From NCBI GenBank assembly GCA_017473225.1, contig JAFUMG010000033.1, positions 1-40,354 of the forward strand: a stretch of DNA of 40,354 bases. The letters are read 5' to 3'. The notes under the pieces are model-generated. The model made no database searches. It was not told where the DNA came from and worked only from the letters and a program-made list of their open reading frames with translations. A program made the translations under genes and the position numbers. Below are positions 1 to 40,354 of the stretch, piece by piece. The stretch comes from Oscillospiraceae bacterium (GTDB taxonomy: Bacteria > Bacillota > Clostridia > Oscillospirales > Oscillospiraceae). Numbering within the stretch: position 1 is the first letter of the stretch; each line of letters starts with the position of its first letter.

Positions 1-25
1 AACTACAAAGGAGTTGCTTTTTTTG
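1..25 (+). terminator. Possible 3' half of an upstream gene's terminator
   Basis: The first bases read as one arm (CAAAGGAGTTGC) followed by a run of seven T, the usual downstream half of an intrinsic terminator. The matching 5' arm would lie outside the window, so this cannot be confirmed. A weak promoter for the kinase gene (TTGCTT at 14-19, 17 bases, TATGAT at 37-42) overlaps the T run. Confidence 0.3.
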
Positions 26-67
26 TAATTTTATTTTATGATATAGAAGTAAAAGGAGGCGATATCA

Positions 68-3000
68 TTGTCAGATATAAAACTGGTTTCTCCTCTGCTG
101 GATGGATTTGTTATGGGCGATCCCATGAGCAGCCACGACGGCGTGCGCTGCTGCCCGGCAATGAAGGAAAATTCTGATGAAAAATATATTGTAAAGATCA
201 TCTCCGTACCCGCGTCCCAGAAGCAGCTGGATGCGCTGCTGCTGACCGGCGCCTACAAGGACGCCGCCGCGGCCATGGAGTATTTTAAAGAGCTTTCCGA
301 CGGCGTCGTCCGGGAAGCGGAAGTTCTGCAGCAGCTTTCCAAGCTGGAAGGCTTCCTCCCCTATCAGGGCTGGCAGTCCGTCCCCATGGAGGACGGCAAG
401 CTGGGCTACAACGTCTACCTGGTGGGCTCCTACAAGCGCTCTCTGGAAAAATTCCTCCGGCGCAATCCCATGACCCATCTGGGCGCCGTGAATCTGGGCT
501 TGGATATCTGCGCCGCCCTGGCCATCTGCCGCCGTGCCGGCTACCTGTACATCGACCTGAAGCCCTCCAATATCTACCTAACCGGTGACCGGGAATACCG
601 CATCGGCGATCTGGGCTTCGCCAGCCTCAAGTCTCTGAAGTATACCGGCCTGCCCACCAAGTACCGCAGCTGCTATACCGCCCCCGAGCTCCATGACGCC
701 TTGGCGACCCTGAATCCCACGGCGGACATCTATGCCCTGGGCATGATCCTCTATCAGATCTATAACAACGGCCAGCTGCCCTTCAAGAACCGGGCCCCCT
801 CTGAGGAGCTGCCCGCTCCCCTGAACGCGGATTACGAAATGGCCGAGATCATCATGAAGGCCATCGCGCCGGACCCCAGAGTCCGCTGGCAGAATCCCAT
901 TGAGATGGGCCAGGCTCTGGTGGGCTACATGCAGCGCAACACCGTCAACGACAATCCCATCGTCCCCCCTGTGGTCCAGCAGCCCGCTCCCGTGGTCCGG
1001 GAGGAGCCGGAGGAGGAAGAGGACGATCTGCTGGCCGGCAATCCCGCGGCGGTTTACGAGCCCGCGGCTCCCGCCGAGCCCGAGCCGGTGGAAGAGCCCC
1101 TGATCCCCGAAGCGCCGGTAACCGAGCCGGAGCCCGAGGAAGAAGAGGACCTGTACGCGCGGTATCTGTCTGCCGATCCCTTCCCCGCGGAAGAGCCCGA
1201 GGAGGAAGATGAGGACGAAGACGAGCCTTATCCCGACGAGCTGTCCTTCCTGAACGACATGATCTCCGACGAGACCGCCCCCAGCGCCGAGCGGGGCGAC
1301 GATCTGGCCGAAGCCGAAATGAGCGACGAGGTCAATGACATGCTCTCCCAGGCCGACGAGCTGATCGCCCGGGAAATTCCGGACTCCGTTGTGATCCCCG
1401 AGCCCTCCGAAATCGAGCTCTCCGAGGAGCCCGCCGAGCCCGCTTCCGAAGAGGATGACATCGACCTTTCCGACGTGGAAGTGGATGAGACCGAAGAGGA
1501 CGCCGGCGAGGAAACCGAAGAGACGTCTGCGTTCGAGGAGGAGGAAAAGCCCCGTAAAAAGGCCCGCTCCTGGATCGCGGCGATCCTGATCATCCTGCTT
1601 CTGGCCCTGGTGGGCGGCGGCGGCTTCTATTTCTACACCAATTACTATCTGGTGACCATCGACAATATGGAGGTCAGCGGCAACGAGGACACCATCACCG
1701 TCCTGCTGACCACCGCCGCGGACCAGTCCATGCTGACCGTGGTCTGCACCGATACCTACGGCAACACCCTGTCCATGCCCGTCAACGACGGCCAGGCGGT
1801 CTTCACCGGCCTGAATCCCGCCACTACTTATAAGCTGACGGTGGAGGCCGAGGGCTTCCATGCCCTCTCCGGCTCCTGCACCGGCAGCTACACCACCAAA
1901 GAGCAGACCAATATCGTCAGCTTCACCGCCGTCACCGGCACCGAGGACGGCTCCGTCATGCTGAACTTCACCGTGGACGGCCGGGAGACCCAGGACTGGA
2001 TGGTGGAGTACAGCGCAGAGGGCGAAGAGACCCAGTCCGTCTCCTTCACCGGCCACATGGTCTCCGTCAACAATCTGACCGTGGGCAAGACCTATACCTT
2101 CCGCCTGGTAGCCGCTCCCGGCTCCGACCTGTATATCACCGGCAATGATACCGTGGAGTACACCGCTTCCCGGATCGTCATCGCTGAGAAGCTGAGCATC
2201 GTTTCCTGCGTGGACGGTGTCCTGACCGCCCAGTGGAATGCCCCCGCGGATACCGCTGTGGACAGCTGGACCGTCCGCTGCTACTCCGACGATGACTATG
2301 ACGAAACCATCACCGTCACCGACACCACCGCCCAGTTCTCCGGCATCAGCTCCGACAAGGCCTATACTGTCGAAGTCGTAGCCGCCGATATGGCCCAGGG
2401 CAGCCGTGCCTATGTCTCCGCCAACCCCGTCACCGTCTCCAATATCGAGGTCAAGCCCGACAGCGCCGCCCATGGCCTGTCCGTGACCTGGGAATCCGGC
2501 GATGTGATCCCCGAGGGCGGCTGGCTGCTGATGTACAGCATTGACGGCAGCGACGCCCAGGATGTGGTCAAGTGCGAGGATAACAGCGGCGTCATCGCAA
2601 ACACCGTCCCCAACGCTTCCTACAGCCTTATCATCCAGGCGGCTGATGGCTCCACCGTCTTCGGCGGCCAGGCCAGCTACACCACGGAGGCCGCCGCGGA
2701 CTTTGACGCCCACGCCCTGACCGCCGCGGATATCCAGGCCAGCCTGTGCAAGACCCCCGACAAGGAAGACTGGACCTACGAGGACCTGGACAGCGATAAT
2801 GACTACACCACCACCTTCTCCCCTGACGAGAAGGCTTCGCTGGTGCTGTATTCCACCAAGCGGCTGGGCACCGCCCGGGCAGAGACCGCGGTCCTGTACG
2901 TCATCCGTGACGCCGAGGGCAAGGTCATGGGCGAGCTGGTCAATGTGGAGACCTTCTCCTGGGTCACCATGTGGAATGACCGCTACTGCTACCTGACCAT

Positions 3001-3094
3001 CCCGGCGATCCCCGCCGAGGCCGGCAGCTACACCCTCGAGATCTACTTCGACGGCGCTCTGGTCCTGACCAAGACCCTGAATATTTCCGGTTAA
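68..3094 (+). CDS. Membrane Ser/Thr protein kinase with fibronectin-like ectodomain
   Basis: Phosphorylates proteins on Ser/Thr; the kinase faces the cytoplasm. Start is TTG at 68, chosen because AAAGGAGG lies about 9 bases upstream and no ATG competes. Kinase domain is roughly residues 10-290: Lys43 (IVKI), Glu in the REAEVL helix, Asp163/Lys165/Asn168 in YIDLKPSN, Asp181 in DLG (replacing DFG), APE at 205-207, Asp220 of the F helix. The usual HRD reads YID, so His and Arg are lost, but the catalytic Asp remains. A long Glu/Asp/Pro-rich linker (about 305-495) leads to KPRKK and one membrane helix (about 501-523). The extracellular part holds three to four fibronectin-III-like beta repeats (about 530-870) and a further beta-rich C-terminal domain. 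The layout resembles PknB-type sensors, with FN3-like instead of PASTA repeats. Ligand unknown. Single-gene unit, closed by the terminator at 3101. Confidence 0.92.
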   Translation: MSDIKLVSPLLDGFVMGDPMSSHDGVRCCPAMKENSDEKYIVKIISVPASQKQLDALLLTGAYKDAAAAMEYFKELSDGVVREAEVLQQLSKLEGFLPYQGWQSVPMEDGKLGYNVYLVGSYKRSLEKFLRRNPMTHLGAVNLGLDICAALAICRRAGYLYIDLKPSNIYLTGDREYRIGDLGFASLKSLKYTGLPTKYRSCYTAPELHDALATLNPTADIYALGMILYQIYNNGQLPFKNRAPSEELPAPLNADYEMAEIIMKAIAPDPRVRWQNPIEMGQALVGYMQRNTVNDNPIVPPVVQQPAPVVREEPEEEEDDLLAGNPAAVYEPAAPAEPEPVEEPLIPEAPVTEPEPEEEEDLYARYLSADPFPAEEPEEEDEDEDEPYPDELSFLNDMISDETAPSAERGDDLAEAEMSDEVNDMLSQADELIAREIPDSVVIPEPSEIELSEEPAEPASEEDDIDLSDVEVDETEEDAGEETEETSAFEEEEKPRKKARSWIAAILIILLLALVGGGGFYFYTNYYLVTIDNMEVSGNEDTITVLLTTAADQSMLTVVCTDTYGNTLSMPVNDGQAVFTGLNPATTYKLTVEAEGFHALSGSCTGSYTTKEQTNIVSFTAVTGTEDGSVMLNFTVDGRETQDWMVEYSAEGEETQSVSFTGHMVSVNNLTVGKTYTFRLVAAPGSDLYITGNDTVEYTASRIVIAEKLSIVSCVDGVLTAQWNAPADTAVDSWTVRCYSDDDYDETITVTDTTAQFSGISSDKAYTVEVVAADMAQGSRAYVSANPVTVSNIEVKPDSAAHGLSVTWESGDVIPEGGWLLMYSIDGSDAQDVVKCEDNSGVIANTVPNASYSLIIQAADGSTVFGGQASYTTEAAADFDAHALTAADIQASLCKTPDKEDWTYEDLDSDNDYTTTFSPDEKASLVLYSTKRLGTARAETAVLYVIRDAEGKVMGELVNVETFSWVTMWNDRYCYLTIPAIPAEAGSYTLEIYFDGALVLTKTLNISG

Positions 3095-3100
3095 GCATTC

Positions 3101-3130
3101 GGCAGCCGCGCTTTCGCGCGGCTGCCTTTT
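3101..3130 (+). terminator. Intrinsic terminator of the kinase gene
   Basis: Perfect 11-base arms GGCAGCCGCGC (3101-3111) and GCGCGGCTGCC (3116-3126) with a TTTC loop and a TTTT tail, six bases after the kinase stop codon. Confidence 0.88.
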
Positions 3131-3169
3131 GTGATTTCCAGCAGTTTCCATCCACAAAATGTCCGTCTG

Positions 3170-3200
3170 TTCACACATTCCCCGGAAATGATGCTATAAT
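3170..3200 (+). promoter_or_regulatory. Candidate sigma-A promoter for the phospholipase-like gene
   Basis: TATAAT at 3195-3200 is a perfect -10 box. The -35 is weaker: TTCACA at 3170-3175, 19 bases upstream. It sits between the kinase terminator and the next start codon. Confidence 0.45.
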
Positions 3201-3240
3201 GCATCCGTAAGCACAAGAAATCAACGACAGGAGTGAATCC

Positions 3241-3783
3241 ATGCGCGGCAAATCCCACCAGTACCTTGGACGTTATCTGGCAGAAAAGTACATGTCCACC
3301 CTCCCGAAGCGATACGTAAGCGCCTTTCTCATCGGCTGCATCGAGCCGGACCGCAATCCCGCCACCTATCTGAAGGGCTCTCTGCGCCGGCAGTGGCTCC
3401 GGGGCCACAACTGGGGCAATGCCCAGCGGTATATGCAGCGGGTATCCACCAGACTGGAAAACAGAGACCACCTGAAGCTGCTGGACTATTATACCATGGG
3501 AAAGCTCATCCACTACACCACCGACGCCTTTACATCCGCCCACAACGAGGAATTTGGCTCCAGCCTCCAGGACCACCGGGAATACGAAGCAGCGCTGCAG
3601 GACCACTTCCTGACCTACATTTCCGAAAGCCCGGAATTCTGGACCGACGCCAAGCGCCCGGTGATGGACACCATCCGCACCTACCACCGTGACTACATCC
3701 GCCGTCCCGTCAACATCCACACGGACACCCGCTTCTCGATCATCGTCTGCTGCATGGTCCTGACGCGGCTGTTCGCCCATTGA
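3241..3783 (+). CDS. Zinc-dependent phospholipase C-like protein
   Basis: 180 residues with the His/Asp pattern of the zinc-dependent phospholipase C / S1-P1 nuclease fold: KSHQYLG near the N-terminus, PDRNP, RGHNWG, then GKLIHYTTDAFTSAHN and DHREYE, a series spaced for a three-metal site in an all-helical domain. Family members hydrolyse phospholipids or other phosphate esters, but many short clostridial versions are uncharacterised. No signal peptide is visible, so this one is probably cytoplasmic, unlike the secreted toxins. ATG at 3241 follows AGGAG at 7 bases. It ends at a bidirectional terminator shared with the convergent HD-domain gene. Substrate unknown. Confidence 0.8.
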   Translation: MRGKSHQYLGRYLAEKYMSTLPKRYVSAFLIGCIEPDRNPATYLKGSLRRQWLRGHNWGNAQRYMQRVSTRLENRDHLKLLDYYTMGKLIHYTTDAFTSAHNEEFGSSLQDHREYEAALQDHFLTYISESPEFWTDAKRPVMDTIRTYHRDYIRRPVNIHTDTRFSIIVCCMVLTRLFAH

Positions 3784-3811
3784 AAAAACCGCCCCGACCG
3801 GGGCGGTTTTT
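3784..3811. terminator. Bidirectional terminator between convergent genes
   Basis: AAAAACCGCCCC (3784-3795), loop GACC, GGGGCGGTTTTT (3800-3811). It gives a G+C stem with a T run on either strand, and lies one base from both stop codons. Confidence 0.93.
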
Positions 3812-3812
3812 C

Positions 3813-4400
3813 TTATTCGCAGAGCTCAGCGAGCTCCTTCGCTGTCTGTTCCTCGCAGCTGCGCATGGCCAGGATGGTCTTCTCCAGCACCTCGTCCAGG
3901 GTCCAGCCCAGACGCTCCGCGCCATCTTTGATGATGTCCCGGGAGCAGCCGGCGGCAAACTTCTTGTCCTTGAACTTTTTCTTCAGGCTGGAAAGCTCCA
4001 TATCCATGACGCTCTTGGAGGGGCGCATCCGGGCGGCGGCGCCGATCAGGCCCGTCAGCTCGTCCACAGCGAACATGACCTTCTCCATCTCATGCTCCGG
4101 CTCCACATCGCAGCAGATGCCGTAGCCATGGGAGCAAATGGCATGGACCATTTCAGGGGACGCGCTGACCTCGGCCAGCAGCTCCGGCGCCTTTTTGCAG
4201 TGCTCCTCGGGCCACTGCTCGAAGTCCACATCATGCAGCAGACCGCACAGGCCCCAGAAATCCACCTGGTCACCGTAGCCCAGCTCCCGGGCATACCAGC
4301 GCATGACGCCCTCCACCGTCAGGGCATGGAGGATGTGGAAGGGCTCCTTGTTGTATTTTTGCAGCAGGGCCAACGCCTGCTCTCTTGTCAAACCATTCAT
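3813..4400 (-). CDS. HD-domain phosphohydrolase-like protein
   Basis: 195 residues. HD-superfamily metal ligands are visible: His25 (FHILHAL), His56-Asp57 (GLLHDVD), His91 (CSHGYG) and Asp113 (AVDELTG). The family hydrolyses phosphate esters or nucleotides; the substrate here is unknown. ATG at 4400 follows GGGAGGAGCG at a good distance. The start lies inside the preceding aconitase-X small-subunit frame, overlapping it by 131 bases, which suggests translational coupling. It is the last gene of the reductase/aconitase-X operon, ending at the shared terminator. Whether it serves that pathway or is merely co-transcribed cannot be told. Confidence 0.85.
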   Translation of the reverse strand: MNGLTREQALALLQKYNKEPFHILHALTVEGVMRWYARELGYGDQVDFWGLCGLLHDVDFEQWPEEHCKKAPELLAEVSASPEMVHAICSHGYGICCDVEPEHEMEKVMFAVDELTGLIGAAARMRPSKSVMDMELSSLKKKFKDKKFAAGCSRDIIKDGAERLGWTLDEVLEKTILAMRSCEEQTAKELAELCE

Positions 4401-4860
4401 GAACGCTCCTCCCGCGTAAATCGACGCAGACGACGCCGTCTTCCTGGATGGTGATGGTCATGCCGTCCTTGACATAGTCCAGGAATTCCTCGCCCAGGCT
4501 GTCCACGACGGGCATTTTCACCTCCGGGAGCCAGACGGAAGCCAGAATGGAGCCGGCCGCCGCCAGGGAGTCAATGGGCTTGCTGAACAGCATACAGGCA
4601 GGCTGCCGCTCCATGGCGCAGGCACAGTAGAGCACCAGGCCGCCGGTGGTGGAGCCGATGGTCTGGGGCAGGCACAGGGCCTTGCCCGCCAGCTCCTTGC
4701 CGTGGAGGTCCGGGTTGTTCTGGTCGCCGCAGGTGGCCTTCTTGTCGCCGAACTGCAGCGCGCCCTGCAACGATGCCAGGGTGTTGAAGCCATAGTGGGA
4801 CACCACAGCCTCCGCGTTCACGGTGCCAGGGGTCACAACACGTCCTTTAAATTCTCTCAT
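4270..4860 (-). CDS. Aconitase X swivel (small) subunit, DUF126 type
   Basis: Residues 1 to about 145 match the swivelling beta domain of aconitase X (MREFKGRVV start, GDKKATCGDQNNPDLHG, PQTIGSTTGG, then the IDSLAAAG region). This subunit closes over the active site of the large subunit to form a dehydratase. In split (type II) enzymes it is a separate gene, as here. ATG at 4860 is chosen because it overlaps the large-subunit stop (ATGA) and follows AGGAGG; longer upstream readings lie inside the large-subunit gene. About 45 C-terminal residues after VVCVDLRG look unlike the family and are simply the HD gene read in another frame. They suggest a lost stop codon or a tolerated extension. Confidence 0.85.
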   Translation of the reverse strand: MREFKGRVVTPGTVNAEAVVSHYGFNTLASLQGALQFGDKKATCGDQNNPDLHGKELAGKALCLPQTIGSTTGGLVLYCACAMERQPACMLFSKPIDSLAAAGSILASVWLPEVKMPVVDSLGEEFLDYVKDGMTITIQEDGVVCVDLRGRSVHEWFDKRAGVGPAAKIQQGALPHPPCPDGGGRHALVCPGAGLR

Positions 4861-6137
4861 GCCCAGGCGCCTCCTTTCGTGATCTGGATCAGGATCTCTT
4901 CCTCGGTGTAATACCGGGCGGTGGTGTAGGTACGCAGCTTGTTGGAAGAGGTCATGACCGGCATGGACTTGCACAGCGGGTTATTCATATACATCAGCGG
5001 GCAGATGCAGCTGAGGATCACGCCGGTGGCCTTCAGCCGGGCGGCATACTCGGTCTTCTCAAATTCCTTCTTCACGCCGGGGGCAGTGGTGAAGACCGTG
5101 GGGACCAGGACCTTCTTATTGCCGCTGTCCTTCAGGCCTTCCTCCACCCGGACAGTCCAGTCCTTGAGCTGCTGCAGGCTCATGTGGGGGCAGCCCACGA
5201 AGCACAGCTTGGGCTTGGCTTCGGCGTTCTTCCACATGACGGGATAATTGGCCTTGACCCGCTCCAGCTCCGCGTCGTCAATGACGTAGACCTTGGCGCC
5301 CTCGGCAACCAATCCCGCGCCCTGCTCCTTGGCTTCGGGGGTCAGATTCTCAATATGGTACAGGCCCACCGCGCCGTTGGAGGCGGTAGCCGCGCCGAAA
5401 TCCTTCAGATAAGCGCAGACTTCATCGGTCAGCTCAGTACCCAGCCACTTCTCCATGCCGGTGACGAAGGGAACATCCTCCATCACCTTCATGCCAATGG
5501 CGGAGCCCAGCAGCTGGGCTTCCGGCTTCTTCGTAGTCTCCACCTTCACGATCCAGGTGGCCTTCCGGCCCTCGTCGGTCAGCAGGCCGAAATTGGGCAC
5601 AAAGCCAGCGATGGAGCCCATGATGTCCATGATGCCGGAGTTGCGGTTGCACCGGGCGCCCAGGACAGAGTTGGCATAGACCACGGCGGAAGACTCTGCC
5701 CAGCTGAGGATCTCGCCCTTCTTAGGCTTGTTGCCCACCTGGTCCAGATAGCAGGCGCAGGTGAAGGCGTCGTCGTTCATCAGGCCCAGCTCCTTCAGCT
5801 GGCCCTCATACATCTCCTGGGTGGAGTACATGAATTTGTTGAAAACCAGCTTCTGCAGGAAATTGGCGGGGACATTGGGGTCCACCGGCCGGGGATCCAC
5901 AGAGAACTGCTGGCCGGAGACCGCGCCGGCGTCGATGAGCTGCTGCATCAGGTCAAAAACCGGTTTCATCATCTTCAGGCCGAAGGAAGTGACCAGATGG
6001 TTATATTCAGAGGTAACGCTCACCATCTTGTCCGCGCCAAAGGCGTCGCCGTACATGACCAGGGTCTTCATGACCTTTGCCATGGTCTCGCCCTTGGAGC
6101 CATCCAGAATGGCCTGCTGTTCGGGGGTTAAATACAT
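4857..6137 (-). CDS. Aconitase X catalytic (large) subunit, DUF521 type
   Basis: 426 residues, full length for the aconitase X catalytic subunit. Landmarks: MYLTPEQQAILDG at the N-terminus, CACYLDQVG, ESSAVVYANSVLGARCNRNSG around 150-165, FVGCPHMSLQQL near 330, and a C-terminal SSNKLRTYTTARYY. The conserved cysteines are those expected to hold a small Fe-S cluster in this family. Known members dehydrate cis-3-hydroxyproline (bacteria) or mevalonate 5-phosphate (archaea). The split gene pair and bacterial context suggest the former group, but the neighbouring enoate-reductase-like enzyme is not part of that known route, so the substrate is open. It follows the reductase after 100 bases of repeat and is translationally coupled to the small subunit. 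Confidence 0.9.
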   Translation of the reverse strand: MYLTPEQQAILDGSKGETMAKVMKTLVMYGDAFGADKMVSVTSEYNHLVTSFGLKMMKPVFDLMQQLIDAGAVSGQQFSVDPRPVDPNVPANFLQKLVFNKFMYSTQEMYEGQLKELGLMNDDAFTCACYLDQVGNKPKKGEILSWAESSAVVYANSVLGARCNRNSGIMDIMGSIAGFVPNFGLLTDEGRKATWIVKVETTKKPEAQLLGSAIGMKVMEDVPFVTGMEKWLGTELTDEVCAYLKDFGAATASNGAVGLYHIENLTPEAKEQGAGLVAEGAKVYVIDDAELERVKANYPVMWKNAEAKPKLCFVGCPHMSLQQLKDWTVRVEEGLKDSGNKKVLVPTVFTTAPGVKKEFEKTEYAARLKATGVILSCICPLMYMNNPLCKSMPVMTSSNKLRTYTTARYYTEEEILIQITKGGAWA

Positions 6138-6163
6138 TGTTATTCCTCCAATTTAAGGATTTT

Positions 6164-6240
6164 GTAATGCAGAATGCTGAATACAAAATGCATAATCAAA
6201 GTATTTCATTTTGCATTCTGCATTTTGAATTTTGCATTTA
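6164..6240. repeat. A+T-rich inverted-repeat element between operon genes
   Basis: AATGCAGAATG (6166-6176) is repeated inverted as CATTCTGCATT (6214-6224), with further loosely matching copies of the TTTTGCAT / ATGCAAAA motif on either side. The composition contrasts with the G+C-rich genes. It looks like a small dispersed palindromic intergenic element inserted between the reductase and aconitase-X genes. The transcript would carry it as a hairpin. Confidence 0.65.
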
Positions 6241-8298
6241 TAGCTTCATACACACGTCCCAGGCGCCCCAGATGACGCTTCTCAGGTTACCGACCTTGTC
6301 GGCATCGCCCACGAGATGGATGTGCTTGCCCTTGGGGGCCAAGGGAGCGGGACGGTAGCCGGTGGACAGGATCACACTGTCCGCGTCGATCCGGAACTGT
6401 TTGCCATCCTTATCGGAGACCATAACGCCGCCGTCCAGGACCTCGCAGAGTCTGGTCTCCAGATGGACGGGGACCTTGTTGGCCTCAAAGAAGTCCCGGA
6501 GGAAGCTGGTGTTGGCCAGGCAGACGCCCTTGGTGGTGATCAGATCATCCTGCATCTCCACGATGGTGGGGTTTTTGCCCTGGAGGTACAGCTCATAGGC
6601 GATCTCGCAGCCCGTCAGGCCGCCGCCGATGATGGTGACGTTCCTGCCCACTTCCCGCTTGCCCAGCAGGAAATCGATGGCCTGGATGCCCTTGTCGATG
6701 CCCTTGACGGGGATCGTGATGGCATTGGAACCGGTGGCGACGATGACCTCGTCAGCGCCCAGGGATTCCGGATCCTTCACCTCGGTGTTCAGCTTCACCT
6801 CGATGGGATACTTGGTCAGCTCCCGCTTGTACCAGGCGATCAGCGCACGGTCCTTCTCCTTGAAGGAGGGAGCCGCCGCGGCGATGAACACGCCGCCCAG
6901 CTCGCCGCTCTTTTCGTACAGGGTCACCTGATGGCCCCGCTTGGCCAGCACCAGGGCGGATTCCATGCCGCCGATACCGCCGCCGATGACAGCGATCTTC
7001 TTGGCCTTCTTGGCGGGCTTGATGTAATGCTTGGTGGACTGCATGGTCTCCGCGTTCAGAGCGCAGCGGGACAGGTGCATGGTATCGTGCAGGTCCTGGG
7101 TATTGTAGTGGCCCTTGGTGGAGGAGAAGTTGAAGCAGCCGCTGTGGCAGCAGATGCAGGGCTTGATATCCTCCACCCGGTCCTCGATCAGCTTGGTGAT
7201 CCACTCCGGGTCCACCAGAAACTGACGGGCGATGCCCACGGCGTCGATCCTGCCCTCGGCCACGGCCTGGGCGCCCACGTCGGGCTCCATGCGGCCGGCG
7301 CAGACCACGGGGATATCCACAAACTTTTTAATATGGGAGACCTCCTCCAGGTTGCAGTTCTGGGGCATATACATGGGCGGGTGGGCCCAGTACCAGGAGT
7401 CGTAGGTGCCGTTATCGGCGTTCAGCATATCGTAGCCCGCGTCCTGGAGATACTTCGCGGCCTTCTCGGACTCTTCCATGGTGCGGCCCATTTCCTGAGC
7501 CTCCTCGCCGGGGACGATGCCCTGCCGGAAGCCCTTCAGCTTGGACTCCACGGAATAGCGCAGGGACACGGGATAGTCCTCACCGCAGGTTTCCTTGATG
7601 GCCTTGACGACCTCCGCGGCAAAGCGGTAGCGGTTCTCGAAGGAGCCGCCGTATTCATCGGTACGCTTGTTATAGAATTCGATGGCAAACTGGTCCAGCA
7701 GGTAGCCCTCATGGACCGCGTGGATCTCCACACCGTCAACGCCCGCGTCCTTGCAGAGCTTGGCGGTCTTGGCGAAGGCCTCGATGATCTCGTAGATCTG
7801 TTCCACAGTCATTTCGGGGCACTCGATGTCCGGTGCCCAGCGGGCAGGCTGTGCGCTGGGGGACATCAGCTCATGGCTGGTGTCCAGAACAGGCTTCATG
7901 ATAGCCCGGGTGATCTTATTCTTGTGCAGGGGGCCCACAAGATCGGTGATGGCCCAGCTGCGGCCGATGCCGGCGGTGAGCTGGACGAAGAGCTTGGCGC
8001 CGGTCTTATGGATCTCGTCCATATAGACCTTCAGCTCGTCGAACATCTTCGGATTCTGCCACAGCCACTTGCCCCAGAAGGTATCCTTCAGGGGCGCCAT
8101 GCCGGGAATGATCAGGCCCACATTATTCTGGGCCCGCTCCAGGAACAGCTTGGCCGCCTCCTTGTCAAAATGGCAGCCGCCCAGCTCGAACCAGCCGAAC
8201 AGGGACGTACCGCCCATGGGGCACATGACGATGCGGTTCTTGATCTCCACATTGCCGATCTTCCAGGGGGTAAACAATGCTTCGTATTTCGTATCCAT
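6238..8298 (-). CDS. Old yellow enzyme family FMN/FAD/Fe-S reductase (enoate or 2,4-dienoyl-CoA reductase-like)
   Basis: 686 residues in the three-part architecture of 2,4-dienoyl-CoA reductase, enoate reductase and BaiCD/BaiH-type proteins. An N-terminal FMN TIM barrel spans about 1-370, with IHAVHEGYLLDQF, YNKRTDEYGGS and GRMEPD. A cysteine cluster CICCHSGC at about 380-387 plus a later RCALN supplies Fe-S ligands. A C-terminal FAD/NAD(P) part has two dinucleotide motifs, VIGGGIGGMESA (about 437) and IIGGGLTGCEIA (about 549). Such enzymes reduce activated C=C bonds using NAD(P)H. It is cytoplasmic and first in the operon with aconitase X and the HD protein. That suggests a dehydrate-then-reduce route on an unknown acid. 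ATG at 8298 follows AAGGAG. Stop lies at the edge of the repeat element. Confidence 0.92.
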   Translation of the reverse strand: MDTKYEALFTPWKIGNVEIKNRIVMCPMGGTSLFGWFELGGCHFDKEAAKLFLERAQNNVGLIIPGMAPLKDTFWGKWLWQNPKMFDELKVYMDEIHKTGAKLFVQLTAGIGRSWAITDLVGPLHKNKITRAIMKPVLDTSHELMSPSAQPARWAPDIECPEMTVEQIYEIIEAFAKTAKLCKDAGVDGVEIHAVHEGYLLDQFAIEFYNKRTDEYGGSFENRYRFAAEVVKAIKETCGEDYPVSLRYSVESKLKGFRQGIVPGEEAQEMGRTMEESEKAAKYLQDAGYDMLNADNGTYDSWYWAHPPMYMPQNCNLEEVSHIKKFVDIPVVCAGRMEPDVGAQAVAEGRIDAVGIARQFLVDPEWITKLIEDRVEDIKPCICCHSGCFNFSSTKGHYNTQDLHDTMHLSRCALNAETMQSTKHYIKPAKKAKKIAVIGGGIGGMESALVLAKRGHQVTLYEKSGELGGVFIAAAAPSFKEKDRALIAWYKRELTKYPIEVKLNTEVKDPESLGADEVIVATGSNAITIPVKGIDKGIQAIDFLLGKREVGRNVTIIGGGLTGCEIAYELYLQGKNPTIVEMQDDLITTKGVCLANTSFLRDFFEANKVPVHLETRLCEVLDGGVMVSDKDGKQFRIDADSVILSTGYRPAPLAPKGKHIHLVGDADKVGNLRSVIWGAWDVCMKL

Positions 8299-8330
8299 TG
8301 TATATACTCCTTTTCTTTATCTCATACTCA

Positions 8331-8470
8331 TTTTTGATTAAATACTTTAATCAAAAAGACATCGCCTTTGGCGCTGTCGATTCTGTTATTTTGAGAATAA
8401 AATAACAGAATCCCGTCTCATTATGATTTTCATATTAAAAACTTCAATTCTATGAATTAAAGTTTTTAAT
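8331..8470 (-). promoter_or_regulatory. Structured leader with four successive hairpins upstream of the reductase operon
   Basis: Four inverted repeats lie between the promoter and the start codon. In transcript order: (a) 8470-8434, ATTAAAAACTT arms plus inner GAATT/AATTC; (b) 8412-8379, perfect 14-base arms GATTCTGTTATTTT with a 6-base loop; (c) 8378-8358, GACA-CGCC / GGCG-TGTC with one mismatch, followed at once by TTTTT like an intrinsic terminator; (d) 8357-8331, perfect 12-base arms TTTTTGATTAAA with a 3-base loop. Hairpins b, c and d abut without a gap, and the T run of c is an arm of d. Function unknown: attenuator, stacked operators or a palindromic insertion are all possible. Confidence 0.7.
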
Positions 8471-8493
8471 TGAATATCAGTATCAACTTCTTT

Positions 8494-8522
8494 AGTATAC
8501 TCTCAAGGGAAAAAGCTGTCAA
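8494..8522 (-). promoter_or_regulatory. Strong sigma-A promoter of the reductase/aconitase-X operon
   Basis: On the minus strand TTGACA (8522-8517), 17 bases, TATACT (8499-8494): a near-consensus promoter. The expected start near 8487 gives a leader of about 190 bases. It lies just after the upstream peptidase gene, which has no separate clear terminator. Confidence 0.85.
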
Positions 8523-8551
8523 GTTTTGATAAAATCAACGACTCTTTCCAC

Positions 8552-9685
8552 TTAAAAATGATACAAAATCAGGCCAAATGCCGCTTTTAAACCCGGCAGC
8601 AGGCCCTCGATCTCCACATATTCCTCCCGGGTGTGGGCGCCGCCGCCGTCGTAGCAGCCCACGCAGATGGCGGGGATGCCCATGGACAGCGGGATATTGC
8701 AGTCCGTGGAGCCGGGGCCGAAGGCGATCTCCCTGCCGTAATGGCGGACCGACGCGTCGCTGGCCCGGGCCATCAGCGCCCGCAGCTTCTCTTCGTCCAC
8801 ATCCCCGGAGCATGGGCGGTCCCCCACCTGAGTCACCGTCACGGCAATGCCCTTTGCCCGGTAGAATTCCACCGCCGCCCGGAAATGCCGCTCCATGATA
8901 TCCAGGGACTCCCGCTCGTCGGAGCGGAACTCATAGAGCATTTCCGCGTGCTGGGCAATGGTATTGACGGAGGTACCGCCGGAGATGGTGCCCACATTGT
9001 AGGTGGTCTTCCCCTTTTCCGGGACCTTCATGCTGTAGAGGGTATCGATCATGGAGGCAAGGTACGCAATGGCGTTGCGGTTGCCGAAGGCGCTGTAGGA
9101 GTGGCCGCCCTCGGTGTCGATCTCCACCCGGTAACGCCGGGAGCCGACAGCCTTATGGACGCCGTAGCCATTGCGGCCGTCGAAAGTGATGAATTCCCGG
9201 ATGCGGCTACCGAAATCCTCCATCAGCTTCCGGGAGCCCTTCAGGTTGCCAAGGCCCTCTTCGCCGGAATTCACCACCAGCAATACGCCGCAGCCTTTCG
9301 GGCTGAGACGGTTCCGGGCGATGTATTTTGCCGCCGTCAGCAGCGCCGCCACGCAGGCCGTGTCGTCACCCACGCCGGGGCAGTAGATCCGCCCGTTCTC
9401 CACCCGCAGGGGCAGCATATCCGTGTCCGGGAACACCACGTCGCTGTGGGCGGCGAAGACCATCAGGTCATTGCTGTCCGTGCAGCCCACGGGATAGATC
9501 ACGTTCAGGGCTTCGTCGATATAAACGCCCTCGGCACCCTGGGCATCCAGCCAGGCCTTTACAAATTCGGCCCGCTTCCGCTCATGGTTGGAGGGTGCGG
9601 GGATCCGGGCCAGCTCCAGCAGCAGGTCATAGGCCTCCTGCCGGTGGGCTTCTATGTAATCCAGAATTTCCTGTGTCAGTTTCAT
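8552..9685 (-). CDS. M20-family zinc metallopeptidase / deacylase
   Basis: 377 residues. Dimetal-site motifs of the M20 family: AHSDVV (His80, Asp82), GVGDDTA (Asp107/108), NSGEEGLG (Glu142/143), TFDG and GAHTREE near 355. The insert between them, with GGHSYSAFGNRNA and GTISGGTSVN, is the lid/dimerisation domain. Such enzymes cleave di- or tripeptides or N-acyl amino acids in the cytoplasm; the exact substrate cannot be read. The start is taken at ATG 9685: AGGAG lies 8 bases upstream, while the GTG three codons earlier overlaps that site. It lies downstream of the ABC transporter gene but after a terminator. Confidence 0.9.
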   Translation of the reverse strand: MKLTQEILDYIEAHRQEAYDLLLELARIPAPSNHERKRAEFVKAWLDAQGAEGVYIDEALNVIYPVGCTDSNDLMVFAAHSDVVFPDTDMLPLRVENGRIYCPGVGDDTACVAALLTAAKYIARNRLSPKGCGVLLVVNSGEEGLGNLKGSRKLMEDFGSRIREFITFDGRNGYGVHKAVGSRRYRVEIDTEGGHSYSAFGNRNAIAYLASMIDTLYSMKVPEKGKTTYNVGTISGGTSVNTIAQHAEMLYEFRSDERESLDIMERHFRAAVEFYRAKGIAVTVTQVGDRPCSGDVDEEKLRALMARASDASVRHYGREIAFGPGSTDCNIPLSMGIPAICVGCYDGGGAHTREEYVEIEGLLPGLKAAFGLILYHF

Positions 9686-9742
9686 GGCGATCACTCCTTT
9701 TCACCCATTTTACCACTTTCTTCCCCCCGGCGCAACCATCGA

Positions 9743-9777
9743 AAAAAGATACAGGGCGGGGTCATAGCCCCGCCCTG
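9743..9777 (-). terminator. Intrinsic terminator of the ABC fusion gene
   Basis: Perfect 10-base arms CAGGGCGGGG (9752-9761) and CCCCGCCCTG (9768-9777). On the minus strand the hairpin is followed by TATCTTTTTTC. Confidence 0.92.
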
Positions 9778-9789
9778 CGGCATATTCTG

Positions 9790-12700
9790 TTATTCCGACC
9801 GCAGCGCGATGACCGGGTCCTTCTTGGCCGCCTGCTTGGCGGGGATGAAGCCGCCGATCAGGGTCAGGATCACACTCAGCACGATCAGCGCCACCGCGTT
9901 CATCACCGGCAGCTGGGCCGTGATGTCCGGGTTGTTGGTCAGGTGATGGATCAGCTGATTGCCGGGGATCAGCAGCAGGAGCGTCACGCCGATGCCGATC
10001 ATGCCAGAACACAGGCCGATGATAAAGGTCTCGGCGTTGAACACCTGGGAGATGTTCCGCTTGGACGCGCCGATGGCCCGGAGCACGCCGATCTCCTTGG
10101 TCCGCTCCATGACGGAGATATAGGTGATGATGCCGATCATGATAGAGGACACCACCAGGGAAACCGCCACGAAGGCGATCAGCGCGTAGCTGACGGAGTC
10201 GATGATGGTGCGGACCGAGGACATCATGATGCCCGTTACATCGGTGTAGCGGATCACCTGATCCTCATTCCCTGCCGCTTCCATATCGGCATTGTAGGTA
10301 TCCAGGAAATCGATGAATTCCTCCTTGCCCGCGAAATCCGTCAGATAGATGTACATGGCGGTGGGCTCCTCCAGATCCGCGTAGCCCAGGGCCTGCAGAT
10401 TGGCCAGGGCGCTGCTCTCGGAATTCTGGGAGGACATGGCCTCCATCAGCCGCCGCAGATCTTCCTCGCTCATATTGAACTGGAAGGCGGAGGCGATCTT
10501 GTTCTGATCCACCGTCAGGGCGCTGCCGATATAGGAGGTGATCCGGCTGCCGAAGGTCGCCACCTGGCTCATGACGGTGGCACGGACTGTGGCTTCCATC
10601 ATCTTGCCGGACATCACCGCCGCGGTGCCGCTCACCACGGACTGGCCCGTATATTCCGCCACGATGGTCTCAATGCTGTCGGCGCTGATGTCCGCGCAGA
10701 GCTGGGAAGGATCGATCTGGACCTCCAAGCCGCTGCCCACAGAGGGAACCGTCACCGTTTCCTCCGTCACATCAGGCAGCGTCTCCTCCGCGGCAGGTGC
10801 CGTGGTCTCGGCTGCCGCAGGCTCCGTTGCCGCCGGGACAGACTCCGTGGCCTGAACCGTTTCTTCCTCGGGAGCCGCCGTCTCTCCGGGCTGGGTCTCT
10901 GCCGGGGTTTCCGGCACCTGTCCCTCCAGCTGGGAGGACACGTAGCTGGTGACCATTCCCACCATCAGGGGTCTGTACACCTGCGCGAAGGTATCGGCAG
11001 GCAGGGAATACTGGGCCCCCATGGCTTCCATCCGGGAAACCGCGCTCGCACTTGCCAGATAGCTGTCCACCATGGTGTCCGCGTCGGTCAGATACAGCTT
11101 GGCGCTGCCGCTTTCATCGGCATTGGCCGCCACATGCTGCTGCAGCATCTCCGTGCAGAAGGAGACCAGTGTATTGGTAAAGTCCGCCTGGGCCGGGGCC
11201 GTATCCACCTCAATGGCACTGACCACATCATTCAGATACCCCTGCAGCATGTTCAGCACCGCGTCGCTGCTGACATTCATGCCGAAGGCGGAGGAAATGG
11301 CGCTTTCGTCAATGCTGATCATGTTCTCGAAGCTCAGGGAGGATTCGCTGTCCTCGTCGAAGCCGGTGCCGGTGAACACATCCACCGTCTCATCCTCCAG
11401 CTGCATCCCCACGATCTCCGACTGGGACGCCACCTCGATCACATGGCAGGTCAGGCCGGAGGTATAGGCAACGCCGGCGGAAAGGGTCGTGGTGCTGACC
11501 CCTTCCTTCGGGCAGACGATGCCCACGATCTCCAGGGTCTCACCCTCCCCGACCAGCCGCTTCATATATGCTTCATCATCGGACAGGTCCTCCCAGACCT
11601 GATACTCAGCATTATAGCGGTACAGATCCGATACGGCCACCAGCCGGAATTCCAGATCCATCAGGTCATCATAGGTCCAGACCTCCGGCTCGCCGGTGTC
11701 CGTCACCTCCTGACCGCTCATGACCTTGCTGATCATGTCGTTCAGGGTATCCATATCCTTCAGGCCCAGGGTGTAAGCCATATAGTCGGAGATCTGCCCC
11801 GGGTCCTGCAGCACAACGATCATCTCATTGTAGCTTTCCGGCCACCGGCCCCGCAGGACATCGTACTGAGATTCCAGCAGCTCCCGGTTGTCGATCATCT
11901 CCTGAAACACGTCAGAGTCCATATAGGCGGACATCATGGCGTTGCCGGTGATCTTCTGGAACAGGGTGCCGGGATTGACCTGGAGCACGCCGTCTTCCGT
12001 ATCGGACGCGTAGATCCGGGGCTTTACGCCGTAGCTGTATTTCACCGCGTTGACGGTATGGCCGATCTCATCATAATTCGCTTCCAGATGGGCCTTGAAG
12101 GAGCCCAGGTCATTGGAGCCGATCTGGGTGAACATCTCGGAAATCACCGGCTGTTCCTCCACGGTTTCCGGCGTCTCAGCTCCGGAGCCCTGGACCATGG
12201 CGCCAAGGCTTGCCATGGCGGAGGTCATGTCCGCCGTCTCAGCCTGCAATGTCAGCGGGTAGTTGGACAGGGTATCCTCCTGGATCTTATCGATGTACCG
12301 CTGAAAGCCGGTGGACAGAGACATGATCAGCGCAATGCCGATGATGCCGATGGAGCCGGCGAAAGCCGTCAGCAGAGTCCTGGCCTTCTTGGTCCAGAGG
12401 TTATTGAAGCTCAGGGACAGGGCCGTCAGGAAGGACATGGAGGCCTTGCCCATATTTTTGTGCTCCGGCGCCGCCAGAGCCCCTTCATCCACGAGATAGG
12501 GGTTGGTGTCTCCGAGGATGCGGCCGTCCTTGACCCGGACGATGCGGTTGGCGTAATCCTCCGCCAGCTCCGGGTTGTGGGTGACCATGACCACCAGCCG
12601 GTCCCGGGAAACCTCTTTCAGGAGCTCCATGACCTGAACGCTGGTCTCGGAGTCCAGGGCGCCGGTTGGCTCATCCGCCAGCAGGATATCCGGGTCATTG

Positions 12701-13170
12701 ACCAGGGCGCGGGCAATGGCCACACGCTGCATCTGGCCGCCGGACATCTGATTGGGCCGCTTGTGGAGCTGGTTGCCCAGACCCACGTCTTCCAGCGCCT
12801 TGGTGGCCCGCTTCCGCCGCTCCGCGGGGGAAATGCCGGAGATGGTCAGCGCCAGCTCCACATTTGCCAGGACCGTCTGATGGGGGATCAGGTTATAGCT
12901 CTGGAACACGAAGCCGATGGTATGGTTTCGGTAGGAATCCCAGTCCCGGTCCGTGTATTCCTTGGTGGAGATGCCGTTGATGATCAGATCGCCACTGTCA
13001 TAACGGTCCAGGCCGCCAATGACATTCAGCAATGTGGTCTTGCCGGAGCCGCTGGGGCCCAGGATCGCCACAAATTCATTGTCCCGCAGGTTCAGGCTGA
13101 CGCCGTCCAGAGCGGTCTGGACCAGCTCGCCGGTCACATATTTTTTGCGAATATCCTTGATTTGAAGCAT
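9790..13170 (-). CDS. ABC transporter ATPase-FtsX/MacB-type permease fusion with giant extracytoplasmic domain
   Basis: 1126 residues. An N-terminal ATPase of LolD/MacB type (about 1-235): Walker A GPSGSGKT (38-45), [14 protein letters not shown] (142-155), Walker [12 protein letters not shown] (163-173), His198. A membrane helix follows near residues 265-300. Then comes an extracytoplasmic region of over 600 residues, including a Pro/Thr/Glu/Ala-rich linker (about 745-820). Three C-terminal helices form an FtsX-type permease end ([27 protein letters not shown], final TM). This family does not import; it moves or releases lipoproteins, peptides or antibiotics by mechanotransmission. The substrate is unknown. 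ATG at 13170 begins the ATPase (MLQIKDI); upstream codons lie in the promoter. Single gene. Confidence 0.93.
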
Positions 13171-13223
13171 CGCGTTCCCTCTTTCCGAAGCATAGTCGGT
13201 ACGTTTTTTGTACTGATACAGAT

Positions 13224-13252
13224 AATGTACCATGCAATTATGAACAAATCAA
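13224..13252 (-). promoter_or_regulatory. Candidate promoter of the ABC fusion gene
   Basis: Minus strand TTGATT (13252-13247), 17 bases, TACATT (13229-13224), about 54 bases before the start codon. The spacing is ideal but each box departs from consensus. Confidence 0.5.
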
Positions 13253-13271
13253 GGCAGAGCTTCCGATACAG

Positions 13272-13300
13272 TTGAAAATTTCCCTGTAAAATGTTACAAT
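13272..13300 (+). promoter_or_regulatory. Promoter of the XdhC-like/SpoU operon
   Basis: TTGAAA (13272-13277), 17 bases, TACAAT (13295-13300); ATG follows 31 bases later with AAAGGAG in between. It is divergent from the ABC fusion promoter. Confidence 0.75.
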
Positions 13301-13331
13301 GACATAAATCATTTTACAAAGGAGCATTCTT

Positions 13332-14363
13332 ATGGACAGAATTTTCGCGAAGCTTCTGTATGAACTGGAAAAGGACCACGATACCGTTCTGGTCACCATC
13401 ATTGCCGACCGGGGCTCCGCCCCCAGAGGCGCGGGCTCCCAGATGCTGGTGGGCAAAAACGGCCGGATTCTCGGCACCATCGGCGGCGGCGCTGTGGAGG
13501 CCCGCTCCGAGCAGATCGCTCTGGAGCAGCTGGCCAAGAAGGAATCCCGCATCCATGAATTCCAGCTGCACAGCGGCGCCAAGGAGGACATCGGCATGGT
13601 CTGCGGCGGCGACGTGAATGTGCAGTTCCAGTATATTCCCGGCACCAGCGCCTACTGGCAGACCCTGGCAGGCACCGTGCTGGAGCGGGTAGCCCAGCGC
13701 CAATCCGGCTGGCTGGCCCTGAAGACCGACGGCAGTGACCCCTCTCTGCTGGACAGTGCGGGCAGTCCCGTCCTGGGTGATGCCGTTGCCGGCACCGTGA
13801 CCCATCAGGTATGGCTCCCCGACCAGAGCGCCGGCTCCTTCTGCCTGCCCCTGCCCATCGGTGAGCGGGCCTTCATCTTCGGCGGCGGCCACTGTGCCCA
13901 GGCCCTGGCTCCCCTGCTGACCACCGTGGGCTTCAGGGTCACCGTCATGGACAACCGGGAGGAATTCGCCAACCGGACCAATTTCCCCAATGTGGAAAAG
14001 CTGATCGTCGGCGATTACACCCGCCTTTCCGACTATCTGACCCCCACGGCGGAGGATTACGCCGTGGTCATGACCAACGGCCACAGCTTCGATTTCCAGG
14101 TCCAGGAGCAGCTGCTGCGGGGCCCCATGGCCTACGTCGGCGTCATCGGCTCCCGGTCCAAGAAGGCCGCCGTCAACCAGCGGCTCCGGGACTGCGGCAT
14201 CACCGAGGAAGCCATCGCCAGCGTCCACTCCCCCATCGGCGTCAGCATCAAGGCCGTCACCCCGGAGGAGATCGCCGTCAGCATCGCCGGTGAGATGATC
14301 TATGTCCGGGCCCTGCGCCGGGAGCAGACCGGTGAGATCGCCAAGGGCTGCCCCATGCACTGA
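13332..14363 (+). CDS. XdhC/CoxI family protein
   Basis: 343 residues in the two-domain XdhC layout. The N-terminal XdhC_CoxI part has DRGSAPRGAGSQMLV, TIGGGAVE and MVCGGDV (Cys91). The C-terminal Rossmann part has FIFGGGHCAQALAPL (about 180) and VIGSRSKK. XdhC-type proteins bind and deliver molybdenum cofactor, or help sulfurate it, during maturation of molybdenum hydroxylases such as xanthine dehydrogenase. No hydroxylase gene is in the window, so the client must be elsewhere. ATG at 13332 follows AAAGGAG at 7 bases. The stop overlaps the next start (TGATG), making a two-gene operon. Confidence 0.9.
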   Translation: MDRIFAKLLYELEKDHDTVLVTIIADRGSAPRGAGSQMLVGKNGRILGTIGGGAVEARSEQIALEQLAKKESRIHEFQLHSGAKEDIGMVCGGDVNVQFQYIPGTSAYWQTLAGTVLERVAQRQSGWLALKTDGSDPSLLDSAGSPVLGDAVAGTVTHQVWLPDQSAGSFCLPLPIGERAFIFGGGHCAQALAPLLTTVGFRVTVMDNREEFANRTNFPNVEKLIVGDYTRLSDYLTPTAEDYAVVMTNGHSFDFQVQEQLLRGPMAYVGVIGSRSKKAAVNQRLRDCGITEEAIASVHSPIGVSIKAVTPEEIAVSIAGEMIYVRALRREQTGEIAKGCPMH

Positions 14364-15202
14364 TGGGAGCGGATATGGCGGAAATCATTGAAATCACCGA
14401 CCTTTCCCAGCCCGAGCTGGATGTCTATGCCCGGCTGACGGAGTCCCAGCTGCGAAACCGCAGGGAGCCGGAAAAGGGCATCTTCATCGCCGAAAGCCCC
14501 AAGGTCATCACCCGGGCCCTGGACGCCGGCTTCGAGCCCCTGTCCTTTCTCATGGAGCGAAAGCACATCGAGGGGCAGGCCCGGGAGGTCATCGCCCGCT
14601 GTGGGAACATCCCGGTCTACACCGCGGAGCGGGAGGTCCTGGCCTCGCTCACCGGCTATGAACTGACCCGTGGCATCCTGTGCGCCATGCGCCGTCCGAA
14701 GCTTCCCACTGTGGAGGATGTCTGCGCGGGCGCCCGGCGTGTGGCGGTATTGGAGGGTATCGTGGACGCCACCAACGTAGGAGCTATTTTCCGCTCCGCC
14801 GCGGCGCTGCACATGGACGCCGTGCTGCTGACGCCCACCTGCTGCGATCCCCTGATCCGCCGGGCCGCCCGGGTCAGCATGGGCACCGTGTTCCAGATCC
14901 CCTGGACCGTCATCGGCGACTCCCCCGCTGACTGGCCCCACCCCGGCATCGAGCGGCTCCAAAAGCTGGGCTTCAAAACCGCCGCCATGGCCCTCAGCGA
15001 CGACTCCGTCCCCATCGACGATCCCGGGCTTGCCGCTGAAGAGAAGCTGGCCATCGTTCTGGGCACTGAGGGCGACGGTCTTTCCAAAAGCACCATTGCC
15101 GGCTGCGACTACACCGTCCTGATCCCCATGTCCCACGGGGTGGATTCCCTGAACGTCGCCGCCGCCAGCGCCGTTGCCTTCTGGCAGCTGAAAGCGAAAT
15201 AA
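14363..15202 (+). CDS. SpoU/TrmH-family rRNA/tRNA 2'-O-methyltransferase
   Basis: 279 residues. The N-terminal RNA-binding domain (about 1-100) carries LRNRREPEKGIFIAESPK. The C-terminal SPOUT domain has knot motifs VDATNVGAIFRSA, AIVLGTEGDGLS and IPMSHGVDSLNVAAASAV, matching the three SpoU motifs with the Asn/Arg, Glu and Ser-Leu-Asn residues for S-adenosylmethionine and RNA. It transfers a methyl group to a ribose 2'-OH in rRNA or tRNA; the site cannot be assigned. ATG at 14363 overlaps the XdhC stop. ATG at 14375 has a better-placed GGGAG and may be the true start. It ends at a clear terminator. Confidence 0.9.
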   Translation: MGADMAEIIEITDLSQPELDVYARLTESQLRNRREPEKGIFIAESPKVITRALDAGFEPLSFLMERKHIEGQAREVIARCGNIPVYTAEREVLASLTGYELTRGILCAMRRPKLPTVEDVCAGARRVAVLEGIVDATNVGAIFRSAAALHMDAVLLTPTCCDPLIRRAARVSMGTVFQIPWTVIGDSPADWPHPGIERLQKLGFKTAAMALSDDSVPIDDPGLAAEEKLAIVLGTEGDGLSKSTIAGCDYTVLIPMSHGVDSLNVAAASAVAFWQLKAK

Positions 15203-15205
15203 AGT

Positions 15206-15240
15206 GAAGCGGCCTGCTTTCGCAGGCCGCTTCTTATTTC
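15206..15240 (+). terminator. Intrinsic terminator of the XdhC/SpoU operon
   Basis: Perfect 12-base arms GAAGCGGCCTGC (15206-15217) and GCAGGCCGCTTC (15222-15233), TTTC loop, TTATTTC tail. Confidence 0.9.
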
Positions 15241-15299
15241 CACTGTTTAGGTTATCGGCTTTAGCAAGCAAGATCGTCAAAACGAACAATGCAACGAAA

Positions 15300-15411
15300 T
15301 GTCATTCCGAGCGAAGCGTCAGCGAAGTCGAGGAATCTACGCATTAAGACCACATTAGCAGTGAAATTGGTGCCAGGATCCTTCGACTCGCTTCGCTCGC
15401 TCAGGATGACA
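15300..15411. repeat. Imperfect palindromic intergenic repeat (TGTCATTCCGAGCG type)
   Basis: The left arm begins TGTCATTCCGAGCGAAGCG (15300) and ends GTCGAGGAATC (about 15337). The right arm (15377-15411) reads GATCCTTCGACTCGCTTCGC then TCAGGATGACA, its imperfect reverse complement. Elements of this look are dispersed in many bacterial genomes and can act as transcript-end hairpins. The rest of the gap 15241-15470 shows no gene. It lies at the 3' end of recQ, which has no other terminator. Confidence 0.75.
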
Positions 15412-15470
15412 ACTGCTTTCATGATCATTGCGTTGTGCGTGCTTATGAATGCGGCTAACCGGAACTACGG

Positions 15471-17303
15471 TTATTCATTTTCATCCCTGAATTTCTGGAT
15501 CCGCTTGAGGAAGGCAGTGCCGTACCAGGCGGCCTTGATCTCGCCGACGCCGGAGACCTTGCGGAACTCCGTCATGGTCTTCGGCTGCTTCTTTGCCATG
15601 TCCGTCAGGGTGGCGTTGGAGAAGATCACATAGGCCGGGACCCCAGCCTCCCGGGCCAGGTCGTTGCGCAGCTCCTTCAGGGCGTCCAGCAGCTCCGCCT
15701 CCGGGCCGCTCAGGAGCTTCTTCATGGCCGCCGGCAGCTTCTCCTCCGGCTCCTTGCGGACCAGGATCTGGACCTGCCTGCCGTGGAACAGCACCTGCGC
15801 CGCCGACGGCGTCAGGCCCACCGCCTGATTCTCCGGGTCCGTCCGCAGATAGCCGTCCATTTCCAGATGGTCGATCAGCATCCGGATCTCCGTGCTGCCG
15901 GTATTCTTCATCAGGCCGTAGGTGCTCAGCTCCTGCAGGCCCTTCTCCAGCAGCCGCTTGTCTTTTCTCCCCTGGAGGGTCCTCTGGATCAGGGTCTGGC
16001 CCACATCATAGCCCAGCCGGTCGTGGATCCGCTTCACGCAGGACAGGATCATCTGTGCCTCCCGGGTGATGTCCCGTGCTTCGAAATCTCCCCGGCAGGT
16101 GCCGCAATTGCCGCAGACCTCCGGATGCTTCTGGCCGAAATATTCCAGAATGTAGCCCCGCAGGCACAAACCCGTCTTGCAGTAGCCGATCATGGCGTCC
16201 AGCCGGGCCAGATCCTGCTGGCGCACCATCTCCTGCTGCTCCGGGTCCAGTTCCTCATTGTCCGAGGAATTGTTGATCAGGAACTGGGCGGTGCGGATGT
16301 CTCCGTTATTGAACAGCAGAACGCACTCCGCGTCGGAGCCGTCCCGGCCGGCGCGGCCCGCCTCCTGATAGTAGGCTTCGATGCTCTTGGGCATATTGTA
16401 GTGGATGACGAAGCTGACATTTGACTTGTCGATGCCCATGCCGAAGGCGTTGGTGGCCACCATCACCGTCTTCCGGTCGTAGAGGAAATCCTCCTGATTT
16501 TCGCTGCGCTCCTCTTCTGGCAGGCCTGCGTGATACCGGGTCGCGGCATAGCCGTGATCGCACAGAAGCTCGCAGACGCTCTCCACCTTTTTCCGGGTGG
16601 CGCAGTAGACGATGCCGCTCTTGCGCCGCTTTCCAGCCAGGAGCCGCAGCAGCTCCTCGTCCTTTTTCTCCGGGCGGATCACGTCTAAGAACAGGTTCGG
16701 ACGGTCGAAGCCGGTGACCTTCCGCACCGGGTCCCGGAGCCGCAGGATCCGCTCCACATCCTCCTGGACCTGCTTGGTGGCCGTGGCCGTATAGGCCCCC
16801 ACCACCGGGCGGCGGGGAAGGCTATCGATAAAATTCAGGATCCGCAGATAGCTGGGCCGGAAATCCTGGCCCCACTGGGAAATGCAATGGGCCTCATCCA
16901 CCGCCACGAAGGAAACGGAAAGCTTCTCCACAATGGAGCCGAAGCCGCCGTAATCCAGCCGTTCCGGGGCCACATAGACGATCTTATACTGCCCTGCAAG
17001 GAGGTTGCGGTAGACCAGGCGCATCTGGGCTTCGTTCAGAGTGCTGTTGATAAACGCCGCGGGAACGCCCGCGGCCTTCAGGGCCATCACCTGGTCCCGC
17101 ATCAGGGAGATCAGCGGCGAGATCACCAGCGTGACCCCCGGCAGCAGCAGCGCCGGGATCTGATAGCACATGCTCTTTCCGCCGCCTGTAGGCATGATGC
17201 CGAACACATCCCGCCCCGCCAGGACGCCGTCGATCAGTTCCTCCTGCCCGGGCCGGAACTGGGTATATCCAAAGATCCGCTCCAATAAGGTTTGTTTGTC
17301 CAT
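15471..17303 (-). CDS. recQ: ATP-dependent DNA helicase RecQ
   Basis: 610 residues, full RecQ architecture. Superfamily-2 motor: Walker A MPTGGGKSMCYQ (38-49), DEAH box VDEAHCISQWG (about 137), DFRPSY, and the second lobe with MGIDKSNVSFVIH and QEAGRAGRDG. The zinc-binding region CKTGLCLRGYILEYFG with CGNCGTC follows. Then come a winged-helix RQC domain and a C-terminal HRDC domain (LLDALKELRNDLAREAGVPA). It unwinds DNA 3'-5' in recombination and fork repair. ATG 17303 starts MDKQTLL; a TTG five codons upstream lacks support. Its ribosome site is weak. Single gene. Confidence 0.97.
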   Translation of the reverse strand: MDKQTLLERIFGYTQFRPGQEELIDGVLAGRDVFGIMPTGGGKSMCYQIPALLLPGVTLVISPLISLMRDQVMALKAAGVPAAFINSTLNEAQMRLVYRNLLAGQYKIVYVAPERLDYGGFGSIVEKLSVSFVAVDEAHCISQWGQDFRPSYLRILNFIDSLPRRPVVGAYTATATKQVQEDVERILRLRDPVRKVTGFDRPNLFLDVIRPEKKDEELLRLLAGKRRKSGIVYCATRKKVESVCELLCDHGYAATRYHAGLPEEERSENQEDFLYDRKTVMVATNAFGMGIDKSNVSFVIHYNMPKSIEAYYQEAGRAGRDGSDAECVLLFNNGDIRTAQFLINNSSDNEELDPEQQEMVRQQDLARLDAMIGYCKTGLCLRGYILEYFGQKHPEVCGNCGTCRGDFEARDITREAQMILSCVKRIHDRLGYDVGQTLIQRTLQGRKDKRLLEKGLQELSTYGLMKNTGSTEIRMLIDHLEMDGYLRTDPENQAVGLTPSAAQVLFHGRQVQILVRKEPEEKLPAAMKKLLSGPEAELLDALKELRNDLAREAGVPAYVIFSNATLTDMAKKQPKTMTEFRKVSGVGEIKAAWYGTAFLKRIQKFRDENE

Positions 17304-17332
17304 TTTTTCACCGTTCAAATCATTTTTGGGCT

Positions 17333-17361
17333 ATTATCGCATATTACGTCAGAAAATGCAA
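17333..17361 (-). promoter_or_regulatory. Candidate recQ promoter
   Basis: Minus strand TTGCAT (17361-17356), 17 bases, GATAAT (17338-17333), about 30 bases before the start codon. Confidence 0.6.
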
Positions 17362-17377
17362 GCGGCAAACAAAGCGA

Positions 17378-17405
17378 ACCCCCGGAGGCGTCAGCATCCG
17401 GGGGT
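17378..17405 (-). terminator. Terminator-like hairpin after the ABC importer operon
   Basis: Arms ACCCCCGGA (17378-17386) and TCCGGGGGT (17397-17405) lie just past the ATPase stop. The minus-strand tail TTCGCTTTG is a poor T run, so termination may be inefficient. Confidence 0.65.
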
Positions 17406-17417
17406 ATTGGTTGGTTA

Positions 17418-18212
17418 TCAGGAAAGGATCGCGCGGTCGCTGGCAAATTCCTTGCCGCTGGCCTGCACGAACATGTTCAGCAGATCCTCAACGGTCAGCT
17501 TCTTCTTCTCCTCGCCTTCCACATCCACGACGATATGGCCGTCATACATCATGATCAGACGGTTGCCATGGGCAATGGCGTCCTTCATGTTGTGGGTGAT
17601 CATCAGGGTGGTCAGCTTGTTCTCAGTGACGATGCGGTCGGTGATCTCCAGCACCTTGGCTGCAGTCTTGGGGTCCAGGGCCGCGGTGTGCTCGTCCAGC
17701 ATCAGCAGCTTGGGCTTGTTCATGGAGGCCATCAGCAGCGTCAGCGCCTGACGCTGGCCGCCGGACAGCAGACCCACCTTGGTGGTCAGCCGGTTCTCCA
17801 GACCCAGATCCAGGGTCTCCAGGAGCCTCTTATACTCCTCACGCTCCGCCTTACGGACGCCCCAGACCAGCTTGCGCTTCTTACCGCGGCGGGCGGCGAT
17901 GGCCAGATTCTCCACGATCTCCATATCGGGCGCGGTGCCCTTCATGGGGTCCTGGAACACACGGCCCAGGAACGCGGCCCGCTGATGCTCCGGCATATGG
18001 GTCACATCCACGCCGTCGATCTCAATGGTGCCGTAGTCCGGCTTCCAGACGCCGGCGATGGCGTTCTGCAGGGTGGACTTACCGGCGCCGTTGCCGCCGA
18101 TGACGGTGACGAAATCGCCGTCCTTCAGATGGAGGTTCAAGCCGTCCAGCGCCGTCTTTTCATTGATGGTGCCGGGGTTGAAGGTCTTGTGCAGGTCAGT
18201 GATCTTAAGCAT
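17418..18212 (-). CDS. ABC importer ATP-binding protein (TrpZ-like)
   Basis: 264 residues, a single ATPase domain: Walker A GGNGAGKST (39-47), signature LSGGQRQALTLL, Walker B LLMLDEHTAALD and a switch His in MITHN. It energises uptake together with the permease and binding lipoprotein encoded upstream. The set matches the family represented by TrpXYZ. ATG at 18212 is chosen (MLKITDL) because GGAG is 9 bases upstream; the ATG three codons earlier abuts that site. The first 8 bases overlap the permease end, indicating coupled translation. Substrate: see the T-box leader, which points to phenylalanine. Confidence 0.92.
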   Translation of the reverse strand: MLKITDLHKTFNPGTINEKTALDGLNLHLKDGDFVTVIGGNGAGKSTLQNAIAGVWKPDYGTIEIDGVDVTHMPEHQRAAFLGRVFQDPMKGTAPDMEIVENLAIAARRGKKRKLVWGVRKAEREEYKRLLETLDLGLENRLTTKVGLLSGGQRQALTLLMASMNKPKLLMLDEHTAALDPKTAAKVLEITDRIVTENKLTTLMITHNMKDAIAHGNRLIMMYDGHIVVDVEGEEKKKLTVEDLLNMFVQASGKEFASDRAILS

Positions 18213-19134
18213 GGCCGTCATCTCCTTTCCCGGAAGCCGCTCCGTGGGGATGGGGGACCTTGGGCTTGGAGAAGTACTCCTCCTGCAGATAGGGCACTGC
18301 CAGGAACAGCGCGACGATAATGGCGGAGAGCATCTTCAGATAGTCGGTCTTCAGGCCCAACAGGATGACGAAGTTGTACACGATGTAGTACACGATGCCG
18401 CCACCGATGACGCCGATCAGGCTGACAACGAAATTGGGCTTGATCTTCATGGAAACGGACAGACCGATGAAGATGGCGGCCAGGCCGATGACGATGGCGC
18501 CGCGGCCGTCGTTGATGTTGGCGGAGCCCTTGTACTGGGCCAGCAGGGCACCGGCCAGGGCCACGATGCCGTTGGCGATTCCCAGGCCCAGGACCTGGTT
18601 GAACTTGACGTTGACGCCCTGGGCACGGCTCATGTCGGGATTATCGCCGGTGGACTTCAGGGTCAGACCCACTTCCGTATAGAAGAAGAGATACAGCACC
18701 GCAATGACCACCGCCACGATGATGCCCGCGGAAAGGATCGCGCCGGGGTTGTTGCTCATGTGCAGCAGCAGCTGGTTGGCCCGGGGGTCGATGGCCACAA
18801 GAGACTTGCCGCCCAGGATCAGCAGATTCACGGAATACAGCATCAGCTGCGTCAGGATGCCTGCCAGAATGGAGGGAATACCCAGCGCGGTGTGCAGCAG
18901 GCCCGTCACAACACCGGCCAGCGCGCCCGCGGCAAAGGCAATGAGAATGGAAAGCCAGGCGGGAACGCCCGCACCCAGCAGAACTGCACAAACGCACGCG
19001 CCGGTGCAGATGGAACCGTCAACGGTCAGGTCGGCAATGTCGAGTATTTTGTAGGAGATGTAGACGCCGATCGCCATCAATCCCCAAATAAGCCCCTCAG
19101 CTACCGCACCGGGCAATGCATATAAGAAAGCCAT
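18205..19134 (-). CDS. ABC importer permease (TrpY-like)
   Basis: 309 residues, about eight hydrophobic helices, resembling the branched-chain/ribose-type permease fold (LivH/RbsC-like) of the COG4120 group. Features: AVAEGLIWGLMAIGVYISYK, IADLTVDGS, and NGIVALAGALLAQYKG near the loop that docks the ATPase. Residues after 290 form a short His-rich cytoplasmic tail. ATG at 19134 with GAGGTAAAAG upstream; gap of 22 bases from the binding-protein gene. Middle gene of the operon. Confidence 0.92.
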   Translation of the reverse strand: MAFLYALPGAVAEGLIWGLMAIGVYISYKILDIADLTVDGSICTGACVCAVLLGAGVPAWLSILIAFAAGALAGVVTGLLHTALGIPSILAGILTQLMLYSVNLLILGGKSLVAIDPRANQLLLHMSNNPGAILSAGIIVAVVIAVLYLFFYTEVGLTLKSTGDNPDMSRAQGVNVKFNQVLGLGIANGIVALAGALLAQYKGSANINDGRGAIVIGLAAIFIGLSVSMKIKPNFVVSLIGVIGGGIVYYIVYNFVILLGLKTDYLKMLSAIIVALFLAVPYLQEEYFSKPKVPHPHGAASGKGDDGHA

Positions 19135-19156
19135 CTTTTACCTCGTAACAATCAGA

Positions 19157-20080
19157 TTAGTTGGCGGGGACCTCGATGCCCAGCTGCGCGCACAGCTCTT
19201 CGTTGTAGGTGACAGTGGGAGTCAGGGTCATAACCTCGAAGTCGGAAACTTCTTTCTGGCCCAGCAGGATCTGAGCTGCCATCTTGCCGGTCTCAACGCC
19301 CAGCTCATAGTAGTCGATGGACAGAGAAGCATAGCAGACAGCGCCGCCGTAGCTGGTGTAGATGGGGACATTCTGCTCGGTGCAGATGGTGCCGACGATG
19401 GCGTCGTTCTGGGCGACAGTGTTGTCAGAGGGGACGTAAACCGCCTTGCAGCTGCTTGCCATGGAGGTGACCAGAGCCTGCAGCTCGGTGGTCTCGGAGA
19501 AGGTGTAGGCCTCGACCACGATGCCGGCCTCCTCGAACAGGGCCTTGACAGCCTCGTACTGGATCAGGGAGTTGGACTCGTTGGTGCAGTACAGGACGCC
19601 GACCTTATCGCCGGCAACCAGGCCCAGGGTGTCGATCATCATCTGAGCCTGCTTGTCGAAGGGAACGGCGTCAGAGGTGCCGGAGACGTTGGCGGGGATG
19701 GAGCCCGCGAAGGTATCCTCGTAATCGGTCACGGAAGTACCCAGAACGGGGATGGAGGTGGTAGCGTTGGCGGCAGCCAGCAGAGCGGGAGTGGCGTTGG
19801 CCATGATCAGGTCGACCTTCTTGGCGGTGAAGGTGTTGATGACGGTGTTGCAGAGGTTCGCCTCACCAGCCACCTGGGTGTCAAAGTTGACGGTCTTGCC
19901 GGCAGCGGCCATTTCCTCAGTCAGGGCGTCGATGAAGCCCTGGGTGGCCTGGTCCAGAGAATCATGGACCATCAGCTGGCAGATGCCAACACTGTACTCG
20001 GACTTATCACCGCAGCCAGCGAAGCAGCACATGGCGGCAACCAGCGCGATGACGAGAACGATTGAGATCATCTTTTTCAT
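19157..20080 (-). CDS. ABC importer substrate-binding lipoprotein (TrpX-like)
   Basis: 307 residues. Lipoprotein signal with lipobox FAGC (Cys23), then a periplasmic-binding-type fold of the COG2984 (TrpX) group: VGICQLMVHDSLDQATQGF, NTVINTFTAKKVDLIMANAT, GTSVTDYEDTFAG, CKAVYVPSDNTVAQND, YYELGVETGKMAAQILLG. It is anchored outside the membrane and delivers ligand to the permease. ATG at 20080 has GGAGGAAAACAAA before it; an in-frame TTG five codons earlier overlaps that site and is rejected. It is the first gene after the T-box leader. Family membership suggests an aromatic amino acid; the leader suggests phenylalanine. Confidence 0.93.
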   Translation of the reverse strand: MKKMISIVLVIALVAAMCCFAGCGDKSEYSVGICQLMVHDSLDQATQGFIDALTEEMAAAGKTVNFDTQVAGEANLCNTVINTFTAKKVDLIMANATPALLAAANATTSIPVLGTSVTDYEDTFAGSIPANVSGTSDAVPFDKQAQMMIDTLGLVAGDKVGVLYCTNESNSLIQYEAVKALFEEAGIVVEAYTFSETTELQALVTSMASSCKAVYVPSDNTVAQNDAIVGTICTEQNVPIYTSYGGAVCYASLSIDYYELGVETGKMAAQILLGQKEVSDFEVMTLTPTVTYNEELCAQLGIEVPAN

Positions 20081-20140
20081 TTTGTTTTCCTCCAAATTAC
20101 ATACTTTCTTTTATTTAATCCCTTTGACGGGCAATTAAAT

Positions 20141-20177
20141 ACAAAACAAAACGCCCCTGTATGAATAACAGGGGCGT
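20141..20177 (-). terminator. T-box terminator 2 (nearest the gene)
   Basis: Arms ACGCCCCTGT (20151-20160) and ACAGGGGCGT (20168-20177); on the minus strand followed by TTTGTTTTG. It is the regulated terminator of the second T-box unit. Confidence 0.9.
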
Positions 20178-20185
20178 AATAGCTA

Positions 20186-20250
20186 CGCGGTACCACTCTG
20201 CTTCGCGGGGGCCTCGCGGCTCCTGCCTCAAAGACTTTCAGGCCGAAAGC
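20186..20250 (-). ncRNA. Second, partial T-box unit (no Stem I)
   Basis: Minus-strand AGAGTGGTACCGCG (20199-20186) repeats the T-box exactly. Before it lies a stem (GCAGGAGCC, GCGA loop, GGCCCCCGC) like the Stem III of the first unit. Only about 65 bases separate it from terminator 1, far too few for a specifier-bearing Stem I. Confidence 0.85.
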
Positions 20251-20255
20251 GGTAT

Positions 20256-20290
20256 CAAAAAAATCGTCCCTGCTGTAAAACAGGGACGAT
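20256..20290 (-). terminator. T-box terminator 1
   Basis: Arms ATCGTCCCTG (20263-20272) and CAGGGACGAT (20281-20290); on the minus strand followed by a run of seven T. Confidence 0.92.
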
Positions 20291-20298
20291 CAATAAAT

Positions 20299-20528
20299 CG
20301 CGGTACCACTCTGCTTTTGCACGGGCCTTGCGGTCCATGCCTCATTAGGCTGAAAAGTCTAAGCGATATAACGGTCGCGCCCGTTGTGCCTACTGAGAAT
20401 TCAACACACTGCTCGTGGAATGAACTTCATCCGGGCCTCGCTGCTGCCTCGCACCCACCGGCAGCTCTCTGAAAGCCTGATCCCCGACTACTCTTTCCGC
20501 TCAAACGCATTTCTGCTTATCAAATTAT
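20299..20528 (-). ncRNA. T-box riboswitch, complete unit with UUC (Phe) specifier
   Basis: The leader of the importer operon. On the minus strand: AAAGAGTAGT at the base of Stem I, the AGAGAGCTGCC ... GGCAGC distal arm, then the specifier side TGAAGTTCATTCC with UUC at 20424-20422 followed by a purine. Then comes a Stem III (GCATGGACC, GCAA loop, GGCCCGTGC) and the T-box AGAGTGGTACCGCG (20312-20299). The acceptor bulge is UGGU, which pairs with a tRNA ending ACCA. Uncharged tRNA should stabilise the antiterminator and switch the importer on. Confidence 0.88.
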
Positions 20529-20534
20529 GCAGTT

Positions 20535-20563
20535 ATGTTATCAGAATTTCATTCATCTGTCAA
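20535..20563 (-). promoter_or_regulatory. Promoter of the T-box/ABC importer operon
   Basis: Minus strand TTGACA (20563-20558), 17 bases, TAACAT (20540-20535). The start near 20528 gives a leader of about 450 bases that fills the gene-free stretch 20081-20607. Confidence 0.85.
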
Positions 20564-20607
20564 GTTTTTTGTGCGTTTTTGAATGAATATTCATATATTC
20601 TTCCGTA

Positions 20608-22515
20608 TTATGCACCGCGGCGTTTCCGGGCCCGGCGGACTGCCGCCCGGACGATCAGGACCACCAGCGCCATCAGCGCCAGGATCACAGCCAGCAGGAT
20701 ATAGGTGAATCTGTTGGCGCTCCGCAGCAGCGTAATGGGATTCCAGCTGGAATAGACGTCCTTGCGGCCGTCCGCTTCCGCATACCGCTCATCCATTTCG
20801 CCGCCCATCTGATCCAGATAGGAAGCAATGGCGTACCACTCCTTCACAGGAACGCCATCCGCGTCCCGGACCACATAATTGCCCAGATCCGAAACGGCGA
20901 TGGGGTCACCGTAGACATCCCGGGGCGTGATGGTCAGCAGGCCCATGGAGGTGGACTCCACGCTGCCCAGCATCTGGCCCATGTACATACCGCAGACCAC
21001 CCGGTACATCCGCTTGTCCTCGATGGCTTCCAACTTACCCTCTCCACGGCGGAGCATGGCATAGTCCACCTTGTTGAAGATCATCCGGTTGGTGTTGTAG
21101 GAATACTCCACGCCGGAGAAGAACAGCTGTGCGGAATGCATCAGGGGATACACCGACGCGTCCACTTCCAGGGCGTTTTTCAGGTCCGCGCCGGTGAGGT
21201 AAATGGCGATCAGCTCGCCCTCGGTGCCGACGCCCAGAGACGCGGCGTTGAAGATATCGGATACCGTCACATCACCCACGGGAATGGATTCCCGGATGAC
21301 GCCGGAAGCGGTCAGCGCCACATCCACCGTCTCGCCGGTGGCCTGCTCCACCGCCCACAGATAGGCGTCGGAGAACACATTGCCCAGGGTGGACTCGTGA
21401 GCATAGCCGTATACCGCGTCCACATCGTCGAATTCGTAGGAATTGGAGGTCAGCACCTGGTCAAAGGACATGCCGTAGTCGGCAAGATAGTTCTCCTCCA
21501 CCTCGGTCTTGTAGCTTTCCACCAAGGCGGCGATCTCCGGGTCCTCCTCCACATTTTCGTCGATGGGGATCAGCTCATAGCCGGTGAGCAGCATCTCGCC
21601 GTTGGGCTTGTAGTCCATCTGAACCACGCCCAGGTATTTGCCATACTCGCCGGCGGAGACGATCCAGGTATCGTTCACCTGAATGGGCTCGGTCAGGGTG
21701 GTGTGGGTATGGGCGGAGACGATCAGATCGATGCCCTCCACTTTCTGGGCCAGCTCGTAGTCCTCGCCCTCCCCATTGGAGGTGCCGCTGTGGGACAGGG
21801 CAATGACCAGGGGCTGGCAGCCATAGGTATCCCAGCATTCTGCCCGGGCTTCATCCACGATCCGCTGGGCGGTCTGCGCGGGGTCCTCCAGGATCATGCC
21901 GGAGTTGGGGGCGCACTCGTCAGAATTGACGCCGGTCAGACCGAAGAGCGCGTAGTACACGCCGCCCCGCTCCAGAATCATGTAATCCTTCACGCCATAG
22001 TTTTCCAGCGCGTCCCAGACAGCCTGGGCATCGGGGCCATAGCCCGCCTCCCCTTCCTTGGGGGGCAGGTAGTTGGCGTCCACAATGGCGGGAACCGGCT
22101 CGCCGCAGTCCGCGGCCACATTCAGCATACTTGCAAGACCGGCGGGCAGGTAGTCAAATTCATGGTTGCCGAAGGTGGTGGCGTCATAGCCCATGGCGCC
22201 CATCATCCGCAGCTCCAGAGCGGAGGTGGCATAGGCCGTCTGGAACAGGGAGCCCATGGAAAAGTCGCCGCCGTCCACCAGCAGGGCATCGGGATATTTC
22301 TCCTTCTGCTCCCGGATCACCGTCATCAGCCGGGCATAGCCGCCGTACTCGCCCCCATCCTCACCGGCAGAGGGCAGCAGATGGGAATGGAGGTCATGGG
22401 TAAACAGGATGGTGACCGGCGTCGTGGGCGCGCCGGCCAAGGCCGTCAGGCCCATGGAACAGATCAGCACCGCCGCCAGCAGCAGCGCGCTGAAACGCTT
22501 TATCATTCTTTTCAT
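20608..22515 (-). CDS. Surface-anchored 5'-nucleotidase/cyclic phosphodiesterase-like protein
   Basis: 635 residues. Signal peptide (1-28, ending LTALAG). Metallophosphoesterase domain: FTHDLHSHLLP, VDGGDFSMGS, TFGNHEFDYLP, ALSHSG, VSAHTHTT, giving the dimetal His/Asp/Asn set of UshA/YfkN-type enzymes. The C-terminal nucleotidase domain (about 350-580) carries ASGVIRESIPVGDVTVSD and substrate-stacking aromatics. It ends in one membrane helix (about 603-625) with a basic RRARKRRGA tail, so the enzyme faces outward. It should release phosphate and nucleosides from extracellular nucleotides. ATG at 22515 follows AGGAG at 7 bases. Monocistronic; no separate terminator was seen before the T-box promoter. 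Confidence 0.92.
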   Translation of the reverse strand: MKRMIKRFSALLLAAVLICSMGLTALAGAPTTPVTILFTHDLHSHLLPSAGEDGGEYGGYARLMTVIREQKEKYPDALLVDGGDFSMGSLFQTAYATSALELRMMGAMGYDATTFGNHEFDYLPAGLASMLNVAADCGEPVPAIVDANYLPPKEGEAGYGPDAQAVWDALENYGVKDYMILERGGVYYALFGLTGVNSDECAPNSGMILEDPAQTAQRIVDEARAECWDTYGCQPLVIALSHSGTSNGEGEDYELAQKVEGIDLIVSAHTHTTLTEPIQVNDTWIVSAGEYGKYLGVVQMDYKPNGEMLLTGYELIPIDENVEEDPEIAALVESYKTEVEENYLADYGMSFDQVLTSNSYEFDDVDAVYGYAHESTLGNVFSDAYLWAVEQATGETVDVALTASGVIRESIPVGDVTVSDIFNAASLGVGTEGELIAIYLTGADLKNALEVDASVYPLMHSAQLFFSGVEYSYNTNRMIFNKVDYAMLRRGEGKLEAIEDKRMYRVVCGMYMGQMLGSVESTSMGLLTITPRDVYGDPIAVSDLGNYVVRDADGVPVKEWYAIASYLDQMGGEMDERYAEADGRKDVYSSWNPITLLRSANRFTYILLAVILALMALVVLIVRAAVRRARKRRGA

Positions 22516-22544
22516 ATCATTTCTCCTTTGTTGCGTTGGAAATC

Positions 22545-22573
22545 ATTATAGCATATCCCCGGGCAAAAGAAAA
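22545..22573 (-). promoter_or_regulatory. Candidate promoter of the 5'-nucleotidase gene
   Basis: Perfect TATAAT on the minus strand (22550-22545), with a poor -35 TTTTCT (22573-22568) at 17 bases that lies at the edge of the upstream terminator. Confidence 0.5.
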
Positions 22574-22601
22574 GCCGGCAGGTCGGAAACCTGCCGGCTT
22601 T
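22571..22601. terminator. Terminator of the acyltransferase-symporter-lipoprotein operon
   Basis: Perfect 13-base arms AAAGCCGGCAGGT (22571-22583) and ACCTGCCGGCTTT (22589-22601), just beyond the binding-protein stop; TTTCTTTT follows on the minus strand. Confidence 0.92.
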
Positions 22602-22607
22602 CTCAAT

Positions 22608-24197
22608 TTACCCAAAGGTCCAGTTTTCAAAATCCACGTCGCAGGCGTACCGGGGATCGCAGAAGCTGACACCCTCCGGGATCACCAGCGCGTCGGACAG
22701 ATATACCGCGTTGCCCACAGCGCAGATGGGGAGCTTGTACACCATCTCCCGCTCCAGAGCCTGGAGCGCTTCCAGCGCGGCGTTCCTTTCCTCCGCCGTG
22801 GTGGCGGCATTCAGCGCCGTCACCGCTTCATCAAAGGCGGTATCGCCGCCGAAGACCTGGGAAAACTGCCGGTCGGTGCTCCGGTATTCGGCGTACCACT
22901 CCTCCACGGAGAAGGCCGTCTTTCCCTTGAAGCCGATGTCATATTCCCGGACCTGGAACAGGTCCGAAGCCGCGTCATCGGAGAGCACCGTTTCCACCGT
23001 AAAGCCCACCGCTTCCAGATCTTCCGCCACCGCGCCGATCAGGTCCAAAGAGGTCCGGTCATTGTTGTAGCAGCAGATCCGCAGGGGGCGGGCCAGGTCA
23101 TATTCAGATTCTTCCAGCAGCCGCTTCGCTTCCTCCGGGTCATAGCTGTAAGCGAAATCCTCGCAGGCAGCATAGGACGCGGGAACGCCCGAATTCAGGA
23201 CTTCCGCGCTTGGGTACAGCGCCGCCAGCGACTCCCGGTCGATGGCGGAAATGATGGCCCTGCGGACGTTGACATCCGCCATGGCTTCATTCACATTTCC
23301 GTCCGACCCCCGCACATTGAACAGGAAGTACTTGTAAAACAGCACGCCCACATTTCTCGTGGTGAAGCCCTCCAGGGCGTCCATGGCGCTGTACAGTTCG
23401 GTGGTATTGCCATAGATGTAATGAGCCTCCCCCGCCTGTGCCGCGGTCAGAAAATCCTCCACAAAGGAGACCTTGACCTTCTTGATTTTGGGGGCGGTAC
23501 CTTCGTAGTATTCATTGGGCACCAGGGTGAAGCAGTCCCCGGCATACAGCTCGTCAAGCCGATAATAGCCGGAGGTGACAGGCTCCTTCCAGAAGTCATG
23601 GGTGTCCAGCGTGGTCAGGTCCGCGTCAGCAAGGCAGTGCTCCGGCAGGATATAGAACTGTGCCAGCACATCGCGCATGGCCCCATAGGGGGCGCTCAGC
23701 TCCATGGTGATCACATTGCCCTCCGCCGTCAATTCCGTAATTCTGCCAAAGGCGTTGGAATACACGGAATTTTTGACAGGCGTCTGCTGAACGGCCTGAA
23801 TGGACCAGATCACATCCGCCGCGGTCAGGTCCACGCCGTCGGACCATTTGAGCCCATCCTTCAGGGTAATGGTATAGGTCAGGCCATCGCCGCTGATCTC
23901 GACGGATTCCGCCAGATCCGGCTCCGTCCTGGTCAGAGTACTGTCCGCGGCCAGCAATCCCCGCCACATCAGGCTGGTGGCCAGGGTATGGCGCTGCCAG
24001 GGGGTGGGGACCCGGTCGCCGGCAGTAGTGCCGTTGTTGGTCAGCAGGGCCAGCAGCAATGTCTCCCCGTCCCAGTCAGGCCCGGCGCTCTGCTCGGGCA
24101 GGACTGTTTCCGAAGTCTGCTCCCGGCTGGCGCAGGCAGCCAGGGACGCCGCCAGCGCCAGTGCCAGAAGCAGCGCCAGAATTTTCTTCATACGCAT
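22608..24197 (-). CDS. Family 5 (peptide-type) solute-binding lipoprotein
   Basis: 529 residues. Lipoprotein signal with lipobox LAAC (Cys22), then the SBP_bac_5 fold: LTYTITLKDGLKWSDGVDLTAADV, the family signature near residue 110, and a C-terminal lobe with YDPEEAKRLLEES and DIGFKGKTAF. Members bind oligopeptides, nickel or opines and normally partner with DppBCDF-type permease genes. None are present here, so this is an orphan binding protein or works with a remote transporter. ATG at 24197 or the Met two codons later (24191); ribosome site weak. It starts 7 bases after the symporter gene, so it is probably co-transcribed. Confidence 0.88.
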   Translation of the reverse strand: MRMKKILALLLALALAASLAACASREQTSETVLPEQSAGPDWDGETLLLALLTNNGTTAGDRVPTPWQRHTLATSLMWRGLLAADSTLTRTEPDLAESVEISGDGLTYTITLKDGLKWSDGVDLTAADVIWSIQAVQQTPVKNSVYSNAFGRITELTAEGNVITMELSAPYGAMRDVLAQFYILPEHCLADADLTTLDTHDFWKEPVTSGYYRLDELYAGDCFTLVPNEYYEGTAPKIKKVKVSFVEDFLTAAQAGEAHYIYGNTTELYSAMDALEGFTTRNVGVLFYKYFLFNVRGSDGNVNEAMADVNVRRAIISAIDRESLAALYPSAEVLNSGVPASYAACEDFAYSYDPEEAKRLLEESEYDLARPLRICCYNNDRTSLDLIGAVAEDLEAVGFTVETVLSDDAASDLFQVREYDIGFKGKTAFSVEEWYAEYRSTDRQFSQVFGGDTAFDEAVTALNAATTAEERNAALEALQALEREMVYKLPICAVGNAVYLSDALVIPEGVSFCDPRYACDVDFENWTFG

Positions 24198-24204
24198 TGC
24201 GGTG

Positions 24205-25584
24205 TTATCTCTTCTTTCTGAAAATGACGCTGCGGAACAGGATGATATTCATCACCACAAAGAATCCAATCAGGATCAACAGGGTCAGTATCGGCTGCAC
24301 CGGGGCCAAAGTCGCCAGCAGCATCAGCGGGAAGCCGAAGACGATGGCAGGGAAATTCTGATAGACCATATTGTCCGCCGCGGGGGTCTTGAAATCACCG
24401 TCGATCTCCCGCAGGAGGATGATACCGGTGCTGGCGGTGCCGGTCAGCATACCGTACATGGTCAAAAACTGCTCTTCCTGGTATTCTTTGAACAGGGTCT
24501 TCGCTACCAGGCGGTTATACCAGTAGGTGATGACCAGGCCCACAACGCCCAGGATCAGCAGGATGCCCCAGTAATCCTGCAGCACGCTCAGCCGGATGGC
24601 CGCGATGCCCGCCACCACCATGATGTCGAAGAAGAAATTGCTGACCCGGGTCATGAGGAAATTGTTGGTATATTCCTTTTTGATAATATTCATCCGCTTC
24701 AGCATACCCAGGACCGACTTGATCAGCGTCGCCGCCAGGACGCCCAGCAGGAAATTGAAGCCGAAGATCACGGACTTCATGCCGGGCAGCAGCTGGCCCA
24801 GAATGTACATCAGCAGATAAGCCAGCAGATAGGCCGCGGCCACCAGGGCCACCTGGATGGTCATTTTGTCGACGCTGTCCTGCATGGGGATCTCATTCTC
24901 CGCCTGGATCTCCTCTGCCCGCAGCTGACCCTCCGTGGCCTTGCTTCCCTTGGCGCGCAGGTGCTTCTTGCGGATGTTCAGATGGACGACGCCGCCGATG
25001 CTGGCGCTGAGGAAGCCCAGAGCTGCCACCGCCAGGCCGAAGCTCTTGCCGCCCTCGAAGCCATAGTCCATCTCATAGATATTGCCGTAGTTCATGGCCT
25101 GGCCGGTACCCTGGCCATAGCCGAAGGGCAGCAGCAGACCCGCCGCCGGGAAGAAGCCGGAGATCACCTTCGCCGCGATGATGGTGATGGCCAGACCCAC
25201 AACGCCCTGAAGCAGATAGGTAGCCACGGTGGTAACGCCGGTATTGAAGATCTCGGTCAGACGCTTCTTATCCAGCTTCTTGTCGGAGGTCTTGAAGGTG
25301 GAGGCGATGAAGCCCATGGCCAGGGTGTGATAGGTGATCAGCTCCAGATTAGCCGTACCGTTGCCGCCGAAGAAGGCGGTGTCGAACATGGTATCGCCGG
25401 TGATCAGCTTGTAGATACCCGCGATGACGATCAGGATGCCGCCGCCCAGCACGGAGGTGGGGATCAGCGACTCATTGAGCCATTTGATGTTCTTGCGCAG
25501 CATGGTGGCCGCCAGCAGGCTCAGCAGCAGGACGGCGATCAGATTATAGGTGCCCCAGGCACTAAATTCCCAAAAATTTTCCAT
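24205..25584 (-). CDS. GltS-type sodium/glutamate symporter
   Basis: 459 residues, about ten to twelve membrane helices in two repeats. The re-entrant motif LLPFGYGQGTGQAMN (about 152-166) and its partner YGMLTGTASTGIILLREID near 385 match sodium:glutamate symporters. A soluble His/Lys/Glu-rich loop separates the halves (about 205-240). It should take up glutamate or a related acid with sodium. ATG at 25584 with GGGGAACG before it; the first 23 bases overlap the acyltransferase gene end. Middle gene of a three-gene operon; the functional link to its neighbours is unclear. Confidence 0.88.
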   Translation of the reverse strand: MENFWEFSAWGTYNLIAVLLLSLLAATMLRKNIKWLNESLIPTSVLGGGILIVIAGIYKLITGDTMFDTAFFGGNGTANLELITYHTLAMGFIASTFKTSDKKLDKKRLTEIFNTGVTTVATYLLQGVVGLAITIIAAKVISGFFPAAGLLLPFGYGQGTGQAMNYGNIYEMDYGFEGGKSFGLAVAALGFLSASIGGVVHLNIRKKHLRAKGSKATEGQLRAEEIQAENEIPMQDSVDKMTIQVALVAAAYLLAYLLMYILGQLLPGMKSVIFGFNFLLGVLAATLIKSVLGMLKRMNIIKKEYTNNFLMTRVSNFFFDIMVVAGIAAIRLSVLQDYWGILLILGVVGLVITYWYNRLVAKTLFKEYQEEQFLTMYGMLTGTASTGIILLREIDGDFKTPAADNMVYQNFPAIVFGFPLMLLATLAPVQPILTLLILIGFFVVMNIILFRSVIFRKKR

Positions 25585-26758
25585 TTTCGTTCCCCATTAT
25601 TATATTTTTGTATCTGAAATAGAAATTGACGTATTTCAGCGCGTTGAAGCGCTTGCCGCCCTTCAGCTGGTAGACCTTCTGGCCCACATAGAGGTTCAGC
25701 TTGTTTTTGCCCAGGACCGTCACCGCCGACAGCTCGCTGAAGGGGTACTCCTGGCCGTCGATGGTCACCCGGTCGCCGTACAGCGCGATATCCGCGTCCT
25801 TCTTCAGGAGGTTTTTGCGCTTGTAGACGATGACCTCTGAGAGGTCGGCCCTGTCCCGGTAGACGGGCTCGCTCACCAGCGCCGTCACATCCAGCCCATT
25901 GACAAAATCACACTGTGCGTCGTACCACTGAGCCACGAACCGGTGGGGGAATTCAAAGCCCACGCCCTCCAGCTCCTTGGTGGGCAGATAGCGGATCTGC
26001 CTGCCGCATTTTTTGCAGCGGATGATGTCCTCGTGGCTTTCAAATTCCGAAAGGCCGCAGAAGGGGCAGACATACATGGCCCGCTCCAGATATTCCGCCG
26101 TCTTCTTGTGGACGAAGGTGCCGCTGACGCAGGCCTCGTCCACCCACAGTCCCTCTTCGATGCGGCGGAACAGCTCCGCGTTGGTCATCTGGGCGTATTC
26201 CTCCGGCTCGATGACCTGGGACACATAGGCCCGCATCTTGCCCCTGCGGACCACATCACTCCACCGGGGCTGGACGCCGTAGCCGCCTTCGATCCGGAAA
26301 ATTGCCACCGGCAGACCCAGCTTTTTTGCCAGGGACGCGATGCTGGGATTCATGTACAAAGTTCTGCCGCTGTAGGTACGGTTCCCCTCCGGCGCCAGGG
26401 CAATGGTGCCGCCCTCCCGGGCCACCTTGATGCAGTTCTTCACCGCCTGGATATCGGTGGTCTGCTTTCGGATGGGGATGGGCGCCACGGCCCAGCGCAG
26501 CAGGGACGACACCCACCCGATGGAGAAAATATCCTCCGTGGCCAGATAATAGACCGGCCCCCAGAAGGCCATGCCCACAAAGAACTGGTCAAAAGCCGTC
26601 TGATGGTTCATGACGATCAGATACTGCCGCCCCTTCTGCTCCCTGAATTTCTCCACGGTGATGCCGTATTTCCACCTGGTATAGGGATACAGCAGTGCGT
26701 AGGCGATATTTCGAACGACTCCATGCCGCGGACGAAGCCATTGCTTCTGTGGATTCAT
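25562..26758 (-). CDS. 1-acyl-glycerol-3-phosphate acyltransferase-like protein with zinc ribbon
   Basis: 398 residues, much longer than the usual 200-250 of PlsC. The acyltransferase part (1-205) shows the HX4D motif (His52-QTAF-Asp57) and the APEGNRT substrate motif (122-128), so acyl-CoA or acyl-ACP transfer to a lysophospholipid is expected at the inner membrane face. Then follows a zinc ribbon (Cys231, Cys234, Cys248, Cys251), and a C-terminal beta-rich region (about 300-398, KDADIALYGDRVTIDGQEYPF) that resembles a PH-like fold. ATG at 26758 follows AAGGAAAG. First gene of the operon. Confidence 0.85.
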   Translation of the reverse strand: MNPQKQWLRPRHGVVRNIAYALLYPYTRWKYGITVEKFREQKGRQYLIVMNHQTAFDQFFVGMAFWGPVYYLATEDIFSIGWVSSLLRWAVAPIPIRKQTTDIQAVKNCIKVAREGGTIALAPEGNRTYSGRTLYMNPSIASLAKKLGLPVAIFRIEGGYGVQPRWSDVVRRGKMRAYVSQVIEPEEYAQMTNAELFRRIEEGLWVDEACVSGTFVHKKTAEYLERAMYVCPFCGLSEFESHEDIIRCKKCGRQIRYLPTKELEGVGFEFPHRFVAQWYDAQCDFVNGLDVTALVSEPVYRDRADLSEVIVYKRKNLLKKDADIALYGDRVTIDGQEYPFSELSAVTVLGKNKLNLYVGQKVYQLKGGKRFNALKYVNFYFRYKNIIMGNENGKFLGI

Positions 26759-26804
26759 CGGATTCTTTCCTTTCCCTTGGCGTTAATGTGACAGATTCCC
26801 CTAT

Positions 26805-26833
26805 ATTGTAGCATAACATTTTCCATCTACCAA
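26805..26833 (-). promoter_or_regulatory. Promoter of the acyltransferase operon
   Basis: Minus strand TTGGTA (26833-26828), 17 bases, TACAAT (26810-26805). The rest of the gap, 26834-26960, is A+T-rich and shows nothing else recognisable. Confidence 0.65.
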
Positions 26834-26960
26834 CATTTATTTCAATTTTGTTTAAAAATTTTTCATTTCAGCGACAAATGTATATTCGCCGGCTTTCGAG
26901 GTATCATAAGCGTATCCGACAGGATCTGCCGAAATTAACCATATCTTAATTTGTATGGCA

Positions 26961-26990
26961 TTGACAAGCTCTTCCCCAAAATAGTATAAT
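26961..26990 (+). promoter_or_regulatory. Promoter of the SH3-repeat lipoprotein gene
   Basis: TTGACA (26961-26966), 18 bases, TATAAT (26985-26990): both boxes are consensus. The leader is about 30 bases. Confidence 0.88.
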
Positions 26991-27026
26991 AGGATCAGCA
27001 GAATATAGAGAAATGGAGGTATCGCC

Positions 27027-28181
27027 ATGAAACGATTACCCTGTAAGCAGTTCAGCAGACTTCTGGCGCTGGTATTGGTCCTCGTCCTGATGATCTCCAC
27101 CTTCGCCGGTTGCTTCTCGAACACCGACCCGACGGAGCCTTCCGACAGCCAGTCCGCGACCGACGGCACTGATGCCACCGAGGGCACCGACGCCACTGAC
27201 CCCACCGGGACTGAGCCCACCGATCCCCCCGCCACGGAGCCTGAGGCCGTGATGGGCACCGTCAACACCGACAAGCTGAATGTCCGCACCAAGGCCAACT
27301 CCAACAGCCCCTCCGTCAACAAGCTGGCCATCGGCACCCGGCTGGAGATCCTGGAGCAGCTGACCGTTGAGGATGTGACCTGGGGCCGCATCGCGGAAGG
27401 CTGGGTCAACATGAAGTACGTCACATTGGATGGTGAGACCGGCGAGACCGGCGGTGTTGTGGAGGATCCCGGCACCACCGAGCCCACTCCCGACGAGACC
27501 ACCCCTGAGGAGACCACCACTCCCTCCACCGGCAGCGGCACCATGGGCACCGTCACCGCTGACAGCCTGCATGTCCGCAAGGGCCCCGGCACCAAGTACG
27601 ACTCCGTTGGCAAGGTCAAGAAGGGCGACCGGGTGGAGATCCTGGAGACCGACGGCAACTGGGGCAAGACCAGCGAGGGCTGGATCAGCCTGAAGTACGT
27701 CAAGCTGGACGGCTCCTCCGACACCGCCAAGACCGATGACAGCAAGAAGACCGAGGACGAGGGCATCAAGACCCTGGTCACCGACGGCAGCACCACCGCC
27801 CTGGGCAAGGTGGTCATCGACACCAGCGCCCTGTACGTCCGCTACGGTCCCGGCACCAAGTACGCCGTGGCTGATAAGGTCTACGAGGATGAAACCGTTA
27901 CATACTACCAGAAGAGCGGCAACTGGGTCCGGATCAAGGAAGGCTGGATCAGCCTGAGCTACGTCAAGGACGCTTCCTCCTCCGGCTCCTCCGCCACCTA
28001 CAAGACCGGTACCGGCAAGGTCACCGCCAGCGCGCTGTACGTCCGTGAGGGCGCCGGCACCAGCTATAAGTCCGTAGACAAGGTCTACGAGGGTGACACC
28101 GTGGAGATCCTGGAAGTCAGCGGCAACTGGGGCAGGATCGCCAAGGGCTGGATCTGCCTGGATTACGTGGATATGGATTAA
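27027..28181 (+). CDS. Lipoprotein with four bacterial SH3 domains
   Basis: 384 residues. Lipoprotein signal with lipobox FAGC (Cys29), a Thr/Asp/Pro/Glu-rich spacer, then four SH3b repeats (about 75-135, 173-230, 258-312, 328-384). Each has the pattern LxVRxGPGTxYxxxxKVxxGDxVEIL ... GxWxxIxEGWIxLxYV in variable form. SH3b domains bind peptidoglycan, so the protein probably holds to the wall or senses it. No catalytic domain follows. ATG 27027 sits behind GGAGG. Strong consensus promoter and dedicated terminator imply high, independent expression. Confidence 0.92.
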   Translation: MKRLPCKQFSRLLALVLVLVLMISTFAGCFSNTDPTEPSDSQSATDGTDATEGTDATDPTGTEPTDPPATEPEAVMGTVNTDKLNVRTKANSNSPSVNKLAIGTRLEILEQLTVEDVTWGRIAEGWVNMKYVTLDGETGETGGVVEDPGTTEPTPDETTPEETTTPSTGSGTMGTVTADSLHVRKGPGTKYDSVGKVKKGDRVEILETDGNWGKTSEGWISLKYVKLDGSSDTAKTDDSKKTEDEGIKTLVTDGSTTALGKVVIDTSALYVRYGPGTKYAVADKVYEDETVTYYQKSGNWVRIKEGWISLSYVKDASSSGSSATYKTGTGKVTASALYVREGAGTSYKSVDKVYEGDTVEILEVSGNWGRIAKGWICLDYVDMD

Positions 28182-28191
28182 CTCGACAATA

Positions 28192-28225
28192 AAAAAATAC
28201 CGCTCCCGAAGGAGCGGTATTTTTT
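28192..28225. terminator. Bidirectional terminator between convergent surface-protein genes
   Basis: Perfect 15-base arms AAAAAATACCGCTCC (28192-28206) and GGAGCGGTATTTTTT (28211-28225), loop CGAA. Confidence 0.95.
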
Positions 28226-28229
28226 ATGC

Positions 28230-29810
28230 TCAATTTTCAACGCTGCGGTAGAGGAAGGTCACGACCTGGGCCCGGTTGCAGACCGTGTCGGGACAGAAGG
28301 TGACCGCGCTGCCGAGGCCGTTGGTGATGCCCTCTCCGACGGCCCAGAGGACCGCGGTGGTGTACCACTTGTTTGCCCCCACGTCCACGAAGGGATTGCT
28401 GGTGGAAGCGGGCGCGGGCAGGCCGGCGTAGCGGTGCAGGAAGGTCACGATCTCAGCACGGGTGCACTCCTGGTTCGGGCAGAAGGTGGTATCACTGCCG
28501 TAACCGGCGGTGATGCCCTTCTCCGCGGCCCAAAGGACCGCGTCATAGTACCAGCCCTTCTGGATATCGGTGAAGGGATTGGCGCTGGACTCCGGCGCGG
28601 GCTCACCAGCAGCCCGCCACAGGAAGGTCACAACCTGCGCACGGGTGCAGGCCAGGTCCGGGCAGAAGGTCGTATCGGAGCCATAGCCCGCGGTGATCTC
28701 ATTCTCCGCGGCCCAGAGGACAGCGTCGTAGTAGTAAGCGCCGGATTTTACATCCGTAAAGCTGTAAAGCGTGATTGGTATCCAAGAGTTTTTCGGAGAT
28801 AGCGTCCAATATGTCATACCGTATTCATCATGATAATTCACATAAAATTCCGACAAATTCAGATTCGGAACACAATCCGATATGCCATTTTCATCAGAAT
28901 TATGAATGTATATGTTCAGCACGGAATCAAATACAGCGCCTTTGGAAAAAAGAAGCTTAGCTGGATAGTAAATATGAATATTACGGGAATCGCTAATCAG
29001 TGTTCCCTTGATGATCAAATCATCCCTCAGGGTAAATCCACCAGTTAACACACAATTCTCTGCGATAACAACATCTGGATAGTCATTTGTCCCATCACCA
29101 ATCTGGACCCCGACTCCTTGTGGTATGCACAGTGGCTCATCAATTACTAACTCCTCATTCGGAAGAAGCGTGATATCATACGACCAACGGTAGGTACCAT
29201 ATTGTTCAGCCAAAGCAATAGCTTTCTTTACACCTGATAAATCAACCGAAATGCCCTCTACACGTATGTGGCCGGAATGTTCATACATATCCCCCGAATA
29301 ACCGAAGATGATATGATCCGCACCAATTATCGCGCAATCTGCAGTAATATCCAAAGAAAGCATGTTATATAAATCGAGTTCACCACTAATAGAAAGCCTG
29401 CCGCTAGTAATATTGATCATTTTATTTGCAACAAGCGTACCTTCAACTACCAACTCGTCGCACCAGATTGACGTACCCGCCAAAAGCTCTGTATTAATGG
29501 TATCAGACAGCGTAACGCCTTCCGGGATTATCAATTTGCCATATTGTTCTGATCTTCCGTGAACATCCAGCTCAACATTTGCAGGTAGCGTCAGACTCTC
29601 CTGAATAACAAGCGGCTCTGTGCCGGTATATGAAAGGATCGTCCATTGACCATAATCATTGGCACACAGCTCCTTTAATTCCGCGAAGGTCGTAAATGAG
29701 AAACCGAACAGAATTTCCCCGATTGCCGCATTTGCCGTCATCGGCATCATGCCACAGATCATGACAGCACACAGTATCACACACATCATACGGCTCCATT
29801 TTTTCTTCAT
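28230..29810 (-). CDS. S-layer-homology (SLH) surface protein
   Basis: 526 residues. Signal peptide 1-28 (ends ANA). The region to about residue 350 is beta-rich with repeated short solenoid-like turns (VELDVHGR, LIIPEGVTL, GTLVANKMINI, ENCVLTGGFTL), like a right-handed beta-helix; no catalytic motif was recognised. Three SLH domains end the protein (about 355-526), each with FTDV/YYDAVLWA, GYGSDTTFCP and RAQVVTFLWR. These bind the secondary wall polymer, so the protein is surface-attached. ATG at 29810 is chosen because AAAGGAGG precedes it by 8 bases and starts the signal peptide. The SLH part is G+C-rich; the ectodomain is clearly A+T-richer. Confidence 0.92.
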   Translation of the reverse strand: MKKKWSRMMCVILCAVMICGMMPMTANAAIGEILFGFSFTTFAELKELCANDYGQWTILSYTGTEPLVIQESLTLPANVELDVHGRSEQYGKLIIPEGVTLSDTINTELLAGTSIWCDELVVEGTLVANKMINITSGRLSISGELDLYNMLSLDITADCAIIGADHIIFGYSGDMYEHSGHIRVEGISVDLSGVKKAIALAEQYGTYRWSYDITLLPNEELVIDEPLCIPQGVGVQIGDGTNDYPDVVIAENCVLTGGFTLRDDLIIKGTLISDSRNIHIYYPAKLLFSKGAVFDSVLNIYIHNSDENGISDCVPNLNLSEFYVNYHDEYGMTYWTLSPKNSWIPITLYSFTDVKSGAYYYDAVLWAAENEITAGYGSDTTFCPDLACTRAQVVTFLWRAAGEPAPESSANPFTDIQKGWYYDAVLWAAEKGITAGYGSDTTFCPNQECTRAEIVTFLHRYAGLPAPASTSNPFVDVGANKWYTTAVLWAVGEGITNGLGSAVTFCPDTVCNRAQVVTFLYRSVEN

Positions 29811-29858
29811 TGGCTGATCCTCCTTTGGGATTTTAAAACAGTTTATTTCTACATTTTT

Positions 29859-29887
29859 AGTATATCGCAGGTGTTTGGACACGTCAA
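29859..29887 (-). promoter_or_regulatory. Promoter of the SLH protein gene
   Basis: Minus strand TTGACG (29887-29882), 17 bases, TATACT (29864-29859), between the GH31 stop and the SLH start. Confidence 0.8.
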
Positions 29888-29920
29888 GAAAAGCACAGCT
29901 AAAAGCTTTGAATACTGCAA

Positions 29921-31867
29921 TCAAAAGCATTCCAACACTTTAGCATCCGCCCGGACCAGCGCGATGAATTCATCGATCCGGGCCGTCATTGTGTGCCATC
30001 CCTTGGTATAGCGGGTGCGGTCCTTTGTCAGGATCCATTCGCCTTCCGGGATGTAGACCCGCTTTTCCGTCTGTCCCCGGCGGACGATGGGGGCGAAGAT
30101 GATGCCATCGCCGAACATGTACTGCTCATCAAGGGTATAGCAGACCTCGTTCTCCGGGTATTCGAAAAACATGGGCCGCATCACCGGGTAGCCCTTTTCC
30201 GAAGCCGTGGCCATCTGGTCCTCAATGTAGGGTCTCAGCCGCTCCCGCAGGAGCACCAGCTCCTTCAGGATCTCAAAATTCCGCTCCCCGAAGCTCCACA
30301 GCTCATTGGGATCGCCGCTGGGCTCCAGGATGCCGCTGGGCTGGCCATGGCGGTCCCGGTTGCCATGGAGCCGCATCACCGGGCTAAACGCGCCGAACTG
30401 GAACCAGCGCACGATCAGCTCCCGGAATTCCTCGCTTCGGGTATCGCCGCCGTAGAAGCCGCCGATGTCCGTATTCCACCAGGGAATGCCGCACATGGCC
30501 ATATTCAGCCCGCCCTTCACCTGATGGGCCAGGCTATCAAAGGTGGAGGGCACATCCCCGGACCAGACCAGCGAGCCGAATTTCTGACTGCCCAGATAGG
30601 CGCAGCGGGTCAGGGTAACGATATCCTCCCGGCCCATGGACCGGAAGCCGTCGTAGGCCATCTGGGAATCGTAATAGGGATAGAGCAGCGCCACCTTGTC
30701 CGCCCGGCCCGCGTGCCAGATCAGATTGTCAAACTGCTCCGGGTGCACCTCCGGCTCCGACTGATCAAACCACAGGGCATCCACGCCGTTGTCGATATAA
30801 TTGCGCTTCAACTTGCTCCACACATATTCCCGGGCCTCAGGATTCGTCACGTCGATCTCCGCCTGCCAGCCATAGTAATAGAAGACCCGGTCCGAGCCAT
30901 AGGCCGTGCGCATGAGCATATTATGCTCCGACATATACTCGTAGTTTTCGCTCTTGTCGTTAATCGTCGGCCAGACGGACACCACGAGCTTCATGCCCAT
31001 GGCGTGGAGCTCGTCGGTCATGGCCTTCACATCGGGCCAATACCGGGGGTCGAATCGGTAATCGCCCTGCTCCGTCCAGTGGAAAAAGTCCGCGACCATG
31101 ACGCTGACCGGGATACCCAGCTCATGATACCGCCGGGCCACCGCCAGCAGCTCCTCCTGAGTCTCATAGCGCAGGCGGCTCTGCCAGAAGCCCGTAGCCC
31201 ACCGGGGCATCATGGGGGCGTGGCCGGTCAGGTCCGCCAGAGCGGATGCCGTCTCCTTGGGGGAGCCGCCGATCACCACATAGTCGATCCCATGGCAGCA
31301 GTCGCTGTGCCAGAGGGTGCGGTTTTTCGTCAGCTCCGCCCGGCCCGTGGAGGGCATATTCCACAGGAAGCCATAGCCCAGAGACGAGTAAACATAGGGA
31401 ATAGCGCACTTTGCGTTCAGGTTCCGCAGATCCACGCAGCAGCCCTTCTGGTCGAATTCATGATCCCAGCTGTGTCCCAGGCCGAAGAAATGCTCGTCCT
31501 CATTGGGGCAGAACGTGGCCCGGGCGCTCCACAGGCCGCTGCCGATGCTCTGATAGCGCCGGACGCCCCGCTCAAAGGTCAGCTCATACTTTTCTTCCAG
31601 GATCTTCTTTCCGCCCCGGGTAAAGGTGACCTTACCGTTTTCCTCCAGCGTCACCGTCAGGTCGCCGCAGGTCATGGAAACGGAACCCTCCCCCTCTTCC
31701 ACACTGGCCGTGGCCCTTTGGGGCATCAGCGTATAGTTCTCCTCCACAACACTTCCCCCGGGAAAGCCCTGAAAGCGGATCGCGTTGGCCCCGCAGGGTG
31801 TGATCCGCACCAGCTCACCGTTCCTGGAAAAGAGGATCTGACCGTCTGTAACAATTGTGCCCTTCAT
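29921..31867 (-). CDS. Glycoside hydrolase family 31 (alpha-xylosidase/alpha-glucosidase-like)
   Basis: 648 residues. N-terminal beta-sandwich (about 1-190), then a TIM barrel with the GH31 signature. The nucleophile Asp368 lies in LWFDQSEPE and the acid/base Asp438 in VWSGDVPSTFD. WATGFWQSRLRYETQEELL, VMVADFFHWTE and PWWNTDIGGF line the pocket. The retaining mechanism cleaves terminal alpha-linked sugars. The WFDxSEPE form of the nucleophile loop is nearer to alpha-xylosidase-like members than to the WxDMNE alpha-glucosidases. No signal peptide, so it acts on imported oligosaccharides. ATG at 31867. Exact sugar unknown. Confidence 0.92.
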   Translation of the reverse strand: MKGTIVTDGQILFSRNGELVRITPCGANAIRFQGFPGGSVVEENYTLMPQRATASVEEGEGSVSMTCGDLTVTLEENGKVTFTRGGKKILEEKYELTFERGVRRYQSIGSGLWSARATFCPNEDEHFFGLGHSWDHEFDQKGCCVDLRNLNAKCAIPYVYSSLGYGFLWNMPSTGRAELTKNRTLWHSDCCHGIDYVVIGGSPKETASALADLTGHAPMMPRWATGFWQSRLRYETQEELLAVARRYHELGIPVSVMVADFFHWTEQGDYRFDPRYWPDVKAMTDELHAMGMKLVVSVWPTINDKSENYEYMSEHNMLMRTAYGSDRVFYYYGWQAEIDVTNPEAREYVWSKLKRNYIDNGVDALWFDQSEPEVHPEQFDNLIWHAGRADKVALLYPYYDSQMAYDGFRSMGREDIVTLTRCAYLGSQKFGSLVWSGDVPSTFDSLAHQVKGGLNMAMCGIPWWNTDIGGFYGGDTRSEEFRELIVRWFQFGAFSPVMRLHGNRDRHGQPSGILEPSGDPNELWSFGERNFEILKELVLLRERLRPYIEDQMATASEKGYPVMRPMFFEYPENEVCYTLDEQYMFGDGIIFAPIVRRGQTEKRVYIPEGEWILTKDRTRYTKGWHTMTARIDEFIALVRADAKVLECF

Positions 31868-31900
31868 ATACCATTCACCTCGTCATAATTGGTTAGGATT

Positions 31901-31930
31901 ACTATATCACAGGACCGCAAGGCCTTGCAA
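31901..31930 (-). promoter_or_regulatory. Candidate promoter of the GH31 gene
   Basis: Minus strand TTGCAA (31930-31925), 18 bases, TATAGT (31906-31901). Confidence 0.45.
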
Positions 31931-31934
31931 CAAC

Positions 31935-31966
31935 AAAAAGGACATCCGAACGGATGTCCTTTTCGA
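31935..31966 (-). terminator. Terminator of the sigma factor operon
   Basis: Arms AAAAGGACATCCG (31936-31948) and CGGATGTCCTTTT (31951-31963) with a two-base loop; on the minus strand the hairpin ends in TTTTTGTTG. Confidence 0.9.
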
Positions 31967-31974
31967 TATCGTGC

Positions 31975-32937
31975 TTATTCCGCGGCGCCCAGCGTGTAAT
32001 GTGTGCCGCAGATGATGATCGCGGCAATGTCCTCCCGGGGGACCGGCGTATCAAACATGGCGGAATAACTGACCTCCATGCGCTTATCCCCTTCCTTCAT
32101 ACCGCCCCCACCGCCGCCTTCCAGCAGCCGCTCCGTCCCATCTGTCAGGAGGAGCGACACTTCAAAGTCGATCAAGGGCGGCTCCCCAAATACAGGGTCA
32201 TAGAGGATCAGATCCAGATGGATCCCCACTGGGGAAAGCAGGATCTTCTTTACTTGATAGCGGCTTCCGCCTTCATCGGTAACATAAAGATCCTTGACCG
32301 GGATCTTCTCTGAAGAATCCCGGTAGCGGAGCGTATAGGTCAGTTCCCAGGTGCCCTCAGAAAGGACTGTATCTTCCGCGTCTTTATTGAAGATCGCCAA
32401 TTTTGAGAACGATGCCTCGACGATGCGTCCGATCAGGGGCGCCTGGCGGCTCCAGGATTCGATGAAATGGACCACATTGGGATCCTCCTCATCCCGAACA
32501 GTCGCCAGAGAACCGCCCCCGGAGCCGCCGCCCAGGATATTTGTATTCCAATCCAGGAAGCGGACATTCTCCGGAACAGGCTGGCCATCGTCTCTTGAAA
32601 GCGTATAAACGATGGCCACATTGTACCGGTCTCCAATAATGGCGTCGGCAGTCAGGGTATACCCATCCACGGATACCGCCGCTTCCACCGGAATGCCTAT
32701 TTGGTCAACGATCTGCGTCTGCGCGCCTCCGAACAGCGGAGCAAGAAGATTGCTTACGGAGCCGGACGCCGCTTCAGCAGTCAGGGCAGCGCTGCATATC
32801 AAGACAACACAGGCAGCAATTGAAATCCATCCGCGCAAAATCCTCTTCGGTTTTCCGCGGGCCCGTTCCTTCGCGACTTCACGAATGATGTCCCCGTCGA
32901 TCCTGCCAAGAGCATCGATGATCTGGTCCTTGCTCAT
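31975..32937 (-). CDS. DUF4179-like membrane protein, probable anti-sigma partner
   Basis: 320 residues. A cytoplasmic N-terminus (1-33, with basic GKPKRILRG) leads to one membrane helix (about 34-56) and a beta-rich extracytoplasmic domain resembling DUF4179 (GIPVEAAVSVDGYTLTADAI, VAIVYTLSR, GTWELTYTLRY). A stretch of Gly near residue 280 forms a loop. It overlaps the ECF sigma gene by 4 bases (ATGA). By position and topology it should hold or regulate that sigma factor at the membrane and release it on an outside signal; this is inference from context. ATG at 32937. Confidence 0.8.
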   Translation of the reverse strand: MSKDQIIDALGRIDGDIIREVAKERARGKPKRILRGWISIAACVVLICSAALTAEAASGSVSNLLAPLFGGAQTQIVDQIGIPVEAAVSVDGYTLTADAIIGDRYNVAIVYTLSRDDGQPVPENVRFLDWNTNILGGGSGGGSLATVRDEEDPNVVHFIESWSRQAPLIGRIVEASFSKLAIFNKDAEDTVLSEGTWELTYTLRYRDSSEKIPVKDLYVTDEGGSRYQVKKILLSPVGIHLDLILYDPVFGEPPLIDFEVSLLLTDGTERLLEGGGGGGMKEGDKRMEVSYSAMFDTPVPREDIAAIIICGTHYTLGAAE

Positions 32938-33494
32938 AAATCATAACCCTCCTTTGCGAGATATGCTTTCAGCCGCTGTCTAGTGCGGTACAGCAGGCTC
33001 TTCACCCCACTCTCCGTCATGCCGCAGTAAGCGGCGATATCCCGGAGTGGATCGAAGAAATAGTATCTTCCGACGAACGCTTTCCGCGCGTCAGCGGGAA
33101 GCGCGCGAACGAAACGATTGATGGCGTCATCCAGCAGCTTTGCTTCCAATGCCTGTTCCGGCGTTACGCCATCCGTGAAGCTGTCTCCCAGTTCCTCCAG
33201 GCACAGGGCGTATTCCGACGGATACCGCTTGACGGCATGTCTCTTTCGGAATACATCAATGGATATCTGCCGTGTGATTTTGCTCAAATAGGTCAGAAGA
33301 CTGCCGGGGCGGTTGGGCGGTATGGAATTCCAGGCCGCAAGATATGTATCATTGACGCATTCTTGGCTGTCCTCAAAATCCCCAAGGATGTTGTAGGCGA
33401 CCTTGGAAAGATATGCTCCATACTTTCGTTCTGTCTGGTGGATGGCTTCCTCTCTGCGCTCCCAGTAAAGCTCCACGATCTGCCGGTCCCGCAT
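32934..33494 (-). CDS. ECF-type RNA polymerase sigma factor
   Basis: 186 residues. Region 2: YLSKVAYNILGDFEDSQECVNDTYLAAWNSIPP with SLLTYLSKITRQISIDVFRKR, the -10 recognising part. Region 4: ADARKAFVGRYYFFDPLRDIAAYCGMTESGVKSLLYRTRQRLKAYL, a helix-turn-helix for the -35 box. No extra C-terminal domain. It should direct a small regulon, likely including itself and the coupled membrane protein. ATG at 33494 follows GGAGGAGGTG. No obvious ECF-type promoter could be read upstream. Confidence 0.94.
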   Translation of the reverse strand: MRDRQIVELYWERREEAIHQTERKYGAYLSKVAYNILGDFEDSQECVNDTYLAAWNSIPPNRPGSLLTYLSKITRQISIDVFRKRHAVKRYPSEYALCLEELGDSFTDGVTPEQALEAKLLDDAINRFVRALPADARKAFVGRYYFFDPLRDIAAYCGMTESGVKSLLYRTRQRLKAYLAKEGYDL

Positions 33495-33668
33495 CCGCGC
33501 ACCTCCTCCCTGTTTCCTTTACTATATATCCCGTAAAAAAGATGCCTTGGTTCTGGAATTATAAAATAATATTTCTATTCTCAAATCCCATCCGAGGATA
33601 TCCCTTCCAGATTTGGCGTATTATATTCTGTTCTCACATTTTATTTCTTCTATATTACCTTTTGCTCC

Positions 33669-33700
33669 AAAAAACCCGAATGCTGCCGCATCCGGGTTTC
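33669..33700 (-). terminator. Terminator of the small membrane protein gene
   Basis: AACCCGAATGC (33673-33683) pairs imperfectly with GCATCCGGGTT (33688-33698) around TGCC; the minus-strand tail is TTTTTTGG. It lies 6 bases past the stop. Confidence 0.85.
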
Positions 33701-33706
33701 TTGCAT

Positions 33707-34273
33707 TCATTGGCCTCCTTTGAATTGCGTAATACGTTCGTAAACCTGTGATTTGGGCCACACAGCAATGTCGCAAATATTTAATTCATCTCTAAGGAGC
33801 TTCAGAGTTTTATCATTACAGGGAATGATCAAAGCATCTCTTTTTGCCAAAGCACCGTAACCGTTCATATCCTCGTAGGGTGCGCTTTGGCCCGGTTTCC
33901 AAATCAAAATAAACGGATGCTTTTCAAAGGAATACCGGCGATTGAATGCCAGCATCGTTTTTGACACACAAAAAGGCCGGTCCACTTCTACTGTCCGGAT
34001 CACATCTTTGATATATACGCAAAACGATCTTCCATCAAAAGACCATTGCGCCAGGCAGAATTTGCGGGCTTTCAAGTTTTGATAATGGATCAAGCCAAAA
34101 ACAACTGCCAAAAAAAGAGATACCCACACACAGTTCATATTTCCATTCTTAATCGACCAACCGATCAGCAAGCTGTGAACCAATAATTCCAAAAACGCAA
34201 GAAGACGTCCAACTTTCGTGAACATCTTCCGCTCACTTTCAGGGAAAATATATTGCTTTGTTATGCTCCTCAT
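33707..34273 (-). CDS. Small two-helix membrane protein, YcxB-like
   Basis: 188 residues. Two adjacent membrane helices (about residues 24-65: LLAFLELLVHSLLIGWSIK and CVWVSLFLAVVFGLIHY), followed by a cytoplasmic beta-rich part with FSFEKHPFILIWKP-like strands and ending AKRDALIIPCNDKTLKLLRDEL. This resembles YcxB-type proteins of unknown function. Start is uncertain: ATG 34273 has AGGTGAG close by; GTG 34282 has GGGGAG at 7 bases and may be preferred. Nothing nearby reveals a role. Confidence 0.65.
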   Translation of the reverse strand: MRSITKQYIFPESERKMFTKVGRLLAFLELLVHSLLIGWSIKNGNMNCVWVSLFLAVVFGLIHYQNLKARKFCLAQWSFDGRSFCVYIKDVIRTVEVDRPFCVSKTMLAFNRRYSFEKHPFILIWKPGQSAPYEDMNGYGALAKRDALIIPCNDKTLKLLRDELNICDIAVWPKSQVYERITQFKGGQ

Positions 34274-34306
34274 AAAACTCACCTGTATACTCCCCTTCAC
34301 GTCCTA

Positions 34307-34403
34307 CCTCTTCACTATTCACTATTACTTATTACTTTCCAAAAATTCCGAATGCGCAAATCAGTGAATAGTGAAGAGTGAAAAGGTAATAAGTAAAAAT
34401 CCC
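34307..34403. repeat. Inverted repeat of the CACTATTCACTATT type
   Basis: CTCTTCACTATTCACTATT followed by ACTTATTACTTT (from 34311) returns inverted as AGTGAATAGTGAAGAG (34362-34377) and GGTAATAAGTA (34385-34395). It marks the boundary between the G+C-rich chromosome and the A+T-rich element to the right, and looks like a small dispersed palindromic element. Confidence 0.7.
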
Positions 34404-34428
34404 GAACGCTTTCGCATTCGGGATTTTT
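34396..34428. terminator. Bidirectional terminator beside the HEPN gene
   Basis: AAAATCCCGAACGC (34397-34410) pairs with GCATTCGGGATTTT (34414-34427), one mismatch, with T runs on both strands. It is at the outer end of the accessory cluster, although 115 bases beyond the HEPN stop; that gap (34429-34541) shows nothing else. Confidence 0.85.
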
Positions 34429-34541
34429 GTAGTTAATACCCAATTTAGATATCACTTTACAGTCTAGTTTTCTGGGTGTAAGAAGAGGAAAAATCTAAAT
34501 ATTTCGTTCGCAAGTTTCGACAACAAATAAACCTAAATACT

Positions 34542-36014
34542 TTATTCCGTTAACTTCAATATTAATGCAGATGAATAAGAACTTACACGCAAGGGAGAAT
34601 CAATTTCATTTGATACGAGGATTCTTTCCAACTCAAAAGCTCTATCAATAGAATTGATCGGCCCAAATTCGGTAATGAGTTCTTTTGCCTTCATATCTGT
34701 TTCGCTCGATGGTGTGTATTCAGCAATCTTATCTATGTCGATTTCAACATCAAAGTTGCATCTCGTTGTGAACGGTACTATGCGATAATATATCATTAAC
34801 TCCCACAACGGACCATTATTAAGCACTAAATTGAATTCAATAGCATCAACTACAATATACTCGCTAAACTCATTTAGTATAACTCCTGTTTTTTCAACAG
34901 TATTTCTTGTTGTTAGCTTACATATATCTCCAGCCTTTATTCCAGCGAGTAGGGATTTTGTTTCTCCGGTAATGAGTCGAAGCTCTCCCATACCCGTGTC
35001 ATTAAGATATATGCATGATTTTTCTTCATATATTTCTGGTAGCATAACACCGTTGATCCATAGATCACGTTTATGACTAGGATATCCTGACATATCTACT
35101 TCATAGAGCGGTTTCTCCTGCGTTAACTGCCAATGTAAAATTGCTTGCGCTGCGAACGCATAGCAAAATTCCGCATCTCTTTTTTCCCATTCTCTCTGCA
35201 TCACAGAATACCCACTTCTGCTCGCTCTATATTGACTCGGAATATGATCAAGATATTTTATGAACTGCCGATAATCGGACATACTTACATTGGTTCCTAG
35301 TATCGATATCTCTTCATCCAGGCTTTGTATATAGTAGTACAGTTCCATTGATTCTTTCTTAATATGTGGAAGTGCCGCCACTTTGTTTATATGATGAGAA
35401 TGATTGCGAAGCAAAAATTCGCCCAATTCAAATGCATCGCGACATGCAACAACAGCTTCTAAATACTTGCCTTCCGAGATTCTTGTTTCTGCCTGGATGA
35501 GATGATTTTTGATTTCAGAGGTATCAATTAAGGTTGAGTAGGAAATTTCTTGGATGGTCAAACCAAATACTTTCTTTAAGATTTTTTCAAAAAATCTATC
35601 GCCATACTTTATGAAACTTCTCAATTCGCTAACAGGAAGAATCATTCCATGCTGAACATTGTTCCTCAACGTTCTAAGCTGGCGTATTTCATTTTCATAT
35701 GGGAGGCCGGTACCTCTTCCATCCAGCAGCGTGTATTCCTTTAGGAACCTATCAACTTCACTGAAAATTGCCATTAACTCCGGTGTATTAATAGTTTTTG
35801 ATAACTTTTCTTCAATCTCAAGATGTTTAATTACAATTTTCAAAAGATATTCAATCGAGTTATCCAAACTGTGTATTGCTATCATCGTATCAAAGCTATT
35901 TCCTGTTTGAGCATGAAGTGTTGCATGTTCAAAAAAGTGTTTTGCTTTGATTAGTAATTCCATTATTTCCGGAGTCGCGGATACAGGTAATTCGACCTTG
36001 GTAATTTCATCCAT
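34542..36014 (-). CDS. HEPN-like protein with R-x4-H motif, function unknown
   Basis: 490 residues, not recognised as a named family. The N-terminal 150 residues are helical and look like a HEPN domain: FFEHATLHAQTG, HSLDNSIEYLLKIVIKHL, then LRTLRNNVQHG, in which Arg117 and His122 form the R-x4-H motif of HEPN ribonucleases. A second helical block (about 165-235) has EAVVACRDAFELGEFLLRNH. The C-terminal half is beta-rich with no motif recognised. HEPN proteins include toxins and antiphage RNases, but also inactive binding modules. Start ATG 36014 follows GGAGGT. The gene is visibly A+T-rich compared with the main chromosome. Last gene of the recombinase-side cluster. Confidence 0.75.
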   Translation of the reverse strand: MDEITKVELPVSATPEIMELLIKAKHFFEHATLHAQTGNSFDTMIAIHSLDNSIEYLLKIVIKHLEIEEKLSKTINTPELMAIFSEVDRFLKEYTLLDGRGTGLPYENEIRQLRTLRNNVQHGMILPVSELRSFIKYGDRFFEKILKKVFGLTIQEISYSTLIDTSEIKNHLIQAETRISEGKYLEAVVACRDAFELGEFLLRNHSHHINKVAALPHIKKESMELYYYIQSLDEEISILGTNVSMSDYRQFIKYLDHIPSQYRASRSGYSVMQREWEKRDAEFCYAFAAQAILHWQLTQEKPLYEVDMSGYPSHKRDLWINGVMLPEIYEEKSCIYLNDTGMGELRLITGETKSLLAGIKAGDICKLTTRNTVEKTGVILNEFSEYIVVDAIEFNLVLNNGPLWELMIYYRIVPFTTRCNFDVEIDIDKIAEYTPSSETDMKAKELITEFGPINSIDRAFELERILVSNEIDSPLRVSSYSSALILKLTE

Positions 36015-36111
36015 AAGTAGACCTCCGCATTTTTACTATCCCAATTGGTTTTAGCATTACAGTATTGGTGCTTCATAATTATTTCTCTCCCGAACAACAA
36101 CTGTATGCTAT

Positions 36112-36795
36112 TTAACAATAAAATTCTACCATATCCTCCAGTCGAATACAAGCCAATACTTTGATCGGCATATCATAACCGCAGCCACAATCGAGGTTGA
36201 TAAATCCTGGGGCATGCAGGATCTTCAGGTGTTCTCCCTTATCTTCCAGATCCATCGCATAGGCAATGCGCTTTTCTTCCAGTTGGATCATGCTCAGAAC
36301 TTTCGTATGCCCGATGATCAATCTGCAATCCGGGATAGGGTTTTTAGACTCCATAGTCGGTCTTGTCCACACCTCATCGTGGACATTGTTACCTGGGAAG
36401 CCATGCACCATGTAGAACCGGTTGCCATTGACTTCTAGTTCCAAGTGCGTGGGTCTTGTACGCAGATATGTTTTTATCCGCTGCTGCACCTTTGCTTTCT
36501 GCTTCAGGTAGGCAGCTAGTGTCGGAGCATTGCCATTCCGGTTCCATCTGCGGATTTCCGTACTGGTTGCTTCTGGGCTGAGATACTGCAGCATCATATA
36601 TTCGTGATTACCCAACAGCATAATTACATTGGGCATCTCCATGATTTCCAGAAGCAGGGCGATCCCATCCGGCCCTCTGTCTATCACATCACCAAGCAGG
36701 ATCAGCGTATCTTCTTCTGATAAGTGAATTCTCTCTAACATCGCATGAAAGCGGTCCGCTTCTCCATGGATATCACCCATAACATAGTGCGCCAT
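36112..36795 (-). CDS. PPP-family metallophosphoesterase (Ser/Thr phosphatase-like)
   Basis: 227 residues. All PPP motifs are present: GDIHG (7-11), GDVIDRGPD, LLGNHEYM, a MVHGFPG histidine and IIGHT. These bind two metals and are typical of lambda-phosphatase/PrpA-type bacterial enzymes that remove phosphate from proteins or small molecules. No signal peptide. ATG at 36795 (MAHYVMGDIHG) is preferred; a GTG 11 codons upstream would add an unrelated tail. The start lies 61 bases inside the DUF1016_N gene, so the two are probably co-translated. A gap of 97 bases separates it from the HEPN gene. Target unknown. Confidence 0.9.
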   Translation of the reverse strand: MAHYVMGDIHGEADRFHAMLERIHLSEEDTLILLGDVIDRGPDGIALLLEIMEMPNVIMLLGNHEYMMLQYLSPEATSTEIRRWNRNGNAPTLAAYLKQKAKVQQRIKTYLRTRPTHLELEVNGNRFYMVHGFPGNNVHDEVWTRPTMESKNPIPDCRLIIGHTKVLSMIQLEEKRIAYAMDLEDKGEHLKILHAPGFINLDCGCGYDMPIKVLACIRLEDMVEFYC

Positions 36796-37367
36796 CGTCG
36801 CCCACCACCTTTCCAGATTATCCACCACTTTCTGATTCGCTGAACAGACTGGTGGATTTTTTTCATAATATCAGCAGACAGATTCTTATTGAAATCAGTC
36901 TGCTTTTCTTCTTGCTCCACAATATAGCACACTTCTTCCTCAATAGCGAGAACAATGTTTGCATGTGCATTGGCTGCGATATTGGCAATCAGCTCAGTCT
37001 TGGACCAGCCAAACTGCTCCACCGCCTTCATATACCATTCCCGCAGATCCATGGTCAGATCTGCTTCCATAATAACCACATTCTGAATCCATCCCAGCTT
37101 CATAGCACGGGACAGCAGAGCAGAATGATTTTCGTAAGTACGATAAAAGTCCCGCATTCTGCGAAGACTCCGGGGAGAGAAACCTTTCACATCCGGGTAC
37201 TGCTTGTTCAGATATTCGGACGCCATTACAGCCGCCCCTTTTTCTGTTCTTCGGCACACAGCCTTGCCGATCCCACAGTAGAGTTCCATCTGAGACAGTT
37301 CCTTTTCCATCAGCAGATCAAGTTCTTCGTACATTTCACTGTAGTCAATATTCTTTCGGATGTTCAT
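36735..37367 (-). CDS. Short DUF1016 N-terminal domain protein
   Basis: 210 residues. Matches the helical N-terminal domain of DUF1016/YhcG proteins: YCGIGKAVCRRTEKG, FSPRSLRRMRDFYRTY, MKLGWIQNVVIM, EWYMKAVEQFGWSKTEL. Full-length proteins are over 300 residues and add a PDDEXK nuclease domain; that part is absent here. The last 35 residues (after MKKIHQ) are read from DNA overlapping the phosphatase start. ATG 37367 follows GGAGGG at 6 bases. Its role alone is unknown; it may bind DNA or a partner. Confidence 0.82.
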   Translation of the reverse strand: MNIRKNIDYSEMYEELDLLMEKELSQMELYCGIGKAVCRRTEKGAAVMASEYLNKQYPDVKGFSPRSLRRMRDFYRTYENHSALLSRAMKLGWIQNVVIMEADLTMDLREWYMKAVEQFGWSKTELIANIAANAHANIVLAIEEEVCYIVEQEEKQTDFNKNLSADIMKKIHQSVQRIRKWWIIWKGGGRRWRTMLWVISMEKRTAFMRC

Positions 37368-37407
37368 TGTGTTCCCTCCATTCATTTTTAGATTCGCCTT
37401 GGTAAAA

Positions 37408-37445
37408 CAACAGCGCATGACCTTTATTCTGGTCATGCGCTGTTG
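37408..37445 (-). terminator. Strong hairpin between the SRAP and DUF1016_N genes
   Basis: Perfect 15-base arms CAACAGCGCATGACC (37408-37422) and GGTCATGCGCTGTTG (37431-37445); TTTTACC follows on the minus strand. It lies right after the intact-frame SRAP stop at 37448 and splits the cluster into two transcription units, or is a processing site. Confidence 0.85.
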
Positions 37446-37447
37446 GC

Positions 37448-38016
37448 TTAGCAAGCCTTATATTCCATATCGGTTAATGCTGCCCTCAAAATATCGTTAC
37501 CGTGATAGCGAAGATTCAGCCAATCTGTTTTTGCTTCACTTGGTAATATCACCGGCATCCGCTCATGAATGAACGAGATGCTGCCGCAGCACTGGTCAGG
37601 ATCGTAAACACAGGTTTGCCTGCTTCGATCCTGTAGATACCTGCCAGATAGAAGCCATCGGAATTCTTTGGCTCTATAGCATATTTAACTTTCTTTCCTT
37701 CTGCGTTTTCCCATTCATAATAATGCGCTGCAGGAATCAGGCATCTTCGCTGCCGCCTCCCATCCTTGAACATAGCTTTTTGAGCTGCGGTCTCGCTTCT
37801 GGCATTGATGATTCGCTTTCCATCCGGCAGGTGGTAGCCCCATTCCATAGCAAAGGGCTGCGGTTCCAATCTTCTATTGCTGGCAATCACTGCCGCGGTA
37901 TCCCCAGGGAACACCTCACCAGATTTTGCACTGACATTCCGATGTTCCAGCGCTTCCATAACCGTTCGGATCATCTGAACGCTATCATCTTCTGGGACAT
38001 AGAATCTTCCGCACAT
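37448..38016 (-). pseudogene. SRAP (YedK/HMCES-like) peptidase, frameshifted
   Basis: SRAP proteins form a thiazolidine link to abasic sites in single-stranded DNA through Cys2. The start is ATG 38016 (MCGRFY), which puts Cys2 at the new N-terminus. INARSET (Asn) and HYYEWEN (Glu) are intact. After FTILTSAA the frame is lost near 37580-37590 and stops at 37549. In the next frame the family's C-terminus continues cleanly: ISFIHERMPVILPSEAK, then WLNLRYHGND to TAA at 37448. That part contains the catalytic His. A one-base loss explains it. It may be a sequencing error or a real inactivation. Confidence 0.85.
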
Positions 38017-38077
38017 GGGTACCACCTCGAATCTTATGATATCCCATTTTACTGATACCTAGTCTACCTGTCAACTG

Positions 38078-38416
38078 TCAGCCCATTAACATCTGTCCTG
38101 CCTGTTGAACGGGGATGTGTATTACCGTAACACCTTTCAAATTTAGCTTACCGGTTCGGGTGTGTTGGAAGTCCAGCTCCACTTTACTACCAATCGGTAA
38201 TTCCGCCAATCCGAGGTAGTTGCTGTTGGGCCAGGTAGGAGCAACCACCTTCCGGCCATCGTCTAAAGTGAAGTAAGTAACCAGTTTGTGTTTGCCCCAT
38301 CGTTTGCAATCGATGATGGCCGTGTGCAAGCCCGGTATTTCATTGAATGCGTACCCGGATGTATCAAAGCCCGATTCTGCAAATTGGTGTCGGGACAATG
38401 CTCTCTTTTCAGCCAT
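38078..38416 (-). CDS. Conserved-looking small protein in the recombinase cluster
   Basis: 112 residues, not recognised. MAEKRALSRHQFAESGFD is followed by a beta-rich part (LVTYFTLDDGRKVVAPTWP, PIGSKVELDFQHTRTGKLNLKGV) suggestive of a small barrel. ATG 38416 has GAGGAAGG at 6 bases, a strong reason to accept the gene although it starts inside the preceding one and overlaps it by 154 bases. It sits between the recombinase and SRAP. Confidence 0.65.
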   Translation of the reverse strand: MAEKRALSRHQFAESGFDTSGYAFNEIPGLHTAIIDCKRWGKHKLVTYFTLDDGRKVVAPTWPNSNYLGLAELPIGSKVELDFQHTRTGKLNLKGVTVIHIPVQQAGQMLMG

Positions 38417-38595
38417 GAGTTGCCTTCCTCATAGGACACACCTGTTCCTTGCATGTATTCTGCAAGCGCTCTCATTGGAACTCCCGCGTTGTACTCTCGG
38501 TAGAGGTGTTTTACCCATGTGCTTTCTCCTGTTTGGATCACCACCTTGCCCCTTTCCATTCCATATCCGAAGGGCTGCTTTCTGTTCCGTCCCAT
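38263..38595 (-). CDS. Small recombinase-associated protein, probably truncated
   Basis: 110 residues. MGRNRKQPFGYGMERGKVVI and GVPMRALAEYMQGTGVSYEEG resemble the small proteins or recombinase fragments that follow clostridial serine recombinases. After about residue 60 the sequence loses that resemblance and runs through the start of the next gene in another frame, so the C-terminus may be degenerate. Its ATG directly follows the recombinase TAG. Confidence 0.6.
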   Translation of the reverse strand: MGRNRKQPFGYGMERGKVVIQTGESTWVKHLYREYNAGVPMRALAEYMQGTGVSYEEGNSWLKREHCPDTNLQNRALIHPGTHSMKYRACTRPSSIANDGANTNWLLTSL

Positions 38596-40149
38596 CTATC
38601 TGACCGTCCTCTCTATGGATTCCGGCAGTTCCAGACCGTTCTTTAGCCGGAATCGAATCTTTATGTTGCTTTGTATTGTGACTATCTCAATCAATTCGCA
38701 GAACAGTTCCGCATCGAACGCCTCCAGCATATCCGGACCTGCGGATATGACTTCAAGCATTTGGCTGGTGCTTTCGATGAGATCGTTATCCTCCTGTGTC
38801 TGGAGTCTTTCTTTCTGCTGCTTGGCTTTGCGAAGCTGCTCTGCCAGTTGATTGGATTTCGCTATAAAAATGTCAGGGTCAACATTGCCGCTCTTTTGCA
38901 TAGCGGTCAATTTATGACTCTGACTGATGATGTCTGATATTCTCTTGTTAATCGCAATGATGTCTTCGCCCCACAGCATCTGCCGGGTGCGGATCTTCCT
39001 CTCTTGCTGAAGCAGGAAGGTGAGGATTTCCTGATGAGTTTTCAGGTTATAGTAAAGGCGTAAAAACGCTCTGATAATTTCATCTTCAGGGATTGGAGGC
39101 AACGGGCATTTCTCAGCAGATTCCTCATGGGTTCTGCATACCCAATACCATGTACCATTAATTTTCTTTGATCGGAGCAAACTGCCACAGCACTGGCAGT
39201 ACAGTTTCTTCGCAAAGGGTCTGGCTTGTCCCTTTGCCGCATCACGTCTGCGGCTTTTTCGCAGTTCTGCCGCCTGATCAAACAGTTCCTGCTCGATCAT
39301 GGCAGGATTGCTGCCCTCCACATAGTACATCGGCCTTTCGCCCCTATTGGGCTTTTTTACTCTTGGGAATGTATCCGTGCGGTACTTCTTCTGCAGCAGG
39401 GCATTTCCTGCATAACGCTCATTGGTCAGAATATAGTCCACCAGCTTTCGATTCCACACTCTCCCAAGCGCCTTTTCCGCAGTAAGCCGGACTGAGATTT
39501 CTCTGGAATTCTTTCCGTTGACATAGTCCATGTAGATGCTCTGGATCACCGGGACCGCCTCTGGCCGGATTGCCAGCCCATCTTTGCTCAGCAGAAAGCC
39601 AGTTCCCGCTCTGCAAGTATTGAATGTTCCTTTCTGCATCCGCCTCTGGACACTCCATACCATGTTCTTGGATATGGACTCACTCTCTGCCTGGGCGCAG
39701 GATGCAAGGACAGCAGTCAGCATCTCGCTGGTCACCGTCCGGGTGTCGATGTTGTGTTCTTCGAAGAATACGCTGATACCCAGGTCTTTCAGTTCCCGGA
39801 TATACTCCAAACACTCTTTCGTATTTCGGGCGAACCGGGATATGGACTTTACGAGGATCTTATCGATCCGTCCTTTACGGCAGTCAGACAGCATTCTCTG
39901 GAAGTCATCCCGCTTGGCTGCTGAAGTGCCTGTGACGCCCTCGTCCGCATATATCTCCGCAAGCTGCCAGTTATCGTGCTTGCGGATGTAGTCATTGTAA
40001 TAGCTCTGCTGGGCAGCGAAGCTGTTGATCTGATCCTCCGAGTCGGTACTGACACGGCAATAAGCGGCAACTCGCAGAACAACCGCCTCCGATTGTAAAG
40101 CAGGAATGTAGATTTGTTTCCTTGCGAGATTGTCCCGAGCCGTTGCCAA
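38596..40149 (-). CDS. Large serine recombinase (site-specific integrase)
   Basis: 517 residues. Resolvase catalytic domain with YCRVSTD (catalytic Ser34), DEGVTGTSAAKR and KSISRFARN; then the recombinase domain (about 155-260, GTGFLLSKDGLAIRPEAV), a zinc ribbon (KLYCQCCGSLLRS with VCRTHEESAEKC), and a coiled coil (about 370-450) in the C-terminal part. It catalyses integration or excision between att sites. Start: TTG 40149 is chosen because AGGAGGT lies 7 bases upstream; an in-frame TTG at 40173 would place that ribosome site inside the gene. No att site could be identified. Confidence 0.93.
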   Translation of the reverse strand: MATARDNLARKQIYIPALQSEAVVLRVAAYCRVSTDSEDQINSFAAQQSYYNDYIRKHDNWQLAEIYADEGVTGTSAAKRDDFQRMLSDCRKGRIDKILVKSISRFARNTKECLEYIRELKDLGISVFFEEHNIDTRTVTSEMLTAVLASCAQAESESISKNMVWSVQRRMQKGTFNTCRAGTGFLLSKDGLAIRPEAVPVIQSIYMDYVNGKNSREISVRLTAEKALGRVWNRKLVDYILTNERYAGNALLQKKYRTDTFPRVKKPNRGERPMYYVEGSNPAMIEQELFDQAAELRKSRRRDAAKGQARPFAKKLYCQCCGSLLRSKKINGTWYWVCRTHEESAEKCPLPPIPEDEIIRAFLRLYYNLKTHQEILTFLLQQERKIRTRQMLWGEDIIAINKRISDIISQSHKLTAMQKSGNVDPDIFIAKSNQLAEQLRKAKQQKERLQTQEDNDLIESTSQMLEVISAGPDMLEAFDAELFCELIEIVTIQSNIKIRFRLKNGLELPESIERTVR

Positions 40150-40231
40150 TGTTGCCACCTCCTGGATTAGCAACGCAAGGATATCACACTTACTCCTGCA
40201 AAGCTATTCACACTAATGGACAATGAATTGG

Positions 40232-40354
40232 TCAAGTAATTGGCAATTTTATATTCACACCAGTCTGCCTTGCAATCAGTGCGGCAATCCTGGTTGCTTC
40301 ATTTTTTGTGCAGTATCCGGCCTCCACCAACTTGCGAAGTAGAATCACGGTACC
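40232..40354 (-). CDS. C-terminal end of a gene cut by the window edge
   Basis: Reading in from the right edge gives 40 codons to TGA: KLVEAGYCTKNEATRIAAL then IARQTGVNIKLPIT. It is open from the edge and looks like the helical C-terminus of a small mobile-element protein. The stop lies about 80 bases before the recombinase start. Identity unknown. Confidence 0.55.
   Translation of the reverse strand, partial: GTVILLRKLVEAGYCTKNEATRIAALIARQTGVNIKLPIT

Follow-up and report, generated by a model that had tools for sequence, protein, structure and literature searches.

Which amino acid is taken up by an ABC importer that family resemblance would call a tryptophan transporter, if the leader in front of its genes reads a phenylalanine codon? 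The question is raised by a locus of an Oscillospiraceae bacterium (assembly GCA_017473225.1, contig JAFUMG010000033.1, positions 1 to 40,354; this whole analysed stretch of 40,354 nucleotides is referred to as the window), where an earlier note, made from the sequence letters, had marked positions 20299-20528 as a T-box and proposed phenylalanine uptake under the control of tRNA-Phe. The T-box itself stands, but the marked span covers most of its first module only and misses a second one. Control by tRNA-Phe with phenylalanine as a principal cargo is the reading favored here (probability of roughly 0.85; it overlaps with the general aromatic importer discussed below). The part of the leader that contains the specifier comprises the following features:

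20535..20563, minus strand: promoter-like site TTGACA-17-TAACAT, second hexamer preceded by TG (match to the consensus only)
20279..20514, minus strand: T-box leader, first module with Stem I, Stem III region and antiterminator (RF00230, 114.7 bits)
20422..20424, minus strand: specifier UUC (Phe) (cmscan alignment, covariation of the adjoining helix, 56 of 57 T-box-bearing clade leaders)
20305..20308, minus strand: UGGU of the first T-box bulge (sequence and cmscan alignment)

In the cmscan comparison, positions 20514-20279 of the minus strand matched the Rfam T-box family RF00230 over its full length (model positions 1-219; 114.7 bits versus a gathering threshold of 93, E 7.7e-25). The alignment displays the AGUA/GAA motifs and the specifier codon in Stem I, the leader also has an antiterminator whose bulge is UGGN, together with a terminator that competes with it, and the T-box core AGAGUGGUACCGCG places UGGU at 20308-20305 (minus strand). 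GAUGAA-G-UUC-A is the sequence of the specifier region, in which the family alignment puts UUC at the specifier. By this UUC, in the frame set by the lower helix, the leader is, as judged from its sequence, a Phe-specific T-box, and the importer is almost certainly controlled by tRNA-Phe.

The specifier is conserved in a clade of 66 importers (the window and 65 loci retrieved by means of its binding protein) that have the pocket loop of this protein in common. A T-box core is carried by 57 of the 66, with UGGU in all 57; UUC was read in 56 of these leaders, the 57th (L076) being cut by the contig end. Thus, the UUC specifier and the tRNA-Phe control claimed by the earlier note were borne out by the covariance alignment, by the leaders of the homologous operons and by matching pheS leaders (see below). 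The 56 readable leaders divide into GAAG-UUC (32, window included) and GAA-UUC (24); two leader types that differ in the spacing between GAA and UUC hence occur inside one protein clade. In eight further clade loci no T-box was seen (L050, one of these, has only 141 bases of upstream sequence), and L039 has a decayed T-box remnant. Permease and ATPase genes come next in all 52 clade loci with more than 2.2 kb of downstream sequence.

Downstream of the first T-box bulge, the leader continues with a tandem arrangement:

20262..20291, minus strand: terminator 1, 13-pair stem followed by a T run (fold of -19.7 kcal/mol)
20178..20261, minus strand: second antiterminator module, lacking a Stem I of its own (identity with the first module at 65 of 91 aligned positions)
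20192..20195, minus strand: UGGU of the second T-box bulge (sequence)
20151..20177, minus strand: terminator 2, 10-pair stem with T-rich tail (sequence)

The two T-box cores are 113 nt apart, the distance from the end of terminator 1 to the second UGGU is 67 nt, and there is one Stem I for both modules, the second (20262-20151) having no room for another. T-boxes with duplicated terminator-antiterminator elements have reportedly been described, and the window leader resembles them in its two antiterminator/terminator modules: two cores and two terminators are served by one Stem I. Two cores approximately 110 nt apart with a terminator after each were found in five clade members (window, L017, L029, L047 and L056), and two modules per leader also occur in distant TrpX-type operons (L280 and L199, both UUC; L224, UAC); L141 and L262 have a second core-like match without terminator and were excluded from this count.

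According to the mechanism proposed, the three-gene importer would be governed by a transcription-attenuating T-box that senses tRNA-Phe. The uncharged tRNA would pair by its anticodon GAA with UUC in Stem I and by its ACCA end with UGGU in the antiterminator, with the result that terminator 1 is not formed; the polymerase would next meet the second antiterminator/terminator pair, which has its own UGGU and lacks a Stem I, and readthrough would have to be won twice. When phenylalanine is plentiful, the charged tRNA-Phe could not hold the antiterminators and transcription would stop. Most simply, the tandem module might reduce leaky readthrough by checking twice.

The cargo has to be approached from the genes. 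All three importer genes lie downstream of the leader and on its strand:

19157..20080, minus strand: binding lipoprotein (PF04392), TrpX-like, with Tyr244 and Tyr257 at the two published selectivity positions (profile and PDB-sequence matches)
18205..19134, minus strand: permease (PF02653)
17418..18221, minus strand: ABC ATPase (PF00005), both assigned by Pfam

The lipoprotein matched PF04392 (ABC_sub_bind) with 136.5 bits (gathering threshold 25.9), and only three distinct PDB sequences were matched at E up to 0.001. These are, as given in the accessible text of PMC6816091, CD0873 of Clostridioides difficile (6HNI, Tyr-bound), VC_1101 (3LKV, Phe-bound) and SP1069 (3LFT, Trp-bound). His39, Thr97, Pro98, Ser136, Asp137, Asp219 and Asn220 of the window protein are identical in all three and invariant in a 19-sequence alignment of relatives. 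In contrast, the first selectivity position (Ala246/Glu263/Ala268 in the solved relatives: Ala in VC_1101 with bound Phe and in SP1069 with bound Trp, Glu in CD0873 with bound Tyr, where it contacts the Tyr hydroxyl according to the same part of PMC6816091) is occupied by Tyr244, and the pocket loop is three residues shorter; in consequence, none of them models the window pocket. All 66 clade members have Tyr at this position, compared with none of 158 other relatives. At the second position, Tyr257 of the window protein agrees with the Phe and Tyr binders, whereas SP1069 has Gln.

The 158 further distinct proteins derive from TrpX-like surveys of 299 and 118 genomes, with sequence stretches for part of the matches listed. 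At least 36 of them have readable T-box leaders (13 UUC, 6 UAC and 17 UGG), which is a lower bound because some weak core-like matches outside the clade were dismissed as T-boxes on visual inspection; specifier labels were set or checked by eye (L166 as UGG, L231 and L280 as UUC), except for L158, which was labelled by pattern match alone. Outside the clade, the Glu/Tyr pocket goes together with UUC (13), UGG (8) and UAC (6), and it is found in all 13 UUC-controlled and all six UAC-controlled relatives. The two CD0873 selectivity residues do not sort the codons of the family, and a prediction of the cargo from them was rejected.

A T-box reports the tRNA that is sensed and not the cargo. The latter is inferred: on account of the leader, phenylalanine is the best single guess, and it is probably the main cargo. 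A phenylalanine importer contradicts little that is known of a family whose members were crystallised with Phe, Tyr and Trp. More tentatively, the operon may encode an ABC importer dedicated to phenylalanine whose pocket differs from those of the solved Phe, Tyr and Trp binders, and the T-box of the window's lineage may act as a two-checkpoint device in which one Stem I-bound tRNA-Phe serves two successive antiterminators, giving a steeper response to starvation.

The strongest competitor leaves the sensing of tRNA-Phe untouched: phenylalanine shortage would be the trigger of a general aromatic importer for Phe, Tyr and perhaps Trp, which overlaps with the favored explanation because phenylalanine would still be a cargo. 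Besides the three ligands seen in the crystal structures, this possibility is suggested by the nearest group outside the clade, in which eight UUC-reading and two UAC-reading relatives are mixed, all with Glu at the first selectivity position (the Tyr-hydroxyl contact of CD0873). It is nevertheless rather unlikely, as all 56 readable clade leaders have UUC and a distinct paralogue in the window genome is under UGG control.

That the operon encodes a tryptophan importer, in keeping with the family name, and has a Phe leader by inheritance or drift, is improbable. The TrpX equivalog NF041285 was indeed the sole NCBIfam match of the lipoprotein at E up to 0.001; however, its 180.5 bits do not reach the cut-off of 390 (which was reached in just two of the 299 surveyed genomes), and PF04392 includes a Phe-bound structure as well. 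The conservation of UUC in the clade and the separate UGG-controlled paralogue also speak against tryptophan, as does Tyr257 in place of the Gln of Trp-bound SP1069 according to the reasoning in the accessible part of PMC6816091, but the latter only weakly because 16 of the 17 UGG-controlled relatives share this Tyr (with eight Glu and eight Ala at their first position).

The bulge does not help to exclude tryptophan, contrary to the assumption of the earlier note that UGGU is an independent site demanding A73 of the tRNA. The tRNA genes of relatives have A73 in 22 of 22 cases for tRNA-Phe and G73 in 11 of 12 for tRNA-Trp (one unclear at a contig end), which agrees with the G73 that the note had stated for bacterial tRNA-Trp; the need for UGGC that it had derived does not hold, since the UGG-reading leaders of the transporter family carry UGGU in 9 and UGGC in 8 of 17 cases, one of the former belonging to the window genome's own paralogue. 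In the available text of the TBDB paper, U is given for this position in 46% of Trp T-boxes and interpreted as G:U wobble. The UUC and UAC leaders outside the clade have UGGU in 19 of 19 cases. A gene for tRNA-Phe or tRNA-Trp was not found in the window genome assembly, which is 78.6% complete. The bulge is consistent with phenylalanine and suits the A73 of the relatives' tRNA-Phe; it adds little more and is no independent proof.

As tRNA-Val has A73, it would likewise pair with UGGU, and the letters of the window also allow the reading GAA-GUU-C with a Val codon; the frame therefore had to be settled. Covariation of Stem I was analysed in an alignment of the 32 GAAG-UUC-type leaders (31 loci and the window; the 24 GAA-UUC-type leaders were left out): The helix that starts one nucleotide past UUC was paired in 96.4% of the cells, with changes on both sides at four of six pairs, and when the partners were shifted by 1 to 3 columns, the share of paired cells over the entire structure fell from 88.6% to 34-46%; the upper helix of Stem I, in the form drawn here, was paired in just 59.5% of the cells. 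The priority that the TBDB paper, in its accessible part, assigns to the second to fourth bases from the end of the specifier bulge corresponds to the UUC frame here. For calibration, the 30 best-scoring pheS loci of the class of the window and the 30 best-scoring valS loci were used. T-box leaders were present at 23 of the 30 pheS loci, 16 of them with GAAG-UUC-N; in the remaining seven, UUC lies by eye at this site or close to it (L315 perhaps one base off). GAAG-UUC occurred in none of the 18 T-box leaders obtained from the 30 best-scoring valS loci with a looser filter; visual inspection of the 16 that passed the stricter filter gave GUA or GUC, with GAAG-GUA or GAAG-GUC in 14 of them. In the window genome itself, the valS leader has GUC according to the cmscan alignment, and the pheS leader, a low match of 58.9 bits, has UUC as read by eye. 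An importer of valine or another aliphatic amino acid under a GUU specifier, for which the position of GUU one base upstream of UUC and a pocket possibly shrunk by the bulky Tyr244 might be adduced, is accordingly very improbable and was rejected, as the pheS and valS leaders contradict it, the order of codon, one nucleotide and helix suits UUC, 24 of the 56 clade leaders are of the GAA-UUC type without any GUU, and GUU accounts for 8% of the Val specifiers in TBDB. As a separate observation, the own pheS T-box (L011, G000 contig C84, 231-542) has an odd Stem I and an apparent inserted inverted repeat between Stem I and the antiterminator.

Among known systems, the trpXYZ operon of Streptococcus suis (PMC9382623, accessible text) is similar in gene family, in the T-box attenuator before the binding-protein gene and in the uptake of an aromatic amino acid; it differs in its Trp T-box with specifier UGG and bulge UGGC (UUC and UGGU in the window) and in the single module described in that text, compared with two here. 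The pheS T-boxes of the same class have the GAAG-UUC signature in common with the window leader (16 of 23) but control a synthetase, not a transporter. A Phe T-box precedes a transporter of the NSS family in the Bacillus cereus group, and phenylalanine transport was assigned from its codon (PMC2494555, available part); the assignment is made in the same way as here, whereas the transporter family is unrelated to the window importer. The table of that paper, as far as accessible, lists Phe under NSS alone and Trp under both ABC and NSS. Parts of PMC9481103 and PMC7778990 were drawn on in addition to these papers and PMC6816091. A Phe-controlled importer of the TrpXYZ type was sought in print and not found, most subscription papers lying outside the search. 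The result is a useful substrate assignment inside known families and not a new kind of system: It provides a likely substrate for an importer clade (65 genome records of gut Clostridia) that, by family tools, would come out closest to a tryptophan transporter, and the specifier codon divides the transporter family into branches under Phe, Tyr and Trp control.

The distribution of these branches was followed on a quick tree of 69 rows, for which the clade was thinned to every third labelled row and other unlabelled rows were picked by hand. The 19 clade rows, all UUC, formed one group (SH-aLRT 100). On this tree, 16 changes account for the labels F, W, Y and none (mean of 32.3 after shuffling) and seven for F alone; as far as the quick tree shows, Phe control of this importer type thus arose more than once or was repeatedly lost. 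The window genome (G000) has three TrpX-like paralogues including the UUC-controlled window importer. The second, on contig C25 (2244-3545; L007, L284), has a T-box with UGG and the bulge UGGU and is, by its leader, a probable Trp-controlled sister importer; such UUC- and UGG-controlled paralogues in one genome lend themselves to testing whether the cargo follows from the T-box codon. The third, on contig C50 (3606-4526; L133, L285), is a binding protein with Glu/Tyr pocket that falls into the sister group of the window clade on the quick tree; a T-box core was not found in the 700 bases upstream. Just upstream of the C25 Trp T-box (L007), there is an AT-rich inverted repeat of short repeated words (AATGCAAAATG-like).
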